A stretch of 64,000 nucleotides of DNA from Paenibacillus sp. (lineage in GTDB: Bacteria; Bacillota; Bacilli; Paenibacillales; NBRC-103111): NCBI GenBank assembly GCA_031180825.1, contig JAPSLM010000007.1, positions 62,001 to 126,000 of the forward strand, in the 5' to 3' direction. How positions within the stretch are numbered: the stretch's first letter is position 1; the number at the start of each line of letters is the position of its first letter. Both the position numbers and the translations under genes were made by a program. The notes below the pieces were generated by a model. The model searched no databases, was not told where the DNA came from, and was given only the letters and a program-made list of their open reading frames with translations. Shown in pieces: positions 1 through 64,000 of the stretch.

Positions 1-409
1 GGTGCGCCGTATCGTAATGATAGATGCCGACGGGTATATCGTCCGTTTTCAAGTAGACGTACAATTCGCTCGGGTACAGGGAGCCTCCGGAAGGAGCGAA
101 TCTTCGGAGCGAGTGGAAGACGTTTGTCTCTCCCTCCAGCCCGCCGTAATCCATGTAAAAGACGGACTGGCACAGCTGTGTAAGCCCGTAAGCATACCAG
201 AGAAAGTGACCGATATCGCGAATTTCCGGCCTATCCGGCTCAGGTCTTCCTTCCAGGGTCAAGGGCACTTCCGAAGAGAGCGTAAAGGCCGGCAAGCCGC
301 GGTACAGCTTATAAGCGAGCGGAGCATTGTACCAATCGGGTTCGAAATCCGGCGGCCGGGAATGATCGGGATCGTAATGCAGCTTATGCAAAAAAGACTT
401 AAGGCTCAC
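1..409 (-). CDS. SagB-type TOMM dehydrogenase, partial at window edge
   Basis: I translated the minus strand directly. From a GTG at 407-409 the frame stays open to the window edge and contains RRFAPSGGSLYPSELYVYL, followed by a GIYHYD motif. Both are hallmarks of the nitroreductase-fold SagB family. Family knowledge: these FMN enzymes oxidise thiazolines and oxazolines to aromatic azoles in TOMM peptides. A GGGAGGGA ribosome site precedes the GTG. The gene follows the YcaO gene by 25 bases on the same strand, so it is the last visible gene of the bacteriocin operon. The C-terminal half and catalytic core lie outside the window. The exact start is less certain than the family. Confidence 0.85.
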   Translation of the reverse strand, partial: MSLKSFLHKLHYDPDHSRPPDFEPDWYNAPLAYKLYRGLPAFTLSSEVPLTLEGRPEPDRPEIRDIGHFLWYAYGLTQLCQSVFYMDYGGLEGETNVFHSLRRFAPSGGSLYPSELYVYLKTDDIPVGIYHYDTAH

Positions 410-434
410 TGTGCTCCCTCCCTCTCGCCGTTCC

Positions 435-2378
435 TTACGGAAACGGATGGGGATGCGGATTGAGCTGCTCGACCGTGAGCGGCTGTTCCGTATAGCCGAG
501 CTGCGCCGGAACCTTCAGCACCCGCTCCAGCCCTGTCACACGCGTCAAATGATGACCGAACGTCATCGGCAGCATTCCCGGGATCAGCACTTTGACGCAG
601 GTTAACCCATTCCGTTTCAGCTCGGGCGAGGTCTGATCGACTACGATCACATCCAGATTCAAAGAGCGGAATTTCTCCAGGATCATCTTCAAGTCGTCGG
701 CAAGATCCGCATGCAGCGCTTGGGGCGGGAACGCCTCCCGAAACGTCAGCGGAGGGCCGGACTTTTTCCACAAAAAATCCAGACGCTTCTCCGCCTGCGG
801 CAAGCCGTACAGCAGAGAGTGATGCTCCATCTCTTTCACTTGGAAAGGGTCCTCCGCCATCCGTTCGCTTTCCTGCCGCTTCGATTCGAACCGCTCATCC
901 AGCGAGAGCATCATGCCCGCCAGCTCGAAGATCGCCCCTTTCAACGCCCGGATCGGATCGAGATGGGCTCCGGCCGCACAGATGAGGTTCATCCCGCGCG
1001 GTTTAAGGTTTTTCGCATAGGTCCAGATGCACGGAATGCCATGCTCCATCGTCGCATCGAACACATGCAGCTCATAACCGGCCACCGCCCTCATCCGGTC
1101 GATCATCATATTCAGTTCGCGGTCCCCGGCGGAATAAGGGTCGACTCGGGAAAGCGGAAGCTGTGCATACCAGGTCAGCAGGAACGAGTCGCGCTCCAGC
1201 ACCTCCATAATGCCGTGGAAAATCGCCTCCTCCATGCTTCCGCCCAAAGCGCATCCGTTGGACGTTTCGTAGACAACGCCGTTGCTGCAGCCGAGGCTGT
1301 AATAAGCGAGAAGCTCCGGTACCAGAATGGAACGATCATGTATGATGGAGCGGCCCCAGACCCAGTCCATTTCACGCTCGGGATCGAACCGCCGGAACGG
1401 AAAATCAGGGCGCGCATACTGCTCTTCCGCGTGGACTCCTACCTCAAGCGGATTTAACGCATGATCGGCGATCTCGCGGTAGCTTTTGCGAATTTTTGTC
1501 CATTTGCCTCGCGGAACTACGCCGCAATGACGCTCCAAGCCTTCCAGTATGGCCGTCAGTTCGCTGTCCGCATAGGAGAGCGTCCGCCCGGAGCTTGGTT
1601 CGTCTCCCGAATAAAACGGAAGATTTACGGTAATATCGGCGAATGGCGACAGACTTTCTTTCATTTTGCCGTTCATGAGCCCGGTCCGGAAATCCAAATA
1701 ATCGCGTGCAAGCACCTGCTTCAGTTCATCGATCGAACGGCAGCGGAAGCTGTCGGGATGGATCTTCGGACTGGACCCAAGCGAGAAATTGGCCAGCTCC
1801 TCCGAATCTTCCGGCAAATCGCCGCAAACCGGACACATCGGATCGTGCAAAAAAAGGTGGCGCGATGTCTTCAAGGTTCTCAGATTCACCAGCAGGATAT
1901 GTTCCTCCAATTGAGGCTGTCCGCCGAGAAGCGCGCGCCGGGCTTCCGCGGCCAGAAGAGTCGCCGCCTGCGTCAGCCCCGTACGGGAAGCCCAGGCGTC
2001 CTGCGGGATTCCGCCGCGTTCGGCAAGCTGCTGCTGCAGCACACGCAGCTCCCTGCGGTCGGTAGTGGCCATGAGCCGCCGCATGTCCGCGCATCTGGAG
2101 CATCCCTGAACGCCTGGCCGGACCAACGGTCCGATTAATGCCTCGCCAAAAGACACGAATCCCCGCAGCCAAGGCACCTTGGCAGCCTGGAGCACCTCCT
2201 CCGCCCTGTCCTGTACGGCAGGGAGCCAGCCATCCTGTGCCAGAATAACCAGATCCGCCGATCGGAATTCCTCCTCCTCCAGCTCGACCGTACGGATCAC
2301 CCAAAAAGAAGAATTCAGTTCGGCACAGATCAAATCCGCCAGCACGCCTTTGCCGATAACGGCTACAACACTGCTCAT
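435..2378 (-). CDS. TOMM cyclodehydratase, YcaO domain with N-terminal leader-binding region
   Basis: A 647-residue protein with an N-terminal E1/ThiF-like part and a C-terminal YcaO domain. The N-terminal part carries two CxxC pairs (C93/C96 and C183/C186) that probably bind zinc. The YcaO ATP-binding signature SMEEAIFHGIMEVLERD lies near residues 382-398, and a second helix motif begins HLDPIRALKGA near residue 470. The protein ends NPHPHPFP. A Pro-rich C terminus of this PxPxP kind is known in TOMM YcaO enzymes to be needed for cyclodehydration. It would convert Cys (and Ser/Thr) of the precursor to azolines using ATP. Its ATG overlaps the stop of the upstream ThiF-like gene by four bases (ATGA), with GGAGG in front, so the two are translationally coupled. 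Confidence 0.93.
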   Translation of the reverse strand: MSSVVAVIGKGVLADLICAELNSSFWVIRTVELEEEEFRSADLVILAQDGWLPAVQDRAEEVLQAAKVPWLRGFVSFGEALIGPLVRPGVQGCSRCADMRRLMATTDRRELRVLQQQLAERGGIPQDAWASRTGLTQAATLLAAEARRALLGGQPQLEEHILLVNLRTLKTSRHLFLHDPMCPVCGDLPEDSEELANFSLGSSPKIHPDSFRCRSIDELKQVLARDYLDFRTGLMNGKMKESLSPFADITVNLPFYSGDEPSSGRTLSYADSELTAILEGLERHCGVVPRGKWTKIRKSYREIADHALNPLEVGVHAEEQYARPDFPFRRFDPEREMDWVWGRSIIHDRSILVPELLAYYSLGCSNGVVYETSNGCALGGSMEEAIFHGIMEVLERDSFLLTWYAQLPLSRVDPYSAGDRELNMMIDRMRAVAGYELHVFDATMEHGIPCIWTYAKNLKPRGMNLICAAGAHLDPIRALKGAIFELAGMMLSLDERFESKRQESERMAEDPFQVKEMEHHSLLYGLPQAEKRLDFLWKKSGPPLTFREAFPPQALHADLADDLKMILEKFRSLNLDVIVVDQTSPELKRNGLTCVKVLIPGMLPMTFGHHLTRVTGLERVLKVPAQLGYTEQPLTVEQLNPHPHPFP

Positions 2379-4348
2379 GGCAAAACCTCCTCTCTCAGCG
2401 CAACGCCCAGGACGTGCACGGACCCTTTATTCAAAAAGGGATCGAGCCTGTAATCAAATACATGCAGCTGTCTGCCGTGCTGCTTCAGCTGTTGTATGGC
2501 GGAGACCAGTGCGCTGGCCTGCGACGTTTCTTCGAAGGCCGGGACGGTCAAGCTGCGCGGCCGGACCTTCTTCGGCGCCCGCCCCGGAACCGCGGCGATC
2601 CGGACTTGCAGCCGGGGCGCTTGACATTGTGCCTCCGACAGCGCTTGAAGCAGAGCCCTTCGAAGCGCAAGGGTGATATTCAAGTCGACGCCCGTATACC
2701 ATCTCCCGCCAATTTCCGCGCGCACCACCGGGAAGCCGAGCAGCTCTTCCTCCAGCACGAGAGCCGGCTCCCCCTGCAGCGTGGACAAGGACTTCAAATA
2801 ATAACGGACACGCTCGTCGTCCACCCTACTCAGCTGCACCGGAGTGACAAGCTGCTTTAGACCGGTCCGCCGGAGGGCCAGCTCTTCCGCCAGGCACTTT
2901 CGCAAGCCCCGGCATACGGCCTCGGCCAGCGTCTCTCCCGCCCCAATGCCGACATATTCGTGCTCATGCAGACCCGCTGCGTCCGTTTCCGACGGAACTG
3001 AAGCCTGCCTCGTAAGTTCGGCCAACCGGGACGTATAAGCTTCCAGCCCGGCAAGTGCCGACTCCCGTCTTGCTTCCTCATGCGTCAATCCTGTACCGAC
3101 TATGGAAGGAAGCAGCTCAACCGGCCCGTCCGAGAGCGGATCCGCCACCTGAACCCGGCATTGCGCAAGCGGCAGCTGCTTTAAGTCGCCTTCGTCCCAC
3201 TCATAAAAGATGCCCGTATCCGGCGAGGTTAACCGTTCACAATAATCCAGCAGCGGGCTGTGCCTTCCGCTTTGCGGCGCCGGGTCCGAATCCTGCATCA
3301 GCCTCAGCTCGATATCCGGAATCCGTTCCATCCGGTTGCAGCCGCTCACCACCGGGTGAGGCAGGAACGAGTACCAATCCCCTTCCAGCGTCTCCAAGTT
3401 CAGCAAATATACCGCCTGATTTCGCAGCGGATCGGCAGCCCCCGTCACCGTTTTGAACAGCTCGAACACGATCACATTCGACAGCAAGGCCCCGGCGTGG
3501 ACAGAAAACGTGTGCTGCTGCGGATCTTGACGAAGAACGGGCTGATGAATGCGCCGCAGCGCAGACTCCCAACCGTTCCCGTCTTCCGGCCGCTCAAGAG
3601 GCCCTGCCAAACCGGCTTGCTGCAAGCAAATCGCGGGAAGAAAGAGCTTTCCCTCCACCTTGCAGGCCGATTGGACGATCCGAAGCTCTTCGACGTCTCC
3701 CTCCTGCGAAACGTACATAACGGAATCGAACGGTTTCAGAACCTCCTGCCAAGCGGAAACATTCCGTCCGGGGTAAGTCACTTCCTGAATATGTATTTCC
3801 GGATCGGACTTCCGGGCATGCTCCCCCAGTTCCTTCAGCCGCTCGCGGTTGGTCAGCGATGAATCGCCGATGGCCACACCTATTCGCGGCAGGCCGGATT
3901 CCAGCAATGCCGCAACCAGTGAAACCAGAAAAGGCCCGCAACCAACCGCCAGCACCTTCTGTTGGCGATATTGCTCGAAACGGTGCGCGCCGGAGCCCCC
4001 CGAATTGCTCAAAAATTCAATTTGCGAGCCGAACTTCGCCAAAATTCCTTCAGATAACCGGTGAGGAAGGTCTCCGCTCACGTCCCGAGCGAAGCCATTT
4101 TGGATCAATAATGCCGCAATGTCGAACACACGCTCTTGATGCGGTCCCGGCAAACCGTCCGTTAATTCCGTAAGCGTGTACTTCCCGTTAAATACCGGTA
4201 TCAGCTTTTCGACCCAACGATCAATAGACTCGCCCTCCAACCGAAACGAGCCCATATTGTTTCTAAAATAGACAGAGCTGCTCCGATCGGAGATAAAAAA
4301 GGTATCCCCGTTGATTTTCGGGCGCGCGGAAGCATCTAAGGTGGTCAT
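2375..4348 (-). CDS. ThiF-like thiazole-bacteriocin maturation protein
   Basis: A 657-residue protein of the family named putative thiazole-containing bacteriocin maturation protein. The N terminus (about 1-110) resembles a peptide-recognition region. A degenerate Rossmann nucleotide site VLAVGCGPF begins near residue 132, as in E1/ThiF folds. The C-terminal half resembles a degenerate YcaO half-domain (LHEHEYVGIGAGETLAEAV). Family knowledge: such proteins present the leader peptide to the YcaO enzyme. I infer the same role because the precursor gene lies directly upstream and the YcaO gene directly downstream with an ATGA overlap. The start has AAGGAGGAG seven bases upstream. The glycine-rich loop is imperfect, so catalytic adenylation by this domain is doubtful. 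Confidence 0.88.
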   Translation of the reverse strand: MTTLDASARPKINGDTFFISDRSSSVYFRNNMGSFRLEGESIDRWVEKLIPVFNGKYTLTELTDGLPGPHQERVFDIAALLIQNGFARDVSGDLPHRLSEGILAKFGSQIEFLSNSGGSGAHRFEQYRQQKVLAVGCGPFLVSLVAALLESGLPRIGVAIGDSSLTNRERLKELGEHARKSDPEIHIQEVTYPGRNVSAWQEVLKPFDSVMYVSQEGDVEELRIVQSACKVEGKLFLPAICLQQAGLAGPLERPEDGNGWESALRRIHQPVLRQDPQQHTFSVHAGALLSNVIVFELFKTVTGAADPLRNQAVYLLNLETLEGDWYSFLPHPVVSGCNRMERIPDIELRLMQDSDPAPQSGRHSPLLDYCERLTSPDTGIFYEWDEGDLKQLPLAQCRVQVADPLSDGPVELLPSIVGTGLTHEEARRESALAGLEAYTSRLAELTRQASVPSETDAAGLHEHEYVGIGAGETLAEAVCRGLRKCLAEELALRRTGLKQLVTPVQLSRVDDERVRYYLKSLSTLQGEPALVLEEELLGFPVVRAEIGGRWYTGVDLNITLALRRALLQALSEAQCQAPRLQVRIAAVPGRAPKKVRPRSLTVPAFEETSQASALVSAIQQLKQHGRQLHVFDYRLDPFLNKGSVHVLGVALREEVLP

Positions 4349-4404
4349 CTCACTCCTCCTTATCCGTACTTTTGGTCAATCCGGCCGGATGTTCACTGCT
4401 ATCT

Positions 4405-4433
4405 TATGTATTGTCGTTTGTCCTTCTTGTCAA
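4405..4433 (-). promoter_or_regulatory. Candidate internal promoter of the TOMM enzyme genes
   Basis: On the minus strand TTGACA (4428-4433) is followed after 17 bases by TACATA (4405-4410), between the precursor gene and the ThiF-like gene. The -35 box is perfect but the -10 box is weak. It would let the enzyme genes be transcribed independently of the precursor. Confidence 0.4.
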
Positions 4434-4452
4434 TTATTTTAAAGGGGCCGTT

Positions 4453-4493
4453 CAGCCCCTGCGTTTTGGATTGAGGCGGCATGTGCAGGGGCT
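4453..4493 (-). terminator. Stem-loop between precursor and enzyme genes
   Basis: CAGCCCCTGC and GCAGGGGCTG form a ten-base-pair stem with a loop of roughly 20 bases just downstream of the precursor stop. No T run follows directly, so it may be an RNA-stabilising or partial termination hairpin that raises precursor mRNA over enzyme mRNA, rather than a full terminator. Confidence 0.5.
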
Positions 4494-4522
4494 GATACTA
4501 CCGGGGCGATCCCGTTAATGAC

Positions 4523-4807
4523 TTAACCGCAACGTCCGCCGCAACGTCCGCCGCAACCTCCGCAACCTCCGCAACCTCCGCAGCGTCCGCAGCGTCCGCC
4601 GCATGCGCATGCGCAGCCGCAACCTCCTCCGCAGAAACAATTGGTACAACCGCAGCGCCACCAACAACGCAACGAACAATGGAAACAACCGCCACCGCAT
4701 TGACGAGTATCGGCTTCATACTCACCCTGATGTTGGAAAGGCGTTACCTGGCCTGCATTGTATGCCGCGACTTGCAATTGCTGAAGCTCATTCTGAAATT
4801 CACTCAT
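4523..4807 (-). CDS. Heterocycloanthracin/sonorensin-like TOMM precursor peptide
   Basis: A 94-residue peptide beginning MSEFQNELQQLQVAAYNAG. The leader is about 36 residues and ends near EADTRQ. The core of about 58 residues has 19 cysteines and is dominated by Cys and Gly, with CWWRC and several CGGR steps. Leader and core match the heterocycloanthracin/sonorensin bacteriocin family as I know it. The core Cys residues are the expected thiazole sites for the adjacent YcaO and SagB enzymes. GGAGGG lies ten bases before this ATG. An upstream in-frame ATG (4816) sits directly on the ribosome site and is rejected. The 3' end of the gene is built from nine-base DNA repeats, so length variation between strains is likely. 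No protease or exporter gene is visible on this side. Confidence 0.9.
   Translation of the reverse strand: MSEFQNELQQLQVAAYNAGQVTPFQHQGEYEADTRQCGGGCFHCSLRCWWRCGCTNCFCGGGCGCACACGGRCGRCGGCGGCGGCGGRCGGRCG
4528..4600. repeat. Short tandem repeats inside the TOMM core region
   Basis: The plus strand shows successive 9-base and 12-base units of the form CGCAACGTCCGC and CGCAACCTC, encoding Cys-Gly-Gly and Cys-Gly-Gly-Arg steps in the minus-strand precursor. Two units of CGCAACGTC, three of CGCAACCTC and two of CGCAGCGTC are visible. Such repeats can expand or contract by slippage. Confidence 0.75.
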
Positions 4808-5044
4808 GCTGAACATTCCCTCCGTCAAAATAAAGTAGTGCCGGCTCGAGCCGGAGACTGGCAAGAGATTGAAAGGAAGAACCCGGGCGAGAAGCGTGCT
4901 TCCGTGATCGCGCTTTCTCTGCTCTCGACAGAACATACAACATTTTTATGAATTTCGATCCGCATGTGTTACGGGGTGCCAAGCTTAATTCTCAATCATT
5001 TTTCAATAATGGTGAAAAGTGGGTTTTCATATCGGGTAACCGCG

Positions 5045-5078
5045 AATAACCCGGACGACTTGTGTCATCCGGGTTATT
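5045..5078. terminator. Inverted repeat downstream of the gerA-type gene
   Basis: AATAACCCGGA and TCCGGGTTATT form an 11-base-pair stem with a 12-base loop shortly after the stop of the germination gene. There is no clear T run, so function as a terminator is inferred from position. Confidence 0.5.
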
Positions 5079-5101
5079 GCGATAAGCGAATCCATGCTTT
5101 T

Positions 5102-6721
5102 TTATCCGCGGCGCTTCGGCTGTTTTACCCTCATGGCCTTCGAACGGCGTGTCATTAAAGGAAGCGGCGCGCGCAGGACGAAGTCCTTCCAATCCCCGAG
5201 CCGGTAAGGAGCCGCGGGGCTCAAGTAAGGAATGCCGAAGCTCTTCAGCTTGGTCAAATGGCTGCATACCAGCAGGAAGAACAGGATGACCCCGTACAAT
5301 CCGAAGATGGCCGCCGAAAACATCGTACCGAAGCGTATGATCCGCAAAGCAATTCCTGCGCTGTATTGAGGGATGGCAAACGAAGAAATCGCCGTAATGG
5401 CAACGACGATGACCATGATCGGACTGACGATGCCGGCTTGTACCGCCGCTTCCCCGATGACCAGGCCGCCGACGATGCCGATGGTCTGGCCGATCGGCTT
5501 CGGCAAGCGTAAACCGGCCTCACGCAATATTTCGATCGATACTTCCATGATCAACGCTTCGATTAACGAGGGGAAGGGCACACCTTCCCTTGAGCCTGCG
5601 ATGGACACCGCCAATTTGGTAGGAATCAGCCCTTGATGGAACGAGATGAACGAAATGTAGAGTGCGGGTCCGATCGTGGAAATCAGCGCTGCGATATAAC
5701 GCAGCACCCGCACGAGCGTGCCCGGGATCCAGCGCTCGTAATAATCCTCCGGGGATTGCAGCAGCATGTTGAAGCTTACCGGAACAATCAGCGCAGACGG
5801 GGAGCCGTCCAGCAGGATCGCCACCCTGCCTTCCATCAGCGCGCTGTTTACCCGATCCGGCCGTTCCGTATTTTGTACTTGGGGAAACAGCGTAAGATGG
5901 TTGTCTTCGATAAATTGTTCGATATACCCGGAATCGGGAACGTCGTCCGTATCGATTCGAGCAATGCGCCGCTGCACCTCTTGCACCAAAGCGTCGTTGG
6001 CAATGTCGCTATTGTAAGCGATGACTACCGTTTTCGGGGCTTTGCGCCCCACCAGGGTATAAACGATACGCAGCGTATGGCTCCCGCCAAGCTGACGCAG
6101 CAGCGCAGTATTATCCGCCAAGCTTTCATTGAAACTGATGCGCGGGCCCCGGACCAAAGCCTCTGTGGCCGGCTCGCCCAGACTGCGTTTTTTCTCGCTC
6201 CCGGTAGCCAAGACGAAGACGCTGGGGCAGCCGTCGATCATAAGCCCGGCATTTCCTTTCCATAAACCGGGAAGCAAATCGCGCAAATTTCCTGCTTCGC
6301 CCAGCTCGCTGACGGTCAAGATGCGGTTTTTAATTTGCGACGGCAGGTCGTCCGCACAGCTTGGCATGGCGAAGTCGGACATCAGTACGGGTAAAATGTG
6401 CGTATCGATGTAGTTTTTGTCCGCAAGCTCCTTTACGATAATCAAGGCTGCCTGCGTATGCGATTCGCCAACTTGAAACGTTCGGATCAACAGGTCGTCA
6501 TTTGGGCCTAACCTGTCCCGGATCTCCGACAAGTCCTTCTCGAACTTCCCGGTAAAGACATATAACCGCTCTTCCGTGTCGGGCTTGCCGCTGCTCCGGA
6601 TTGTCATAGCCGACTTCAACCAAGCTCCCAGCTTGTACACACCATAGGGCGCCACACTGCACAGGACGGCTTGCAGCAACACTTCCCAATGGATCATATG
6701 AGTCGAAATGAATGTCCACAT
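5102..6721 (-). CDS. GerA family spore germinant receptor A-type subunit
   Basis: A 539-residue protein of the GerA/SpoVAF family. The N-terminal soluble region (to about residue 300) includes the conserved segment RVAILLDGSPSALIVPVSF. The C-terminal half carries about five hydrophobic segments, one containing the family motif PFPSLIEALIMEVSIEILREAG split over residues near 390-412. In endospores these inner-membrane proteins sense nutrient germinants together with B and C subunits. No B or C gene is adjacent, so this is an orphan A subunit. A run of seven G residues, eight bases before the ATG, serves as the ribosome site. Expression in the forespore would be expected but no sigma-G promoter was confirmed. 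Confidence 0.92.
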   Translation of the reverse strand: MWTFISTHMIHWEVLLQAVLCSVAPYGVYKLGAWLKSAMTIRSSGKPDTEERLYVFTGKFEKDLSEIRDRLGPNDDLLIRTFQVGESHTQAALIIVKELADKNYIDTHILPVLMSDFAMPSCADDLPSQIKNRILTVSELGEAGNLRDLLPGLWKGNAGLMIDGCPSVFVLATGSEKKRSLGEPATEALVRGPRISFNESLADNTALLRQLGGSHTLRIVYTLVGRKAPKTVVIAYNSDIANDALVQEVQRRIARIDTDDVPDSGYIEQFIEDNHLTLFPQVQNTERPDRVNSALMEGRVAILLDGSPSALIVPVSFNMLLQSPEDYYERWIPGTLVRVLRYIAALISTIGPALYISFISFHQGLIPTKLAVSIAGSREGVPFPSLIEALIMEVSIEILREAGLRLPKPIGQTIGIVGGLVIGEAAVQAGIVSPIMVIVVAITAISSFAIPQYSAGIALRIIRFGTMFSAAIFGLYGVILFFLLVCSHLTKLKSFGIPYLSPAAPYRLGDWKDFVLRAPLPLMTRRSKAMRVKQPKRRG

Positions 6722-6784
6722 ACATGTCGCCCCCCCATATTATGGTGAGCAGCCGGTTATCTTGTTATGCGGGACGCTGCATTA

Positions 6785-6820
6785 TAAAAAAAATCCACCT
6801 ATGTTTCCCATAGATGGATT
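6785..6820 (-). terminator. Rho-independent terminator after the dehydrogenase gene
   Basis: On the minus strand a 12-base-pair stem (6792-6803 with 6809-6820, loop of five) is followed by a run of eight T. It lies 27 bases past the stop of the Glu/Leu dehydrogenase gene. Confidence 0.9.
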
Positions 6821-6846
6821 GCCGTAACGGTTTCTATAATCTATGC

Positions 6847-8145
6847 TTATACCCAGCCTCTCCATTTGATGGCCTCGGCCATCCGTTTCAACCCTACGAT
6901 ATAAGCTGCCAATCGCATGTCCACTTTCTTTTCGGTCGAGGTCCGGTATACATTGTGGAAGGAAGTTGTCAATATTTTTTCCAGCTTGTCTTGAACTTCT
7001 TCCTCCGACCAGTAGTAGCCTTGGTTGTTTTGTACCCATTCGAAATAGGAGACAACTACGCCGCCCGCGCTCGCGAGCACATCGGGAACGAGCAGAATGC
7101 CGCGGTTCGTCAAAATTTCGGTCGCCTTGAGCGTCGTCGGTCCGTTCGCCGCTTCGACGACGATGCGGGCCTTAATATCGGGTGCATTCTCCTCCGTAAG
7201 CTGATTCTCGATCGCTGCCGGAACCAGAATGTCGCATTCCTGGACGAGCAGTTCTTTATTGGTAATTTGCTGGCTCTTAAAGTAAGGGGTGACCGTTCCG
7301 AACGAATCGCGCTTGTCGAGCAGCTCCGGGATATCGAGGCCTTCCGGATTGTACAAAGCCCCGTAAGCGTCGGAGATGCCCACGACCTTTGCCCCCGCCT
7401 CATGCAGGAATTGAGCCAAGAAGCTGCCTGCGTTTCCGAAGCCTTGAATGATGATGCGGGAGCCCGGAATTTCGATGCCTGCGATTTTGGCGGCCTCTTT
7501 CATGACGATCGTTACGCCAAGTGCGGTCGAGGACTCCCTGCCCGCGGAGCCTCCCAATACGAGCGGCTTGCCGGTAATAAAGCCCGGAGAATCGAACTCG
7601 CGGATGCGGCTGTATTCGTCCATCATCCAAGCCATAACCTGCGAGTTGGTGAACACGTCCGGCGCCGGAATATCTTTGGTCGGTCCGACCAATTGGCTGA
7701 TGGCGCGGACATAGCCGCGGCTCAAGCGCTCCAGCTCGCGGAACGACATCGACCGCGGATCGCACTGGATACCGCCCTTTCCGCCGCCGTACGGAAGACC
7801 CGTAATGCCGCATTTGATGCTCATCCACATGGACAGCGCTTTAACTTCCTCTTCCGTTACGTCCGGATGGAAGCGAACGCCGCCTTTGGTCGGTCCGACC
7901 GCATCGTTATGCTGAGCGCGATAGCCTGTAAATACTTTAATCGAGTCGTCGTCCATGCGAACCGGAATGCGCACCGTCAGCAGCCGAAGCGGCTCCTTCA
8001 ACAAGTCGTATACATCGTCCTTATACCCCATTCGATCGAGAGCGGTACGGATGACTTCTTGCGTTCTTTCGAACAAGTTGAGCTTCTCTTGCGCTTGCGC
8101 AGGTTCATTCTTATCGTTCTGTTCGTTCTTTACGATCAAGGACAC
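6847..8145 (-). CDS. Glutamate dehydrogenase (Glu/Leu/Phe/Val family)
   Basis: A 432-residue NAD-dependent dehydrogenase close in sequence to Bacillus RocG/GudB. It interconverts glutamate with 2-oxoglutarate and ammonia. The substrate-binding lysine motif GGGKGGI, the conserved GPTKGGVRFHPDV, and the Rossmann segment IQGFGNAGS are all present. I chose the GTG at 8143-8145 because GGGGGAAG sits five bases upstream and the length then matches RocG. An ATG five codons earlier and one at 8217 are alternatives with poorer ribosome sites. It stands alone with its own terminator. RocG-type catabolic or GudB-type housekeeping use cannot be decided from sequence. Confidence 0.9.
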   Translation of the reverse strand: MSLIVKNEQNDKNEPAQAQEKLNLFERTQEVIRTALDRMGYKDDVYDLLKEPLRLLTVRIPVRMDDDSIKVFTGYRAQHNDAVGPTKGGVRFHPDVTEEEVKALSMWMSIKCGITGLPYGGGKGGIQCDPRSMSFRELERLSRGYVRAISQLVGPTKDIPAPDVFTNSQVMAWMMDEYSRIREFDSPGFITGKPLVLGGSAGRESSTALGVTIVMKEAAKIAGIEIPGSRIIIQGFGNAGSFLAQFLHEAGAKVVGISDAYGALYNPEGLDIPELLDKRDSFGTVTPYFKSQQITNKELLVQECDILVPAAIENQLTEENAPDIKARIVVEAANGPTTLKATEILTNRGILLVPDVLASAGGVVVSYFEWVQNNQGYYWSEEEVQDKLEKILTTSFHNVYRTSTEKKVDMRLAAYIVGLKRMAEAIKWRGWV

Positions 8146-8437
8146 GTGGACTTCCCCCATGTTGTTATATTGGTCAGGCTTGGGCTTGGCAGTTCGACAT
8201 ATGGCCGCACCCAACATTGGCCCTCAATAAGGTATAACACAAAAAGAAATATCGTACAATATATAATTATTTATAGCCTTATATTGAGTGAATAGTTTCC
8301 TTTATTGTGTTTCTTTTAGCATCGTTTCGGGCGATAAAGAAACCTGTATTGCTTCCGGCACGGTGGTTACAAAAGATGTGCCCCACCATGCCACCGTTGG
8401 CGGAAACCCCGCAAAAACATTTTTTGCTGTAAACAAA

Positions 8438-8476
8438 AGAAGATATCGCAAGACGTGAGTCTGGACGATATCTTCT
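8438..8476 (-). terminator. Terminator after acetyltransferase gene
   Basis: AGAAGATATCG and CGATATCTTCT make an 11-base-pair stem. On the minus strand it is followed by TTTTGTTT. It lies 46 bases downstream of the GNAT stop. The rest of the gap to 8145 holds only the promoter region of the dehydrogenase gene, with no ORF I would support. Confidence 0.8.
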
Positions 8477-8521
8477 CGGGGGCGCGCGCTCAGGACGGCA
8501 AGCTCTTCAACAAGAGCTGCG

Positions 8522-9052
8522 CTATAATAGGGCCGCTTCCTTCAAATGAATCCTGTAGCTCTTTACAAGCGTGTCGCCGTTGCGCATATCCTTGTCGAAG
8601 GCGCGCTCGAAGCCTAAACGCTCATACAATTTGACCGCGGACTCCATCATGTCCGACGTATGTAAATGCAGCGTAGCCGCCCCTAACGCGAGCAAGCGCC
8701 TGGCGCTTTCTTTAATTAACAGCGTCGCAATTCCCCGGCCTCTCACGGCCGGCGAAACGGACAGAAAGCGGATAATCGGCGATTGTATCCCAAGCTCCGG
8801 CATCCCGTAAGCGGCTTCGGAGGACAAGAACAGCTGCACGCTGCCGACCACCTTCCCCGCCAGCTCGGCGACAAGCCTGGCCGCGGGACCGTCTCCGTCG
8901 ACGGAGGCCCGGATCGATTCCCGGTACGGCTCCCACCGGTCCGGAGGCAGCATCGTCCGGTACTGCTCATAAGCCTCCAGCATGACCGCGAGAATCGATT
9001 CCCGGTCAAGCTCCGTCGCATCGCGAATCCGAATGTTATCCGAGCTCCCCAT
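8522..9052 (-). CDS. GNAT family N-acetyltransferase
   Basis: A 176-residue single-domain GNAT enzyme. The acetyl-CoA pyrophosphate-binding motif RGRGIATLLIKE (about residues 105-116) follows the beta-4 strand IIRFLSVSPAVRG, and the C-terminal motif has the usual KLYERLGFE. The substrate is not predictable. A GGTGAGG ribosome site precedes the ATG. It has its own terminator and no obvious operon partner. Confidence 0.85.
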   Translation of the reverse strand: MGSSDNIRIRDATELDRESILAVMLEAYEQYRTMLPPDRWEPYRESIRASVDGDGPAARLVAELAGKVVGSVQLFLSSEAAYGMPELGIQSPIIRFLSVSPAVRGRGIATLLIKESARRLLALGAATLHLHTSDMMESAVKLYERLGFERAFDKDMRNGDTLVKSYRIHLKEAALL

Positions 9053-9224
9053 AGCGCCTCACCCGTTTTCCTTAAGCTCCATCCGATGCGCCGGTTTGCA
9101 GCGAATCAATTTCCACTAAACACATCGGATATGTTGTATTTTTTTCACTGTATCATTCGGGCGGTTATGGCGTCAAGGTCCGGTTCATTGACATTTTCAA
9201 TCGAAACCATAGAAAAGTTCGATC

Positions 9225-9872
9225 CTACGGCTGCAAATTTCCCCATGTCTCATGATAGATCAGATCCTGCAAGGAACGGCGCTTCTCCCATTGAGCCGTC
9301 TCCAGAATCGGCTTCTCCGGGTAATTCTCCGTATACCCGACCGACAGCAGCGCGACCGGCTCGATATGCGGCGGAATGCCCAGAATCTCGCGCACGTCGT
9401 TTTTCTTATAAAAGCTTACCCATCCCATAGCAAGCCCTTCCACACAGGCGGCCAGCCACATATTTTGGATCGCGCAGGCGACGGATAGCACGTCGGTCTC
9501 GGGAATCGAATTCCGGCCGAGCACGTGGGCGCCTCCCCGGGTAGGATCGCATGTAATGCAGATCGTCAGCGGCGCTTGCTTCAGCCCTTCCACCTTAAGG
9601 CCTAAGAATTGATCCTGACGCTGGCCTTCGTAATGGATCGCCAGCGCTCTTCTTTCCTTGTCCGCGGCCCAGGCCAGCCGCTCTTTCAGCGGCTGCGAAG
9701 TCACCAGAATAAAGTTCCAAGGCTGCATGAAACCGACGGACGGCGCATGGTGGCCGGCGTGAAGCACGTTCGTCACCGCTTCCTCCGGAATCGGGTCCGG
9801 CAGGAAAGAACGGACATCCCTTCTCGTATAGATGACCTTGTACAAAGCTTCCTTTTCCTGCTCCGTAAACAT
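9225..9872 (-). CDS. bluB: 5,6-dimethylbenzimidazole synthase
   Basis: A 215-residue nitroreductase-fold protein. BluB cannibalises FMNH2 with oxygen to give 5,6-dimethylbenzimidazole, the lower ligand of cobalamin. BluB-specific segments are visible: APSVGFMQPWNFI (about 45-57), LKVEGLKQAPL, VLGRNSIPETD and CAIQNMWLAACVEGLAMGWVS. These distinguish it from general nitroreductases. It starts only 19 bases after the stop of thiC on the same strand with GGGAGGGAT as ribosome site, so it is probably co-transcribed with thiC and hence under the TPP riboswitch. No other cobalamin gene is in the window. Confidence 0.88.
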   Translation of the reverse strand: MFTEQEKEALYKVIYTRRDVRSFLPDPIPEEAVTNVLHAGHHAPSVGFMQPWNFILVTSQPLKERLAWAADKERRALAIHYEGQRQDQFLGLKVEGLKQAPLTICITCDPTRGGAHVLGRNSIPETDVLSVACAIQNMWLAACVEGLAMGWVSFYKKNDVREILGIPPHIEPVALLSVGYTENYPEKPILETAQWEKRRSLQDLIYHETWGNLQP

Positions 9873-9891
9873 ACGATCCCTCCCAGGGCGA

Positions 9892-11870
<1,979 letters not shown>

Positions 11871-11932
11871 TGAAGTTGTCAGTACAAGAATAACCTGTGG
11901 ACCGATAAAAATCAACAGGAAAACTAAATTTT

Positions 11933-12802
11933 CTAAAAAGCCGGGACGACTGCCACGCCGTATTTGTCTTCGATAAACTTCTTCACCTCCGGCGTCGTCA
12001 AAGCGGCATCGAGCTTCTTCACCTCGTCCCGTATCTCGTCTCCCTTTCGCACGACGATGACATTGGCGTAAGGCGATTTCGAATCTTCCCGGAACAAAGC
12101 CGATTTCGGATCGATTTTGGCTTCCAGCACGAGGTTCGTATTGATAATCGCGCCTTCCAGATCGGGGAGCGACCGGGGCAACGTTGCAGAATCGGCTTCG
12201 ACGAATTTCAGCTTTTTCGGATTGTCCGCGATGTCCTTGGGCGTCGCTTCATACGTCGTCAGGCCGTCCTTGAGCTTGATCAGCCCCTGCTGCTGCAGCA
12301 GCACCAGCGCGCGGTATTCGTTGGAAGGGTTGTCTGGAATGCCGATGCGCGCCCCTTCCTTGATCTCGTCCTTGGATTTCAGCTTGCTCGAATAGAAGCC
12401 GATAGGCTCCACGTGAACCTTAGTCGTGACGGCAAAATCATAGCCCTTCTCGCCCTTGACCGAATCCAGATAAGGAACGTGCTGGAAGTAGTTCGCATCG
12501 ATCTGCTTGTCTTTCAGCGCAGGGTTCAGCTGTCCTTCGTCGTCAAAGACAACCACCTCGAGGTTGACCCCCTGCTCCTTCAGCTTCGGCTTGACGAAGT
12601 TCAAAATTTCCGCATGCGGCACGGCGGCCGCCCCGATTTTCAGCGTCGTTTCTTTCGCCGGCTTTCCCCCGCCTCCGGCATCGCCTTGCGCCGCAGATTT
12701 CGCGTCCGGGGCCTGCGCGGTGCCGCCCGAAGCGCAGCCCGAAGCAATAGCCCCGAACATAACCAAGATGGCAGCAAGAGAGAAAATACCTTTTTTGCCC
12801 AT
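11933..12802 (-). CDS. metQ: MetQ-type substrate-binding lipoprotein
   Basis: A 289-residue lipoprotein with signal peptide and lipobox IASGC, then a Lipoprotein_9/NlpA domain (TTLKIGAAAVPHAEIL, ANYFQHVPYLD). In the D-methionine type ABC systems it binds methionine or related sulfur amino acids outside the membrane. I took the ATG at 12800-12802 over a GTG two codons earlier because AGGGTG is then properly spaced. It is the last gene of metN-metI-metQ. The Ala/Gly/Lys-rich stretch after the lipobox is a linker. Substrate identity (methionine or another sulfur compound) is inferred from family only. Confidence 0.88.
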   Translation of the reverse strand: MGKKGIFSLAAILVMFGAIASGCASGGTAQAPDAKSAAQGDAGGGGKPAKETTLKIGAAAVPHAEILNFVKPKLKEQGVNLEVVVFDDEGQLNPALKDKQIDANYFQHVPYLDSVKGEKGYDFAVTTKVHVEPIGFYSSKLKSKDEIKEGARIGIPDNPSNEYRALVLLQQQGLIKLKDGLTTYEATPKDIADNPKKLKFVEADSATLPRSLPDLEGAIINTNLVLEAKIDPKSALFREDSKSPYANVIVVRKGDEIRDEVKKLDAALTTPEVKKFIEDKYGVAVVPAF

Positions 12803-12877
12803 ATCCACACCCTGCTTTCTATTATTGAAATGATGTGACGAAAACCCGCCGTTCCTTCACAACGCCATGTTCGCACT

Positions 12878-13546
12878 CTAATCCGGCTTGTATCGCTTTT
12901 TGTTGATCGATTTGGCGATGTAGTCGCCCGACCATTGGATGACCTGTACCAATACGATGATGATCAGGACGGTCGCGATCAGGATGTCCTCGCGAAACCG
13001 TTGGTAGCCGAAGCGTATGGCCAGGCTGCCCAGACCGCCCGCCCCGATCGCGCCGGCCACGGCGGTGAATTCCGTAATCGCAATGACCGCAATCGTCATC
13101 GCACGGACAAGCGCCGGCAGCGCTTCGGGAATCAGCACCCTGAAAATAATCGTGAACGGCGAGGCGCCGACCGCTTTGGCGGCCTCGATCTTGCCCGCGC
13201 TCACTTCCTTGAGCGAATTCTCGATCACCCGGCCCAGGAAGGGCGCCGCGCCGATCGAGAGCGAGACGATCGCGGCCGTCGGACCGAGCGAGGTGCCGAC
13301 GATCAGCCTGGAGAGGGGCAGCAGCAGAATGATCAGAATGATGAAGGGCAGCGAACGGACGCTGTTGATGGCCGTACCGATGATTTTGTGCAGCAGCGGC
13401 GCTTCGAGAATGCCGCCCCTCTCCGTAACGACAAGCGTAATGCCCAGCGCAATGCCGAGAACGAGGGCGAAGACGGAAGACCAGAGCACCATGTAGACCG
13501 TCTCCCCAAGTCCCTGCAGCAGCAGCTCGATCAGATCGTCTCTCAT
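12878..13546 (-). CDS. metI: MetI-type ABC transporter permease
   Basis: A 222-residue permease with five hydrophobic segments and the EAA-loop segment [20 protein letters not shown], which contacts the ATPase. The start ATG overlaps the metN stop in an ATGA junction (13543-13546), showing translational coupling. Length and motif match MetI of methionine importers. The gene is followed 75 bases later by metQ. Confidence 0.9.
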
Positions 13547-14328
13547 ATTCCCGCTCCCGTTCCTTCCATCACATACCGCCTCTCGCGGTAATGCTCCAGA
13601 ATGCGGACGAATCTCCGCGCCGTATCGCTCTCGGGATTCAGGAACAGCTTGTCGACCGGTCCGGTCTCGACGATTCGACCGCTCTCGATCACCGCCATGC
13701 TGCGGCATATATGCTGCAGCACGTCGAGCTCATGCGTGATCAGGACGACGGTCAGCTTAAGCTGGCGGTTAATGTCCCTCAGCAGCTCCAGAATGGAGTA
13801 GGTCGTCTGCGGATCGAGCGCCGACGTCGCTTCGTCGCTGAGCAGCACGTCGGGCTCGTTCACGAGCGCTCTTGCGATGCCGACCCGCTGCTTCTGGCCG
13901 CCGCTGAGCTGCGACGGATAGGCGTTCTCTTTATCGCCAAGACCGACCAGATCCAGAATTTCCCGGACCCGCCCGCGGATGTGCGCTTTCGGATGCCCGG
14001 CGACCTGCAGAGGAAACGCGACGTTCTGGTATACCGTCTTCGCGTCCAGCAAATTGAACTGCTGAAAAATCATTCCGATTTTTTGCCGGGCCAGCCGCAG
14101 CTCCTTCCCGCTCAGCTCCGTAATGACCGTGCCCTCGATCTCGATGCTGCCGGCATCCGGCTCCTCCAACCGGTTGAGGCAGCGGATCAATGTCGATTTG
14201 CCCGCGCCGCTGAAACCGATAATGCCGAAGATATCCCCCTTTTCGATCCGCAAGCTGACGTTCTGAAGTGCAGGAAATGCGCCTGACGGCGTTTTGTACG
14301 ATTTGCTAACATTGCGAATAACGATCAT
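13543..14328 (-). CDS. metN: MetN-type ABC transporter ATPase lacking the C-terminal regulatory domain
   Basis: A 261-residue ATPase with Walker [10 protein letters not shown], signature LSGGQKQR, and a Walker B in which the usual DEATSALD is intact. MetN proteins of Bacillus and E. coli are about 340 residues because of a C-terminal NIL/ACT domain that binds methionine and inhibits transport. Here the chain ends about 20 residues after the ABC core, so that domain is absent. The ATG at 14326-14328 has AGGTGAAGGA in front. A leader terminator and a good promoter lie upstream. The missing domain suggests no trans-inhibition by methionine, or a different substrate. Confidence 0.87.
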
Positions 14329-14360
14329 TCCTTCACCTGCTTCTCGGGATAAAAATAAAA

Positions 14361-14405
14361 AAACCAAGCGTTCCCCGAGGTCATAGCTCCGGGGAAGCTT
14401 AGTTT
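14361..14405 (-). terminator. Leader terminator upstream of metN
   Basis: On the minus strand AAACTAAGC..TTCCCCGGA pairs with CTCGGGGAACGCTTGGTTT around a short loop and is followed by a T-rich run, 23 bases before the metN ribosome site. It lies downstream of the candidate promoter and so acts as an attenuator. I do not recognise an S-box or T-box in the leader. An inverted repeat CCAGTCCACTGG lies next to it. Confidence 0.8.
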
Positions 14406-14477
14406 CCAGTGGACTGGTCAACTAATTGTACAAGTTGCTGCCGATCAATTCCGACTATACCGATTACATTTATTTAA

Positions 14478-14507
14478 TTTAAAGGATGAACCGGGCGATG
14501 TCAACCA
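14478..14507 (-). promoter_or_regulatory. Candidate promoter of metNIQ
   Basis: On the minus strand TTGACA (14502-14507) is followed after about 17 bases by TAAATT. It points toward metN and would place the start of the transcript some 140 bases before the gene, leaving room for the leader terminator. Confidence 0.55.
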
Positions 14508-14541
14508 TTTTTAACGCGGAATTACCGCGGAAATGGAGGAA

Positions 14542-14570
14542 TTGACGGGTTTACAAGATCATGTTAAATT
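14542..14570 (+). promoter_or_regulatory. Promoter of the flavin monooxygenase gene
   Basis: TTGACG (14542-14547), a 17-base spacer, and TAAATT (14565-14570) lie 50 bases before the coding start. This is back to back with the metNIQ promoter. Confidence 0.6.
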
Positions 14571-14619
14571 ATAACAAATTAAACACATTGATTAACTCGG
14601 ATATATGGAGGTATGACCT

Positions 14620-15969
14620 GTGACCCGCAAAAGACAAATCAAACTGTCCGCCTATTTGGTCGGCACCGGCATGCATGTCGCTTCTTGGCGGCATCCCGAA
14701 GCCCAGCCGGACGCAAGTATCGACATCGATTATTACAAGCGTCTCGCACAGCTCGCCGAGCGCGGAAAATTCGATATCGCCTTTATCGCCGACAGCCTCG
14801 CGATCAACGAAGCGTCCCATCCGAATATTTTGAACCGCTACGAACCGATCACGCTCATTACCGCGCTGGCGGGCGCCACTTCGAAGATCGGCGTCGTCGC
14901 CACCGCCTCGACCTCGTACATCGAGCCGTTCAATCTTGCCCGCCTCTTCATGTCGGCCGATCATATCAGCAAAGGCCGGGTCGGCTGGAATATCGTCACG
15001 ACCCGGGACTTGTCCGGAAATACGGCGCTCAACTTCGGAGGCAAAGAGCACTACGAGCATTCGCTGCGCTATAAGCGCGCGGAGGAATTCCTCGAAGTCG
15101 TCAAGGGACTATGGGATTCGTGGGAGGACGACGCTTTTGTCCGAGACCAAGCGACCGGGCGGTTTTTCGACCCGAATAAGCTGCACCGCATCAACCACCA
15201 TGGCGAGTTTTTCGCCGTACAAGGTCCGCTCAACATCGGCCGGTCCCCCCAGGGCCACCCTGTCCTCGTGCAAGCCGGCAATTCCGAAGCCGGACAAAGC
15301 TTTGCCGCAAGCACGGCGGAGATCGTATTTTCCATCAAATACGATATCGGCGATGCGAAGCAATTTTACCGTTCCTTCAAAAGCAAGGTCGCCGCTGCGG
15401 GAAGGTCGGCCGACGACGTATATATTTTGCAGGGCATCTCTCCGGTCATCGCCGAAACGGAGGAAGCGGCGATGCGGAAGCTGAAGCAGCTGGAATCCTA
15501 CATTACCGAGGAGAAGGGCATCGGCTTCTTGTCCGACTATTTCAAAAGCGTCGATTTTACGGGAGCCACCCTCGACTCGAGGGCGGCCGACTTCGGACTG
15601 GACCGGCTGCCGGAAACGAAATCCGATTACATCAAGCACCGGCCCGTCATTGCGAGGGAAAACCCTACGCTGCGGGAGGTGTATTCCTTGCTGACCGGTT
15701 CGTTCAGCAGCGGGCATTTCGTCGGCACGCCGGAGAAAATTGCCGATACGCTCGAAACCTGGTTTACGGAAAGAGCCGCCGACGGCTTTATGCTGATGGC
15801 TCCCCTGCTTCCGGCTGGCTTGGAGGATTTCGTGGAGCACGTCGTCCCCCTGCTGCAGCAAAGAAGGCTGTTCCGTACGGAATACGAGGGCGGCACGCTG
15901 AGAGACCATTTTCACCTGCCGAAGCCGCAGAACCGGTTCGCTGTCCGAGCGGAGCAGGCGCAGCTTTAG
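14620..15969 (+). CDS. NtaA/SnaA/DszA-type FMN-dependent monooxygenase
   Basis: A 449-residue luciferase-like monooxygenase. Family markers include LSAYLVGTGMHVASWRHP at the N terminus, YEPITLITALAGATSKIG, and GRVGWNIVTT. Members use reduced FMN from a partner reductase to attack nitrilotriacetate, dibenzothiophene sulfone, or other sulfur and nitrogen compounds. GGAGGT lies eight bases before the GTG. An ATG seven bases earlier is in another frame. It is divergent from metNIQ, which supports a role in scavenging an organosulfur compound. The substrate is not known. Confidence 0.88.
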   Translation: MTRKRQIKLSAYLVGTGMHVASWRHPEAQPDASIDIDYYKRLAQLAERGKFDIAFIADSLAINEASHPNILNRYEPITLITALAGATSKIGVVATASTSYIEPFNLARLFMSADHISKGRVGWNIVTTRDLSGNTALNFGGKEHYEHSLRYKRAEEFLEVVKGLWDSWEDDAFVRDQATGRFFDPNKLHRINHHGEFFAVQGPLNIGRSPQGHPVLVQAGNSEAGQSFAASTAEIVFSIKYDIGDAKQFYRSFKSKVAAAGRSADDVYILQGISPVIAETEEAAMRKLKQLESYITEEKGIGFLSDYFKSVDFTGATLDSRAADFGLDRLPETKSDYIKHRPVIARENPTLREVYSLLTGSFSSGHFVGTPEKIADTLETWFTERAADGFMLMAPLLPAGLEDFVEHVVPLLQQRRLFRTEYEGGTLRDHFHLPKPQNRFAVRAEQAQL

Positions 15970-15985
15970 CTTGCATGAATGACAA

Positions 15986-16027
15986 AAAGACCGGCCTCCT
16001 TCACCCTGCGAAGGAGTTCCGGTCTTT
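15986..16027. terminator. Bidirectional terminator
   Basis: AAAGACCGG and CCGGTCTTT with an inner CTTC/GAAG pair form a stem just after the monooxygenase stop. T and A runs on the two sides allow it to end both that gene and the convergent kinase gene. Confidence 0.85.
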
Positions 16028-16077
16028 CGTCGGAAGGGAGGACAGCCGCCGTCTTTCCGGACGAGAAGACCTTCCGT

Positions 16078-16731
16078 TTACATTTGCAACACGCTGAGCT
16101 TATGGTTCACCTGCTCGACCAGCTTCCGCGCGTCTTCTTGATTGTTCACCACGTCGGTCCGGTCCATATCGACGATTAGCACGTCGGACAGCTTGTAATA
16201 GTTCATCAGCCACTCGTCGTACCCTTTCCACAAATACCGGTAATACTCGACAAGCGATTCGTCCTGCTCGAAATCGCGTCCGCGCAGCGATATGCGCCGC
16301 AGCACCGTCTCGAACGAGCCTTTCAAATACACCATCAGATCGGGAGCTTTCTTCGGCAGCTCCTCCAGCTCTTCCAGCATATTGTTCGCAAGGTTCTCGT
16401 ACACTTGAAACTCCAGATCGTTGATGCGTCCGAGCTCGCGGTTTACTTTTGCAAAATACCAGTCTTCGTAGATGCTCCGGTCCAACACGTTCCGGTCGCT
16501 CCGCAGCGCCTTCTTAATCGATTTAAACCGGCTGTCCAGAAAGTACAGCTGAAGTAAAAACGGGTACCGGCGCTTCTCGATCTCTTCCTTCGATGCCGTA
16601 TAGAAAAGCGGCAAAATCGGATTATCGTCCACGCTCTCGTAAAATACTTCCGATCCAAGCTCCCGCCCGAGCAATTCGGCTACGGATGTTTTCCCCAGAC
16701 CGATCATCCCCCCGACAACAATCACTGACAT
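16078..16731 (-). CDS. Deoxynucleoside kinase (dAK/dGK family)
   Basis: A 217-residue kinase that phosphorylates deoxynucleosides for the salvage pathway. The P-loop GGMIGLGKT (residues 7-15), the E-rich segment YESVDDNPIL, and the DRS motif LDRSIYEDWYFAK are all visible. Bacillus has a pair of adjacent genes (dgk and dck), while here only one occurs. AAGGAGAAAGGGG precedes the ATG. Whether it prefers deoxyadenosine/deoxycytidine or deoxyguanosine cannot be decided. Confidence 0.88.
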   Translation of the reverse strand: MSVIVVGGMIGLGKTSVAELLGRELGSEVFYESVDDNPILPLFYTASKEEIEKRRYPFLLQLYFLDSRFKSIKKALRSDRNVLDRSIYEDWYFAKVNRELGRINDLEFQVYENLANNMLEELEELPKKAPDLMVYLKGSFETVLRRISLRGRDFEQDESLVEYYRYLWKGYDEWLMNYYKLSDVLIVDMDRTDVVNNQEDARKLVEQVNHKLSVLQM

Positions 16732-16880
16732 TGTCCCCTTTCTCCTTATGCCGCTTCCGAGAAGCTTATCTTTTTATCAATGCGCGTTCATGGTTTAAAA
16801 ACAACTGCTCTATTATAGCAGGAACGCCCGGTTTTGTCTCAAATAACGATCAACGGCCGCACGTTCGCATCCAAAGAAAA

Positions 16881-16901
16881 AAGCGGTCATGGCGACCGCT
16901 T
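16881..16901 (-). terminator. Terminator after pepF
   Basis: On the minus strand AAGCGGTCGC and GACCGCTT pair over a three-base loop followed by TTTTTTCTTT, eight bases after the pepF stop. Confidence 0.88.
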
Positions 16902-16908
16902 CCGTAGC

Positions 16909-18705
<1,797 letters not shown>

Positions 18706-18902
18706 CCAAGGGAACCCCTTTCGGATAAAAGTATATGGAAGCGGAGAGTCATGCGAAAAAGTGCGTACTTCCTTTTTATTCTACAAATGGTCAATTCACC
18801 CTTCCGAGAACCCGCGCTTCGGTTCTGCAACCGCTCAACCGGGGATAGCGATGAAAACGGCGCAGAAGAAATCTGCAAACCGATCCGCTTTGATGAAAAA
18901 AA

Positions 18903-19442
18903 TCAACGAACATCCAACGCGTACAGCGCATTTATAATTTTCTCCACATTATGCGTCAGGGAATGCACATCCGTATGAATGGTCAATTCCGCATGCTCCG
19001 GGGGCTCGTAGGCATCGGATATACCGGTAAAATTCGGAATAAGCCCAAGCCGCGCTTTGGCGTACAGACCTTTGACGTCCCGCCTCTCGCATACCTCCAG
19101 CGGACATTCGACATAAATTTCCATAAACCGGGACAGCACCGATCTCGCATAAGCTCTCATGCTGCGGTACGGCGTGATGGCCGACACGAGCACGATTGCG
19201 CCGCTGTCGGCATGCGCTTTGGCGAGCTCGACGATCCGGCGTATATGCTCAAGCCGGTCGGCCGGTGCAAAGCCCAAATCGCTGGACAGCGTCTTGCGCA
19301 GCTCGTCCCCGTCCAGCCATTCGACCCGGCGTCCCTGTTCGCGCAGAACGGATGCCGCCTCCCGCGCGGTCGTCGTTTTCCCCGAGCCGGACAGCCCGGT
19401 AAACCAAAGGACGGCGCCTTCCCTTTCGTTTAAAGACCGCAT
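18903..19442 (-). CDS. cysC: Adenylylsulfate kinase-like protein at the end of the STM4011-4015-type operon
   Basis: A 179-residue kinase of the CysC family. P-loop GLSGSGKTT (16-24), WLDGDELRKTLSSDLGF, RLEHIRRIVELA and SAITPYR match APS kinases. CysC makes PAPS from adenylylsulfate. No sulfate adenylyltransferase gene is adjacent, so its usual substrate is not made locally. GGAAGGAGG precedes the ATG, which overlaps the end of the upstream radical SAM gene by 13 bases. That tight coupling ties it to the operon. It could supply PAPS for sulfation or phosphorylate a pathway intermediate. Both are inferences. Confidence 0.88.
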   Translation of the reverse strand: MRSLNEREGAVLWFTGLSGSGKTTTAREAASVLREQGRRVEWLDGDELRKTLSSDLGFAPADRLEHIRRIVELAKAHADSGAIVLVSAITPYRSMRAYARSVLSRFMEIYVECPLEVCERRDVKGLYAKARLGLIPNFTGISDAYEPPEHAELTIHTDVHSLTHNVEKIINALYALDVR

Positions 19443-20332
19443 GGCGACGCCTCCTTCCCGGCATACTGCCCATCTGAACTGGGAATTCGCTCCAATATTC
19501 CTTTTCCGTAAATCGACTCCATAGCCAGCTCGGGCATATGTACGTATCCGATGTAACAGCCGCACGTTTTCATCCGGCACGGTCTCTCCGCGGACAATCG
19601 TTCCAAGCCGTCGCGATACAGGTTCCCGATCACTCCCCGGTCCTTATAGCAGCGCTTGACCAGCCCCGAGCCCGTCACGAAAAACACGCGGCTTCCCGTG
19701 GCGCAGGGCTTCCCCATGCTGTCATAATCCCGCGCGTTCCACTCGAAATAAGGGTCGATCTCGCGAAAGGCCGCCATCTCCTCGGCCGAATAGTACGCCG
19801 GCTGGTCCTTGTAGGCGTTCACCCACAAGTAAACCTCCTGGGGCAGCGCACGGCGCAGCGAACGGATCGGCTCCAGATAGCTTTTGATCCCGACGGAGCC
19901 GACGCTGAAAGAAATCCCTCTGTCGTAAAGCTGTGCGCACTGGGCGAGAAACGACGCTTCGCTCGTTTGACCGGGATGATACGTGACCCAAAACGCTGCC
20001 TTTTCTTTGTTCAGCCCGCTTGTCCAATCCAGCTTGACGGACAAGTTCGTCTGGATCGCCACTTTGTCGACGTGCTCCAGATGGGACAGCTCCGTTAACG
20101 CCTCGCGGTACCACCGGTGAACCAGCGCCTCGCCGTACGGATTGAAGAAGAGGGACAGACGTCTGCCGTCCGCCCCCTGCTCCCGCACCCATGCCACAAA
20201 CCGCTCCAGCTGCGCCTTGTCCTTCGCCAGCGTCTCGCGGCTGTCCGTCGTTTTGCTGAACGGGCAATACGGACAATCGTAGTTGCAGGAGGACAGCGCG
20301 CCCCGGTAATACAGCGTCGTGCTTACACGCAT
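19430..20332 (-). CDS. STM4011-family radical SAM protein
   Basis: A 300-residue radical SAM protein. The cluster motif CNYDCPYC (CX3CX2C) begins at about residue 17 and is followed by FSKTTDSRETLAKD. Three further cysteines sit near the C terminus (CRMKTCGCYIGY), suggesting a second metal site or an auxiliary cluster. The sequence matches the family I know by the Salmonella locus name STM4011, for which I know no reaction. The ATG lies inside the last codons of the upstream STM4012-like gene, an overlap of ten bases, so the two are translated together. Confidence 0.88.
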   Translation of the reverse strand: MRVSTTLYYRGALSSCNYDCPYCPFSKTTDSRETLAKDKAQLERFVAWVREQGADGRRLSLFFNPYGEALVHRWYREALTELSHLEHVDKVAIQTNLSVKLDWTSGLNKEKAAFWVTYHPGQTSEASFLAQCAQLYDRGISFSVGSVGIKSYLEPIRSLRRALPQEVYLWVNAYKDQPAYYSAEEMAAFREIDPYFEWNARDYDSMGKPCATGSRVFFVTGSGLVKRCYKDRGVIGNLYRDGLERLSAERPCRMKTCGCYIGYVHMPELAMESIYGKGILERIPSSDGQYAGKEASPCGL

Positions 20333-21669
20333 ACGTATTCCTCCATCCGCTCCCTGACCTCGGCTGAAATCAGCCAGTCGCCGATCGCATCGGAATATCC
20401 CATGCCTTCGTCCGTCAGGCGCATCGTCCCGTCTTCCAATGTGGCGAACCCGGCGGCCAGCAGCCGGCTCAGCTCGGGACGGTCGGCGAACGGATCGCTG
20501 CCGAACCTCGCTTCATAAGCGCGCCGCTCCAGCCCTTCGCGGTGGAGCAGCGCCTTGATCACGAAACGGCGCTGCTGCTCGGCCAGGTTCAGGACGTAGC
20601 CGTAATCGGCCGTATCGTAGCTTGACGCGGAGACGTAGTCGGCGATAATGCTTTGGGTCGCCTTGTAGCTTACGCCGTAGCGGGAAGCATAATGCACCTC
20701 CCTCGTGTACGAACGCGCGCCGCAGCCCAGACCGACCATCCCTTCCTCCTGACAGCCGTAAGGCAGCAGGTTCTTCCCGGACTTCGCGTCCGGCTTGGCG
20801 AAACGCCGCATCGAGAACGCCTCGTAGCCCCTCTCCTTCAAGCGCCCGCAAGCCGCACGGTACATATCCAGCCGGCGGTCCTGCCCACTTCGGCGCAGCT
20901 CCTCCGGTTTCAAAATCGTGTTCTCGCGCGTATACAGCGGGTAGATGAAAATTTCCTCAGGCTCGTATTCCAACGCCCGATCCAGCGAGTACAGCCACGA
21001 CTTCACCGTCTGGCCGGGCAGCCCGTAAATCAGATCGAGATTGAGCACGGCAAAGTCGTAGCGTTTCAACACTTCCAGCGCACGCCTCACTTCGCCCGGT
21101 TTTTGCGGGCGGTAGATCGCAGCCGCTTCGGCTTCGATGAAGCTTTGAATGCCCATGCTCACCCGGTCGACCTTCCGCTCCTTCAGCAGCTTCATTCGCG
21201 CATCGGTCACGGTGTCCGGGGACGTCTCGACGGAGATCGAGGCACAGTCCGGATCGAGGCCCATGACCTGCTCCGCGATATCGAACAAACGTTCGAGCAG
21301 CCGTTCGTTCAGCAGCGTCGGCGTCCCGCCGCCGATCGCAAAGCGGGAAAACGGCCGATGGGCCACCATGGGCGCCCACTGTCTGGCCTGGCGCTCCAGT
21401 GCGGAGACATACTGCTCGTGCGCGTCGGCGCTCCGGTCCGGCAGCGTAAACAGATTGCAGAAGCCGCACCGGGCCGCGCAGAACGGAATGTGCATATATA
21501 AAAAGAACGACTCCCCGCTTTCCCGCTTCCACAGCTCGTGCAGCGGCAGCGGCGGGTTCAGTTCGCGATAGGCCGTTTTATGCGGATAGGAGTACAAGTA
21601 AGACCGGTACGGCGATGCGGCGATCTGCTCCGACCAGCGCCGGATGTCTTCTGATTCCCGGAATTCCAC
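20323..21669 (-). CDS. STM4012-family radical SAM protein (HemN-like)
   Basis: A 448-residue protein with the HemN-type cluster motif HIPFCAARCGFCNLF (CX3CX2C), the glycine-rich FAIGGGTPTLL and the SISVETSPDTVTDARM segment shared with coproporphyrinogen oxidase-like enzymes, and a C-terminal HemN domain. HemN-like proteins include methyltransferases and heme chaperones, so the name alone gives no reaction. The family name STM4012 is from memory. The GTG at 21667-21669 is chosen because AAAGGAGGGG lies just upstream. The open frame further 5' lacks similarity. Confidence 0.88.
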   Translation of the reverse strand: MEFRESEDIRRWSEQIAASPYRSYLYSYPHKTAYRELNPPLPLHELWKRESGESFFLYMHIPFCAARCGFCNLFTLPDRSADAHEQYVSALERQARQWAPMVAHRPFSRFAIGGGTPTLLNERLLERLFDIAEQVMGLDPDCASISVETSPDTVTDARMKLLKERKVDRVSMGIQSFIEAEAAAIYRPQKPGEVRRALEVLKRYDFAVLNLDLIYGLPGQTVKSWLYSLDRALEYEPEEIFIYPLYTRENTILKPEELRRSGQDRRLDMYRAACGRLKERGYEAFSMRRFAKPDAKSGKNLLPYGCQEEGMVGLGCGARSYTREVHYASRYGVSYKATQSIIADYVSASSYDTADYGYVLNLAEQQRRFVIKALLHREGLERRAYEARFGSDPFADRPELSRLLAAGFATLEDGTMRLTDEGMGYSDAIGDWLISAEVRERMEEYVCV

Positions 21670-21700
21670 TTGATGCCCCTCCTTTGTGTGGCTGTTATAT

Positions 21701-22486
21701 CTACAAAATAAACTCCCGGTACGGCACGTTCCATACGACTTCGTGCGCCAGCCGGTGTCCGTGATACCCGTCCTCGCCGTAAGCGGTCCCGTGATCGGAA
21801 CAGACGATGCAGAACGTCTTGGCCCGCGCACGCATCGCCTCGAACAGCCGTCCGAGCTGTCCGTCCACATAGCGCAGCGCCGCCCGCTGGGTTTCGACCG
21901 AATCGCGCTTGGCGCCGGGCACGAAATAATGGTTCGGACCGTGTATGGCGCTCACGTTCATGAAGAGAAACAGCCTTTGGCCCGGTTCGGCTGCGCCGAT
22001 CAGCTTCAGCGCATGGTTCACCTGATGCTCGGTGGAGCGCGGATTCGTTACGCCGAACGTCTGACGCCAGTAGCTCTCTTGAAAATACGACGGAAGCACT
22101 TTCGCCAGCGCTACTTTTTTCGTAAAAAAAATAACGCCGCCGATACAGATCGTCCGGTATCCTTCCGCGGCAAGGCCGGAGACGATGTCGGGCGTATCGA
22201 ACAGCCAGGTGTTCGGGCTGGTCGGCAGTCCCGTATGTTTCGAATGGAACAGCCGGACATGGCTGGCTTTATCCGTATTCGCGGGCGTCGGCAAAAAACC
22301 GCCGAAGAAAGCGTGATGCGCGGCATACGTAAAGCTGCCCGGCGTATGACGCCTTTCCCAGCCGCCCGTGCCGCACAGGTTGGGGCAGTTCTCTTCCTCC
22401 AGCTTCGCCACGTCGTAGCGCAGCGTGTCAAGCGTCACAAATAAAATGTCGTGCGTGCCGACAATGTCGTTCATATTGATGGTCAT
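21701..22486 (-). CDS. STM4013/SEN3800-family hydrolase (alkaline phosphatase/sulfatase fold)
   Basis: A 261-residue protein of the sulfatase/alkaline phosphatase superfamily. It starts with a metal-binding strand DILFVTLDTLRYD (residues 13-25). The C-terminal metal site is SDHGTAYGEDGYHGH. The usual catalytic Cys/Ser nucleophile motif C/S-x-P-x-R is absent. A GSFTYAAHHAFFGG segment occupies that place. This implies an unusual nucleophile or a non-hydrolytic transfer role. It begins three bases after the STM4014-like stop, in the middle of the operon. Confidence 0.86.
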   Translation of the reverse strand: MTINMNDIVGTHDILFVTLDTLRYDVAKLEEENCPNLCGTGGWERRHTPGSFTYAAHHAFFGGFLPTPANTDKASHVRLFHSKHTGLPTSPNTWLFDTPDIVSGLAAEGYRTICIGGVIFFTKKVALAKVLPSYFQESYWRQTFGVTNPRSTEHQVNHALKLIGAAEPGQRLFLFMNVSAIHGPNHYFVPGAKRDSVETQRAALRYVDGQLGRLFEAMRARAKTFCIVCSDHGTAYGEDGYHGHRLAHEVVWNVPYREFIL

Positions 22487-22489
22487 GCT

Positions 22490-23677
22490 TCATTCATCCT
22501 TTAACATGCGGGTCATTTGCCATTCATAGGTGTCCATTCCTTCGTAACGGACGTTCAGCAGCAGATCGCCGAACGGATTGATATCGACAATATAAGGACG
22601 CAAGCCGCCTTTGGCAAGAAGCACATCGATTCCCGCCACTGCGGAACGCGGAAACAGCGACGCAACCTGCTCCCCGGCCTCGGCCACCGCCTGAACGGCA
22701 GCCGCGGGCAGCCCGAGCTCCTCCAGAGCCGCCCGCTCGTTGCGCAGGTGCAGGTTCGTGATCGGCGTGCGGCTGAGCCGGGCAACCCGGTGGCACGCTT
22801 CGCCGCCGACGACGAGCTGGCGGATATCGAACGCACGCCCGCCATGGGAAGCCTTCTGCACCCACTGCTCGACGTGCATGCCTTGAGCGCCCAGCCAATT
22901 CATGATTTCGCGGATGATCGGGCGTTCACGGTACCTGCGGATACGGCGCGAATTGTAATATATCCGTTCGTACCCATGGCGCTCGAAGCCGATCGTCGTG
23001 TCGGCCAGTTCCGCTCCGGTAGAAGGGTTAATCTGATAAGCCAGCACGCCGGAGGCCGAAGAGCCGAACGCGAGCTTGACGAAGACGCGCCGCATGCCGG
23101 CCCGCTCCATCGCTTCGCGGAGCTGGTCGTAGCTCCGGATGGAGCCTGCCTCCCCGGGAGCCGGCGGAACCCTCACGCCCCGGGAGCTGAGCAGCCTGTG
23201 GCAGCGGCGCTTGTCGAACATGACCGCGATTTCCTGCGGATCGTTCGTCCAGCTCGCTTCGGGCGCCGTATCGGCCAAGTCGGCACGAAACCCGGACAGC
23301 ATACGGCAGAAGCCGCGAAACCATTGCGAAGGGTAGTAGATGCGTCCCGGCTGTTCAGGCAGGTTCCGGGCTGCTTGCGCCGAGATGACCGGCATCGGGA
23401 GAAACTCCGGCAATGGGAACAGCTCGTCCGTTTCCCCGCCGTCGGCCGCGCCGAGCGCGATCAGCTCGCGCTCCACCGGGAAATACTCGCCGGGCGAGTC
23501 CAGCCGGACAAGGACAGGCTTGCCGCCGGTTACCTCCCGCCAGCGGACGCGTCCCTGCAGCAGGTCGAGATAGGGCACGACCTGCGCCGGAGGCATCCCG
23601 AGCCTCCGGCGCGCTTCCTGCAGCATCGTCGTCCTCCGGTTACCGGGATTGCCAACAACAATCAGCGGACGGGGCAT
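22490..23677 (-). CDS. STM4014-family protein with ATP-grasp features
   Basis: A 395-residue protein. The C-terminal two thirds read as an ATP-grasp: FVKLAFGSSASGV for the first lysine strand, VEQWVQKASHGGRAFDIR for the central segment, and AGIDVLLAKGG with YIVDINPFGDLL for the magnesium-binding acid and Asn. ATP-grasp enzymes join a carboxylate to an amine or thiol through an acyl phosphate. The N-terminal 100 residues form a nucleotide-binding-like alpha/beta region. Its ATG directly follows the STM4015-like stop (TAG then ATG). The assignment to the STM4014 family is from memory. The ATP-grasp reading is mine. Confidence 0.85.
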   Translation of the reverse strand: MPRPLIVVGNPGNRRTTMLQEARRRLGMPPAQVVPYLDLLQGRVRWREVTGGKPVLVRLDSPGEYFPVERELIALGAADGGETDELFPLPEFLPMPVISAQAARNLPEQPGRIYYPSQWFRGFCRMLSGFRADLADTAPEASWTNDPQEIAVMFDKRRCHRLLSSRGVRVPPAPGEAGSIRSYDQLREAMERAGMRRVFVKLAFGSSASGVLAYQINPSTGAELADTTIGFERHGYERIYYNSRRIRRYRERPIIREIMNWLGAQGMHVEQWVQKASHGGRAFDIRQLVVGGEACHRVARLSRTPITNLHLRNERAALEELGLPAAAVQAVAEAGEQVASLFPRSAVAGIDVLLAKGGLRPYIVDINPFGDLLLNVRYEGMDTYEWQMTRMLKDE

Positions 23678-24523
23678 CTACTCCGTGACCGCCGGATAGC
23701 GCCAGTCGTCGTCATCGTCGCTCTGCTGCTGGTCGCTGACATCGACGGACATGCCCGACGTTTGCCAGCGTTTTATCATCTCGTCCGACATGTAGTGGTA
23801 GTTCAGGTCGAGGAACGAGAGCTTCCGGACGCGTTCGCTTGACAACAGCGCTTCGGCGCCTTTGTCGCTAAGGGTTCCCAGCGATAAATCGAGCGTATGC
23901 AATTGGTCCAGAATCGGCGAATTCGCAATCTCCATCGCGATTTCGTCTTGAATCTCGCTGTCTTTAAGACCGAGATAGGTCAGCTTGGGAAAGCGTCCCG
24001 GCTCCATAAACGGCTTGATGTCCTCCAGACTGCCGTCGAAGCCGTAGTCCTCTACGCCGAGATAAAGCTCCAGCTTGCGCAGCTCCGGCAGCTCGGCGTC
24101 GCGAAGATCGGCGAGCACTGCCTTGCTCAAGCCGCCGCAGATAATCACCAATTCCTCCAGCCGTTCGTGCTTCAACGGCTTTAAGGACAAGTCGGTGCTG
24201 CCTTTAACCCAGAACGAAGCCAGCTGCGGAAACGCCTCCAGAATCGGAGCCAGGTTCGTCTGCATAATCCACGAAATTTCGCATTCCTCCGAGTCCATAT
24301 CCCCGATAAACAGCTTGCGCAGCGCCGGGAAAGCGTCTTTATGCCCGATCAAGGTATCCACGAACGTATCGGGACCTTCTTCATAGGCTTGTCCCCACGA
24401 GCCGATCGTCAGCTCAACGACCTCCCGGCTCTCGGGCTTCCCGGCCAACTGCTCGATTAACTGATCCATGCGCATTCCAGCTTCATAATCATCATAACCG
24501 ATTTCCAAACGGACTTCCGTCAT
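23678..24523 (-). CDS. STM4015-family leucine-rich-repeat protein
   Basis: A 281-residue protein with six or so leucine-rich repeats between about residues 70 and 250 (LRKLFIG, LEELVIICGG, LRKLELYLG, LTYLGLKDSEI, LHTLDLSLG, LSFLDLNYH). After the last repeat comes a polar, acidic tail with five consecutive Asp, ending WRYPAVTE. The LRR region could bind another protein. The tail looks like an exposed peptide substrate. It is the first gene of the six-gene operon. The ATG at 24521-24523 has GGGAGGG seven bases upstream. Family name from memory. Function unknown. Confidence 0.87.
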   Translation of the reverse strand: MTEVRLEIGYDDYEAGMRMDQLIEQLAGKPESREVVELTIGSWGQAYEEGPDTFVDTLIGHKDAFPALRKLFIGDMDSEECEISWIMQTNLAPILEAFPQLASFWVKGSTDLSLKPLKHERLEELVIICGGLSKAVLADLRDAELPELRKLELYLGVEDYGFDGSLEDIKPFMEPGRFPKLTYLGLKDSEIQDEIAMEIANSPILDQLHTLDLSLGTLSDKGAEALLSSERVRKLSFLDLNYHYMSDEMIKRWQTSGMSVDVSDQQQSDDDDDWRYPAVTE

Positions 24524-24558
24524 CGATAACCCTCCCACAATCTGCCATACTATCTTCT

Positions 24559-24587
24559 AAACTATCATCCGGTATTGGTTTCGTCAA
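24559..24587 (-). promoter_or_regulatory. Possible promoter of the STM4011-4015-type operon
   Basis: On the minus strand TTGACG (24582-24587) is separated by 17 bases from TAGTTT (24559-24564), about 36 bases before the first gene. The -35 box is good and the -10 box poor, so this is tentative. Confidence 0.35.
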
Positions 24588-24669
24588 TCCGAACAAAACG
24601 TGCGTCGTACCGGAGATGCCGGGTCAAGAGATTTTTCATTCACTTTAGAGAATTTTCTGTAAATTTTGT

Positions 24670-24697
24670 TGACAGCGAACAAACGTTTGGTATAATA
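24670..24697 (+). promoter_or_regulatory. Strong sigma-A promoter
   Basis: A perfect TTGACA (24670-24675) and a perfect TATAAT (24692-24697) with a 16-base spacer lie 48 bases before the small gene at 24745. It points away from the radical SAM operon. Confidence 0.85.
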
Positions 24698-24744
24698 GAG
24701 AACAAGAACGCATGTTCCTATTTCCTGAGAGGAGTGTAGATACG

Positions 24745-25041
24745 ATGGTGACGAATGTTAGATTTATCGAACGGGACTACTACAAAAATGTCATGGCGGA
24801 AAATGGAGAAAACCTGACGGAGCAGCAGATCGAAAAAATTTTGGACGCATCCGAGCCGTCCTGGGCCGATCTTACCTTTAAATTTTTCGAGAACGGATCG
24901 ATGATCATCATCGACAACCATACCGAGCTACAAGTCCCTCTCAGCAGTTTGAGCGGAGCGGCATGCGAGTTCTACGCCCAGCAGCGGATTAAGATGATTA
25001 AAGCCAAGCTCAGAAATCAGAAAATTACGGAAGCATCCTAA
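24745..25041 (+). CDS. Unknown small conserved-looking protein
   Basis: A 98-residue acidic-then-basic protein that I do not recognise. It has no membrane segment or signal peptide. The C-terminal part (CEFYAQQRIKMIKAKLRN) is a predicted amphipathic basic helix. The ATG was chosen because AGAGGAG lies about ten bases upstream. An upstream in-frame ATG has no ribosome site. A consensus promoter drives it, which suggests strong constitutive expression. It is divergent from the STM4015-like operon but nothing links the two functions. Confidence 0.75.
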   Translation: MVTNVRFIERDYYKNVMAENGENLTEQQIEKILDASEPSWADLTFKFFENGSMIIIDNHTELQVPLSSLSGAACEFYAQQRIKMIKAKLRNQKITEAS

Positions 25042-25141
25042 ACAAATTAAAGCAAAAAGCCCGCGCGTCTCCGGGGTTGTCCCTTCGTTCCGCAACGGAC
25101 CTCTATTCTTGTTATATTTATACCGACTATACTTGAACAAG

Positions 25142-26380
25142 TTATTCCGCGTAGGCTTTCAGGACAATGACCGCATTGTGTCCGCCGAATCCGAAGGAAT
25201 TCGATATGCCGATCTTTAACTTGGCTTGGCGCGCTTCATTCGGCACGTAATCCAAATCGCAATCCGGGTCCGGTTGTTCCTGATTTATCGTCGGAGGAAT
25301 GATCCCCTGCCCGAGGCTCTTGGCCAATGCAATGGCTTCCGCCCCGCCGGCCGCGCCCAGCATGTGTCCGGTCATGGACTTATTGGCGGTTACCGGAATC
25401 CGGCAGGCGTGTTCGCCGAACAGCTTCTTGATCGCCATCGTTTCGGACTTGTCTCCCAGTTCCGTACTCGTCGCATGCGCGCTGATTACATCCACTTCCT
25501 CCGGCTTCACGTTCGCTTCGCGAAGCGCCGATCTCATGGCCTGGTAAGCCCCGATCCCCTCCGGATGGGTGGCAACGACGTGATAGGCATCGGAGCTGGC
25601 CCCGTAACCAATCACCTCGGCGTAGATTCGAGCGTTCCGACGCTGCGCATGGGAGAGCGACTCCAGTACCACAATACCCGCTCCCTCGGCCATGACGAAA
25701 CCGTCCCGTCCCGCATCGAACGGACGGCTTGCTCTCGCAGGCTCATCGTTTCGGCCGGACAAAGCGGTAGCGTTGCCGAAGCTGGCAAGCGATATTTCCG
25801 TCACGGCGGCTTCCGCACCGCCGGCAATGACCGCATCCGCGCCGCCTGCCCGAATTAGCCGGAAGGCTTCGCCGATGGCCGTATTTCCGATGGAGCATGC
25901 GGTTACCGGAGACAGAGTAGGTCCCAGAGCGCCATATTTTATACTGATCATCGCTGCAGCCATATTCGATATCATCATCGGCACCAGCGTCGGACTGACC
26001 CGCTCCGGTCCCCGGTCGCGCAGAATCCCGTCCTGCTCCAGCAGCGTTTGAATGCCTCCGATGCCCGATCCGACATACACGCCCAGTCTTTCCCGATCTA
26101 TTTTGTCAAGCGCCAAGCCAGAATCGTCCAACGCCTGCTCCGCGGCAGCCAAAGCAAACTGGCAAAACCGATCCATCCGCCGCGCTTCTTTGCGGCCGAA
26201 CCGTGCATCGGCGTCAAATTCCCGGACAAGCCCCGCAATTTTCGTTTTAAAGCGGGATATGTCGAACGTATCGATCCGGCTGATTCCCGATTCCCCCCGG
26301 CACAATCGGTTCCAAAAGGTCTCCACTTCATGCCCGAGCGGCGATATAATTCCCATCCCTGTTAACACGACTCGTTCCAT
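25142..26380 (-). CDS. fabF: Beta-ketoacyl-ACP synthase II
   Basis: A 412-residue thiolase-fold condensing enzyme that extends acyl-ACP with malonyl-ACP in fatty acid synthesis. Catalytic Cys162 in TACSIG, the His of SAHATSTELGD, and the His of KSMTGHMLGAAGG are all present. GSFGFGGHN-type C-terminal motif appears as NSFGFGGHNA. GGGAGG precedes the ATG. It stands apart from any other fab gene and is probably a second FabF copy in the genome or a stand-alone enzyme. Specific chain length is not predictable. Confidence 0.93.
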   Translation of the reverse strand: MERVVLTGMGIISPLGHEVETFWNRLCRGESGISRIDTFDISRFKTKIAGLVREFDADARFGRKEARRMDRFCQFALAAAEQALDDSGLALDKIDRERLGVYVGSGIGGIQTLLEQDGILRDRGPERVSPTLVPMMISNMAAAMISIKYGALGPTLSPVTACSIGNTAIGEAFRLIRAGGADAVIAGGAEAAVTEISLASFGNATALSGRNDEPARASRPFDAGRDGFVMAEGAGIVVLESLSHAQRRNARIYAEVIGYGASSDAYHVVATHPEGIGAYQAMRSALREANVKPEEVDVISAHATSTELGDKSETMAIKKLFGEHACRIPVTANKSMTGHMLGAAGGAEAIALAKSLGQGIIPPTINQEQPDPDCDLDYVPNEARQAKLKIGISNSFGFGGHNAVIVLKAYAE

Positions 26381-26503
26381 CGTATTCCTCCCTTTCGTTC
26401 ATCGGTTACGTCCTATGTTGTCATACTCGTTATCCTATTACAAGTTGCAGTTTATTATAGTATAATGACTACTAGGTTAACGAACGAAAAGGCGGAATCG
26501 AAA

Positions 26504-27370
26504 GTGAATCATCAAACGAGGCTTCAAGCGTTATCGGCTTTTTTGAAGGCACAGCGGGCCAAAGTGCTCCCGCAAACGGTCGGGCTTCCGGCGGGAACGC
26601 GCAGACGCACCCCGGGATTGCGACGCGAGGAAGTTGCCCAACTTGCCGGGGTCAGCCCCACGTGGTATACCTGGCTTGAGCAAGGACGGGATATCAAGGT
26701 ATCCAAATCGGTATTGGACTGCGTCGCCACCGCCCTGCAGCTTACCGTGGACGAGCGCAAATATTTGTTCTCGCTTGCCCTGGAAACCGGAGCAGGCGCC
26801 CATACGCTGGTGGAAGAGCTGTCCGAGATCAGCCCCTCGCTGAGGAGAATATTGCAGGAGCTGCGCTTTTGCCCGACCATCATCTCCGACCGCCGCTGCC
26901 ATATTGTCGGCTGGAACGAAGCGGCTTCGCATGTGTTTCTCGACTTCCAACACATTCCCGTCGAGCAGCGGAACATGATCCGGTTATTGTTTACACGAAA
27001 AGAATTCCAGCGCCTTGCGGTGAACTGGGAGCATTTTGTCCGCGGTTTTCTTGCTATTTTCCGGGCGTATTACGGACAATACGTGGAGGATGAATGGTAC
27101 GGCCGGTTTCTTGCGGAGATGAAGGAGGTTCATCCGGATTTCGACCGGCTGTGGGAGCAGAGCGAGGTCAGCTCGGCCCCGGAAGTATTAATCGAATTCA
27201 GGCATGCCAAAGCGGGCAAGATGCTGTTTCACCTTACCTCGCTGCAGGTTCAAGGAAGCTCCGATCTGCGATGCAGCATATATACGCCTGCGCCCGATTC
27301 CTCGACGGAAGCGAAACTGAAGCAGTTGATGGAGCGCAGCTTGACGTCGAATGAAACCACCCGCTCGTAA
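26504..27370 (+). CDS. MmyB-type helix-turn-helix transcription regulator
   Basis: About 288 residues. The N-terminal HTH (RRTPGLRREEVAQLAGVSPTW, key pattern RTPGLRREEVA) is characteristic of this actinobacterial/Firmicute family. The C-terminal MmyB-like domain binds a small molecule, in some members a fatty acid. It is divergent from fabF. I place the start at GTG 26504 because AAGGCGG lies eight bases before it and because an upstream in-frame ATG at 26465 falls inside a TATAAT-like sequence. If that ATG is used, 13 residues are added. Regulation of the fabF gene is an inference from the layout. Confidence 0.85.
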   Translation: MNHQTRLQALSAFLKAQRAKVLPQTVGLPAGTRRRTPGLRREEVAQLAGVSPTWYTWLEQGRDIKVSKSVLDCVATALQLTVDERKYLFSLALETGAGAHTLVEELSEISPSLRRILQELRFCPTIISDRRCHIVGWNEAASHVFLDFQHIPVEQRNMIRLLFTRKEFQRLAVNWEHFVRGFLAIFRAYYGQYVEDEWYGRFLAEMKEVHPDFDRLWEQSEVSSAPEVLIEFRHAKAGKMLFHLTSLQVQGSSDLRCSIYTPAPDSSTEAKLKQLMERSLTSNETTRS

Positions 27371-27478
27371 TACGAAACTTCCGTAAATACAACGGTCGCC
27401 GTTGACTGTGCGACATAAGATTGAACGTTTAATCTGAGCGGCCGACTTGGGCCGGATAGCCATATCCCAAAGCGCAGT

Positions 27479-27507
27479 CTGACGATACTTCGCAAATATG
27501 GTACAAT
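27479..27507 (+). promoter_or_regulatory. Promoter of the 71-residue protein gene
   Basis: CTGACG (27479-27484), a 17-base spacer and TACAAT (27502-27507) lie 31 bases before the ATG of the downstream gene. Confidence 0.55.
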
Positions 27508-27538
27508 GAAAACAGCCAAATGACGAAGGAGAGCAGCC

Positions 27539-27754
27539 ATGGCGCGCAATCATAGGTTGGTAACCGATGCGGATTTCCAGGAAGCGATGGAACGCGAAGC
27601 ATCGATCCGCGTATTTCAAGACGACCATGTGGTCGGTTCCGGCGGGGTCATCACCCGCTTCGACAACGATACAGTCGTGATTCAGTCCGGGATCAGCGAT
27701 GTCGCTTATCACCGCAGGGATCTATGCGAATTTTTCGAGATGAGAAAAAGGTAG
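27539..27754 (+). CDS. Unknown 71-residue protein
   Basis: A small soluble protein with alternating hydrophobic residues (IRVFQDDHVVGSGGVITRFDN, VVIQSG) that suggest a small beta barrel, then a helix ending EFFEMRKR. I do not recognise a family. AAGGAGAG lies seven bases before the ATG, a promoter lies upstream and a terminator directly downstream, so it is a genuine monocistronic gene. Confidence 0.75.
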   Translation: MARNHRLVTDADFQEAMEREASIRVFQDDHVVGSGGVITRFDNDTVVIQSGISDVAYHRRDLCEFFEMRKR

Positions 27755-27763
27755 AACACGCCA

Positions 27764-27798
27764 AACAGCCCGTTACTTGAACTCAAGTCCGGGCTGTT
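27764..27798. terminator. Bidirectional terminator
   Basis: AACAGCCCG and CGGGCTGTT with an inner ACTTGA/TCAAGT pair, followed by TTTTT on the plus strand. It separates the small gene from the convergent deformylase gene. Confidence 0.88.
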
Positions 27799-27821
27799 CT
27801 TTTTGGGACGATTCCGCTTCT

Positions 27822-28340
27822 TTAATGCTCAGGCTTGGACAAACGGATAATATCGAACACAGGGACCTTGCGGCCTGTCTCGTCGTGAATAAGCGCATCC
27901 CCTTCAATCTTGTCGATATAAAGCACTCCGTCCAAATGGTCCATTTCGTGTTGAATGCAGCGCGCCAGATATCCTTCCGCTTCGAGAACGAACGTCTCGC
28001 CTTGCCGGTTCAAGCTGCTGATCTTGACTTGACTGGCCCGCTTCACGATACCGGAATGTCCGGGAAACGACAGGCAGCCTTCCAGCCCGATCTGCTCCCC
28101 GGACATTTCCAGCATGACCGGATTGATGAGCTCAATGAGCCCGTCGCCGCAATCCATCACAATCACCCTGCGCAAAAATCCGATCTGCGGCGCCGCAAGT
28201 CCGGCCCTGCCTTCTGCGGCATACAGCGTATCGATCATATCGTCAAGCAGCTTAAGAATTCTCGAATTTACCTCTTCCACCGGCTTGGCCTTTTTTCGAA
28301 GAACCGGGTCGCCGAACGGCAGTATTGTTTTTTCGGCCAT
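27822..28340 (-). CDS. def: Peptide deformylase
   Basis: A 172-residue metalloenzyme that removes the formyl group from nascent N-terminal Met. The three motifs are present: RAGLAAPQ (usually GxGLAAPQ, so the first Gly is Arg), EGCLS with the metal Cys, and HEMDH with both metal His. AGAGGCG precedes the start. GTG at 28343 and ATG at 28340 are both possible and the ATG is preferred. It lies just downstream of a small XRE regulator on the same strand, 21 bases apart, so possibly co-transcribed. It is not next to fmt or priA as a housekeeping copy often is. Confidence 0.93.
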   Translation of the reverse strand: MAEKTILPFGDPVLRKKAKPVEEVNSRILKLLDDMIDTLYAAEGRAGLAAPQIGFLRRVIVMDCGDGLIELINPVMLEMSGEQIGLEGCLSFPGHSGIVKRASQVKISSLNRQGETFVLEAEGYLARCIQHEMDHLDGVLYIDKIEGDALIHDETGRKVPVFDIIRLSKPEH

Positions 28341-28361
28341 CACGTAACGCCTCTTTTCATA

Positions 28362-28607
28362 TTAAATGGATGCGCTTCTGACTTGGGACGGCGTATGCAC
28401 CCACAAGTCGTTCGGTGTACAGTCCAAAGCCGTACATAAAGCGTCCAGCGTCTCGGCTTTCATCTGCTTCGGCTGTCCGGTCAACAGGGCGCTGATCGAA
28501 GGGGCGGACAGTTCGTAGCCTGCTTTTTCCTTCAACAGCCGGGCCAGCGCAGCCCCTGTCCAGACGCCCCGCTCCGCCATCACCTTTCTTAACATCCATA
28601 CGAGCAT
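28362..28607 (-). CDS. XRE/Cro family small DNA-binding regulator
   Basis: An 81-residue protein made almost only of a Cro/C1-type helix-turn-helix (LARLLKEKAGYELSAPSISALLTG with a recognition helix APSISALLTG, then MKAETLDALCTALDCTPNDLW). GGGGGAGG lies upstream of the ATG. Two identical inverted repeats TTAGG-N5-CCTAA lie immediately upstream and are its probable operators, giving autoregulation. The def gene follows and may be under the same control. Confidence 0.87.
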   Translation of the reverse strand: MLVWMLRKVMAERGVWTGAALARLLKEKAGYELSAPSISALLTGQPKQMKAETLDALCTALDCTPNDLWVHTPSQVRSASI

Positions 28608-28631
28608 GAGCCTCCCCCTTCCGAACGTTAC

Positions 28632-28666
28632 TTAGGCAGCTCCTAATTTTATTAGGCAACACCTAA
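28632..28666. promoter_or_regulatory. Twin palindromic operators of the XRE gene
   Basis: TTAGG-CAGCT-CCTAA (28632-28646) and TTAGG-CAACA-CCTAA (28652-28666) are perfect five-base inverted repeats with the same five-base spacer length, 20 bases centre to centre (two helical turns), 25 bases upstream of the XRE start. Confidence 0.75.
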
Positions 28667-28720
28667 TATATCACATCGGCTGCCAATAATAAATAACTTG
28701 GGCGGATTATCATTGAAAAA

Positions 28721-28757
28721 AAGAGGAACGCCGTCAAAGCTGACGCACATTCCTCTT
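28721..28757 (-). terminator. Terminator after the HTH protein gene
   Basis: AAGAGGAA and TTCCTCTT with an inner CGTCA/TGACG pair form a stem followed on the minus strand by TTTTTT. It lies 21 bases after the stop of the gene at 28778. Confidence 0.85.
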
Positions 28758-28777
28758 CCTTGCGTTGCGGGCGGTCT

Positions 28778-29284
28778 TTACTTTTCCCGCCTATATCCCC
28801 GCTCGCCGTACGGCTGAAGCCGCATTGTGGCCGTTCTATGCGGCTCGACAAAGGCCGGCGCATGCCTGTCCTTTTCTCTAAGCAGCTCTATCATCGCCAA
28901 ATACACCTTGGACTGGCGCTCTTTTTCCTTCAAAGCGAAGCGGTGATTGCGGATGGTGGATGCGCTGCCGATGCCCATTTCCTTCTGAATGTCCGCATCG
29001 CTCATCCCTTGGTAAAAGTGCCGGAGCAGACTATTTTGATGATCGGTCAGGCCGGTCAGCTTTTTATCAAGCCCGATCAAATATTCGAACACCGAGCCAT
29101 GGGTGTTTTCTATATGAACCCGCGTATAGCGTTCCGCCTCATAGAGCGTGCCTTCGTCCGGATAAATAATGCCCTTCTCCACCGATTTGCCGCAGAGCAA
29201 GCAGAGATAACGGTCCGTCTCCTCCGCGTAACCCCGCTTCAACTCTTCCAGCGATGCATTCCAAAACTGTTCAGACAGCTGCAT
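28778..29284 (-). CDS. HTH transcription regulator with N-terminal CxxC motif
   Basis: A 168-residue protein. CLLCGKS (about 28-34) looks like half of a metal or redox site, with HIENTHGS supplying possible histidines. A LuxR-like helix-turn-helix follows (LTDHQNSLLRHFYQGMSDADIQKEMGIGSASTIRNHRFALKEKE). The layout resembles a small Firmicute regulator family that I cannot name securely. A TTGACA-TATTAT promoter (18-base spacer, 29325-29354) drives it and a terminator follows, so it is monocistronic. Its targets are unknown. Confidence 0.75.
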   Translation of the reverse strand: MQLSEQFWNASLEELKRGYAEETDRYLCLLCGKSVEKGIIYPDEGTLYEAERYTRVHIENTHGSVFEYLIGLDKKLTGLTDHQNSLLRHFYQGMSDADIQKEMGIGSASTIRNHRFALKEKERQSKVYLAMIELLREKDRHAPAFVEPHRTATMRLQPYGERGYRREK

Positions 29285-29324
29285 AAAACAAACACATCCT
29301 CATATCGTTTACCAAACAATAGAC

Positions 29325-29354
29325 ATAATAATACATCGTTTATATTTTTGTCAA
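29325..29354 (-). promoter_or_regulatory. Promoter of the CxxC-HTH gene
   Basis: On the minus strand TTGACA (29349-29354), 18 bases, and TATTAT (29325-29330). A direct repeat TAAACGAT flanks it. The remaining gap to 29527 shows no further feature that I can support. Confidence 0.65.
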
Positions 29355-29527
29355 CGATTGCGAATAACATCTACTCTATCACATACGCTTTGAGCCTGTT
29401 ATTGGACAAACTTGCTGAAAATATAGATAATTAGTATTGCCATCCAATAATCAGCCAATCCCCCAGCCGATGGGGAAATAAATGAGGGAAATCCATGAAG
29501 AAAAAGATATAGCAAAGTGCGCGCTGT

Positions 29528-30106
29528 TTAAGCGCCTCCAAGAGTCTCGCGGTAAAACAAATTCGGATAAACCATTACGATGCCGTTAGAATCAACGGTA
29601 ATGTTCTCCACAAAATTCCCGCTCCGATATTGAAACACCGACGAATCCTTCCCGCTTTCCAGCAAGGTATATTGCTGTTTTACCTGTTTATAGGTCAAAT
29701 TCGCGGCAGAAATGTAGACCACTTGGATTTCCTGCTGCTGCAATGGCTCATACGATAATCGGTTAATCGGAAGCGTGTTGGTAAAGGGAGTGCATGAAAT
29801 ATCGATATCGATGCAGCCCGACAATTCCGAAATGACTTGTCCCTCTGCGTCTTTCCAGATCCCGCGGCCGTCAGATGAGAGACTCAAGCCTTGGTCTTCT
29901 CCTTCTCCCAAGTAACGCATATTGACCGCTCTGACGACCCAGCTTTTATCAAGGGCGATATCGTATTTCATTCTGAAGATACCGTTGTGATTATGACTTC
30001 CGATAACAATACTATCTATGATAATTTGGTTGTGTTCCTCTTTGACTTTAAGATGTTCATACCCGATCCCAGCGCTTGGTCTCCAAACCATATCCGCAGG
30101 CAGCAT
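29528..30106 (-). CDS. Putative glycolipid-binding domain protein (DUF1089)
   Basis: A 192-residue protein of the putative glycolipid-binding family. VWRPSAGIGYEHL at the N terminus, GCIDIDISCTPFTNTLPINRL in the middle (key C and P residues), and YRSGNF with YPNLFYR at the end are family marks. It would be a soluble beta-rich fold; the ligand role is a database name that I cannot confirm here. GGGAGG precedes the ATG. It lies 70 bases downstream of the SDR gene on the same strand and may share its transcript with arsR and SDR. Confidence 0.82.
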   Translation of the reverse strand: MLPADMVWRPSAGIGYEHLKVKEEHNQIIIDSIVIGSHNHNGIFRMKYDIALDKSWVVRAVNMRYLGEGEDQGLSLSSDGRGIWKDAEGQVISELSGCIDIDISCTPFTNTLPINRLSYEPLQQQEIQVVYISAANLTYKQVKQQYTLLESGKDSSVFQYRSGNFVENITVDSNGIVMVYPNLFYRETLGGA

Positions 30107-30176
30107 AAGTCAATCCTCCCACCATTTGTTCACACAGGAAGTTTATCATGTTCTCCGAACCTTGTTAAGAGCGTAT

Positions 30177-31133
30177 TTAAAAGCCTTCCTCGTTCCGGCG
30201 GAGCAAGTCCCGGACGGCCGCATCCACGGCATCGGTCAGCGAGTAGCGGGCGGCAATGCCTTGCCGGCGAATTTTACCGTCATTCCATAACCGGTTGACG
30301 GTGAAGCTTTTTATCGCAAAAGGGGTCAAATGAAGCTGCGCCAACTGCTCCTCCGTCGGGCTTTCCGGAATCCGTATCGTTGCGGCAGCTTTTCCGGCGG
30401 CGCGATCGATCTCGGCCTTCAGTCCGCTCCAGGTCGTATCAAACCCTTTCAACAGGTAAGCGTCACCCGCTTGCCCCTTCATATCCAGGGTCCCGAGCCA
30501 TGCCATCGCCCGGCCGATATCGCGCGTATCGATCAGCGAAACCCGGCCGTCGCCGTCGCCGACGATCGGATATTGACCCTGTGCATGCGCCCGGAACAGC
30601 CTCGAGAAAAACGACGAAACATCCCGGACCCCGATCGTACTGGCCGGACGCAGCAGAATCGTTCCGATCCCGGCTTCCCGCCCGGTTTGCCGGGCCACTT
30701 CCTCCCGCTTCACGGCCAACGCTTGAATCGGATATTCCGGCACGGTCATATAAGATTCGTCAATCGGGTCTCCTGTCCGGAAATCGTACATGACGATCGT
30801 GCTTAGCTGGACAAAGCGTCCGGCCCCTTGGGAAGCAGCCGCTTCAATTAACCTCCGGGTCAGCTTGACCTCCACCTCGGCTTCCGCGTCGATGACCATG
30901 TGCAGCTTTGCATCCGCCGTACAATTATAGACAATCTGGTGCCCGCGGATGGTATTCGCAATGGAAGAAGGATCGGAAAAATCAACGCGGACAACGTTCA
31001 CTCCCAGGCTTTCCAAAAAAAACGTATTGCTCCGCTCACGAACGGCCGCGGTCACCTCATGCCCGGCCAACACCAATTGCTCCACCGTATGACTCCCGAT
31101 AAATCCGCTGCCTCCAAACACGACTGCTTTCAT
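30177..31133 (-). CDS. NAD(P)-dependent epimerase/dehydratase (extended SDR)
   Basis: A 318-residue Rossmann protein. The nucleotide site is GGSGFIGSH (residues 7-15). The catalytic YxxxK of this family is replaced at the expected place by a segment around EYPIQALAVKREEV, which has the Lys but an unclear Tyr, so catalysis should be verified. Substrate is unknown. An ArsR-type regulator lies directly upstream in the same direction, and a GTTTAAAC site lies between them. No start conflict was seen. Confidence 0.82.
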   Translation of the reverse strand: MKAVVFGGSGFIGSHTVEQLVLAGHEVTAAVRERSNTFFLESLGVNVVRVDFSDPSSIANTIRGHQIVYNCTADAKLHMVIDAEAEVEVKLTRRLIEAAASQGAGRFVQLSTIVMYDFRTGDPIDESYMTVPEYPIQALAVKREEVARQTGREAGIGTILLRPASTIGVRDVSSFFSRLFRAHAQGQYPIVGDGDGRVSLIDTRDIGRAMAWLGTLDMKGQAGDAYLLKGFDTTWSGLKAEIDRAAGKAAATIRIPESPTEEQLAQLHLTPFAIKSFTVNRLWNDGKIRRQGIAARYSLTDAVDAAVRDLLRRNEEGF

Positions 31134-31158
31134 TCATGCCATCCCTTCATTTTATCAA

Positions 31159-31166
31159 GTTTAAAC
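31159..31166. promoter_or_regulatory. GTTTAAAC site between arsR-type and SDR genes
   Basis: The same eight-base palindrome core found upstream of the ArsR gene recurs here, flanked by TTTATCAA and TTTGATAAA arms that form their own inverted repeat. It may be a second operator or part of a hairpin. Confidence 0.45.
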
Positions 31167-31191
31167 ATATGAACGCATTTGATAAAAAAAA

Positions 31192-31521
31192 TTAGTGGCT
31201 TTCCTCCACCGCAACGATCAAATCTTTGATCAGCTGCAGCGATCCGCGCAGATTTTTGCTTAAGCGATAATATTTCTCTTTGCCGCTGCGGTCGAAGTCG
31301 ATCAAATCGGCCTGTCTTAAAATTTTTAAATGATGGGAGATCGCAGGTCTGGAAATAGTCATGCGCTCGGTAATTTGATTGACATTCAAGCTGTTTAGCT
31401 CAAGCAAAAGCGCAACGATCTGCTGCCGGTTGACATCGCCCAGAGCCTGGAAGATCGGCGTGCTCAATTTGAACTTTTCCAGAATCGCCTCTTTGTTCGT
31501 ACACTCGCGCTTTTCGATCAT
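31192..31521 (-). CDS. ArsR family winged-helix regulator
   Basis: A 109-residue ArsR/SmtB protein (FQALGDVNRQQIVALLLE, then the recognition helix TISRPAISHHLKILRQADLI). No Cys-based metal motif of ArsR (ELCVCD) is present, so a metal ligand is unlikely. Three start codons occur in a row (GTG, ATG, ATG). AAGG is best spaced for the third. A GTTTAAA-CT-TTTAAAC palindrome overlaps its promoter region. It probably represses itself and the downstream SDR gene. Confidence 0.87.
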   Translation of the reverse strand: MIEKRECTNKEAILEKFKLSTPIFQALGDVNRQQIVALLLELNSLNVNQITERMTISRPAISHHLKILRQADLIDFDRSGKEKYYRLSKNLRGSLQLIKDLIVAVEESH

Positions 31522-31534
31522 CATCACCTTATAG

Positions 31535-31550
31535 GTTTAAACTTTTAAAC
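31535..31550. promoter_or_regulatory. Palindromic operator of the ArsR gene
   Basis: GTTTAAACTTTTAAAC has perfect seven-base arms around a two-base centre, 14 bases upstream of the ArsR start. Confidence 0.65.
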
Positions 31551-31615
31551 ATGTTTATATTGTACTGCATCATTTTTACTCATGCAACCCATTCGTTCCT
31601 TTGCGGATTCCCGGC

Positions 31616-31915
31616 TCATTTTCTCGACTCGAAGAAACGCACCATGATCAGCAAAATCTCGCAAAAAACCTTCCATATCACAGCGGCCGACACAAAAGCG
31701 ACAAAGCCGTACACGACTCCCTTCGGAAGATCGTTTACCGCCTTGGACGTATAAAAATATCCTTCTTTTACCATTGCCATATAAGTATTTGTCGCGTAGA
31801 TTTCCGTTCCGAATTGCTGGGCTTTATAGGCTATCGGAATCAATCCCGTATAAAACAGAGCCGTTATCAACCGGATCGGCGGCGTCTCCCCGAACTTGAA
31901 CAGTTTGTTCCACAT
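31616..31915 (-). CDS. Small membrane protein of unknown function
   Basis: A 99-residue protein with two hydrophobic segments (LITALFYTGLIPIAYKA and GVVYGFVAFVSAAVIWKVFCEILLIMV region). The N terminus is MWNKLFKFGETPP. The ATG at 31913-31915 is chosen because GGGAGGGATTCTGCG precedes it, while the longer frame to 31990 has no ribosome site. No family recognised. It lies downstream of a second small gene (31990-32193) in the same direction. Confidence 0.75.
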   Translation of the reverse strand: MWNKLFKFGETPPIRLITALFYTGLIPIAYKAQQFGTEIYATNTYMAMVKEGYFYTSKAVNDLPKGVVYGFVAFVSAAVIWKVFCEILLIMVRFFESRK

Positions 31916-31989
31916 CGCAGAATCCCTCCCCCATCGCCGAACTTGCATCCACAGCCCGCGGAGCTTATCCGGGGCCGCGACAGCAAGCA

Positions 31990-32193
31990 TTACCTCAATA
32001 ACCGCTTTGCCTGCTCCTCGATCATATTTCTGAGCTCGTTCCTGAATTCCTCGTCGCTTAGAGCTACATACTTTTCGCCGATTTCCGTGTATCGTTTCAC
32101 TTCATCCCGGGATAAAAACTCCGTAAAGTTAGTTCCGTATTCCTTTAGAAACGAAATCAGCGCCGTGAACACAATAAATTCCTGCTTGTTCAA
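31990..32193 (-). CDS. Small unknown protein with TTG start
   Basis: A 67-residue protein starting MNKQEFIVFTALISFLKEY, then a charged, helical part (EVKRYTEIGEKYVALSDEEFRNELRNM). GAGGGAGGA lies eight bases before the TTG. The ribosome site is embedded in the end of a decayed acetyltransferase gene, whose TAA lies two bases upstream. No family recognised. Probably in one operon with the small membrane protein downstream. Confidence 0.7.
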   Translation of the reverse strand: MNKQEFIVFTALISFLKEYGTNFTEFLSRDEVKRYTEIGEKYVALSDEEFRNELRNMIEEQAKRLLR

Positions 32194-32194
32194 G

Positions 32195-32721
32195 TTACAT
32201 TCCTCCCTCGCCAGTCGCTTCGCTTCTGCTGATCCGGTATACATAGGTCGGCAAGTACCGGTTCCGGGGATTTGCAAACTGCGCTTCACGCTTCATCCCT
32301 AATTTTTCGGCCACCTTCTGCGAGGCCGGATGATCGTGCGCCATATTGGCGCATACGCTGTCGAATTTCAATGGACCGAAGCCGTATTCCAGGCAAGCCT
32401 AGGCCGCTTCGTACCCATAGCCCTTCTGCCAGTAAGGATGGTGAATGATGTAGCCCAAATCGTTTTCGAACCGATCTACGATTTTGTGCCTCATGAAGCC
32501 GCGGTCACCGATGAGCTTCCGATTCGCCTTCAAAGTGACAGCCCATCTGCCATACCCCGAATCCCGGCAGCTTCGAATGCTTCTTTCCAGCCAATTACGG
32601 ACCTGCTCATCATCAAAAGGCCGGGGCCAAAAGCGCATTGTCTTGGAGTCGGAAAGCAGCGTCCTGAGTTCCTCGAAGTCGCTTTCCTTATACTCCCGGA
32701 TGAGCAGCCTTTCGTCGTCAT
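32195..32721 (-). pseudogene. GNAT acetyltransferase pseudogene
   Basis: The frame around 32402-32713 encodes a clear GNAT N-terminal part (ERLLIREYKESDFEEL, FWPRPFDDEQVRNWL). At 32399-32401 an in-frame TAG interrupts it directly inside the acetyl-CoA-binding region (WQKGYGYEAA then stop then ACLEYGFG). The frame then continues to a natural TAA at 32195 with typical C-terminal residues (ASQKVAEKLGM). Near 32713 the coding frame also leaves the frame of the only plausible start ATG-ACG-ACG (32721), consistent with loss of one base. Two independent lesions make a sequencing error unlikely. Flanking small genes overlap both ends. Confidence 0.82.
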
Positions 32722-32723
32722 CA

Positions 32724-33044
32724 TTAACATAAGCATCCGGGCTCCCCTATAATTTGGTTCCCATTCGCATGGACAATGACTTGTGCGCTTTTATTTTGCT
32801 GCGAGATCCTCACCACCCAAGTGAAATTTGTCTTAAACTCTGCCGCGGTTATGGTCCAGTTTTTATACTTTTTCCGCACCGTTTCCATGGCTTCATGTTC
32901 CTTCTGTTCCAGCCACGCCCATATACCAAACGTAATAACCATGAAAATAGTTACAGATTTAAATAGAAAATACAGTTTTTTCTTCATCCTTCGAGGAGCT
33001 GGCGAACTGTCGGCCGTTTTCCCGGTTCCTCGTCGTTGCGCCAT
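32724..33044 (-). CDS. Small membrane-anchored protein of unknown function
   Basis: A 106-residue protein with a basic N terminus, one membrane segment (LYFLFKSVTIFMVITFGIWAW) and an extracellular part containing KNWTITAAEF and VRISQQNKSAQVIVHANG. The ATG at 33042-33044 lies two bases after the stop of the upstream gene. An internal ATG at residue 20 (MKKKLYF) is equally credible as start but has a ribosome site that is too close. No family recognised. Its end meets the start region of the decayed GNAT gene. Confidence 0.65.
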   Translation of the reverse strand: MAQRRGTGKTADSSPAPRRMKKKLYFLFKSVTIFMVITFGIWAWLEQKEHEAMETVRKKYKNWTITAAEFKTNFTWVVRISQQNKSAQVIVHANGNQIIGEPGCLC

Positions 33045-33046
33045 CT

Positions 33047-33511
33047 TTAGGACCCCGCTTTCTGCAATTGGTTTTCGATGTAATCGATCGCTTCGTCCTT
33101 CTTCCTGAAAATCCATTCGATCGTTTCCAATCCTTCCTCGCTGTCGATTCCAAGCAGCAGCGTCCTGACGGCCTCCTCGCAAGGCGGGCCTACAATAACG
33201 GCCATGGGCAGGGCCGGCTCGCAGCTGCCGGTATCGATATCCAGCGCCATCTCCAGCATGTCTCCCCATTCATACTTGAGATCGGACCAGTCCAAAATGA
33301 AGGCGTCGGGCCCCCAAGCTTCCAGCGCCGCCTGCCCCATCGCCTTCATATAGACCGCATCGCTGTTCCCCGCCGAGCCGAAGCCGTACTCGCCCGAGTA
33401 TTTCAAAATCATAATATCCTGATAAGGCACGGTCTTAGACGGCCCGATAAAATAATCGACCTGAATATCGCTTAAATCGGACAATTTTACTTCCCGAAAA
33501 TCGGACTCCAC
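33047..33511 (-). CDS. Unknown acidic protein
   Basis: A 154-residue acidic soluble protein. It contains GPDAFILDWSDLKYEWGDM and PMAVIVGPPCEEAVRTLL. That alternation of strand and helix might be a STAS-like or Rossmann-like fold, but I do not recognise the family. Two GTG starts are in frame. The second (33509-33511) has AAGGAAGAGG at nine bases and is preferred. It is probably co-transcribed with the membrane-anchored protein downstream. Confidence 0.7.
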   Translation of the reverse strand: MESDFREVKLSDLSDIQVDYFIGPSKTVPYQDIMILKYSGEYGFGSAGNSDAVYMKAMGQAALEAWGPDAFILDWSDLKYEWGDMLEMALDIDTGSCEPALPMAVIVGPPCEEAVRTLLLGIDSEEGLETIEWIFRKKDEAIDYIENQLQKAGS

Positions 33512-33665
33512 AGTGTCCACCCTCTTCCTTCATTTTCCTATCGTACGTGTGTTCATTATCTTTTCTGCACAAAAGAGGAACCCCTTCCGGGGGCGCTTTA
33601 TGTATTTCGCGGTAAACCTTGCAATCCTCTACGCTTCGGCTTCGACCGGGACCAAACCAGGACCG

Positions 33666-34103
33666 TCAAGGATTCAGCTTCATCAAGATCGTCTCGTGCG
33701 GATACTCGGTGCGGCACCACCGAAACTTTTTCAGTACGCCGGGATGAACGGCAGACTCGTCTTCCACCCGTTTGTAGCCGAATCTGCTGTAAAAGGACTC
33801 CAGATGGGCGAACGGAATACAATAGACGTGCGAAATCTCCCGGCGCTCGGCCTCCTCCACCAGCAAACCGACGATCGCGCTTGCCGCCTGCTTCCCCCGG
33901 AAGCGCTCCTGCACATAAATACCGCCCATCTCATAGGTATCCTGCCCCATATTGACCAAGCGGCCGACGCCGGCTTTTTCCCCGCTCCATTCGGCGATCA
34001 CGATGATTTCGTTCCCGTAATCGGAAGCGACGAAGCCTGCGTCACCGTACTGCTCATTCACCCACAGCATGTCTTCTTCTCGTGCGGCTCTCAAAGCTAG
34101 CAT
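33666..34103 (-). CDS. GNAT family N-acetyltransferase
   Basis: A 145-residue GNAT. Beta-4 and motif A read MGGIYVQERFRGKQAASAI, and the C-terminal motif is LESFYSRFGYKRVE. The ATG at 34101-34103 follows AGGAGGAGAATT. The upstream extension in the same frame is not coding. Substrate unknown. A second acetyltransferase gene nearby is decayed. Confidence 0.85.
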   Translation of the reverse strand: MLALRAAREEDMLWVNEQYGDAGFVASDYGNEIIVIAEWSGEKAGVGRLVNMGQDTYEMGGIYVQERFRGKQAASAIVGLLVEEAERREISHVYCIPFAHLESFYSRFGYKRVEDESAVHPGVLKKFRWCRTEYPHETILMKLNP

Positions 34104-34346
34104 AACCGAATTCTCCTCCTTCACGGGAATATTATAGCACGCTCCTGCCGGACGTGGCCTGTCCGAGAACGAGTTGCAGTCAAAGTTGCCGGTAAAACAT
34201 CGGAACATAACGGAGCATCTTCTCGCTTGACACTTTTTCTCGGCAACTAAAAATTCCATATTTATGATTTTAATGGTATATTTTTGGATATAAATCATAA
34301 TCAACGCTTAAAGCATCGCTAAATCTAGGGGGAAAGAGGTGTGTAA

Positions 34347-34784
34347 ATGTTGAAGCACAAAAAGGCTCTGCTAATGGCAAGCGCCGCTTTAACCTTGTTT
34401 CTAGGCACGGGAGCGGCCTATGCTGCGCACGAGACAGAACCGAACGATACTCCGCAAACTGCCAATCCGGGCCCGTCCTTCTTTTCCGGGGTGTCCGGAA
34501 AGATCGGCTCTCCAACAGACCTCGATTACTATAAAATCAAAGCCTTTGATTTCCCTTCAGGACGGCCATATCAATTTTTGGGCTCGAACTCATCCGGCGT
34601 TGAATATGAATTGCATGTATATGAGAAGAACGGCAGCGATTATACTTTGATAAAACAGAGCGCTACGCAATCGGGCCTTGGAATCACAAATGTTCCGGGC
34701 AACGGCAAAGAACATTACATTCTTATTAAAAGCGCTGACGGACGGGTTACGTCCAAGGGCTATACATTGCAGTATCTCATTTAA
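34347..34784 (+). CDS. Secreted protein with PPC-like domain
   Basis: A 145-residue exported protein. The signal peptide MLKHKKALLMASAALTLFLG ends near AAYAA. The mature part starts HETEPNDTPQTA, the typical entry of bacterial pre-peptidase C-terminal domains, and continues with DLDYYKIKAFDF and EYELHVYEK strands. No protease domain is attached, so it is a free PPC-like beta sandwich. TTTCTAGGGGGAAAGAGG lies upstream as ribosome region. Role unknown, perhaps wall binding. Confidence 0.8.
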   Translation: MLKHKKALLMASAALTLFLGTGAAYAAHETEPNDTPQTANPGPSFFSGVSGKIGSPTDLDYYKIKAFDFPSGRPYQFLGSNSSGVEYELHVYEKNGSDYTLIKQSATQSGLGITNVPGNGKEHYILIKSADGRVTSKGYTLQYLI

Positions 34785-34859
34785 GTGAACCGTATGGGGG
34801 AACCGCATTTTGCTGTTCCCTTTATTTTTTTCTCACGCTAAAGACGACAAAAATAAAAA

Positions 34860-34880
34860 AACTTGCCCGATCCGGCAAGC
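34860..34880 (-). terminator. Terminator after DUF1836-type gene
   Basis: CTTGCC and GGCAAG pair over six bases. The minus strand continues with a seven-base T run. Located 35 bases past the stop of the gene at 34915. Confidence 0.75.
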
Positions 34881-34914
34881 TTGAATTGAATAGAGAGATG
34901 GAGCCGTCTCAACG

Positions 34915-35691
34915 TTACACCAAATCCTGCAAAAACAACGTTGCGTTCAAATAACGCTTGGCCAGAGACTGGAAATAAGAGGTTTGCACCGAAACCATGG
35001 CGATAAAGATCGTATGGCTCAGCAGCTTTTTCTGTCCGTCGCTCAGCCCCTCCACCGCCTCGGCATATTCGTCGGCTTTTTGCTTGATTAAATGCTCCAT
35101 CATATGATCGTGGTTCCGCAGACCGCCGTCGTGACCGGACAGATCCAGCACCTGGTCGTTGTTCTGATCGAGCTCCTCAAAGATCGAGGCGTATGCCGCG
35201 TACAACCGAAGCGGAGAAACGACATCGTCGTCATCGTTGTTCGGGCGGTTGAAGACGAGCGTCAGCAGCTTGCGGATCGACTCGAAATCAAGCGTCGCCT
35301 TCAAATCGTCAATTATGAACAAGACGGCGGTTTGGTCGATCGAATATTTTTTGCCCAGTCTGGGCGAAGGGATCAGCGACTTGAAATCCCGCTTCACCCA
35401 ATTTTGCACCGAAGTGACCGAGTACTGTGCATATTCGATCTGATTGCCCAATGCAACGATATCGGTCAACGAGAAGCCTTCGCCCGTCGGCTTCATCTTG
35501 ATCAGCTTCTCGAAGATCGGCGGGAGCGAGGTAGAGACGAACGCCCCCAGCGTCTTGCCGTGCTCCATATCCGACCGATGCGATTTGGCCCAGGCCTCCT
35601 GCAGCGTAGCGAGCGGCGTCCGGTCCGTCTTCCCTGCAAGAGACATCAGCAAGCCGGCCATTTGTTTTCTCGTCAAATAAAAAGTTTCCAT
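34915..35691 (-). CDS. DUF1836-type protein, probable MerR-like regulator
   Basis: A 258-residue protein whose middle part (FSLTDIVALGNQIEYAQYSVTSVQNWVKRDFK) has the layout of the DUF1836 family, which contains a MerR-like HTH (SVTSVQNWVKRD). The N-terminal part (YLTRKQMAGLLMSL) and C-terminal helices may be for dimerisation. ATG at 35689-35691 follows AGAGGGG. An upstream ATG is less well placed. A good promoter and an AGTTC-N4-GAACT palindrome lie in front. A cation transporter gene is divergent. The link to that gene is inferred. Confidence 0.78.
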   Translation of the reverse strand: METFYLTRKQMAGLLMSLAGKTDRTPLATLQEAWAKSHRSDMEHGKTLGAFVSTSLPPIFEKLIKMKPTGEGFSLTDIVALGNQIEYAQYSVTSVQNWVKRDFKSLIPSPRLGKKYSIDQTAVLFIIDDLKATLDFESIRKLLTLVFNRPNNDDDDVVSPLRLYAAYASIFEELDQNNDQVLDLSGHDGGLRNHDHMMEHLIKQKADEYAEAVEGLSDGQKKLLSHTIFIAMVSVQTSYFQSLAKRYLNATLFLQDLV

Positions 35692-35713
35692 AGGCGAGCC
35701 CCTCTGTTTCATG

Positions 35714-35757
35714 AGTTCATTTGAACTAATCATAAGACTTTACCGTGAGAATGTCAA
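35714..35757 (-). promoter_or_regulatory. Promoter and palindrome of the DUF1836-type gene
   Basis: On the minus strand TTGACA (35752-35757), 17 bases, TATGAT (35729-35734). Immediately downstream AGTTC-ATTT-GAACT (35714-35727) covers the likely transcript start. Confidence 0.75.
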
Positions 35758-35875
35758 AAAGCTCATCCCGCTAAGAGTGAGCTTCCTCCGGCATTCTCTT
35801 TTTCATTTCTGACATTATTTCGCCGATAATGGCTCAAAATGGGCTTTGTTATTTTTTTCAAAAGGTCTTAATATA

Positions 35876-35889
35876 AGTTCGTAAGAACT
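35876..35889. promoter_or_regulatory. Second AGTTC-N4-GAACT site, before the CDF gene
   Basis: AGTTC-GTAA-GAACT repeats the palindrome found at the DUF1836 promoter, 162 bases away, in the upstream region of the divergent transporter. The rest of the intergenic region holds a hairpin (AAAAAGCTCA/TGAGCTT) at 35758-35785. Confidence 0.55.
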
Positions 35890-36005
35890 CGTATTTAAAG
35901 GTTTCTTTATGACACTTTTGCCGCTGAGACAAACGGGTTACACTAGCATGATAAGCCGCGCCGGCAGCAAGTGCATCAAACTCGAAACGATGAGGAGAGC
36001 AAACG

Positions 36006-36971
36006 ATGGGATTATGGGCTTTACTTAAAAAAGGGAACACTTCTTCCTTAATGGCGGCGCTTGGAAATACGGCAGTCGCGGCAGCCAAAGGAGTCGCCGC
36101 AGCGCTTAGCGGAAGCGGCGCCATGTTCGCGTCAGCCATGCACTCCGTAGCCGATGCGATCAACCAGGGGTTTGTATTTGCAGGAAGCGTGCTCGCGGAA
36201 AAGCAGCCGACCCGGCGGTTTCCCACCGGCTTCGGCCGTGTGATCAATCTGTTCTGCATGGTCGCGGTCATGGTCGTTTCCTTCATGGCTTACGAAACGA
36301 TACTGGAAGGCTTTCATCTGCTGGCCCACCCGGCGGAAGCTTCGAATTTCTGGCTGAACTTGGCCATCCTGCTGATCGCCATCCTCATCGACGGTGCCAT
36401 CCTGTGGAAGGCGATGAAAGAAATCGTCCGCGAAGCGCGGGTAGAAGCCAAAGGACTTGCAATCGTCCCGGCGGCATTTCGGAACGTCGGACGGTCCGCC
36501 CCTCCTACCCGGCTGGTCTTCTATGAAGATATCGTCGCGACGCTGGGCGCGGCTCTTGCCTTAATCGCGGTCATCGTAACCCAGCTGTCGGATTTCAAAA
36601 TGCTGGACGGAATCGCCACGATCCTGATCGGATTTCTCATGGTCGGGGTAGCCTTCAAGGTCGGCTATGACAATATGGTAGGTCTGATCGGCGTGGCTGC
36701 GCCGAAAGATGTGGAGGATCGGGTCGCCAGCCTGCTGCTGGCGGACCCGGATGTCCGGGACATTAACCGGCTCCGCATCCTGCAGGAAGGCCGGACGTAT
36801 CACGTCGACGGCTATGTGGAGCTCCGCGTCGGCCTGACGTTGGCGGACGCCGACGATATTAAATTCCGCTTAAGAGCGATCCTGCTTAGCGATCCGGACA
36901 TTACCGACGTTACGCTTGGCATTCTCGAAGACAACGGCGTCCGGGACTGGAGGCCGGAGCTTAATCCTTAA
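36006..36971 (+). CDS. Cation diffusion facilitator family transporter
   Basis: A 321-residue inner-membrane transporter with a CDF layout: six hydrophobic segments in the first 200 residues, then a cytoplasmic domain near 210-321. In segment 2 the usual HSxxDxxxD is [10 protein letters not shown], where the last Asp is Asn-Gln. That resembles the ZnT9-like branch, so divalent ion selectivity may differ. The C-terminal part ([23 protein letters not shown]) is a CDF cytoplasmic dimerisation domain. Its stop overlaps the convergent clpP stop by four bases. No SD better than GAGGAGAGC was needed at the start. Confidence 0.87.
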
Positions 36972-37552
36972 GCATCCCGGTGCAAAATTTCATCGATGAT
37001 GCCGTAAGCCAACGCTTCCTTCGCATTCATAAAATAATCCCGGTCGGTATCGCGTTCGATCGTATCCAAGGGCTGCCCGGTATGTGCCGCGAGCAGCCCG
37101 TTCAGCTTATCGCGAAGCTTGAGAATTCTTCGGGCGCCGATTTCGATGTCCGAAGCCTGGCCTTGGGCCCCGCCGAGGGGCTGGTGAATCATGATTTCGC
37201 TGCTCGGCAGCGCATAGCGCTTCCCCTTCGTCCCCCCGGACAGAAGAAACGCGCCCATCGACGCCGCTAGTCCGATGCACAACGTGCTCACATCGGGCTT
37301 GACGTGCCGCATCGCATCGTAAATGGCGAGACCTGCCGCAATCGATCCCCCCGGACTGTTGATATAGAGCTTGATCTCTTTCACCGGATCGTCCGCCTCC
37401 AGAAACAGGAGCTGCGCGATGATCGCATTCGCCGCTTCGTCCGTGACCGGTCCGGTCAGAAACACGATCCGGTCCTGAAGCAGTCTGGAATAAATGTCGT
37501 ACGCCCGTTCTCCGCGGCCGGTTTGCTCGACCACGTAAGGAATCAGATGCAT
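36968..37552 (-). CDS. clpP: ATP-dependent Clp protease proteolytic subunit paralogue
   Basis: A 194-residue ClpP with Ser98 in ASMGAF, His123 in MIHQPLGG, and Asp172 in TDRD, the complete catalytic triad. It differs from Bacillus ClpP in the N-terminal processing loop ([20 protein letters not shown] is close) and has a short C terminus. It is the third gene of a MerR operon with no Clp ATPase. That makes it likely an additional paralogue serving a dedicated role. GGAGGCACG lies before the ATG. A housekeeping ClpP gene would be expected elsewhere. Confidence 0.9.
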
Positions 37553-37570
37553 AAAACGTGCCTCCTTCGG

Positions 37571-38113
37571 TTATCGATGGGTAAAGCTGTAATCGACACG
37601 GTATTTTTTCTCCCATTCCTCGAAATCTCCGCTTCGCTGCCTGACGATCGGCGGGAGGATGACGAATTCGCGCTCCTTTTCGGCGGCTTTGTCTTGAAGC
37701 CTGCACTGCAGCGCCTTTACCCGTTCGACCACCTCCTCGTCGACCGGCCAATCCTCCGCGTCGTCCTCCGCCTTGAACTCCAAGAAAAGGCTTTGAACCG
37801 CACGGATTTCCGTTTCTCCGTCCTTGCATTCCACAACGATCTCAAGTTTCGCCCTGCCGCAAGCGGCCGCCTCCTCGGTATACAGTTCGAGAAATACGTC
37901 GTGATCTTCCGGCGAATCTCCGAGCAAAATAACCCCCCGGTCGGTTTCCGGATATCCGTTCAAATTCGGAGTGCGATGCAAGCCCGGGGGCAGGTCCAGC
38001 GTCAACCGGACATCCTTGATGCTCCCGGCATGCGGCAGCTCGAAACGGACCCATAGATGATTCATGCCTTCCTCGTGTTCCATGGCTTGCTTCGCGAGTC
38101 TTGCAGCAATCAT
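37571..38113 (-). CDS. Unknown protein between MerR regulator and ClpP
   Basis: A 180-residue acidic protein. Its first half looks like beta strands (WVRFELPHAGSIKDVRLTLDL, GVILLGDSPEDHDVFLELY), perhaps an Ig-like or C2-like sandwich. The second half is helical. No family recognised. The ATG lies in an ATGA overlap with the merR stop and GGGGAGAACC serves as ribosome site, so it is translationally coupled. It might be an adaptor or substrate of the downstream ClpP, which is an inference from position only. Confidence 0.75.
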   Translation of the reverse strand: MIAARLAKQAMEHEEGMNHLWVRFELPHAGSIKDVRLTLDLPPGLHRTPNLNGYPETDRGVILLGDSPEDHDVFLELYTEEAAACGRAKLEIVVECKDGETEIRAVQSLFLEFKAEDDAEDWPVDEEVVERVKALQCRLQDKAAEKEREFVILPPIVRQRSGDFEEWEKKYRVDYSFTHR

Positions 38114-38529
38114 GGCCGGTTCTCCCCTTTCACGACGTCCGTCACGGCGGCGATAATTTTTCGCTTCAACTCGCCCGAAGCATGCGGCCCCACCGTAATA
38201 TACACATCGTCGCCGATCCGGAATGTTTCGTTCTCCAGCACGCGCTCAGCCCGATACATATCCATGCTCTCGCCGATCCGTCTGATTTCGTCCAACGGCA
38301 GCTCCTTCAATCTTTCCTGAATGCCGGCGAGCGTCTCTCCGGTCTTGGCAAGCGTCAGTACCGCGCGGAAATAATGAAGGTGCTTGTCCGTGTAGACGCG
38401 TTTGTTGCCTGCCAGTTCAAGCGGAGGAACGAGCCCGATCTGGGTATAATAGCGCACGGTCCGGAGGTTGATCCCCGGTTCGTCTTGCTGAAGCAGCTCC
38501 GTGATTTGCTTGGCCGTATAGCCGTTCAT
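38110..38529 (-). CDS. MerR family regulator
   Basis: A 139-residue MerR protein. The HTH and wing read NLRTVRYYTQIGLVPP, followed by the short coiled-coil helix. After the usual segment there is a C-terminal domain (FRIGDDVYITVGPHASGELKRKI) with no Cys cluster, so the ligand is not an obvious metal. The palindrome TTACAG-CTTA-CTGTAA lies 32 bases upstream and is the likely operator. First gene of merR-unknown-clpP. Confidence 0.85.
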   Translation of the reverse strand: MNGYTAKQITELLQQDEPGINLRTVRYYTQIGLVPPLELAGNKRVYTDKHLHYFRAVLTLAKTGETLAGIQERLKELPLDEIRRIGESMDMYRAERVLENETFRIGDDVYITVGPHASGELKRKIIAAVTDVVKGENRP

Positions 38530-38560
38530 CCGGTCACCTCATAACACTTTAGTGATTGTT

Positions 38561-38576
38561 TTACAGCTTACTGTAA
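38561..38576. promoter_or_regulatory. MerR operator candidate
   Basis: TTACAG-CTTA-CTGTAA is a perfect six-base inverted repeat. A further half site CAGTTGACTGTAA follows within nine bases. It lies where a MerR-regulated promoter of the operon would be. Confidence 0.6.
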
Positions 38577-38752
38577 CATATGCAGTTGACTGTAATTATA
38601 TTCGCAAACGCATAAAATAGCAACAGATCATTTGCCGTGACCTGCCCGCAATAAAAAAGCGTACAAGCTCGTGGCCGAGTTCATACGCCAGGCTGCGCAT
38701 CGTTTACATGCCCGATTGTCATTGTCAATCCGCCGGAGGAATGAGATAATGA

Positions 38753-39949
38753 TTGACGTTCCTCATTTTGCTGACGAAAGCGCGGGATCGCACGATGGCT
38801 ATGTCGTATTTTCTATTGTTCTACTTCGTCATTTACATGGGCAATGCCATATACGGGACGTACATTCCCGTTTACTTTCAATCGATCGGCGCGACGCCGA
38901 CCCAGATCGGGGCGCTGCTCAGCGTCGGTCCGTTCGTCGCCGTGCTGGCTCAGCCGCTGTGGGGCGCCGTAGGGGATCGGGCCAAAACGAAAAATGCCGT
39001 CCTCGGCTGGCTGATCGCCGGCAGCGGGGCGATGATTTTGCTGTTCCCCTTCTCCGAAGCGTTCTTGTATTTGCTTGTTGTCGTCTGCTTGTTTACGTTT
39101 TTCCAAACGTCTATCTTCGCCTTGAGCGACGCCATCACGCTGGAAGAATTGGAGAAGCACAAACGCTGGTCGTTCGGCCCGATCCGGCTCGGAGGCACGT
39201 TCGGCTTCGCGGTCATGTCCATTGCCTTCGGCTGGATCGCTAAGGATCATATCGGATATTTGTTTTACGTGTACGCCTTGGTCATGCTGGTATCGCTGCT
39301 GCTGCTGGCAAAGTTCCCCAAGGTATCGGGGTATCAGTCGGCCGGCAACAAAATGCAGGTGTGGATACTATTCAAAAACCGCAAGCTCGTCACCTATCTG
39401 GCGATTAATCTGGTGCTGCAAATTACGATGGGGTATTATTATACGTTTTTCCCGGTCTACTACAAAGAAATGGGCGGGGATAGCGTGCTGCTCGGCTGGT
39501 CGATGGTCATTTCATCCCTGAGCGAAATCCCGTTTCTGCTGTTCGCCTCCAAGATTATGAAGCGCATTCGCATGACGCATATTTTGCTTTTATCGAGTCT
39601 GGCCGCCATGGCCCGCTGGTTTATCTTCTCGTTCACGGATAACCCCTACTGGGTGCTCCCCACCCAGCTGCTGCACGGGCTTATCTTTATCGTGCTGACC
39701 GTCACGATGGCCATGTACATCAACCAGGAAGTGCCGAAGGAGCTTAAGGCCAGCGGCCAGACGCTGAACGGGCTGCTGAATCTGGGACTTGCCCGGATTA
39801 TCGGCAGCTTCCTGGGCGGCTATGCGAGCGAAGCGTACGGCATGCGGCACGTCTTTATGTTCAACGGCTGGGTCGCCGCCGCCTGCGCCGCAGCGATCGT
39901 CATCATCGGTCTCAGGCAAGCCCGCTCGGAGCAGACGCTCGACGCCTGA
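38753..39949 (+). CDS. MFS transporter
   Basis: A 398-residue 12-segment major facilitator permease of the LacY/nucleoside-like MFS_1 branch (IYGTYIPVYFQSIGATPTQIG, then WSFGPIRLGGTFGFAV after segment 4, and LARIIGSFLGGYASEAYG). Substrate not predictable. The start is unclear: the given TTG has GGAGGA twelve bases away, while ATG at 38795 is a second choice without a ribosome site. The best-spaced ATG (38749) is in a different frame. A lost or gained base at the 5' end cannot be excluded. Confidence 0.82.
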   Translation: MTFLILLTKARDRTMAMSYFLLFYFVIYMGNAIYGTYIPVYFQSIGATPTQIGALLSVGPFVAVLAQPLWGAVGDRAKTKNAVLGWLIAGSGAMILLFPFSEAFLYLLVVVCLFTFFQTSIFALSDAITLEELEKHKRWSFGPIRLGGTFGFAVMSIAFGWIAKDHIGYLFYVYALVMLVSLLLLAKFPKVSGYQSAGNKMQVWILFKNRKLVTYLAINLVLQITMGYYYTFFPVYYKEMGGDSVLLGWSMVISSLSEIPFLLFASKIMKRIRMTHILLLSSLAAMARWFIFSFTDNPYWVLPTQLLHGLIFIVLTVTMAMYINQEVPKELKASGQTLNGLLNLGLARIIGSFLGGYASEAYGMRHVFMFNGWVAAACAAAIVIIGLRQARSEQTLDA

Positions 39950-39953
39950 CGCA

Positions 39954-40853
39954 TTATCCTTGTCCTCTCCAGTCCTGTCCGGACGCCGCTTCGCGCCAAC
40001 GGCTGCGAATCGCTTGCAGCTGAGCTTCCGGCAGGACGCCTTTCCCCGCCAGTTCCGCGTTCCGCACCCAGCGATCCGGGTTCGCCGTGCCGACAATGGC
40101 CGTGCTCACCCCCGGAATACTCAGCGTGAACCGCAAAGCGATTCCGACCGAATGCTCCAAGTCCTCTTGCAGAAAATCGTAACGAAGCCGCTGTAACCGC
40201 TCCCAATATGGTTCATGGTAAGCCGAAACGGGCTTCTCGCCGGTCCGCCAAGCCACATTCGCGAGCGGTCTTTTGGCAATGACGCCGATCCCCCGCCGGG
40301 CAGCTTCGGGTATGGTGAGGTCTACCGCTTCCTGATCCGCAATGTTGACCGACGTTTGCAGCGTATCGAACGCACCGCAGCGGATCGCATAGAGCGCCGC
40401 CTCGCGGTCGCCGCTGTAGCCGATGTAGCGTGCTTTCCCCGCCTCGCGCGCACGCTGAAGCACCTCGATGACGTCCCCCTGCTTCAACAATGGTTCCGAA
40501 CAGCCGTGCAGCTGAATCAAGTCGATGTAATCCGTCTTCAGCCGCTTCAAGCTGCGCTCGATGCTTTGGGCAAGCAGATCCGGGTCCCAATCCGGAATGG
40601 CTAAGCCGGAGGCATGCCCGCATTTCGTGAACAAATAATAGTCGTTCCGGCGGTGACCGACCGCTCGCCCGATCAGCTCCTCGCTGCTTTTGTAGCATTC
40701 CGCCGTATCGATCACATTCAGCCCCGCATCCAGCGCCGCATCAAGCAATCGCTCCACCGTCGATACGGAGGCGCTCTCATATCCGATCTCCGCTCCGCCG
40801 AATCCAAGCATACTTACCTGCATGTCCGTATTTCCCAACGGTCGTCTTTCCAT
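39954..40853 (-). CDS. Aldo/keto reductase
   Basis: A 299-residue NADPH-dependent oxidoreductase with a TIM barrel. The family signature GFGGAEIG at the N terminus, Asp/Tyr/Lys/His catalytic residues within VIDTAECYKSSEELIGRA and LFTKCGHASG, and the Gly-rich IGYSGDREAA segment are visible. AAGGAGTGACG precedes the ATG. Convergent with the MFS gene. Substrate unknown. Confidence 0.88.
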   Translation of the reverse strand: MERRPLGNTDMQVSMLGFGGAEIGYESASVSTVERLLDAALDAGLNVIDTAECYKSSEELIGRAVGHRRNDYYLFTKCGHASGLAIPDWDPDLLAQSIERSLKRLKTDYIDLIQLHGCSEPLLKQGDVIEVLQRAREAGKARYIGYSGDREAALYAIRCGAFDTLQTSVNIADQEAVDLTIPEAARRGIGVIAKRPLANVAWRTGEKPVSAYHEPYWERLQRLRYDFLQEDLEHSVGIALRFTLSIPGVSTAIVGTANPDRWVRNAELAGKGVLPEAQLQAIRSRWREAASGQDWRGQG

Positions 40854-40941
40854 AGCTTGTCGTCACTCCTTCGCTTCGGATCAACTTTATATTAACAAAT
40901 ATTTACTTCTTTGTAATCTGCAAGCGGGCGCGAATAACAAA

Positions 40942-40971
40942 AAGCCGGCTGACCAACGGTCAACCCGGCTT
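40942..40971 (-). terminator. Terminator after rarD
   Basis: AAGCCGGcTGACC pairs with GGTCAacCCGGCTT, followed by TTTTTG on the minus strand. Confidence 0.88.
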
Positions 40972-40980
40972 CCAAAAAGC

Positions 40981-41880
40981 TCATCCCTTCTGTGCCCCGG
41001 TACCTGCAGCACGCATTTCAAGCCTGCCTTTCAGCGAGCTCAGCGTGAACAGCAGCAGTGCGCTCCAGATCAGGCAGAAGCTGACCAGGTGCATGGTCGT
41101 AAACGGCTCGTCGTATAATGCGACGCCTAGGATGAGGCTAATGGTCGGCGCCAAATATTGCAGGAATCCGACGGTCGTCAGCGACAGCCTTTGAGCGGCT
41201 TGGGCAAACCACAGCAGCGGCATCGCCGTGGCCACGCCCGACAGCGCCAGCAGCAGCTGGTAGCCCGCGCTTAGCGACGATGTCGTCGATTGGCCTGTCA
41301 TGCCGACGACAAGCAGATAAACGGCGGCCGCCGGCAGCACGACGATCGTTTCCCCGGCGAGGCTAACCATCGGCTCGAGGTGCATTTTCTTTTTGACGAG
41401 CCCGTATACTCCGAAGCTCAGCGCCAGAGCCAACGATACCCAAGGAACCGATCCGTAGCTAAAAGTAAGTATGGCTACGCCGGCCGTGGCAAGCGCCATG
41501 GCCATCCACTGAACGGCGCGGAGCCTTTCGCCCAAGAAGCAAACCCCTAGCAGCACGCTGATCAGCGGGTTGATGTAATAGCCCAGACTCGTTTCGACCA
41601 CGCGGTCGTGGTTGACGGCCCAGATGTAGATCAGCCAGTTGAGGCTGATCAGCAGGGAGCAGCCTATCATCGGCAGAACGTTTTTGCGCTCGGAAAAAGC
41701 GCTCTTTAGCGCCTTCCAACGGCCGCCGACCAACAAAACCAGCGCAACGAATACGAAGGACCACACCACGCGGTGACCTAATATTTCTCCTGACGATACG
41801 GAAATAAAGGTTTTCCAAAACAACGGCAAAAGGCCCCAGGCAAGGTAAGCCAGCAGCCCGTAACCAATCCCGGCATTCAC
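40981..41880 (-). CDS. rarD: EamA family transporter RarD
   Basis: A 299-residue ten-segment protein of the RarD branch (GYGLLAYLAWGLLPLFWK, ILGHRVVWSFVF, and LNWLIYIWAVNHDRVVETSLGYYINPL, cut here into key pieces). It would be an exporter of unclear substrate; the chloramphenicol link of the name is old and weak. The GTG at 41878-41880 has GAAGGTGAGA before it. The open frame to 41958 lacks similarity. Confidence 0.9.
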   Translation of the reverse strand: MNAGIGYGLLAYLAWGLLPLFWKTFISVSSGEILGHRVVWSFVFVALVLLVGGRWKALKSAFSERKNVLPMIGCSLLISLNWLIYIWAVNHDRVVETSLGYYINPLISVLLGVCFLGERLRAVQWMAMALATAGVAILTFSYGSVPWVSLALALSFGVYGLVKKKMHLEPMVSLAGETIVVLPAAAVYLLVVGMTGQSTTSSLSAGYQLLLALSGVATAMPLLWFAQAAQRLSLTTVGFLQYLAPTISLILGVALYDEPFTTMHLVSFCLIWSALLLFTLSSLKGRLEMRAAGTGAQKG

Positions 41881-41984
41881 GTCTCTCTCACCTTCTCTAT
41901 TTCTATTATTCGGAACGATTAAAAAAACTATTGTACTCCTGATCCGAATATCTGGCAAGCTCGACCTGATGAACGGCGCGCTTG

Positions 41985-42128
41985 TTACCGGGACTGCTTG
42001 CGGATACGGCTATCAATAAAATAACACAACGCAATGCAGACGAAAGCGACCGCCAACAATGGCAAAACCGCTCCGAATAAATCCATGGAAAGAAATCCGG
42101 ATATCGTGTGAATGAATGTTGCAATCAT
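41985..42128 (-). CDS. 47-residue membrane protein
   Basis: A small single-span membrane protein, MIATFIHTISGFLSM followed by a hydrophobic stretch of about 25 residues and a basic end IDSRIRKQSR (positive-inside). AAAAAAGGAGATG precedes the ATG at the right distance. The upstream extension is not coding. No family recognised. Confidence 0.72.
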   Translation of the reverse strand: MIATFIHTISGFLSMDLFGAVLPLLAVAFVCIALCYFIDSRIRKQSR

Positions 42129-42296
42129 CCGATCATCTCCTTTTTTACTTAGGTTCCGGCATCGGTTATTAGCTGCTTGCGCAGCTTTAAGAAGCCTATG
42201 GAAGTGATTATAACGAAAATTCAAGTTATTGGAAACAAAAAAAAGAAAACCCTCCGCCTCCTTCCAAATTGAGAGGCAAGTCTCCTCTTCCTTGCT

Positions 42297-42862
42297 CTAG
42301 CCAAACACGTCCGTTACAAGCGAAAGGGTTAAGAACAAACCCATTATGCCGCCCGCCGCAACGGCCCATCCTCGACAGCTTTGTTCCGCCTCCGACGTAA
42401 CCGACCGGTAATACAGCACGGCCCCGGTCAAAACCAGTGCGAACTCCAGCGCGATACTGACCGCCGGGAGCTGCCATAAGCCAAAGCCGAGCAGCGGAAA
42501 GCCGCCTGCATTCGCAGGAAAAAGAGGCATATCGGCCCGGTGGGCGAGCAAATCGAGCAGCCAGTGGCTGAATACGAGGGAACCGATCGCCACGCCTCCC
42601 CTTCTCCCCACAGCTTTCCGGTTCCCCAACCGGCAACAAACGCAAGCAGCAGGGCGCCGGCCAGGGAGTGCGTATAGTCCGCGTGAATCAGGCTTCCTCC
42701 ATAGCCTTCGCCCGCCACAGGCTCCAGCGTCTCCGCGCCCGATAATAAAAGAGGCACAAAGATCACGTCCAACAGCTGCGTACTCAGCATCAGCGCCCAC
42801 AGCGGAACCTTTGGGGCCTTGGCCTTCACGGCTGTGACTAGTCCGAAATGTCCTGCGAACAT
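42297..42862 (-). pseudogene. YdjM-like membrane metal-dependent hydrolase, frameshifted
   Basis: The first 85 or so codons from ATG 42862 encode the start of a DUF457/YdjM-type protein (MFAGHFGLVTAVKAKAP, HADYTHSLAGALLLAF). The matching C-terminal part (IGSLVFSHWLLDLLAHRADMPLFP) is in another frame ending at 42297. The switch falls at a run of four C (42598-42601), where five would restore the frame. The gene is therefore either a recent pseudogene, a phase-variable gene or carries a sequencing error. It is the last gene of the MBL-TetR operon and has GGAGG upstream inside the preceding short ORF. Confidence 0.78.
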
Positions 42863-42865
42863 GAC

Positions 42866-42955
42866 CTAACCCTCCTTTTTCGGGTGCGAGCGTGCTTTGG
42901 CGTCCAGCCACCCGCACCCAAGCGTGAATAAAAGCATAAAGACGATAAAGCTCAT
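42866..42955 (-). CDS. 29-residue membrane peptide gene in the TetR operon
   Basis: A very short gene encoding MSFIVFMLLFTLGCGWLDAK and nine further residues. GGGAGGTAACC lies seven bases before its ATG, and its end overlaps the ribosome site of the following gene (AAGGAGG within its last codons). The hydrophobic N terminus would form one membrane segment with a Cys. It may be real and couples translation of the downstream gene. Nothing is known to me of its function. Confidence 0.6.
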   Translation of the reverse strand: MSFIVFMLLFTLGCGWLDAKARSHPKKEG

Positions 42956-42971
42956 GCCGGTTACCTCCCTC

Positions 42972-43568
42972 TTAATTCGGGTTTGCCTCCGCCTGCGATC
43001 TCCGCTTCATCTCATGCAGACCCGCAAGAAAGGTGTCGACCAGCAGCCGGAAGCTGACGTCGAGATCGAGCGGCAGCCCGAACCCGCCGCGCTGCTCAAG
43101 GGAGGAGAAGCCATGCAGGAGGCTGCGCAGTCCGCGTACGGCATGCAGCGCCGCATCGTCCTTCAGCTCGTACGCCCGCAGCACGCGGACCACGAGATCG
43201 ACCGTTTCGCCGGCCAAGCGGCGCACCTCCGCATCCTGCGGGTCGGGAGCGCGGAGCGTCGCATCGTACAGGCCCGGATGCGCGCGGGCAAACGCCACGT
43301 AGGCTTTGCCCAACTCGCGGACCGCCTCGTCTCCCGAGCGGCCGACAACGGCCTGCGTCATCACGTGCAGAAGCTTCTCCAGGCCGTGGACGGCCAGTTT
43401 GCTGCGCAGCCCGCTTAATCCGTTCACATGGTTATAGAGGGATGGAGACCGAACGTCCAGCTTCTGTGCGAGCGAAGCCAGCGTGACCTCCTCCAGACCG
43501 CGGGTATCGGCAATTTCAACCGCGGCTTGCAGGATCGCAGGCAGATCGAGACCGATTCTTGGCGACAT
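42972..43568 (-). CDS. TetR family regulator with WHG domain
   Basis: A 198-residue repressor. The N-terminal HTH (VTLASLAQKLDVRSPSLYNHVNG) and the C-terminal TetR/WHG domain (LYDATLRAPDPQD, GLRSLLHGFSSLEQRGGFGLPLD, which is the family's signature) are clear. It lies 3 bases downstream of the MBL hydrolase gene. Two 17-base palindromes upstream of that gene are its probable operators, so the operon is self-repressed and opened by an unknown ligand. Confidence 0.88.
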   Translation of the reverse strand: MSPRIGLDLPAILQAAVEIADTRGLEEVTLASLAQKLDVRSPSLYNHVNGLSGLRSKLAVHGLEKLLHVMTQAVVGRSGDEAVRELGKAYVAFARAHPGLYDATLRAPDPQDAEVRRLAGETVDLVVRVLRAYELKDDAALHAVRGLRSLLHGFSSLEQRGGFGLPLDLDVSFRLLVDTFLAGLHEMKRRSQAEANPN

Positions 43569-43571
43569 CGT

Positions 43572-44303
43572 TCACACGCTCCTTTTCGCAACAAGAGGCA
43601 GGTTGCGTTCGGCTGCGGCAATGGCGCGGTTGATCGCTGCTTCAGGCCCGACAAGCATGCTTCCGTGCCCTACGGCCAGCAGCGAAGGCCGATGCTCCCG
43701 CAGCTTGCGGGCGCTCTCCAGCGCAAGCTCCTTGCTCCAGGTAGCCATGGCGGGGAACGGAAACCAAGGCCGGACTTGACCGGACACGGCGATGCCGCCT
43801 CTCGTCTGGAACGCGTCGCCTGCGATCAATGCCCGATTACGGGTATCCAGGAAAGCCATCGAGCCCGGTGTATGTCCCGGAGCCGCCACAGCCAATAACG
43901 AGCCGACCCGGTCGCCGTCCCGAAGCAGCACGTCGGCGCGCGTCCGCACGTTCTTCGGGACGCCGCCGCGGATCGGAGTATCCGTTTCGCCGGGGTCCAG
44001 CGTAACATCGCCCGCCAGCAGTCTCGCATCCCGGACGGAAATATGCACCGGAACGCCGGGCAGCGCTTGCTTCAATTTATCGAGCGCGCCGACATGATCG
44101 TCGTGCGCATGGGTTAAAACAATCCGCGTAACCGGCTTTCCGATCGTTTTTGCCGCTTGAAGGATAGCCTTGGCACTATATGGAAGCGCCGCATCAATCA
44201 ACGTCAAACCGTCATCCTCTTCGACAAAGTAGCAATTCACCGGAAAAAGCCGCGGCATAAACGTCAGTTGGTAAACGGTCCGTTCTTGTTTCATTTGCAT
44301 CAT
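43572..44303 (-). CDS. Metallo-beta-lactamase fold hydrolase
   Basis: A 243-residue MBL-fold enzyme with the zinc motif THAHDDHVGALD, HTPGSMAFL and a DAF near the end (IAGDAFQTRGG). Such proteins hydrolyse lactones, thioesters or glutathione adducts. The best reading is a glyoxalase II-like or lactonase-like enzyme, without specific substrate. First gene of MBL-TetR-29aa-YdjM operon. AAGGAG is eight bases before the ATG. Confidence 0.88.
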   Translation of the reverse strand: MMQMKQERTVYQLTFMPRLFPVNCYFVEEDDGLTLIDAALPYSAKAILQAAKTIGKPVTRIVLTHAHDDHVGALDKLKQALPGVPVHISVRDARLLAGDVTLDPGETDTPIRGGVPKNVRTRADVLLRDGDRVGSLLAVAAPGHTPGSMAFLDTRNRALIAGDAFQTRGGIAVSGQVRPWFPFPAMATWSKELALESARKLREHRPSLLAVGHGSMLVGPEAAINRAIAAAERNLPLVAKRSV

Positions 44304-44315
44304 TATATCGCTCCT

Positions 44316-44365
44316 TAGTTAAATAACTAATATTGTTAGTTTTATATTAACTAATGACATTAGTT
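44316..44365. promoter_or_regulatory. TetR operator cluster
   Basis: AACTAAT-GAC-ATTAGTT (44349-44365) is a perfect seven-base palindrome. AACTAATATTGTTAGTT (44325-44341) is the same with one mismatch. TTAGTTA-AA-TAACTAA (44316-44331) overlaps the second. The two main centres are 24 bases apart, between the promoter area and the MBL gene. Confidence 0.75.
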
Positions 44366-44400
44366 TTTGCAAGCCCATTTTTCAGGCGGATGAAAAAAAC

Positions 44401-44440
44401 AAAAAAAACAGCTACCTCGAAGAGAAGATAACTGTTTTCT
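44401..44440 (-). terminator. Terminator after phosphotransferase gene
   Basis: On the minus strand AACAGTTATCT pairs imperfectly with the later TAGCTGTT and a T run of eight follows. It lies between the convergent-looking end of the APH gene and the TetR operator region. Confidence 0.6.
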
Positions 44441-44556
44441 CCCAGCCTAACCGAATCAAGCCGAGTTTATACGTGCCGCGGACAAGCCTTCCGGTCGCCC
44501 TTTGTCATTGCCCGGGTTAACCAACCGGACGCCCCCTTTCCGCATCTTTGTACTGC

Positions 44557-45438
44557 TTACCTATAAGCTTCGATCCCGTCGCGGAATGCTTCGGGATCGT
44601 CGTTCTCCAACCCGAACAACGCTTCCTGCAGCGCAAACGTCCCTTGATAAAATTTCACCCGCTCCATCAGCGTTTCAATATCCGGATCCAGCTCGATCAT
44701 ACGCTGCAAGAACGGCTCCCCGTAGGAAGCGAGCAGCCCCGCATAATCGACCGCCGGGTCCCCCGGACCGGACGAGCCGAAATCGAGAATGCCGCTAATT
44801 TGCCGCCGCCCCGGATTGTAAAGAATGTTCGAGCCCCCGAAATCGCCATGAACGAGCACCGGCTCTATGTCAAAGTTAGACCCGTTGCCAAGAAAGCTTG
44901 CGAAGTGCCTATCCGTCCATCGCTGCGCTTCCGGGTTCATGTACGGATACAGCTTGTCCCGGATGCGATCGAACAGGTCCGACCATTCGCGGTAACCGTC
45001 ATACTTCGGCCCGCAATCACCCAATGCATCGGCCGGCACAGTGTGCAATTCCTTCAAAAAAGCGGCGAGCTGCCCGGCAATTCCCCGAACCGCGGGAGCA
45101 CCGGCGTTCTCCAGCTCCTTCCACTGTCCGTCAAGCAACGGTTCACCGGGAATTTTCGGGTAGCCGACAAACACGCTGCCGATCCGATCGGATTGGAGGT
45201 TCCATTTCGCCGGGGCCGGAATCGGGATGGACACCCGCTCCTGGACGATGGTCAGAAGACGAACCTCGTAACGAAGCCGCTCGATCCCTTCCGCATATTT
45301 GGGAAATCGGAAAATCCACTCGCCATTGACCAGCAGCACGTCGTTGTTTTGACCGGATTCGATGGCTTCGACCTCATGCATCGGCAGTTCGGGACAATCA
45401 CGCCGAAGCGTTTCCAAATATAAAGCTTTATTTTCCAT
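44557..45438 (-). CDS. Aminoglycoside phosphotransferase-fold (APH) kinase
   Basis: A 293-residue protein of the APH/ChoK superfamily. The catalytic segment is LVHGDFGGSNILYNP (HGDxxxxN, with the catalytic Asp) and the metal DFG is within GILDFGSSGPGDPAVDY. It could phosphorylate an aminoglycoside or macrolide, but the family includes many non-resistance kinases, so a resistance claim is not supported. A methyltransferase gene lies upstream in the same direction with a 36-base gap. Confidence 0.85.
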   Translation of the reverse strand: MENKALYLETLRRDCPELPMHEVEAIESGQNNDVLLVNGEWIFRFPKYAEGIERLRYEVRLLTIVQERVSIPIPAPAKWNLQSDRIGSVFVGYPKIPGEPLLDGQWKELENAGAPAVRGIAGQLAAFLKELHTVPADALGDCGPKYDGYREWSDLFDRIRDKLYPYMNPEAQRWTDRHFASFLGNGSNFDIEPVLVHGDFGGSNILYNPGRRQISGILDFGSSGPGDPAVDYAGLLASYGEPFLQRMIELDPDIETLMERVKFYQGTFALQEALFGLENDDPEAFRDGIEAYR

Positions 45439-45474
45439 ATCAATGGATTCCCGGAACGCAAAAGCTGCGGCCGT

Positions 45475-46287
45475 TCAAGCTTCCGCCGGCTTGGTCGCCC
45501 GGATCGAGAACAGCATCGGGAGCAGCTCCTTCCCCTTCAGTCTCCACCAGCCGTCCTCGCCCTTCTCTATCAGCCCCGGAAACTTTTCGTACATACAGAA
45601 GGGAAACTCGTGCACGAATTCGATACGCAGCCCGGCCTGAATCAGCGCGTTCACGATGGAGCCCAGCGAATGCGCCCATTCGTAGGTGACGGTATTGTTG
45701 AGCTTGGCATTCCGGTCGGCATACGTGTCCTCGGTATCGAACACGATCGCCTCGCCTTCGAAATACGAATAAACCATGCGCAGCTCTCCGTCGACAACTT
45801 CGAAAATATCGGCAAGCGGATGACCTTCTGCAATATAAAAGGTGCCGCCGGGCTTCAGCTTCTCGTAGATGATTTCCGCCCACCGGGTCAGGTCCGGCAG
45901 CCAGCACAGCACGCCGTACGACGTGAACACGATATCGAACGTCTCCTCCGGCAGCGCCTGAGGCACGTCGTATACATTCGCGCAGACGAAACGGGCGTCC
46001 AGCCCCAGTTTGTCGTTCAGCGAGCGGGCCAGCTTGACCGCTTCCTCGGCAAAATCGACCCCGGTCACCCGCGCGCCCAGTCTGGCCCAGGACAAGCTGT
46101 CCTGACCGAAATGGCACTGCAGATGCAGCATCGACTTCCCCGCTACGTCACCCAATTCGTCCAGTTCGACCGACAGGAGTGACGAACGGCCCTCAAGAAA
46201 CGACGCCATGTCGTAAAATTCGGATTGCTCGTGCACCGTCGTACGCTCGTTCCAGTTTTCCCGATTTTTGTTCATTCCGTATTGCAT
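45475..46287 (-). CDS. Class I SAM-dependent methyltransferase
   Basis: A 270-residue methyltransferase. Motif I is MLHLQCHFGQDSLSWARLGARVTG (key acidic loop GVDFAEEAV), then ARFVCANVYDVP and FDIVFTSYGVLCWLPDL. The target is not predictable. The ATG at 46285-46287 follows GGAAGGAGTTG. An upstream extension is noncoding. APH gene follows. Confidence 0.87.
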   Translation of the reverse strand: MQYGMNKNRENWNERTTVHEQSEFYDMASFLEGRSSLLSVELDELGDVAGKSMLHLQCHFGQDSLSWARLGARVTGVDFAEEAVKLARSLNDKLGLDARFVCANVYDVPQALPEETFDIVFTSYGVLCWLPDLTRWAEIIYEKLKPGGTFYIAEGHPLADIFEVVDGELRMVYSYFEGEAIVFDTEDTYADRNAKLNNTVTYEWAHSLGSIVNALIQAGLRIEFVHEFPFCMYEKFPGLIEKGEDGWWRLKGKELLPMLFSIRATKPAEA

Positions 46288-46406
46288 ATAGACAACTCCT
46301 TCCAGATACGATCCATTCCATCCTATCGCAATTCTGAAGCAGGTGTAAATATCCAAAATTGGCTGAAACTAAAAAATCCGTTCCGGCCGCAATGGCCCCT
46401 TGCGCC

Positions 46407-46886
46407 TCAGTCGGCCAACGGATCGACTTGAACGGCCGCTTGCTTGCCGCTCAGCTGGATGCCTGTCTTTTTGCGTCCGCTCGCGGCCAAATCGCCCAGC
46501 AGCGATTCGAGCAGCGCTTTGGCTTGGGCCCCTTCCTTGCCTTGAATCCGCACGACAAATTGCACGGAATCCCCGGAGTTTAAAATCCGCTCCGCCTGCT
46601 GCTTCTTCGTCTCGTAATCGTGCTCTTCGATCTGCGGCGTCAGACGAATCTCCTTCAGCTTCGGCGCCTTCTCGCGCTTGCGGGCTTGCTGCGCTTCCTG
46701 TTTCGCCTTCCCGGCGCGAACCAGCTTGCACGGCGGCGGGCTGCTCATGAGCGATGTGCAGACCAAGTCGACCTTCAGCTTCCGGGCCATTGCCAGCGCC
46801 TCGCCGGTTGGAACGATGCCGAGATCTTCGCCGTGAACTCCGGTCAGATGAACCTCGGACGCTTTAATTTTTTCGTTAAGAATCAT
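46407..46886 (-). CDS. infC: Translation initiation factor IF-3 paralogue
   Basis: A 159-residue IF-3-like protein. IF-3 N region NEKIKASEVHLTGVHGEDLGIVP is followed by the linker and the C domain. The usual linker sequence PPVCKIMDYGKFKYE is here PPPCKLVRAGKAKQEAQQARK, the C domain begins KEIRLTPQIEEHDYETK, and the end lacks the extra C-terminal residues. It is not followed by rpmI-rplT, so it lacks the autoregulated L20 operon layout. It is likely a second, divergent IF-3 in the genome. Function in ribosome or stress response is inferred. Confidence 0.88.
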   Translation of the reverse strand: MILNEKIKASEVHLTGVHGEDLGIVPTGEALAMARKLKVDLVCTSLMSSPPPCKLVRAGKAKQEAQQARKREKAPKLKEIRLTPQIEEHDYETKKQQAERILNSGDSVQFVVRIQGKEGAQAKALLESLLGDLAASGRKKTGIQLSGKQAAVQVDPLAD

Positions 46887-46949
46887 TGTGATCCCACCTG
46901 AACTTTCGATATAATGAACCCATCTTACCGCTTAGAAGGAGATTTTTCA

Positions 46950-47258
46950 ATGAACCGCAAAGAAATCGAAGAGCAAGTCATCCGCAATTATCAGCGGGAC
47001 GAACATATTATGATTCTCGCATTCGCCCAGTGGTGCGTTAACCATGGCCTCGATCCCGTCGCGCTGTATGAGCGCGCCTACCCGCAGCAGGAAGCGAACG
47101 CCGCACTGCAGCAAGCGCTGGAGCTGACCGTACCGAAGGAGGAAGCCGGGGAAGTTCCGGATGAAACGCTGCTCGGCGTGCTGTCCATGTTCGGCAACGA
47201 AGATCTGGCCTTCGTCGTTACGCAAGAAATCGCGAAGCGCCGGCAGTCCGGACGGTAA
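46950..47258 (+). CDS. Unknown 102-residue protein
   Basis: A small soluble protein starting MNRKEIEEQVIRNYQRDEHI, mainly helical. The ATG follows AGAAGGAGA at a normal distance, and a longer frame starting at 46914 lacks a ribosome site. No family recognised. It is divergent from the IF-3-like gene. Downstream lies a 530-base region with repeats. Confidence 0.72.
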   Translation: MNRKEIEEQVIRNYQRDEHIMILAFAQWCVNHGLDPVALYERAYPQQEANAALQQALELTVPKEEAGEVPDETLLGVLSMFGNEDLAFVVTQEIAKRRQSGR

Positions 47259-47432
47259 CAGCGCACCGACCATCGCCGGAGTCACCGCTTGGGCCTGCCC
47301 ATCGCAGGCTCAACCCCAGGGTACGGAGGGAGAGCATGACGATCACGTTTGAACGACCTCAGGAACGCGAGCGCTCCCAGCTGCCGAAGGGTTCCTCGGG
47401 CCGTCCCGCTCTCCGTCCCGCTCCAATGGAGA

Positions 47433-47509
47433 AAAATAGAGGAACTGACGTTCGCTATAGCTTTCATTTAGCCGCTCTCAATGCAAATAGGGGAACCGAC
47501 GTTCGCTAC
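47433..47509. repeat. Two direct copies of a 26-base interspersed repeat unit
   Basis: Copy one (47433-47459) and copy two (47484-47509), 51 bases apart, share AATAG-RGGAAC-YGACGTTCGCTA. The end of the inverted copy at 47577-47596 shares GGAAC and CGTTCGCT. This looks like a small dispersed repeat family. Confidence 0.7.
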
Positions 47510-47725
47510 AACCCCCATCCCGCGGAATATGACCATTTTTCGACACAAATAAAACATCCTGCTTCCTCTAAGCTCCAGCGAACGATCCGGCGTTCCGATT
47601 AACGCATCGCAGTTCCTTTATTTCCCGGACGTACCCTTTTGGCAAATCTACACGCCCCCGAAAAATCCATCCATCCCGCAGCCGCAGCCAGCCAAGGCAT
47701 AACATGCCAGCCTAAGCATGCAAAA

Positions 47726-47757
47726 AAGACCGGCTTCGATGGAATCCGGTCCTTTCG
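47726..47757 (-). terminator. Terminator after YkuS gene
   Basis: GACCGG and CCGGTC with outer A/T pairs, loop of 12, run of T on the minus strand, 35 bases after the gene. Confidence 0.75.
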
Positions 47758-47791
47758 ACTTGTCCGCCGATGGCTGGCGGAGCGAGACGAA

Positions 47792-48031
47792 TCAGCTTAA
47801 GCTTTGGTTCACTCGTTCGACAATCTGGTCGGATGTCATGCCTTGAGCATTGATGACGGAAGCTTTCGTCGCGGTTTCCGCGATGCCCAGCACGTCCTTG
47901 TCCTGCCCGGTAATCACGCAGCAGTCGCAATTTTGCAAATTTGCGTTATCGACGGATACGACTTCGTGCCCGCTCTGCTGCAGCGCATCCTTCACGTCCT
48001 GCAAGCTGTTTTCCACTGCAATTCTCGCCAT
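47792..48031 (-). CDS. ykuS: YkuS family (UPF0180) protein
   Basis: A 79-residue protein that matches the YkuS family. It starts MARIAVENSLQDVKDALQQS and contains NCDCCVITGQDKDVLGI with two adjacent cysteines, and ends QIVERVNQSLS. Function unknown, and found in endospore formers. AAGGAGGG precedes the ATG. Confidence 0.9.
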   Translation of the reverse strand: MARIAVENSLQDVKDALQQSGHEVVSVDNANLQNCDCCVITGQDKDVLGIAETATKASVINAQGMTSDQIVERVNQSLS

Positions 48032-48079
48032 GATCTTCCCTCCTTATCCAGATTGTAGTATACCGAGCTCCGGCCGCTT

Positions 48080-48658
48080 TTATTCGCCGTCGCGGGTCCT
48101 CCTCTTCCGCTCGCCAACCTCGTCCGCATCGATCAAGCTGTCGACCAGATGGGTCAGCAGGCTTTCCATATCGCCGATATGGCTTTCATCGATTTTACGC
48201 ACAAATTCGATATGTATCCGGTAAGCGCCGTTTTCATCGGTATGGCCGCCTCCCGAGCGTCCGGAGCCGTCGTCCGGAACGAATTCCGCCGACCTCTCGT
48301 GACGGATCCGGGCTTCCTCCGCCCACCGGTCCTCCATGGCCCGGTGGAGCGCCGCCGCATGCTCGCAAAGGCGGAGCGGCATGTCCAGTCTAAGCGCCAG
48401 CTTCGCGCCGGGCCGCTCACCGGGCTCGACGAGCCGGAACCGTTCCCCGGCGAAGTCGGACAACACGCTGGTCATGCTGATTTCCGCTTGGCAGCAGCCT
48501 TCTTCGCGTCGGATGCGCATGCTGAAAATCCGTTTCATGCTGGCCAGATCGATGAAATCCTCCCGCCCGATGACCCGGATCGTTTGTGCCGCGTCCAAAT
48601 CGTACAAATGTCCTTCGAGCACTACTTTTAAATTGTCGAATATCGTCGGGTCAAACAA
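48080..48658 (-). CDS. Unknown protein with TTG start
   Basis: A 192-residue protein starting at TTG 48658 (MFDPTIFDNLKVVLEGHLYD) with AAGGAGAAGG at nine bases. The C-terminal third is charged (YRIHIEFVRKIDESHIGDM and RKRRTRDGE). I see strand-rich segments but no domain I can name. It is probably translated alone. It lies just upstream of the YkuS gene. Confidence 0.7.
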   Translation of the reverse strand: MFDPTIFDNLKVVLEGHLYDLDAAQTIRVIGREDFIDLASMKRIFSMRIRREEGCCQAEISMTSVLSDFAGERFRLVEPGERPGAKLALRLDMPLRLCEHAAALHRAMEDRWAEEARIRHERSAEFVPDDGSGRSGGGHTDENGAYRIHIEFVRKIDESHIGDMESLLTHLVDSLIDADEVGERKRRTRDGE

Positions 48659-48685
48659 GGTACCTTCTCCTTTCGCGGCATGGCA

Positions 48686-49465
48686 TTACGCCTGCGGCAA
48701 ATGGCGGATATCCAGCACGTCTCCCTGAGCGAACCGTCCGCCCTCCACCACATGAATGATTCGCTCCGCCGCCTCATCCGGCGTATACAGTCCGCCCGTT
48801 TGCTTCAGCCCCACAAAGCGCTCCACCTCCGGGAACCGCCCCGGCTCCGTCCCGCGGATCAGCTCCTGCATGCCCGTATCGACAACGCCGGGCGCAATCG
48901 AGACGACCTTCACCGCCCGCGGCCCGTCGCCCTGCTCCAGCCCGACGCAGCGCGTCAGCATATCCAGCCCGGCTTTGGTCGCGCAGTAGCCGCTCCAGCC
49001 GGAATACGGCTTTTTCCCAGCGCCGGAAGAAATATTGACGATCGTTCTGACGGTCGAGGCAGGCCAATCTTTCGTCGCCCGGATAAAAGCGGACATCAGC
49101 AGCGCCGGAGCCAGAAGATTGACGTGCATCTGCTCGGTCAGCGCGAGGCGGTCGGCCTGCTCCAGCGGCATGATCGGCTCCAGCATGCCTGCGTTATTGA
49201 TCAGCGTGAGGGCGCCGGGCGGTTCCGTTTCAAGCGAACGGACGATGGTCGCGATCAGTTCCTCGATTCCGTCCGTACATTTCAGATCGTATGCATAATG
49301 CGCGGCCTTCCTCCGGGCGACGGCTCCGTCCGAACAGACTCCCGCTTCCTCCGCATCCGCAGCGGTCCGCGAAATTCCGATGACGCGATGCCCGGCCGCG
49401 AGCAAGCGGCGGGTCAAAGCCAGTCCCAGCCCTTTGGAAGCGCCGGTCACAATATAACCTTTCAT
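48686..49465 (-). CDS. Short-chain dehydrogenase (YueD/benzil reductase-like)
   Basis: A 259-residue classical SDR. Cofactor motif TGASKGLG (residues 6-13), NNAGM, and the catalytic Ser-Tyr-Lys with SGYCATKAG (key YCATK). The chain resembles Bacillus YueD, annotated as (S)-benzoin-forming benzil reductase, and sepiapterin reductase. Start ATG at 49463-49465 has AAGGAGAACC. A hairpin with T run lies 25 bases upstream of the start. Confidence 0.86.
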   Translation of the reverse strand: MKGYIVTGASKGLGLALTRRLLAAGHRVIGISRTAADAEEAGVCSDGAVARRKAAHYAYDLKCTDGIEELIATIVRSLETEPPGALTLINNAGMLEPIMPLEQADRLALTEQMHVNLLAPALLMSAFIRATKDWPASTVRTIVNISSGAGKKPYSGWSGYCATKAGLDMLTRCVGLEQGDGPRAVKVVSIAPGVVDTGMQELIRGTEPGRFPEVERFVGLKQTGGLYTPDEAAERIIHVVEGGRFAQGDVLDIRHLPQA

Positions 49466-49490
49466 CCAGGGTTCTCCTTCCACAAAAAAC

Positions 49491-49548
49491 TCCCCTTCCA
49501 GCCCATCGTGATGCGCAGCGAGGCGGCAACACGTCAGCCTGAAGGGGA
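49491..49548 (-). promoter_or_regulatory. Leader hairpin with T run before the SDR gene
   Basis: On the minus strand TCCCCTTC and GAAGGGGA pair across 42 bases that hold a second CGTG/CACG pair. TTTTTT follows directly, then the SDR ribosome site. It has the layout of an attenuator, or an upstream gene's terminator, but no upstream gene on this strand ends here. No known riboswitch class recognised. 49550-49730 shows nothing else that I support. Confidence 0.55.
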
Positions 49549-49732
49549 ATCTGGCTATAGTCCTATTCTTATTGTACCATCGATTGGATAAAATTTCAGC
49601 TTTTGCGGCCCGGTACTCTGCCGGTTTACGCCTAAGGCGCTGCCGATCAAGCTTGCCGAATCCGATGCCTCATTTCGGACGGCAATCCGCCTTTCCGGGC
49701 GGAATCAGCCCAGAAATCAGACAATGCAAAAA

Positions 49733-49757
49733 AGCCAACCGGGCAAATCCGGTTGAC
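49733..49757 (-). terminator. Terminator after the unknown 174-residue gene
   Basis: CCAACCGG and CCGGTTGA pair over a short loop and a T run of six follows on the minus strand, about 60 bases after the stop of the gene at 49817. Confidence 0.8.
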
Positions 49758-49816
49758 CAGCCGATCCGCAGCATCGGGATTCCGGCATGCGTTCGGCGCC
49801 GAGCGCGGCGCGGCGG

Positions 49817-50341
49817 TTACGGCTTCATTAAATCGTCCGCCGTAATCCCGTCCTCGACGGCGAATTCAAAATCGTACACGTCGTATACTTGAACGGGAAC
49901 CTCGGCCTGAATGATTTTCTCCATCAATTCAAGCTGGTCCGTCAAAATGGGCGCTTTCTCCCGCATGGAGGTCAGCACGACCTCGGTTTCGATCGGATCG
50001 AACGATTCGCCGTATTGGGCATTGTCTACGGCATTGACGACCGTGAACGTCACGTTCTCGTTGATCGGCAGCGGCGGGCTCGGGCGCCACGGGGCGACAA
50101 GCGCTCGCTCCAGCTTTTTCTTGTTGAACGAGTCGTCGAAAAAGGCGATAAGCTCCCCGATCTTCCCTTTGACATGGGCATCGTCATCCGCATCCGGCAT
50201 GACCGGTTCGGGGCTCTCTTTCATCTCGTATAATTCCAATATCGTCGAATACGGAATCAAATATTCCACCGGGCGGCTTGGCGCCATGAGCTCGCCGTAT
50301 ACGGCCACAAGCACCGCCTCGATAACAAAACGCCGGGACAT
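49817..50341 (-). CDS. Unknown 174-residue protein
   Basis: A soluble acidic protein that begins MSRRFVIEAVLVAVYGELMA and includes VEYLIPYSTILELYEMK. I recall similar proteins in Paenibacillus genomes that carry no reliable function. The C-terminal segment VYDVYDFEFAVEDGITADD is acidic. GGGGGGAATTGG lies in front of the ATG. Divergent from the EamA gene. No motif of a catalytic kind seen. Confidence 0.72.
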   Translation of the reverse strand: MSRRFVIEAVLVAVYGELMAPSRPVEYLIPYSTILELYEMKESPEPVMPDADDDAHVKGKIGELIAFFDDSFNKKKLERALVAPWRPSPPLPINENVTFTVVNAVDNAQYGESFDPIETEVVLTSMREKAPILTDQLELMEKIIQAEVPVQVYDVYDFEFAVEDGITADDLMKP

Positions 50342-50549
50342 ATTTCCAATTCCCCCCTATTGTGATGCGTCCGTTCCTAAGTCCGGCCTACATTCTTTCA
50401 TATCACAATTGGGAATAAAAGTCCAACTTTGCAGCTTTCTTACGTACTTCCCGCTTTTTCAATTCCGACCCTGTAAGAGCGGCGAATCCGATGCTATAAT
50501 AGAGCAATGTGCCTGTCACCGACCGTTTATGAAATGGAGAGTTTGCCTG

Positions 50550-51467
50550 ATGAATGCTGTGAAACGTTTTCCCGTTCCTTTGCCGCTTCTTCTTGTGATC
50601 GGCATCGTTGCAATTTCCTTTTCGGCGATTTTTGTCCGCTGGTCCCACGCTTCGTCTTCCGTCATTGCAATGTACCGGCTGCTGCTGACTGCGGCGATAC
50701 TGCTGCCTTTGCTGCTGCGGTACCGCCGCGAGGTAGCGCAGCTGCGCCTAAGCGACTGGGCGGGCTTGTTTTGGTCCGGCGTCGCGCTCGGCCTGCACTT
50801 CTTGTTCTGGATGGAATCGCTCAACCTGACGACGGTCGCAAGCTCGACCGCCATCCTCTCGCTGGAGCCCGTCTTCGTCCTGATCGGCGCGTGTCTGTTT
50901 CTCGGCCAACGGACGAATGTGCTGGCCGTGCTCAGCATGGCGGTCGCGATTCTGGGCGCGGCTATGATCGGCTGGGGCGACTGGGGGCTGACCGGAGAAG
51001 CGCTGCTCGGCGACCTGCTGTCCTTGCTCGGAACGGCGGCGATGGCCGTGCAAATCCTGCTTGCCAAAAGCATGCTGAAGCGGATTCCCGCCTTTGTCTT
51101 TAGCTTCTTCGTTTTTGTCATAGCCGGGCTGGTGCTCGCCGTTTATAATTTGGCCGCCGGACTGCCTTTTACCGGCTACGATTCGAGAGAATGGGGCATC
51201 TTTCTGCTTCTGGCCGTCGTTCCCACGCTCTTCGGCCACTATTTATTCAACTGGCTGCTGAAGTATATGCGTCCCGAATCCGTATCGATGAGCGTTCTCG
51301 GGGAGCCGTTGGGTGCAACGATCCTGGCCTACCTGCTGCTCGGCGAAAGCATCACTTGGATGCAAGCCGCCGCCGGATTCGTTCTGCTGTCCGGAGTATG
51401 GATGTTCCTCCGCTCGAACGAACGGGGAGCCGTCGCCGCCCGGACGGGCGAAACGGAGATGACCTGA
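50550..51467 (+). CDS. EamA/DMT family transporter
   Basis: A 305-residue permease with ten predicted segments in two EamA repeats. SFSAIFVRWSHASSSVIAMYR opens the first repeat, and LGEPLGATILAYLLLGESITW the second. Metabolite export is expected but the substrate is unknown. The ATG at 50550 has GGAG about eleven bases upstream. The much longer open frame (from 49911) is antisense to the previous gene and is not coding before this point. Confidence 0.87.
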   Translation: MNAVKRFPVPLPLLLVIGIVAISFSAIFVRWSHASSSVIAMYRLLLTAAILLPLLLRYRREVAQLRLSDWAGLFWSGVALGLHFLFWMESLNLTTVASSTAILSLEPVFVLIGACLFLGQRTNVLAVLSMAVAILGAAMIGWGDWGLTGEALLGDLLSLLGTAAMAVQILLAKSMLKRIPAFVFSFFVFVIAGLVLAVYNLAAGLPFTGYDSREWGIFLLLAVVPTLFGHYLFNWLLKYMRPESVSMSVLGEPLGATILAYLLLGESITWMQAAAGFVLLSGVWMFLRSNERGAVAARTGETEMT

Positions 51468-51472
51468 CACGC

Positions 51473-51513
51473 AAAAGCCGCTGCTTCCCGGAAACCCGGG
51501 AGCAGCGGCTTTT
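51473..51513. terminator. Bidirectional terminator
   Basis: AAAAGCCGCTGCT and AGCAGCGGCTTTT form a very stable stem with inner CCCGG/CCGGG pairs. It ends the EamA gene and the convergent NlpC/P60 gene. Confidence 0.92.
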
Positions 51514-51533
51514 ATTCTTACGCTTGTCTGAGA

Positions 51534-52016
51534 TTACAGAACGCGGCGTGCCGTTTTATAATGCTTGTCCCACCAGCCGCTGTTCAGTTTGGAGATCGTG
51601 ACACCCGGCTTGCCGTAAGTATGCAAAATCTTTCCGTTGCCAATATAAATCGCAACGTGGTGGATCGGGGAATAGAAGAAGACCAGGTCTCCCGGCTTCA
51701 GTTGGCTTCTTGAAACGGCTTTGCCGGCTTTGGCTTGAGCCGCTGCCGTACGCGGCAGCTTCACGCCGTATTTTCCATATACCGTCTTGGTGAAAGAAGA
51801 GCAGTCGAATACTTTGGTCGTACCCATCGGCGCACCGAACTTATAGGGAGTATTCAGGTAGCGTTTCCCTGTGGAAATGATGCTTTTCGCTTTGGAAGAG
51901 GAATACGCATAAGCACTCTCGGCCGGAGCGGCGAGCGTGCTGCCGAACAGAAAAGCCGTGCACAGCCCGATCGACACCACCATGTTCCCCCAGCGTTTTC
52001 CAAACAGTTGTTTCAT
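51534..52016 (-). CDS. Secreted C40 (NlpC/P60) peptidase
   Basis: A 160-residue exported hydrolase that cuts D-gamma-Glu-type bonds in wall peptides. Signal peptide with a hydrophobic stretch near residues 12-30 and a cut near AYA. The NlpC/P60 catalytic residues are Cys72 in VFDCSSF, His120 in HHVAIYIG and His132 as HTYG. No SH3 or LysM wall-binding domain is attached. Convergent with the EamA gene. Confidence 0.9.
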   Translation of the reverse strand: MKQLFGKRWGNMVVSIGLCTAFLFGSTLAAPAESAYAYSSSKAKSIISTGKRYLNTPYKFGAPMGTTKVFDCSSFTKTVYGKYGVKLPRTAAAQAKAGKAVSRSQLKPGDLVFFYSPIHHVAIYIGNGKILHTYGKPGVTISKLNSGWWDKHYKTARRVL

Positions 52017-52197
52017 CTGTAACGTCCTCCTTGAAGTCAGGTTTGGCTGTTTTGCCTGTTCCCCACTATAGCACAGATGAAAACGCAGGAAATTCCGCCA
52101 AAGTCCGCTTAAGGCCTGCCGCCCGGCGCTTCAGAGACGATTATTAGAAATTCATGAGAAAAATCTCATTTTGTTCTTATTGAAACGCTATCAAGGA

Positions 52198-53547
52198 TTA
52201 TTTTGGGAATTTTACCGTCGCCGCCGTCCCTTTTCCTTCCTCGCTGTCAAGGCGGATCAAACCTTGGTGCAGCTCGACAATTTGCTTCGCGATGGCAAGG
52301 CCCAGCCCCGATCCTCCGGTCCCCCGGCTTCTTGCCTTATCCACGCGATAAAACCGCTCGAACAGCAAAGGAAGCTCCCCGGACGGGATCCCGATTCCCC
52401 GGTCTATCACTCGAACGACGACGTAGCGCTCCTCCTCCCCGCATTCGACGATTACGCTCTCTTGGCTGTATTTGATCGCATTGTCCAGCAAAATAATCAG
52501 CAGCTGCTTCAGCCTTGCCTCGTCGCCACGGCACTGCGTCTCCTCCGAATCGATTCGGACGACAATCTCTCTGCCGAACGCCCGGCGCATCTGCTCGGCG
52601 GTCGTTCGGATCAGCTCCGCGATGCGGACGGGCTGCAGCTCCGTTTCCGCGTGACGCTCCACCTCTGCCAGCCGCAGCAGAGCGTCGATCAGCCCTTTGA
52701 GGCGCACGGTTTCCGAATGAATCGCATTCAGCGCTTCCTGCCGGATGGCAGGATCCCGGCCTCCCCATCTGCACAGCAGCGACGTATAGCTTTCGATGAC
52801 GGTCAGCGGCGTTTTCAGCTCGTGAGAGGCGTCGGCGACAAAATGCTTCTGCCTCCGGTCGTTCTCCTGCAAACGCACGATCATTTCATTGAACGTACGG
52901 CCGAGCTCGCCCAGCTCGTCCTTTTTTGTCGTGAACTGGGGGCTGAGCAGAATAAAATCGCCTTTGCTCCGGATCGTTCGCATCGTCTCCAGCAATTGAC
53001 GGATCGGGCGGATGAGCGCCTTCGTGTAGAAAAAGCCGACGAGCGGCGAAAACAGCAGCACGCTGCCCGTCGTCATCGTGAGTCCCGCGACCAAGAGCTC
53101 CATAAAGGCGGCGACCACGTTCAGCCCTTTTCCAAGCTCCAGCAGCCCGATCTGAACGTTGCTTTTGCCGATGATCGGCACTTGAATGAACAAGATCAGC
53201 AGGCCCAGCTCGTTCTCCACGACCGTATGATACTGCGTACGGTATACCGCCGGGTGACCCGGCAGCTCCTCGCTTGTCGACACTTGAGCGCGCACGGCGC
53301 CGTCCGGCGAAATGATTCGTAGGAGCGAGTCGGGCTCCAAATATTCTTGCAGCTGCTCCCGGTTCCAATTGGCCGGATCGTAAATCTCCGTATCGCGCAG
53401 GATGATTTGCGCCTTGTTCCACAGCTGCCGTACTTCGCTATCCGTCGTCTTCTTCAAAATATAGTAATAGATGAACCAGTTGAAAAAGATGACGATCAAT
53501 AAAATCCACAAGCTCGACAGCAGCATCAAACGTGTCCGCAAGCTCAT
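52198..53547 (-). CDS. Sensor histidine kinase
   Basis: A 449-residue membrane sensor. Two hydrophobic segments (about 9-30 and 145-175) frame an extracellular sensor, then HAMP, HisKA with the phosphorylated His in DASHELKTPLT, and HATPase_c (N box NAIKYS, G1 DRGIGIP, G2 GSGLGLAIAK). It is an OmpR-type partner. The start overlaps the regulator stop in an ATGA junction. Its ligand is not predictable. Confidence 0.93.
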   Translation of the reverse strand: MSLRTRLMLLSSLWILLIVIFFNWFIYYYILKKTTDSEVRQLWNKAQIILRDTEIYDPANWNREQLQEYLEPDSLLRIISPDGAVRAQVSTSEELPGHPAVYRTQYHTVVENELGLLILFIQVPIIGKSNVQIGLLELGKGLNVVAAFMELLVAGLTMTTGSVLLFSPLVGFFYTKALIRPIRQLLETMRTIRSKGDFILLSPQFTTKKDELGELGRTFNEMIVRLQENDRRQKHFVADASHELKTPLTVIESYTSLLCRWGGRDPAIRQEALNAIHSETVRLKGLIDALLRLAEVERHAETELQPVRIAELIRTTAEQMRRAFGREIVVRIDSEETQCRGDEARLKQLLIILLDNAIKYSQESVIVECGEEERYVVVRVIDRGIGIPSGELPLLFERFYRVDKARSRGTGGSGLGLAIAKQIVELHQGLIRLDSEEGKGTAATVKFPK

Positions 53548-54233
53548 GGCTCGGGGGACGTCAGCTCGTAGCCGACGCCGCGCGCGGTCTTGATCAGCTT
53601 GGGCTTATAGCCTTTGTCGATCTTCTGGCGCAAATAGCGGATATAGACGTCAACAATGTTCGTGTCGCCTACGAAATCGTAGCCCCACACGTCTGAAATA
53701 ATTTCTTCCCTCGTCAAAATATGCCCTTTGTGCTGAATTAAATATTGCAGCAAATCGAACTCCTTCGGCGTCAGCTCGATCAAATTGCCCGCGCGCGTCA
53801 CTTTCCGAGCTTTGAGATCGACGGTCAAGTCCGCCGCGCTCAGCGAGTCGGTCTCCGGCTTATGCCGGCTCGTCAGACCGATCAGGTTGCGGACGCGCGC
53901 CAGCAGCTCCTCGATTACGAACGGCTTCGTGACGTAGTCGTTCGCGCCTTGGTCGAATCCGCTGACAATATCCGGCGTCGCATCGCGGGCCGTCAGCAAA
54001 ATAACCGGCACCTCCGCGTTAACTTGACGGATGCGCCGCAGCACTTCCAGCCCGTTCCATTCCGGAAGCAATACATCGAGTAAAATGAGGCTCCAAGGCT
54101 TGGAAGTAGCCAGCCTGGCCCCTTCCCGTCCGTCCTGCGCCGTCTCGACCTCGTAGCCCTCGTGCTCCAGCTCAAGCGTCAGCACCCGGGCGATATGTTC
54201 TTCGTCTTCAATGACCAGAATAGATTGAGTCAT
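53544..54233 (-). CDS. OmpR family response regulator
   Basis: A 229-residue response regulator. Receiver domain with Asp53 in LILLDVLLPEWNG and Lys in YVTKPF. The C-terminal winged helix reads ELTPKEFDLLQYLIQHKG and VDVYIRYLRQKIDKG. It is first in the pair, with the kinase directly downstream. Targets unknown. Confidence 0.94.
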   Translation of the reverse strand: MTQSILVIEDEEHIARVLTLELEHEGYEVETAQDGREGARLATSKPWSLILLDVLLPEWNGLEVLRRIRQVNAEVPVILLTARDATPDIVSGFDQGANDYVTKPFVIEELLARVRNLIGLTSRHKPETDSLSAADLTVDLKARKVTRAGNLIELTPKEFDLLQYLIQHKGHILTREEIISDVWGYDFVGDTNIVDVYIRYLRQKIDKGYKPKLIKTARGVGYELTSPEP

Positions 54234-54420
54234 ACGTTCTCCCGCATTTGTTTGTATACAGGGTATCCATTCCAGCCGGACCGTATTCCGTTTTCAGGAT
54301 GCCGCTGCAGCGCCTTGACAGCCCGTCTTAACCATGGGCGAGTTGTCATGCGCGCCTTGACGTCCTATGGAAAATGTGCTAATTTCAGCGTAATCAGCCG
54401 TCAAAAAGGAGTCGTCGTTT

Positions 54421-54900
54421 ATGTTTCATGCCTCTGCCTATACGGGAACGCGCGAGGAAAATTACACGCTGCTCATTTCCCAATTGTCCGCGCTTATCGA
54501 AGACGAGCCGAACCGGATTGCCAACCTGGCCAACGCCGCCGCGGTGCTGAACCAGTTTCTGGAACGGATCAACTGGGTCGGGTTTTATTTATACGAGGAC
54601 GGAGAGCTGGTGCTCGGGCCTTTTCAAGGCTTGCCCGCCTGCGTGCGCATTCCGCTCGACAAGGGGGTATGCGGTCGCGCAGCCAGCCTGCGGGAAACGG
54701 TGCGCGTCGCCGACGTCCATCAATTTCCCGGCCATATTGCCTGCGATGCCGCCTCGCAGTCGGAAATCGTCGTCCCGATTCTCCATGGCGATCGCCTGAT
54801 CGGCGTGCTGGATATCGACAGCCCGGAGAAAAATCGTTTCGACGAGACGGATCAGCATTATTTGGAGCTGTTCGCGTTAAAGCTCGCCGAGCGGATGTAA
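54421..54900 (+). CDS. GAF-domain free methionine-R-sulfoxide reductase
   Basis: A 159-residue GAF protein with the three catalytic cysteines of fRMsr: C74 in LPACVRIP, C84 in GVCGRAA and C108 in HIACDAAS. It repairs free oxidised methionine with thioredoxin. Similar to Bacillus YtsP. The ATG follows an AAAAGGAG ribosome site. Convergent with the unknown gene pair, sharing a terminator. Confidence 0.92.
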   Translation: MFHASAYTGTREENYTLLISQLSALIEDEPNRIANLANAAAVLNQFLERINWVGFYLYEDGELVLGPFQGLPACVRIPLDKGVCGRAASLRETVRVADVHQFPGHIACDAASQSEIVVPILHGDRLIGVLDIDSPEKNRFDETDQHYLELFALKLAERM

Positions 54901-54925
54901 CGCAAATGCGCATAGGATCAACGCG

Positions 54926-54969
54926 AAAAAACCGGAATTTGAGCGCTTCCCGCTCGAATCCCGGTTTTT
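54926..54969. terminator. Bidirectional terminator
   Basis: AAAAACCGG and CCGGTTTTT with inner GAGCG/CGCTC, loop of five. Separates the sulfoxide reductase gene and the convergent unknown gene. Confidence 0.9.
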
Positions 54970-54994
54970 CCTTAAATACGAAACTTAACCAAAG

Positions 54995-55516
54995 TTAACC
55001 GCCTGTTTTTTTGTTTGCAGCTTCCTGTCTTTCGCTGCCGAAGGCCATCACGAGATTTTGAATTTTTTGCAGCCGGATATATTCGTTCTGCTTTAAGTCG
55101 CTGCGGAAGTAGGCGTATAAATACGCCCCCTCCAAAAAGCCGAGTCCGGGATAGCATACGAGATCGGAGTTCGTATACGGGTTGTCGAGCAGCACCTGCC
55201 ACTCCCCTTCGCGCTCCCCGGGCGGAATGGTCTCCAGCACCGTTTGCTTGTACGAGGCGATCCGCTCGTATTCATCCCATATGTTGACCCAGGACGGGCT
55301 GAACGTCTCCGGCTCGGGAAACATCCGTCTGGCCCGCTCCAGCAGTTCGCTCACGGATGAAATATCGCCGTCCGAGAAGAGCTTGAGACGGTCCCGGAAG
55401 CCTTCCAGCAGCAGCCGAAAGGCGGTAAAGCCTTGGCTTTGAATCGATTCCCGAAAGGCGGCCAGCTCCTGCTCGGTGTCCGCCGCTTCGAAATCGGCAA
55501 AAGGGTTTGTTTTCAT
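54995..55516 (-). CDS. Unknown 173-residue protein
   Basis: A soluble acidic protein starting MKTNPFADFEAADTEQELAAF, rich in helices. No family recognised. The ATG at 55514-55516 is taken. A GTG or ATG 4 codons earlier is the alternative. The gene directly upstream (55537-55836) reads in the same direction with only 20 bases between, so the two form an operon. Confidence 0.7.
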   Translation of the reverse strand: MKTNPFADFEAADTEQELAAFRESIQSQGFTAFRLLLEGFRDRLKLFSDGDISSVSELLERARRMFPEPETFSPSWVNIWDEYERIASYKQTVLETIPPGEREGEWQVLLDNPYTNSDLVCYPGLGFLEGAYLYAYFRSDLKQNEYIRLQKIQNLVMAFGSERQEAANKKTGG

Positions 55517-55536
55517 CAAGACTACCATTCCCCGTT

Positions 55537-55836
55537 TTATAGTCGTTCGGAGGCGGAATGAACGGTGAGCTGGCCGTCCTTGCTCAAGCGCACCCGGCGC
55601 ATCGGATCGTTCTTCAGCTTCACGTTGCAGAGCTTGACACGCTCCTCCTTGATCGAAAGGATATGCCAATCCTGGGGGTTATCATACCCGATGCTCTCCA
55701 GAAAAGAAGGCTTATCCGCCTCGGCCTGCCCCTCGGCCTCCCACTGTTTGACGCCGAAATAGTCGAAATCGTAGACGTTTTTTTGAATACATGCGGCGAT
55801 TTCGCCGGAATCGGCATGTCTCAGTACATAAGGCAT
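55537..55836 (-). CDS. Unknown 99-residue protein
   Basis: A small protein starting MPYVLRHADSGEIAACIQKN, strand-rich with a C-terminal KDGQLTVHS. No family recognised. GCGGAGGA lies before the ATG. It is first of a pair with the 173-residue protein. Confidence 0.7.
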   Translation of the reverse strand: MPYVLRHADSGEIAACIQKNVYDFDYFGVKQWEAEGQAEADKPSFLESIGYDNPQDWHILSIKEERVKLCNVKLKNDPMRRVRLSKDGQLTVHSASERL

Positions 55837-55870
55837 CGAATGTCCTCCGCATCGGTTCTGGAAATCAAAA

Positions 55871-55899
55871 GGCGCAAGCTCAAAGAACGAGTTTGCGCC
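55871..55899 (-). terminator. Terminator after oxidoreductase operon
   Basis: GGCGCAA and TTGCGCC with inner CTC/GAG pairs, then TTTTG on the minus strand. It lies 24 bases after the stop of the alpha-beta gene. Confidence 0.85.
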
Positions 55900-55922
55900 T
55901 GAGGTTCGTACCCGCCCCTACC

Positions 55923-58226
55923 TTACAAGTATGGGTTTTCGTGCTTCGCCTTGAGACGGCTCCAGCGGCGTTCGACTTCATTCTCGAACGATTGCAGCGC
56001 CTCTGCGTATTCGGGCTTCGTCAGGTGCTTCGTCTTGCCCATATTTTTCAACCAGTCGCCGACCGGCATGCGCTTGTTCTTCTCTTCCGGATTGTAAGTG
56101 ATCGTCGTCACGCCGTTCTCCACTTCGTACAGCGGGAAGAAGCAGGAGTTGACGGCTTGATCGATGAGCGACTGCCCGATTTGCTCCTCCGACAGCCAGT
56201 TCAACGGACAGGTAATGAGGATTTTGCCGTAGACCAAGCCTTCGTTCTGCGCATAATATTGCGCTTTGGCGGCTTTTTTCAGCAAATCCTGCGGGTTCGC
56301 TTCGGAACCGGTGAACACGTAAGGAATGTTCGTGGCGGCCATAATCTGCGGCGTATCTTTATGGTGAAACAGCTTGCCGCCCTGATGCTTCCCGACGTTG
56401 GACGTGGAGGTCCGGTGGCCGAGCGGCGTCGAATAGGATAGCTGCGCGCCGGTATTCATATAGCCTTCGTTATCGTATTCGAGAATGATCATTTTATGAT
56501 TGCGCAGCGCAGCGCCGATGGCAGGGCCCATCCCGATATCCATCCCGCCGTCGCCGGTGATCATGACGAACGTGAAATCGTCCGGCAGGTTCAGATGCTC
56601 CAGCTCGCCCCGGCGCTTGCGCTCCCAGAACATTTCCACGACCCCGGAGAGCGTAGCCGCGCCGCTTTGGAACAAGTTGTGAATGTAGGTTGCTTTATGC
56701 GAAGAATACGGATACCCCGTCGTCACGACCATCGCGCAGCCGGTATGGAACAGCGCCACGATATCTCCTTCGATCCCTTTGAAGAACAGCTCCAGACCGG
56801 AGAAAATACCGCAGCCCGGACAGGCCCCGTGTCCCGGCGCCAGCCGCTTCGGCTTCTTGGTCAGCTGGCGGATCGGCGGAACCTTGACCTTCAATTGCCC
56901 CGTCGTCTCGTCTTTGTCGACCGTAATCAATCCGGTCTTCAAATCCTCGTATTTCATCGGCTCGATGACGCGCTGCGGCTTCTTGCCCGGATCGCCCGGC
57001 GTATGTCCGTAATAGTCGAACGGTACGTCGACCCGGCCCTGTTTCGCCGCTTCGATCGCCAATTCGAACAAATGATGGCCGTCCTCGGCGTAGAAATCTT
57101 TGCCGCCCAGCCCGTAAATCCGGCTGATCACCATCGTATCGCGGTTGCCTTCCGTGAACAGCGCCGCTTTGATCTCCATCGTCATGTTTCCGCCGTACGC
57201 CCCGTACGAATCCGCGCGGTCGCCGACCGTGACGGCTTTGACGTTTTTAAGCGCTTCTGCGATCTGCTTCTGCGGGAACGGGCGGATCATATTCGGCGCA
57301 ATCGATCCGGCTTTGATCCCTTTGGCCCGCAGTTGGTCGACGACATCTTTGATGATCTCGGACGCCGAGTTCATCAGGAATACCGCCACCTCGGCGTCTT
57401 CCATCCGGTACAGGTCGAGAATCGGATAATCGCGGCCCGTCAGCACCCGGTATTCTTGCCTGATGCGATCGAATACTTCCCCGGCATTGTACATCGCAAC
57501 GGACTGCTGGTAGCAGTTATTGATGTAATCCGGCTCGTTCATGTAAGGTCCTACCGTAATCGGATTGTTCCGGTCAAGCACGTGCGGGAATTGCTTCGGC
57601 GGCTCGCCGATAAAGGAATGCACGTCCGATTTGTGAGCGAACGTTTGCACGCGGCGTTTTTGGTGGGAAGTGAAGTAACCGTCGGAAGCGACGATGACCG
57701 GCAGGCGAACCTCCGGATCTTCGGCCAGCTTGATGGCCATAATGTTCATATCGTAGACGGCTTGCGGGTCGCGGCACATCAGGATCGGCCAGCCCGTATT
57801 GAGCGCATAGTACAGGTCCGAATGGTCGCCGTGGATGTTCAAAGGTCCGGACACCGAGCGGCAGACAAGGTTCAAAACCATCGGAAAACGGGTACCGGAC
57901 TGTACCGGCATCTGCTCCAGCATATACAAATAACCGTTCGCGCTGGTCGCGTTGAATACGCGTCCTCCCGCGGTCGAGGCGCCGTAGCAAATCCCAGCCG
58001 AGCCGTGCTCGCCGTCCGCCGGTATCAGCTTGATGTCGTGCTGGCCGTTCGCCTTCATCAGATCGAGGAACTGCGCAACCTCCGTCGACGGCGAAATCGG
58101 GAAATAACCCATAATATGGTAATTAATTTGATGAGCCGCATAAGCCGCCATCTCGTTGCCGGATTCGTAAACCATTCGCTGCTCGACCGTACCTTGGCTG
58201 ACCTCTTTATTCATTTCAATAGCCAT
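55923..58226 (-). CDS. 2-oxoacid:ferredoxin oxidoreductase alpha-beta fusion (TPP enzyme)
   Basis: A 767-residue protein. The N-terminal half is the alpha (pyrimidine-binding) part (YFPISPSTEVAQFLDLMK, ADGEHGSAGICYGA). The C-terminal half is the TPP-binding beta part, with GHGACPGCGI, HTGCAMVV and the diphosphate-binding GDGGMDIGMGPAI then YDNEGYMNTG. It would oxidise a 2-oxoacid (pyruvate, 2-oxoisovalerate or 2-oxoglutarate class) to acyl-CoA with reduction of ferredoxin. The Fe-S and gamma parts are in the gene upstream. Substrate is not predicted with confidence. Confidence 0.9.
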   Translation of the reverse strand: MAIEMNKEVSQGTVEQRMVYESGNEMAAYAAHQINYHIMGYFPISPSTEVAQFLDLMKANGQHDIKLIPADGEHGSAGICYGASTAGGRVFNATSANGYLYMLEQMPVQSGTRFPMVLNLVCRSVSGPLNIHGDHSDLYYALNTGWPILMCRDPQAVYDMNIMAIKLAEDPEVRLPVIVASDGYFTSHQKRRVQTFAHKSDVHSFIGEPPKQFPHVLDRNNPITVGPYMNEPDYINNCYQQSVAMYNAGEVFDRIRQEYRVLTGRDYPILDLYRMEDAEVAVFLMNSASEIIKDVVDQLRAKGIKAGSIAPNMIRPFPQKQIAEALKNVKAVTVGDRADSYGAYGGNMTMEIKAALFTEGNRDTMVISRIYGLGGKDFYAEDGHHLFELAIEAAKQGRVDVPFDYYGHTPGDPGKKPQRVIEPMKYEDLKTGLITVDKDETTGQLKVKVPPIRQLTKKPKRLAPGHGACPGCGIFSGLELFFKGIEGDIVALFHTGCAMVVTTGYPYSSHKATYIHNLFQSGAATLSGVVEMFWERKRRGELEHLNLPDDFTFVMITGDGGMDIGMGPAIGAALRNHKMIILEYDNEGYMNTGAQLSYSTPLGHRTSTSNVGKHQGGKLFHHKDTPQIMAATNIPYVFTGSEANPQDLLKKAAKAQYYAQNEGLVYGKILITCPLNWLSEEQIGQSLIDQAVNSCFFPLYEVENGVTTITYNPEEKNKRMPVGDWLKNMGKTKHLTKPEYAEALQSFENEVERRWSRLKAKHENPYL

Positions 58227-58264
58227 TCGTTTGGTTCACCTCTCCCTGTAAACAGTGATTTGCC

Positions 58265-59269
58265 TTACTGGGCCAAGCTAAAACGATGCGGCACGCGGTG
58301 CTCTTCCGCGTATCCTTCCGTCTCGCGGTTCGAGGATAACGCTTCGGTCGGACAGGCGACGACGCATTTCAAACAGCCTTTACAGTATTGGTAATCAATG
58401 CCTTGGAGGAACATTTGCGGACGGCCTTTTTTGTCCGGCTGCTCTTCCCAAACGAAGCAAAAGTCGGGACAGGCGGTATCGCAGGCCGCGCAGTGAATGC
58501 ATTTCTCGTCGTCAAAATGCGGCATCATCCCGTTGCGCGAAATGCTGAGATCCTTCAGGATGCTGTTCCCCGGGTTCGACACCATCCCGCCGATCGGCTG
58601 GGTCTCGTAGCCGTAAACCGGAATATCCCACCGCTTCGGCAGCGGCATCTCGACGCCTTCCGGCAGCGCGAACGTCTGGAACCGCACCTCGTCATAACCG
58701 CGCTGGAAGGTGCGAAGAGCAGGCTCGACCGCGCCGGGGTACTTTTTCTCCAGCGACTTGCGGATAATGCCTTTCATGTGTTCGAAATCAAGGAATTCGC
58801 ACAGCCTGAACAAACTGCCCAGCATCGCCATGTTGACGCGGTTTTTTTCCTCCAGCGCAATGCCGGTCGCATCGACCACCGCGATGGTGCCCCCGGTCAG
58901 CTTCATTTTCTCTTTGAGGGCTTCCGGACTTTTTGCCGAATTGACCAAAACCAAGCTGTCTTCGTAAATACCGCTGATCACATTGACCGTTTTGGACAAA
59001 TTCTCATGAAAAACGCCTACGACATGCGGACGCTCCACCGGAGTCGTATCGCGAATATTCGTGTTTATGTCGCAAAATCGGATATGCGCTTTAACCGGCG
59101 AGCCCTTTTTCTCCGAACCGTAAGAAGAAAAGCTCACGCCGTTGAACCCGCTTCCGACGACGCCGGCCTCCGCAAGCATCTTCCCCGCCAGGTTGGCCCC
59201 CAAACCGCCGATGGATTCGAGCCGGATTTCAAAGAAGCCGAGGTCGTTCGTTTTCGGTAGAACTCTCAT
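58265..59269 (-). CDS. 2-oxoacid:ferredoxin oxidoreductase gamma-delta fusion
   Basis: A 334-residue protein. The gamma part (ESIGGLGANLAGKMLAEAG, HIRFCDINTNIRDTTP) fills the first 210 residues. Then a ferredoxin-like delta domain carries two 4Fe-4S motifs, CIHCAACDTACPDFC and CKGCLKCVVACPT. The ATG at 59267-59269 follows GGGGAG. It is first in the two-gene operon and is divergent from a TrmB-type regulator. Confidence 0.9.
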   Translation of the reverse strand: MRVLPKTNDLGFFEIRLESIGGLGANLAGKMLAEAGVVGSGFNGVSFSSYGSEKKGSPVKAHIRFCDINTNIRDTTPVERPHVVGVFHENLSKTVNVISGIYEDSLVLVNSAKSPEALKEKMKLTGGTIAVVDATGIALEEKNRVNMAMLGSLFRLCEFLDFEHMKGIIRKSLEKKYPGAVEPALRTFQRGYDEVRFQTFALPEGVEMPLPKRWDIPVYGYETQPIGGMVSNPGNSILKDLSISRNGMMPHFDDEKCIHCAACDTACPDFCFVWEEQPDKKGRPQMFLQGIDYQYCKGCLKCVVACPTEALSSNRETEGYAEEHRVPHRFSLAQ

Positions 59270-59413
59270 CCGTTCAACTCCCCTCATGTTTGAAAAGTTT
59301 TACTATTCCCACAATTCAGTATACCAGTTTATACCTGGCTCGCATAGGGCTTAGGCCTTGAAAGTTTCGTGTCGCAAGCGCTTTCGTCAACTATTCTTCC
59401 ATGGTTCGTGCAC

Positions 59414-59456
59414 TTGACCTGACATCAATTTTTAAGTAGTATTTATTCATACCACT
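59414..59456 (+). promoter_or_regulatory. Promoter of the TrmB-type gene with overlapping palindrome
   Basis: TTGACC (59414-59419), 17 bases, TAGTAT (59437-59442). An imperfect inverted repeat with arms AGTAGTAT (59435-59442) and ATACCACT (59449-59456) covers the -10 box, as expected for a repressor site. Confidence 0.65.
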
Positions 59457-59475
59457 AAAAGGAGTGAGTCGGCCT

Positions 59476-60267
59476 ATGATCGAATTGCTTCGGCATATCG
59501 GATTATCCGAGCTGGAGGCCAAGTGTTACTTGACACTGCATGAGGAATCCGGCTTATCCGGCTACGAGGTGGCCAAGCGCGTCTCGGTTTCCCGGACGAA
59601 CGTCTATGCGGCGCTGCGTTCTTTATCGGATAAGGGAGCCTGCCTGACCATCGAAGGCGATCCGGCCCGGTACGATGCCGTGCCGGTGGAGCAGCTTCTT
59701 CGTCTGATGCGCTCCGATTTCGAGAGGACGGCGGAGCGGCTCGTCCGCGAAATTCAGCCGCCGCCCCGCGTCGTGCCCGCCTTCTACAACTGGCAGGGCA
59801 GCAAGCCGCTGGAGCAGGCCATCCGGAGGCTGACGGTCAACGCCACGAAGACGATTGTCGCCGATTTGTGGTCCGAGGATATCCGGTGGTTTGAGGAATC
59901 ACTATTGGAGGCGGAACGGCGCGGCATCACCGTCATTCTGATCACGCTGGGCGAAGTGCGGACCGCGCTGAACAACGTGCGGGTGCATAAGCGAGGGGAC
60001 GCTTGGCCCGATCAGACCGCGCGGAAGTTTTCGCTATTGTGCGATTCCGCGAACGCCCTGCTCGGAAGCTTCGGCGGCGAGGTGAAGCCTTCGGCGGTGG
60101 AAACGGACCATCCCGCCGTCGTCGAAACGCTCAAGAATGCGTTTTACCACGACATGCTGATGACGCACATCGAAGCCGATTTCGGACGCGAGCTGGCCGC
60201 AAAGTACGGCGAAAGCTATGAAAAGCTGCTCGCTTATTATATGAAAGAGAAAGGATGGGATATTTGA
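59476..60267 (+). CDS. TrmB family transcriptional regulator
   Basis: A 263-residue regulator. N-terminal TrmB winged helix (LSELEAKCYLTLHEESGLSGYEVAKRVSVSRTNVYAAL, here in its key pieces), then a ligand-binding PLD-like C-terminal domain. AAAAGGAG precedes the ATG at 59476 by about eleven bases, and a GTG 4 codons earlier is less likely. It is divergent from the 2-oxoacid oxidoreductase genes, which are its probable targets. Confidence 0.86.
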   Translation: MIELLRHIGLSELEAKCYLTLHEESGLSGYEVAKRVSVSRTNVYAALRSLSDKGACLTIEGDPARYDAVPVEQLLRLMRSDFERTAERLVREIQPPPRVVPAFYNWQGSKPLEQAIRRLTVNATKTIVADLWSEDIRWFEESLLEAERRGITVILITLGEVRTALNNVRVHKRGDAWPDQTARKFSLLCDSANALLGSFGGEVKPSAVETDHPAVVETLKNAFYHDMLMTHIEADFGRELAAKYGESYEKLLAYYMKEKGWDI

Positions 60268-60385
60268 CGGCCGGAATCGGCGGGAGGCCGGAGGTACGGC
60301 CACGGATGCGAGGCCCGCTATTCGGGCAAGGTCCGGGCAGGATTGCAGCCGGCCGTTTGACTGGCCCGCGGAAAGGGGCTAAATC

Positions 60386-60423
60386 AAAAACCAGGCCCTA
60401 ACATGCCGTTGGGCCTGGTTTTT
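60386..60423. terminator. Bidirectional terminator
   Basis: AAAAACCAGGCCC and GGGCCTGGTTTTT form a perfect 13-base-pair stem with a 12-base loop between the TrmB gene and the ABC operon. Confidence 0.93.
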
Positions 60424-60436
60424 GAGCGAATAACGG

Positions 60437-61327
60437 CTATTGCCACTTGCCGCCTTCGACGATGATTTCGTTCGGATCTACGTCCGGACCGAGCTCCGCC
60501 CTGACGTATTTGTCGTAGAGCTGCAGCAGAAACTTTTCCTTCCCCAGCGCCTCCAGCTCCTGATTGACCCATTCCCGCAGCTCGTTGTTTCCCTTTTTTA
60601 CCGCCGGAGCGATCGGAGCTTCCTTCTCCAGCTTCTCGGGAAGGACGGTAAATTCGGGATTTTTGCGTACCCAGCTCAACAGAATGAGGCTGTCTTGGGC
60701 GTAAGCCGGACTCCGCCCGTCCTTGAGCGCTTGAAGCGATTCGGTATTTTTTTCAAATTTGATCAATTCGACGTCCGGCCGGTTTTTGGTCAGGAATAGA
60801 TCGGCGGTCGTTCCTTTCGTGACGATCACTTTTTTTCCTTTCAAATCGGCCAGCGACTTGATGCCGCTATCGCCCCGGACGATGACCTGCGTCGCCGCCT
60901 TCAAATTCGGATTCGTGAAGTCGACCGCCTGCTTCCGCTCCTCGGTCACCGTCATGTTGGCAACGATAAGATCGACCTTGTCGCTTTGCAGAAAAGGGAC
61001 GCGGCTCGCCGGCTCGACGATCACGAACTCGATCTTGTTTTCATCGCCGAGGAGATCTTTGGCAAACCGCCTTGCCAAGTCGTTGTCGAAGCCGACAAGC
61101 TTGCCCTTCTCGTCCGTAAAGCCGAACGGAGGCTTATCCGAAAACACGCCGACGATCAGCTTGCCGCGGTCTTTAATTTTCTGCAGCGCGCCCGCCTGCT
61201 TCGGCTCCGAAGCGGCTCCCGTCCCCGGGGCGGGCTGCGGCTTGCCGCCTCCGCCCGTGCCGCAGGCGGCAAGCAAACCGACCATCAGGCTTAAAATCAA
61301 TATGGATCGTTTTCTCTTTTTTATCAT
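60437..61327 (-). CDS. Polar amino acid ABC transporter substrate-binding lipoprotein
   Basis: A 296-residue lipoprotein. Lipobox LLAACG after a basic, hydrophobic signal. SBP_bac_3 domain ([37 protein letters not shown], key GFDNDLA). Typical of Glu/Gln/His-type uptake systems. The ATG at 61325-61327 overlaps the stop of the ATPase gene in an ATGA junction and follows AAGGGAGAG. It is the last gene of the operon and a terminator follows. Confidence 0.9.
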
Positions 61328-62091
61328 CCGCTCTCTCTCCCTTTCCATGTCTCCACAAGCAAAAATTTGTCCAAAAAGCGCCGGGCCCGCTCGGTTTTCG
61401 GCTTCGTGAAAAACGTCTCCGGCGAGCCCGTCTCGCAGATTCTCCCTTCGTCCATGAAGACGATCCGGTCGGCTACCGCCCGGGCAAAGCCCATTTCATG
61501 AGTGACGATCACCATCGTCATGCCCTGCTCGGCCAGACCGAGCATGACCTCCAGCACTTCCTTGACCATCTCGGGGTCCAGCGCCGCCGTGACCTCGTCG
61601 AAGAGGATGACCTCCGGGTTCATGCACAGCGCCCGCACGATCGCAATCCGCTGCTGCTGACCGCCCGAAAGCTGCCTTGGATAGGCGTGTTTTTTATCGA
61701 GCAAGCCGACGCGCTCAAGCAGCTTTTCCGCCTGGGCCTCCGCTTCCCGCTTGGACCGGCGCTGGGCTTTGACCGGGCCGAGCACGATATTTTCGAGAAC
61801 GGTCAAGTGCGGGAACAGATGGTAGCTCTGAAACACCATGCCGATCTGCTGCCTGATCTGCTGCCAACGGACGTTTCCCGAGGTCAGCTCCTGCCCGCAA
61901 AACCGGATGCTGCCGGCTTGTGCCGTTTCAAGCCCGTTCAGACACCGCAGCAAGGTGCTCTTGCCGCAGCCGCTCGGCCCGAGGATAACGACCACCTCGC
62001 CTTTGGCAATCTGAAGATCAATATCGCGCAGTACCCAATGCCGGTCGAACGCTTTGCTTACCTTCGTCAGTTCAAGCAAAATCCCGGACAC
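61324..62091 (-). CDS. Polar amino acid ABC transporter ATPase (GlnQ-type)
   Basis: A 255-residue ATPase with Walker [10 protein letters not shown], signature [15 protein letters not shown], Walker [15 protein letters not shown] and H-loop THEMGFA. GlnQ-type. GTG start at 62089-62091 within the end of the permease gene, overlap of 20 bases. The MGFA after the H-loop His is characteristic of the polar amino acid group. Confidence 0.92.
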
Positions 62092-62758
62092 CCGCCTCTC
62101 CCCCTTTCCGCAATTTGTTTTCCAGTTTTCCGGATAAGACGGACAGCGGATAGCACAGCGCAAAATAAAGCAGGAACAGCGTTCCGTAGATCAACACGGA
62201 TTCTCCCGTTCGTTCGATAATTTGCTGTCCCGTCTTGATGATTTCCGTAACGCCGATCAGGACGGCGAGCGACGTCGTTTTGACGATACGGATATACACG
62301 TTGATGACGGGCGGAATCATGCGGCGCAGCGCCTGCGGCAGCAGGACGTAGACATACAGCTGCACCGGGCTCAGGCCGATCGCTTGCCCCGCTTCCTTCT
62401 GCCCCCTGGGCAGCGAGATCAGGGCGCCGCGAACCACCTCGCCGACCTCCGTCATCCCCCACAGCGACAACACCAGAACGGCGCAGGCGAAGCCCGGCAG
62501 ATCGATGGCGAAGAAGATCGGCAGGCCGAAGAAAAAGAAAAACAGCCAGACCAAAATCGGAATCGACCGGAACAGCTCCAAATACGTCCGGGTAAGCACG
62601 CTCAGCCAGCGGCTGCGGGAGGCTCGAAGCGCTCCGAACACAAGGCCGCCGAACGTGCTGCACGCGATGCAGTACAGCGCCAGGGTTAGCGTCTGGAGCA
62701 AGCCCTTGCCGAGCTGGGGGAGCGATACGATCAAGAGATCAAGTCCCGAATTGGCCAT
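62072..62758 (-). CDS. Polar amino acid ABC transporter permease
   Basis: A 228-residue permease of the HisM/GlnP group with five hydrophobic segments and the EAA segment [20 protein letters not shown]. It overlaps both its neighbours, by 20 bases each. The two permeases probably form a heterodimer. Confidence 0.9.
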
Positions 62759-63404
62759 GCCGGAACCTCCTTTCTACCCACGAAAGCAAGAAGGAAAGCG
62801 GCAGGAACAGCAGCAAATACAGAAATGTCATCAACAGAAGCATTTCGTAGGTTTTGTAGTAGAGCGCGATGTAGTTCGTCGTGGTATACAAAATTTCAGG
62901 AATGGCCACTGCGGAAACGACCGTCGTTTCTTTCAGCAAAAAAATAAAATTCGCAAACAAGGACGGCGTGGCAATCCGCAGCGCTTGGGGCAGAACGACG
63001 ATGCGGAACAGCTGCCAGCGGGACAGTCCGATCGCCAGCCCCGATTCCTTCTGGCTCCCGGATACGGCTTCGATCCCCGCGCGGAATACCTCCGTGAAAT
63101 ACCCTCCGCCGAGGAACGTCAGCGCGAGTACCGCCGTCGCATAATTGGACAGGTGGATACCCAAAGACGGCAAGGCAAAATATACGAAAAACAGCTGAAT
63201 CAGCAGCGGCGTATTCCGCGCAAGCTCGACGTAGGCGCGCACAACCCAGGTTAGCCCGCGCACCCGGAAAAATAAAACGGCCGAGTTGAGCGCAGCCACG
63301 AGCAGCGAAGCGACGATAGCGATTCCGGCGACGGCAAGCGTCACAAGTGCCGCATGGCCGAAGTCGGGCAGATGGTCGAGCATGAATGCCGTATCGAGTG
63401 TCAT
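62739..63404 (-). CDS. Polar amino acid ABC transporter permease
   Basis: A 221-residue permease of the HisQ/GlnP group with the EAA segment GSQKESGLAIGLSRWQLFRI. The ATG at 63402-63404 lies one base past the stop of the PLP enzyme gene. The product pairs with the second permease to form the channel. Confidence 0.9.
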   Translation of the reverse strand: MTLDTAFMLDHLPDFGHAALVTLAVAGIAIVASLLVAALNSAVLFFRVRGLTWVVRAYVELARNTPLLIQLFFVYFALPSLGIHLSNYATAVLALTFLGGGYFTEVFRAGIEAVSGSQKESGLAIGLSRWQLFRIVVLPQALRIATPSLFANFIFLLKETTVVSAVAIPEILYTTTNYIALYYKTYEMLLLMTFLYLLLFLPLSFLLSWVERRFRHGQFGT

Positions 63405-63405
63405 G

Positions 63406-64000
63406 TCAACGGTTCCGCTCCTGTCCCCCCGGATGGTCACCCGGCCGGAGCCGAGGCTCTCTCCGGCCGGTCAACCGTTCGCCCGGCTGCAGCACAGGCG
63501 GGGCCGCCCGCACTGTATTCGGGTATTTCACCCCGGAGCCGGTGTTCAATACGACGACGGTTTCCTCCTCCCGAATCCACCCGCTTCCCCGCAGCAAACG
63601 GGCGGCAGCGAACGCCGCAGCGCCCTCCGGGCACACGAAGGCCCCCTCCTCCCCGGCAATCCGAAGCTGCTCTTGCAGCAAAGCCCGGTCATCGACCGCT
63701 ACCGCGCAGCCGTCCGTCCGGTAAATCGCGTCAAGCACGAGAAAATCGCCGAGCGCTTTAGGGACGTTGATGCCGAAGGCAACCGTGGATGAAGCGGGCC
63801 AGAAGGCCGATTCGGTCTTCTTCCCCTTCCACGCTTGAACAATCGGGGCGCAGCCTTCCGCCTGGACGGCGACCAGCCTCGGCAGCTTGTCTTGGACCCA
63901 GCCCAGCGCCTGAAGCTCCCGAAACGCTTTAAAGATGCCGATCAAGCCCACGCCGCCTCCGGTCGGATACAGGATGACGTCGGGCAGCCGCCAGTTCAAT
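63406..64000 (-). CDS. Threonine synthase-like PLP enzyme, partial at window end
   Basis: The 198 C-terminal residues of a fold-type II PLP enzyme of the threonine synthase family. The PLP phosphate loop LYPTGGGVGLIGI (near the start), then VAVQAEGCAPIVQAW, FGINVPKALGDFLVLDAIY and the C-terminal VVVLNTGSGVKYPNT. The Lys that binds PLP is off the window. Directly in front of the ABC operon with a one-base gap to the first permease, so the system may import or handle the same amino acid. It need not be threonine synthase in metabolism. Confidence 0.82.
   Translation of the reverse strand, partial: LNWRLPDVILYPTGGGVGLIGIFKAFRELQALGWVQDKLPRLVAVQAEGCAPIVQAWKGKKTESAFWPASSTVAFGINVPKALGDFLVLDAIYRTDGCAVAVDDRALLQEQLRIAGEEGAFVCPEGAAAFAAARLLRGSGWIREEETVVVLNTGSGVKYPNTVRAAPPVLQPGERLTGRREPRLRPGDHPGGQERNR

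What the first reader, a model, noticed from the sequence alone, without database searches (positions are those of the whole stretch)
18903..24523. Six-gene operon of unknown function: LRR protein, ATP-grasp, phosphatase-fold protein, two radical SAM enzymes and CysC
The genes overlap or abut at every junction, so they work together. Two radical SAM proteins, an ATP-grasp-like protein and a sulfatase/phosphatase-fold protein are the tools of a modification pathway. The families carry only the names STM4011-STM4015 from Salmonella, and I know no assigned function. Occurrence in a Firmicute next to a CysC gene without CysN/D or sulfate adenylyltransferase suggests a specialised sulfuryl or phosphoryl step. 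The LRR protein may be a target or scaffold.
Basis: partly seen in the sequence, partly recalled or inferred. Interest (0 to 1): 0.85.

Follow-up and report, generated by a model that had tools for sequence, protein, structure and literature searches.

The report
LRR protein-tail carrier pathway
Five genes found side by side across many bacteria encode a repeat protein that ends in the same glutamate in nearly every relative examined, next to an enzyme predicted to fold like those that attach amino acids to such a terminal glutamate, so the repeat protein is likely a carrier or substrate on which two radical enzymes would build or change an unknown chemical group.

Summary
The operon is real. 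Five genes (STM4015-4014-4013-4012-4011) form an all-or-none cassette: the same 18 of 250 Bacilli genomes pass the cut-off for 4015, 4014, 4013 and 4011, and in 8 of 8 genomes whose fetched locus lacks the full cluster, 4011 is still encoded in the genome. CysC is probably a passenger (adjacent in 4 of 22 Paenibacillales loci). New here: the LRR protein STM4015 has a conserved C-terminal tail (acidic run, aromatic, mostly L/I/V, small residue, Glu-COOH). Glu is last in 116 of 116 distinct stop-anchored ORFs; the four partner enzymes have no such C-terminus. In a tandem fusion only the copy that ends the chain keeps the tail. The STM4014 model (pLDDT 93) matches ArgX bound to its carrier LysW best, then LysX and RimK, ligases that act on a protein's C-terminal Glu; other ATP-grasp folds score close behind. 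STM4011 resembles BlsE/SkfB, STM4012 HemN/NocN; STM4013 has an invariant Thr where phosphodiesterases keep their nucleophile; a HAD phosphatase is often fused to STM4011. Best reading: STM4014 loads STM4015's terminal Glu, and radical and phosphoryl enzymes work on the tethered group. Chemistry and product are untested.

The parts
23678..24523 (-). STM4015, acidic LRR protein (281 aa, net charge -31); proposed carrier or substrate
   Evidence: NF038076 365.7 bits; relative solved as 2RA8, profile E 2.3e-102; charge
23681..23740 (-). Conserved C-terminal tail of STM4015, VSDQQQSDDDDDWRYPAVTE, ending in the invariant Glu
   Evidence: Glu last in 116 of 116 distinct stop-anchored ORFs, 112 of 112, 235 of 236 listed database proteins
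22490..23677 (-). STM4014, ATP-grasp protein (395 aa), predicted ligase of the ArgX/LysX/RimK fold group
   Evidence: NF038074 452.2 bits; model pLDDT 93.2; Foldseek and VIA-align
21701..22486 (-). STM4013, alkaline-phosphatase-superfamily protein (261 aa) with an invariant Thr at the likely nucleophile position
   Evidence: NF038075 410.7 bits; Pfam; PDB profile; residue counts
20323..21669 (-). STM4012, HemN-like radical SAM protein (448 aa from the GTG at 21669; the ORF is open to 21870)
   Evidence: NF006067 596.2 bits; HemN 1olt 192 bits, NocN 9p2u 120 bits
19430..20332 (-). STM4011, radical SAM protein (300 aa) with CX3CX2C and five further conserved Cys, likely one auxiliary cluster
   Evidence: NF038073 411.1 bits; model pLDDT 92.2; SkfB and BlsE matches
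18903..19442 (-). CysC (APS kinase family), overlaps STM4011 by 13 nt; judged a passenger
   Evidence: TIGR00455 213.9 bits; adjacent in 4 of 22 Paenibacillales loci; G225

Best explanation
The five-gene cassette likely works like an amino-group carrier system: the acidic LRR protein STM4015 ends in a conserved Glu, and the ATP-grasp protein STM4014 is predicted to activate that Glu with ATP and join an amine-bearing small molecule to it. While tethered, the group would be changed by the two radical SAM enzymes, STM4011 (BlsE/SkfB-like) and STM4012 (HemN/NocN-like), and a phosphoryl group would be handled by STM4013 and by the HAD phosphatase that many lineages fuse to STM4011. Shown here: the gene set and its co-occurrence, the invariant C-terminal Glu and the acidity of STM4015, the folds of the STM4014 and STM4011 models, and conservation of the residues that ATP-grasp and radical SAM enzymes need. 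Inferred: that the C-terminal Glu is covalently loaded, that STM4014 does it, and the order of steps. Unknown: the loaded compound, the product, and whether it is released or stays on the protein.
Confidence: 0.5

Rival explanations
1. RiPP-like maturation: the STM4015 tail is a core peptide whose own residues are modified or cross-linked by the radical SAM enzymes, with STM4014 making an amide or ester bond; the product stays on the protein or is clipped off, in the way of PQQ or mycofactocin.
For: STM4011 is close to the RiPP maturase SkfB; the tail has conserved aromatic, small and acidic residues; tandem STM4015 copies, 2 or 3, occur in L024, L025, L126, L127, L071 and L088.
Against: The tail tolerates Tyr, Asn, Phe and Trp at -6 and varies at -7, and only the last three positions are strict; the carrier domain is a 30-kDa LRR, not a short leader; the best small-molecule match, BlsE, scores above SkfB by VIA-align.
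Confidence: 0.22
2. Docking tail: the C-terminus is a recognition or capping element that holds the enzymes or the LRR fold together and is never covalently changed; the substrate is a free small molecule.
For: A free C-terminal Glu can be bound as well as modified; the relative 2RA8 was solved with a construct that the profile matches up to its last position.
Against: The nearest folds of STM4014 are enzymes whose substrate is a protein C-terminus; extra STM4015 copies keep the tail away from the cassette.
Confidence: 0.15
3. RimK-like glutamylation: STM4014 adds one or more glutamates or another amino acid to STM4015 as a regulatory mark, and the radical SAM enzymes act on a different substrate.
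For: RimK is among the best matches in sequence and fold.
Against: 4011 stays with the system in 8 of 8 genomes whose locus lacks the full cluster and the same 18 of 250 genomes carry 4015, 4014, 4013 and 4011, which ties the radical enzymes to the same pathway.
Confidence: 0.1
4. Sulfuryl pathway: CysC supplies PAPS for a sulfation, and STM4013 is a sulfatase.
For: cysC overlaps 4011 here and in G225 and follows it in two Saccharibacillus loci; Pfam's first hit for STM4013 is Sulfatase.
Against: CysC is not adjacent in 18 of 22 Paenibacillales loci nor in the other cassette loci; invariant Thr instead of Cys/Ser in STM4013; G225 has genes for ordinary sulfate assimilation.
Confidence: 0.03

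Closest known systems
LysW/ArgW amino-group carrier protein with LysX/ArgX (lysine and arginine biosynthesis)
   Same: Acidic protein with a C-terminal Glu beside an ATP-grasp ligase; the STM4014 model matches ArgX-LysW best; LysW facts from passages of PMC10433800 and PMC9303977
   Different: LRR domain instead of a small zinc domain; no EDWGE in STM4015 and no GSWGR in the window STM4014; two radical SAM enzymes and phosphoesterases instead of LysZ/Y/J/K
RimK, ribosomal protein S6 glutamate ligase
   Same: ATP-grasp fold, acts on a protein C-terminus; among the best matches
   Different: STM4014 has its own family and only 5 of 58 relatives hit the RimK Pfam model
Pearlins (3-thiaglutamate, 3-thiahomoleucine on a carrier peptide)
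   Same: Small-molecule chemistry, radical SAM included, on the C-terminus of a carrier (PMC9303977, passages)
   Different: Pearlins load with an aminoacyl-tRNA-dependent PEARL on a short peptide; here the proposed ligase is ATP-grasp and the carrier an LRR protein
SkfB and BlsE, radical SAM enzymes with auxiliary-cluster domains
   Same: Best structural matches of STM4011
   Different: Their substrates are a peptide and a nucleoside sugar (recalled); the substrate of STM4011 is unknown
HemN and NocN
   Same: STM4012 profile matches both, 192 and 120 bits
   Different: STM4012 forms its own family (NF006067) and scores below the HemN and HemW equivalog cut-offs

Membership tests
STM4011-STM4015 cassette (NCBIfam NF038073-NF038076, NF006067) | Each protein above its family's curated cut-off, in one cluster | tested here: met
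   order read
LysW/AmCP carrier | C-terminal Glu | tested here: met
   116 of 116 distinct ORFs; 235 of 236 database proteins
LysW/AmCP carrier | EDWGE motif at the C-terminus | tested here: not met
   Tail ends WRYPAVTE in the window; last-residue columns
LysW/AmCP carrier | Zinc-binding Cys domain | tested here: not met
   LRR protein; Pfam LRR_6, relative 2RA8
LysW/AmCP carrier | Covalent loading of the terminal Glu | not testable with these tools
   Needs mass spectrometry
LysX/ArgX/RimK ligases | ATP-grasp fold nearest to this group | tested here: met
   other ATP-grasp folds within about 1.5 Z
LysX/ArgX/RimK ligases | RimK Pfam model (PF08443) | tested here: inconclusive
   5 of 58 relatives at E <= 0.01, not the window protein
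LysX/ArgX ligases | GSWGR motif that reads the carrier | tested here: not met
   Window STM4014 has GSSASG after the invariant Lys 201; consensus GSGAAG
SPASM/twitch radical SAM | CX3CX2C plus auxiliary-cluster cysteines | tested here: met
   C16, C20, C23, C210, C228 invariant, C252, C257, C259 nearly so; cluster itself not shown
SPASM/twitch radical SAM | SPASM Pfam model (PF13186) | tested here: inconclusive
   2 of 57 long STM4011 ORFs
Sulfatase | Pfam Sulfatase model | tested here: met
   PF00884 39.2 bits, cut-off 25; PF01663 phosphodiesterase 27.4, cut-off 23
Sulfatase | Cys or Ser that becomes formylglycine (C/S-x-P-x-R, recalled) | tested here: not met
   Thr in 115 of 115 rows with a letter at the aligned position; position assigned by alignment, no structure
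Anti-phage defence system | Full-length matches to PADLOC models | tested here: inconclusive
   Partial match of STM4012 to candidate model PDC-M51A, E 1.3e-10, residues 210-321; weak pVip and mads hits for STM4011 and CysC

The most novel reading that the evidence does not exclude
A new class of carrier-protein biosynthesis in which a leucine-rich-repeat protein is the carrier: a LysX/RimK-like ligase hangs a small molecule on its C-terminal glutamate and two radical SAM enzymes, with phosphoryl-handling partners, build a cofactor or signal there, across Bacillota, Bacteroidota, Deinococcota, Actinomycetota and Pseudomonadota.
Probability: 0.33. Interest if true: 0.92.

Novelty: new variant of a known kind. 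Interest (0 to 1): 0.72.

Why it matters
The five families bear only locus-tag names, yet the cassette is kept as a unit in at least five phyla, gut Lachnospiraceae and Bacteroides and Salmonella included. The invariant C-terminal Glu beside an ArgX/LysX/RimK-like ligase turns a function-unknown operon into a testable chemical hypothesis: look for added mass on the last residue of STM4015. If right, it adds an LRR scaffold and two radical SAM steps to the small group of pathways that do small-molecule chemistry on a protein's C-terminus.

Tried and rejected
Sulfuryl pathway with CysC: rejected as part of the system. The missing ATP sulfurylase and PAPS-reductase family in this genome are not used as evidence, since the assembly is 85% complete.

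Defence system: PADLOC gave a partial match of STM4012 to a candidate model (PDC-M51A, E 1.3e-10, residues 210-321) and weak pVip and mads hits; I read these as shared radical SAM and P-loop domains.

A peptidase for product release: the M3 oligoendopeptidase at 16909-18705 was sought in the fetched loci L001-L132 and found only in this genome's own; flanks there are mostly 9 kb or less.

Literature: STM4011-STM4015 (2 papers), radical SAM + ATP-grasp + leucine-rich repeat + HemN + RiPP (0 papers with four of five), the three core terms (0), SEN3800, 2RA8, DUF6745, NF038073, SEN3798, STM4010 (1 paper). Only table rows were seen, in PMC3844500, PMC2784778 and PMC4632510; none assigns a function. 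The library lacks most subscription papers.

P0186, one listed protein that runs STM4015 in frame into STM4014, may be a lost stop codon or a sequencing error and is not used as support. Models of STM4015 or of a complex were not made (both jobs went to STM4014 and STM4011); the viral fold library was not searched.

Limits of samples and rows dropped: one search kept the best 80 of 582 confirmed loci, ranked by likeness to the Salmonella STM4015, so it is rich in Lachnospiraceae. In the C-terminus count L002-L019 were left out as duplicates of L108-L124 and the window, ORFs cut by a contig end were left out, and rows identical over their last 60 residues were merged. The charge count was not freed of such duplicates. 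The models used 57 of 98 and 46 of 87 candidate relatives listed, plus the window's protein. Searches list 120 of 2212 and 120 of 509 hits, and one search scored only the 7998 candidates sharing most words.

Mended since: the PADLOC partial match, the Pfam ranking for STM4014 and STM4013, the wording on split clusters, and small shifts of the odds so that they add to one.
Full report
WHAT IS THERE. The operon lies on the - strand, 24523 to 18903. NCBIfam assigns STM4015 (365.7 bits), STM4014 (452.2), STM4013 (410.7), STM4012 (596.2) and STM4011 (411.1), all above cut-off, followed by an APS kinase, CysC (213.9). From the sequence: 4015 and 4014 abut (0 nt), 4014-4013 are 3 nt apart, 4012-4011 overlap by 10 nt, 4011-cysC overlap by 13 nt. 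The 4013-4012 junction has a 31-nt gap if 4012 starts at the GTG at 21669 after an AGGAGG-like site, so 'overlap or abut at every junction' holds for four of five. The nearest named STM4015 relative is from Paenibacillus oleatilyticus, 91% identical.

THE UNIT IS FIVE GENES, NOT SIX. Over 250 Bacilli genomes, 18 pass the cut-off for STM4015, and the same 18 pass it for STM4011, STM4014 and STM4013. STM4012 was not searched as a family there; it is present in all 17 cassettes re-fetched from those genomes, each in full order. Of 80 genome loci fetched with an STM4015 alignment, 62 hold all five in order, and in 77 the gene next to 4015 among the five is 4014. In eight genomes whose fetched locus lacks the full cluster (L031, L032, L043, L065, L070, L083, L102, L103), 4011 is present over cut-off in all eight; in L102 it lies about 5 kb upstream, and L103 is cut by a contig end just after 4013. 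On plasmids the order recurs in Deinococcus, Salmonella, Methylobacterium, Streptomyces and Paenibacillus. Of 14 plasmid records with STM4015, 13 have STM4011; the other, a Calothrix plasmid, was not followed into its chromosome.

CYSC. It is adjacent in 4 of 22 Paenibacillales loci (window, L108, L092, L100; of window, L027, L092, L093, L100, L108-L124) and in none of the other fetched cassette loci. In G225 the cassette CysC is the only APS kinase match, and the genome has ATP sulfurylase and a PAPS-reductase-family gene; in five further genomes with the cassette the APS kinase lies elsewhere. The window genome lacks both other families but is 85% complete.

THE TAIL. STM4015 ends in a linker rich in Asp and Glu, then an aromatic or Arg-aromatic stretch, mostly L/I/V at -3, a small residue (T, G, S, A) at -2 and Glu. 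Glu is last in 112 of 112 ORFs; in 116 of 116 distinct stop-anchored ORFs, 4.32 bits, with 3.49 and 3.22 bits at -2 and -3; and in 120 of 120 and 115 of 116 listed database proteins. As an internal control the last residue of 4014, 4013, 4012 and 4011 in the same loci has 0.55, 1.57, 0.89 and 0.51 bits. The one exception, P0186, continues in frame into STM4014. In P0121 (Chloroflexota) two LRR copies share one chain; the inner copy lacks the motif and the outer ends DRFVAVGE. STM4015 copies away from a cassette keep the tail (L125, L131, a - strand copy in L129), as does an 805-aa fusion (L094) in a genome that also holds a full cassette (L078). Tandem copies occur in L024, L025, L126, L127, L071 and L088. 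STM4015 is strongly acidic (mean -9.8 per 100 aa over 139 matches; tail mean -6.5 in 25 residues); its partners are within about 1.3 of neutral.

HOW IT MOST LIKELY WORKS. STM4014 would phosphorylate the terminal Glu of STM4015 with ATP and couple an amine to it; STM4011 and STM4012 would then do radical chemistry on the tethered group, and STM4013 and the HAD protein would remove or move phosphate. The ligation step is inferred from fold, tail and gene pairing; the radical and phosphoryl steps from families; the compound is unknown. Odds: this 0.5, RiPP-like core peptide 0.22, docking tail 0.15, RimK-like glutamylation 0.1, sulfuryl pathway 0.03.

WHAT IS NEW. The families and their neighbourhood are named in databases, so the cassette as such is known. 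In the searches made here no paper assigns it a function or describes the STM4015 tail. It is not a member of the LysW family (no zinc domain, no EDWGE, no GSWGR in the ligase), but would work like one.

Noticed in passing
16909-18705: M3 family oligoendopeptidase gene directly downstream of cysC on the same strand; no relative was found in the other fetched loci.
   Followed up: partly
24669-24696: Perfect TTGACA-16-TATAAT promoter-like site on the + strand before a 109-aa ORF (24712-25041); site numbers in the region are not above shuffles.
   Followed up: no
L020:11914-13235, L023:5530-6855, L024:5216-6680, L025:12843-14140, L126:12957-14266, L130:2415-4037: A DUF6745 protein and a ~100-aa protein flank the cassette in Deinococcus, Methylobacterium and Streptomyces; the DUF6745 C-termini read Y-x-P-x-x-E-[TA] in 5 of 6 (Q for E in the sixth), faintly like the STM4015 tail.
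   Followed up: partly
L022:8800-9210: Bacteroides finegoldii plasmid cassette is broken: a start piece of 4013 and an end piece of 4012 remain between 4014 and 4011.
   Followed up: no
L094:7405-9819: 805-aa ORF with an N-terminal part without a Pfam match and a C-terminal STM4015 domain with the tail.
   Followed up: partly
L097:8581-9831: Bacteroides STM4015 carries an N-terminal WGR domain, 64.7 bits.
   Followed up: no
L132:4564-11338: The closest plasmid CysC (57% identical) lies among three annotated sulfatase-like genes in Paenibacillus cellulositrophicus.
   Followed up: no
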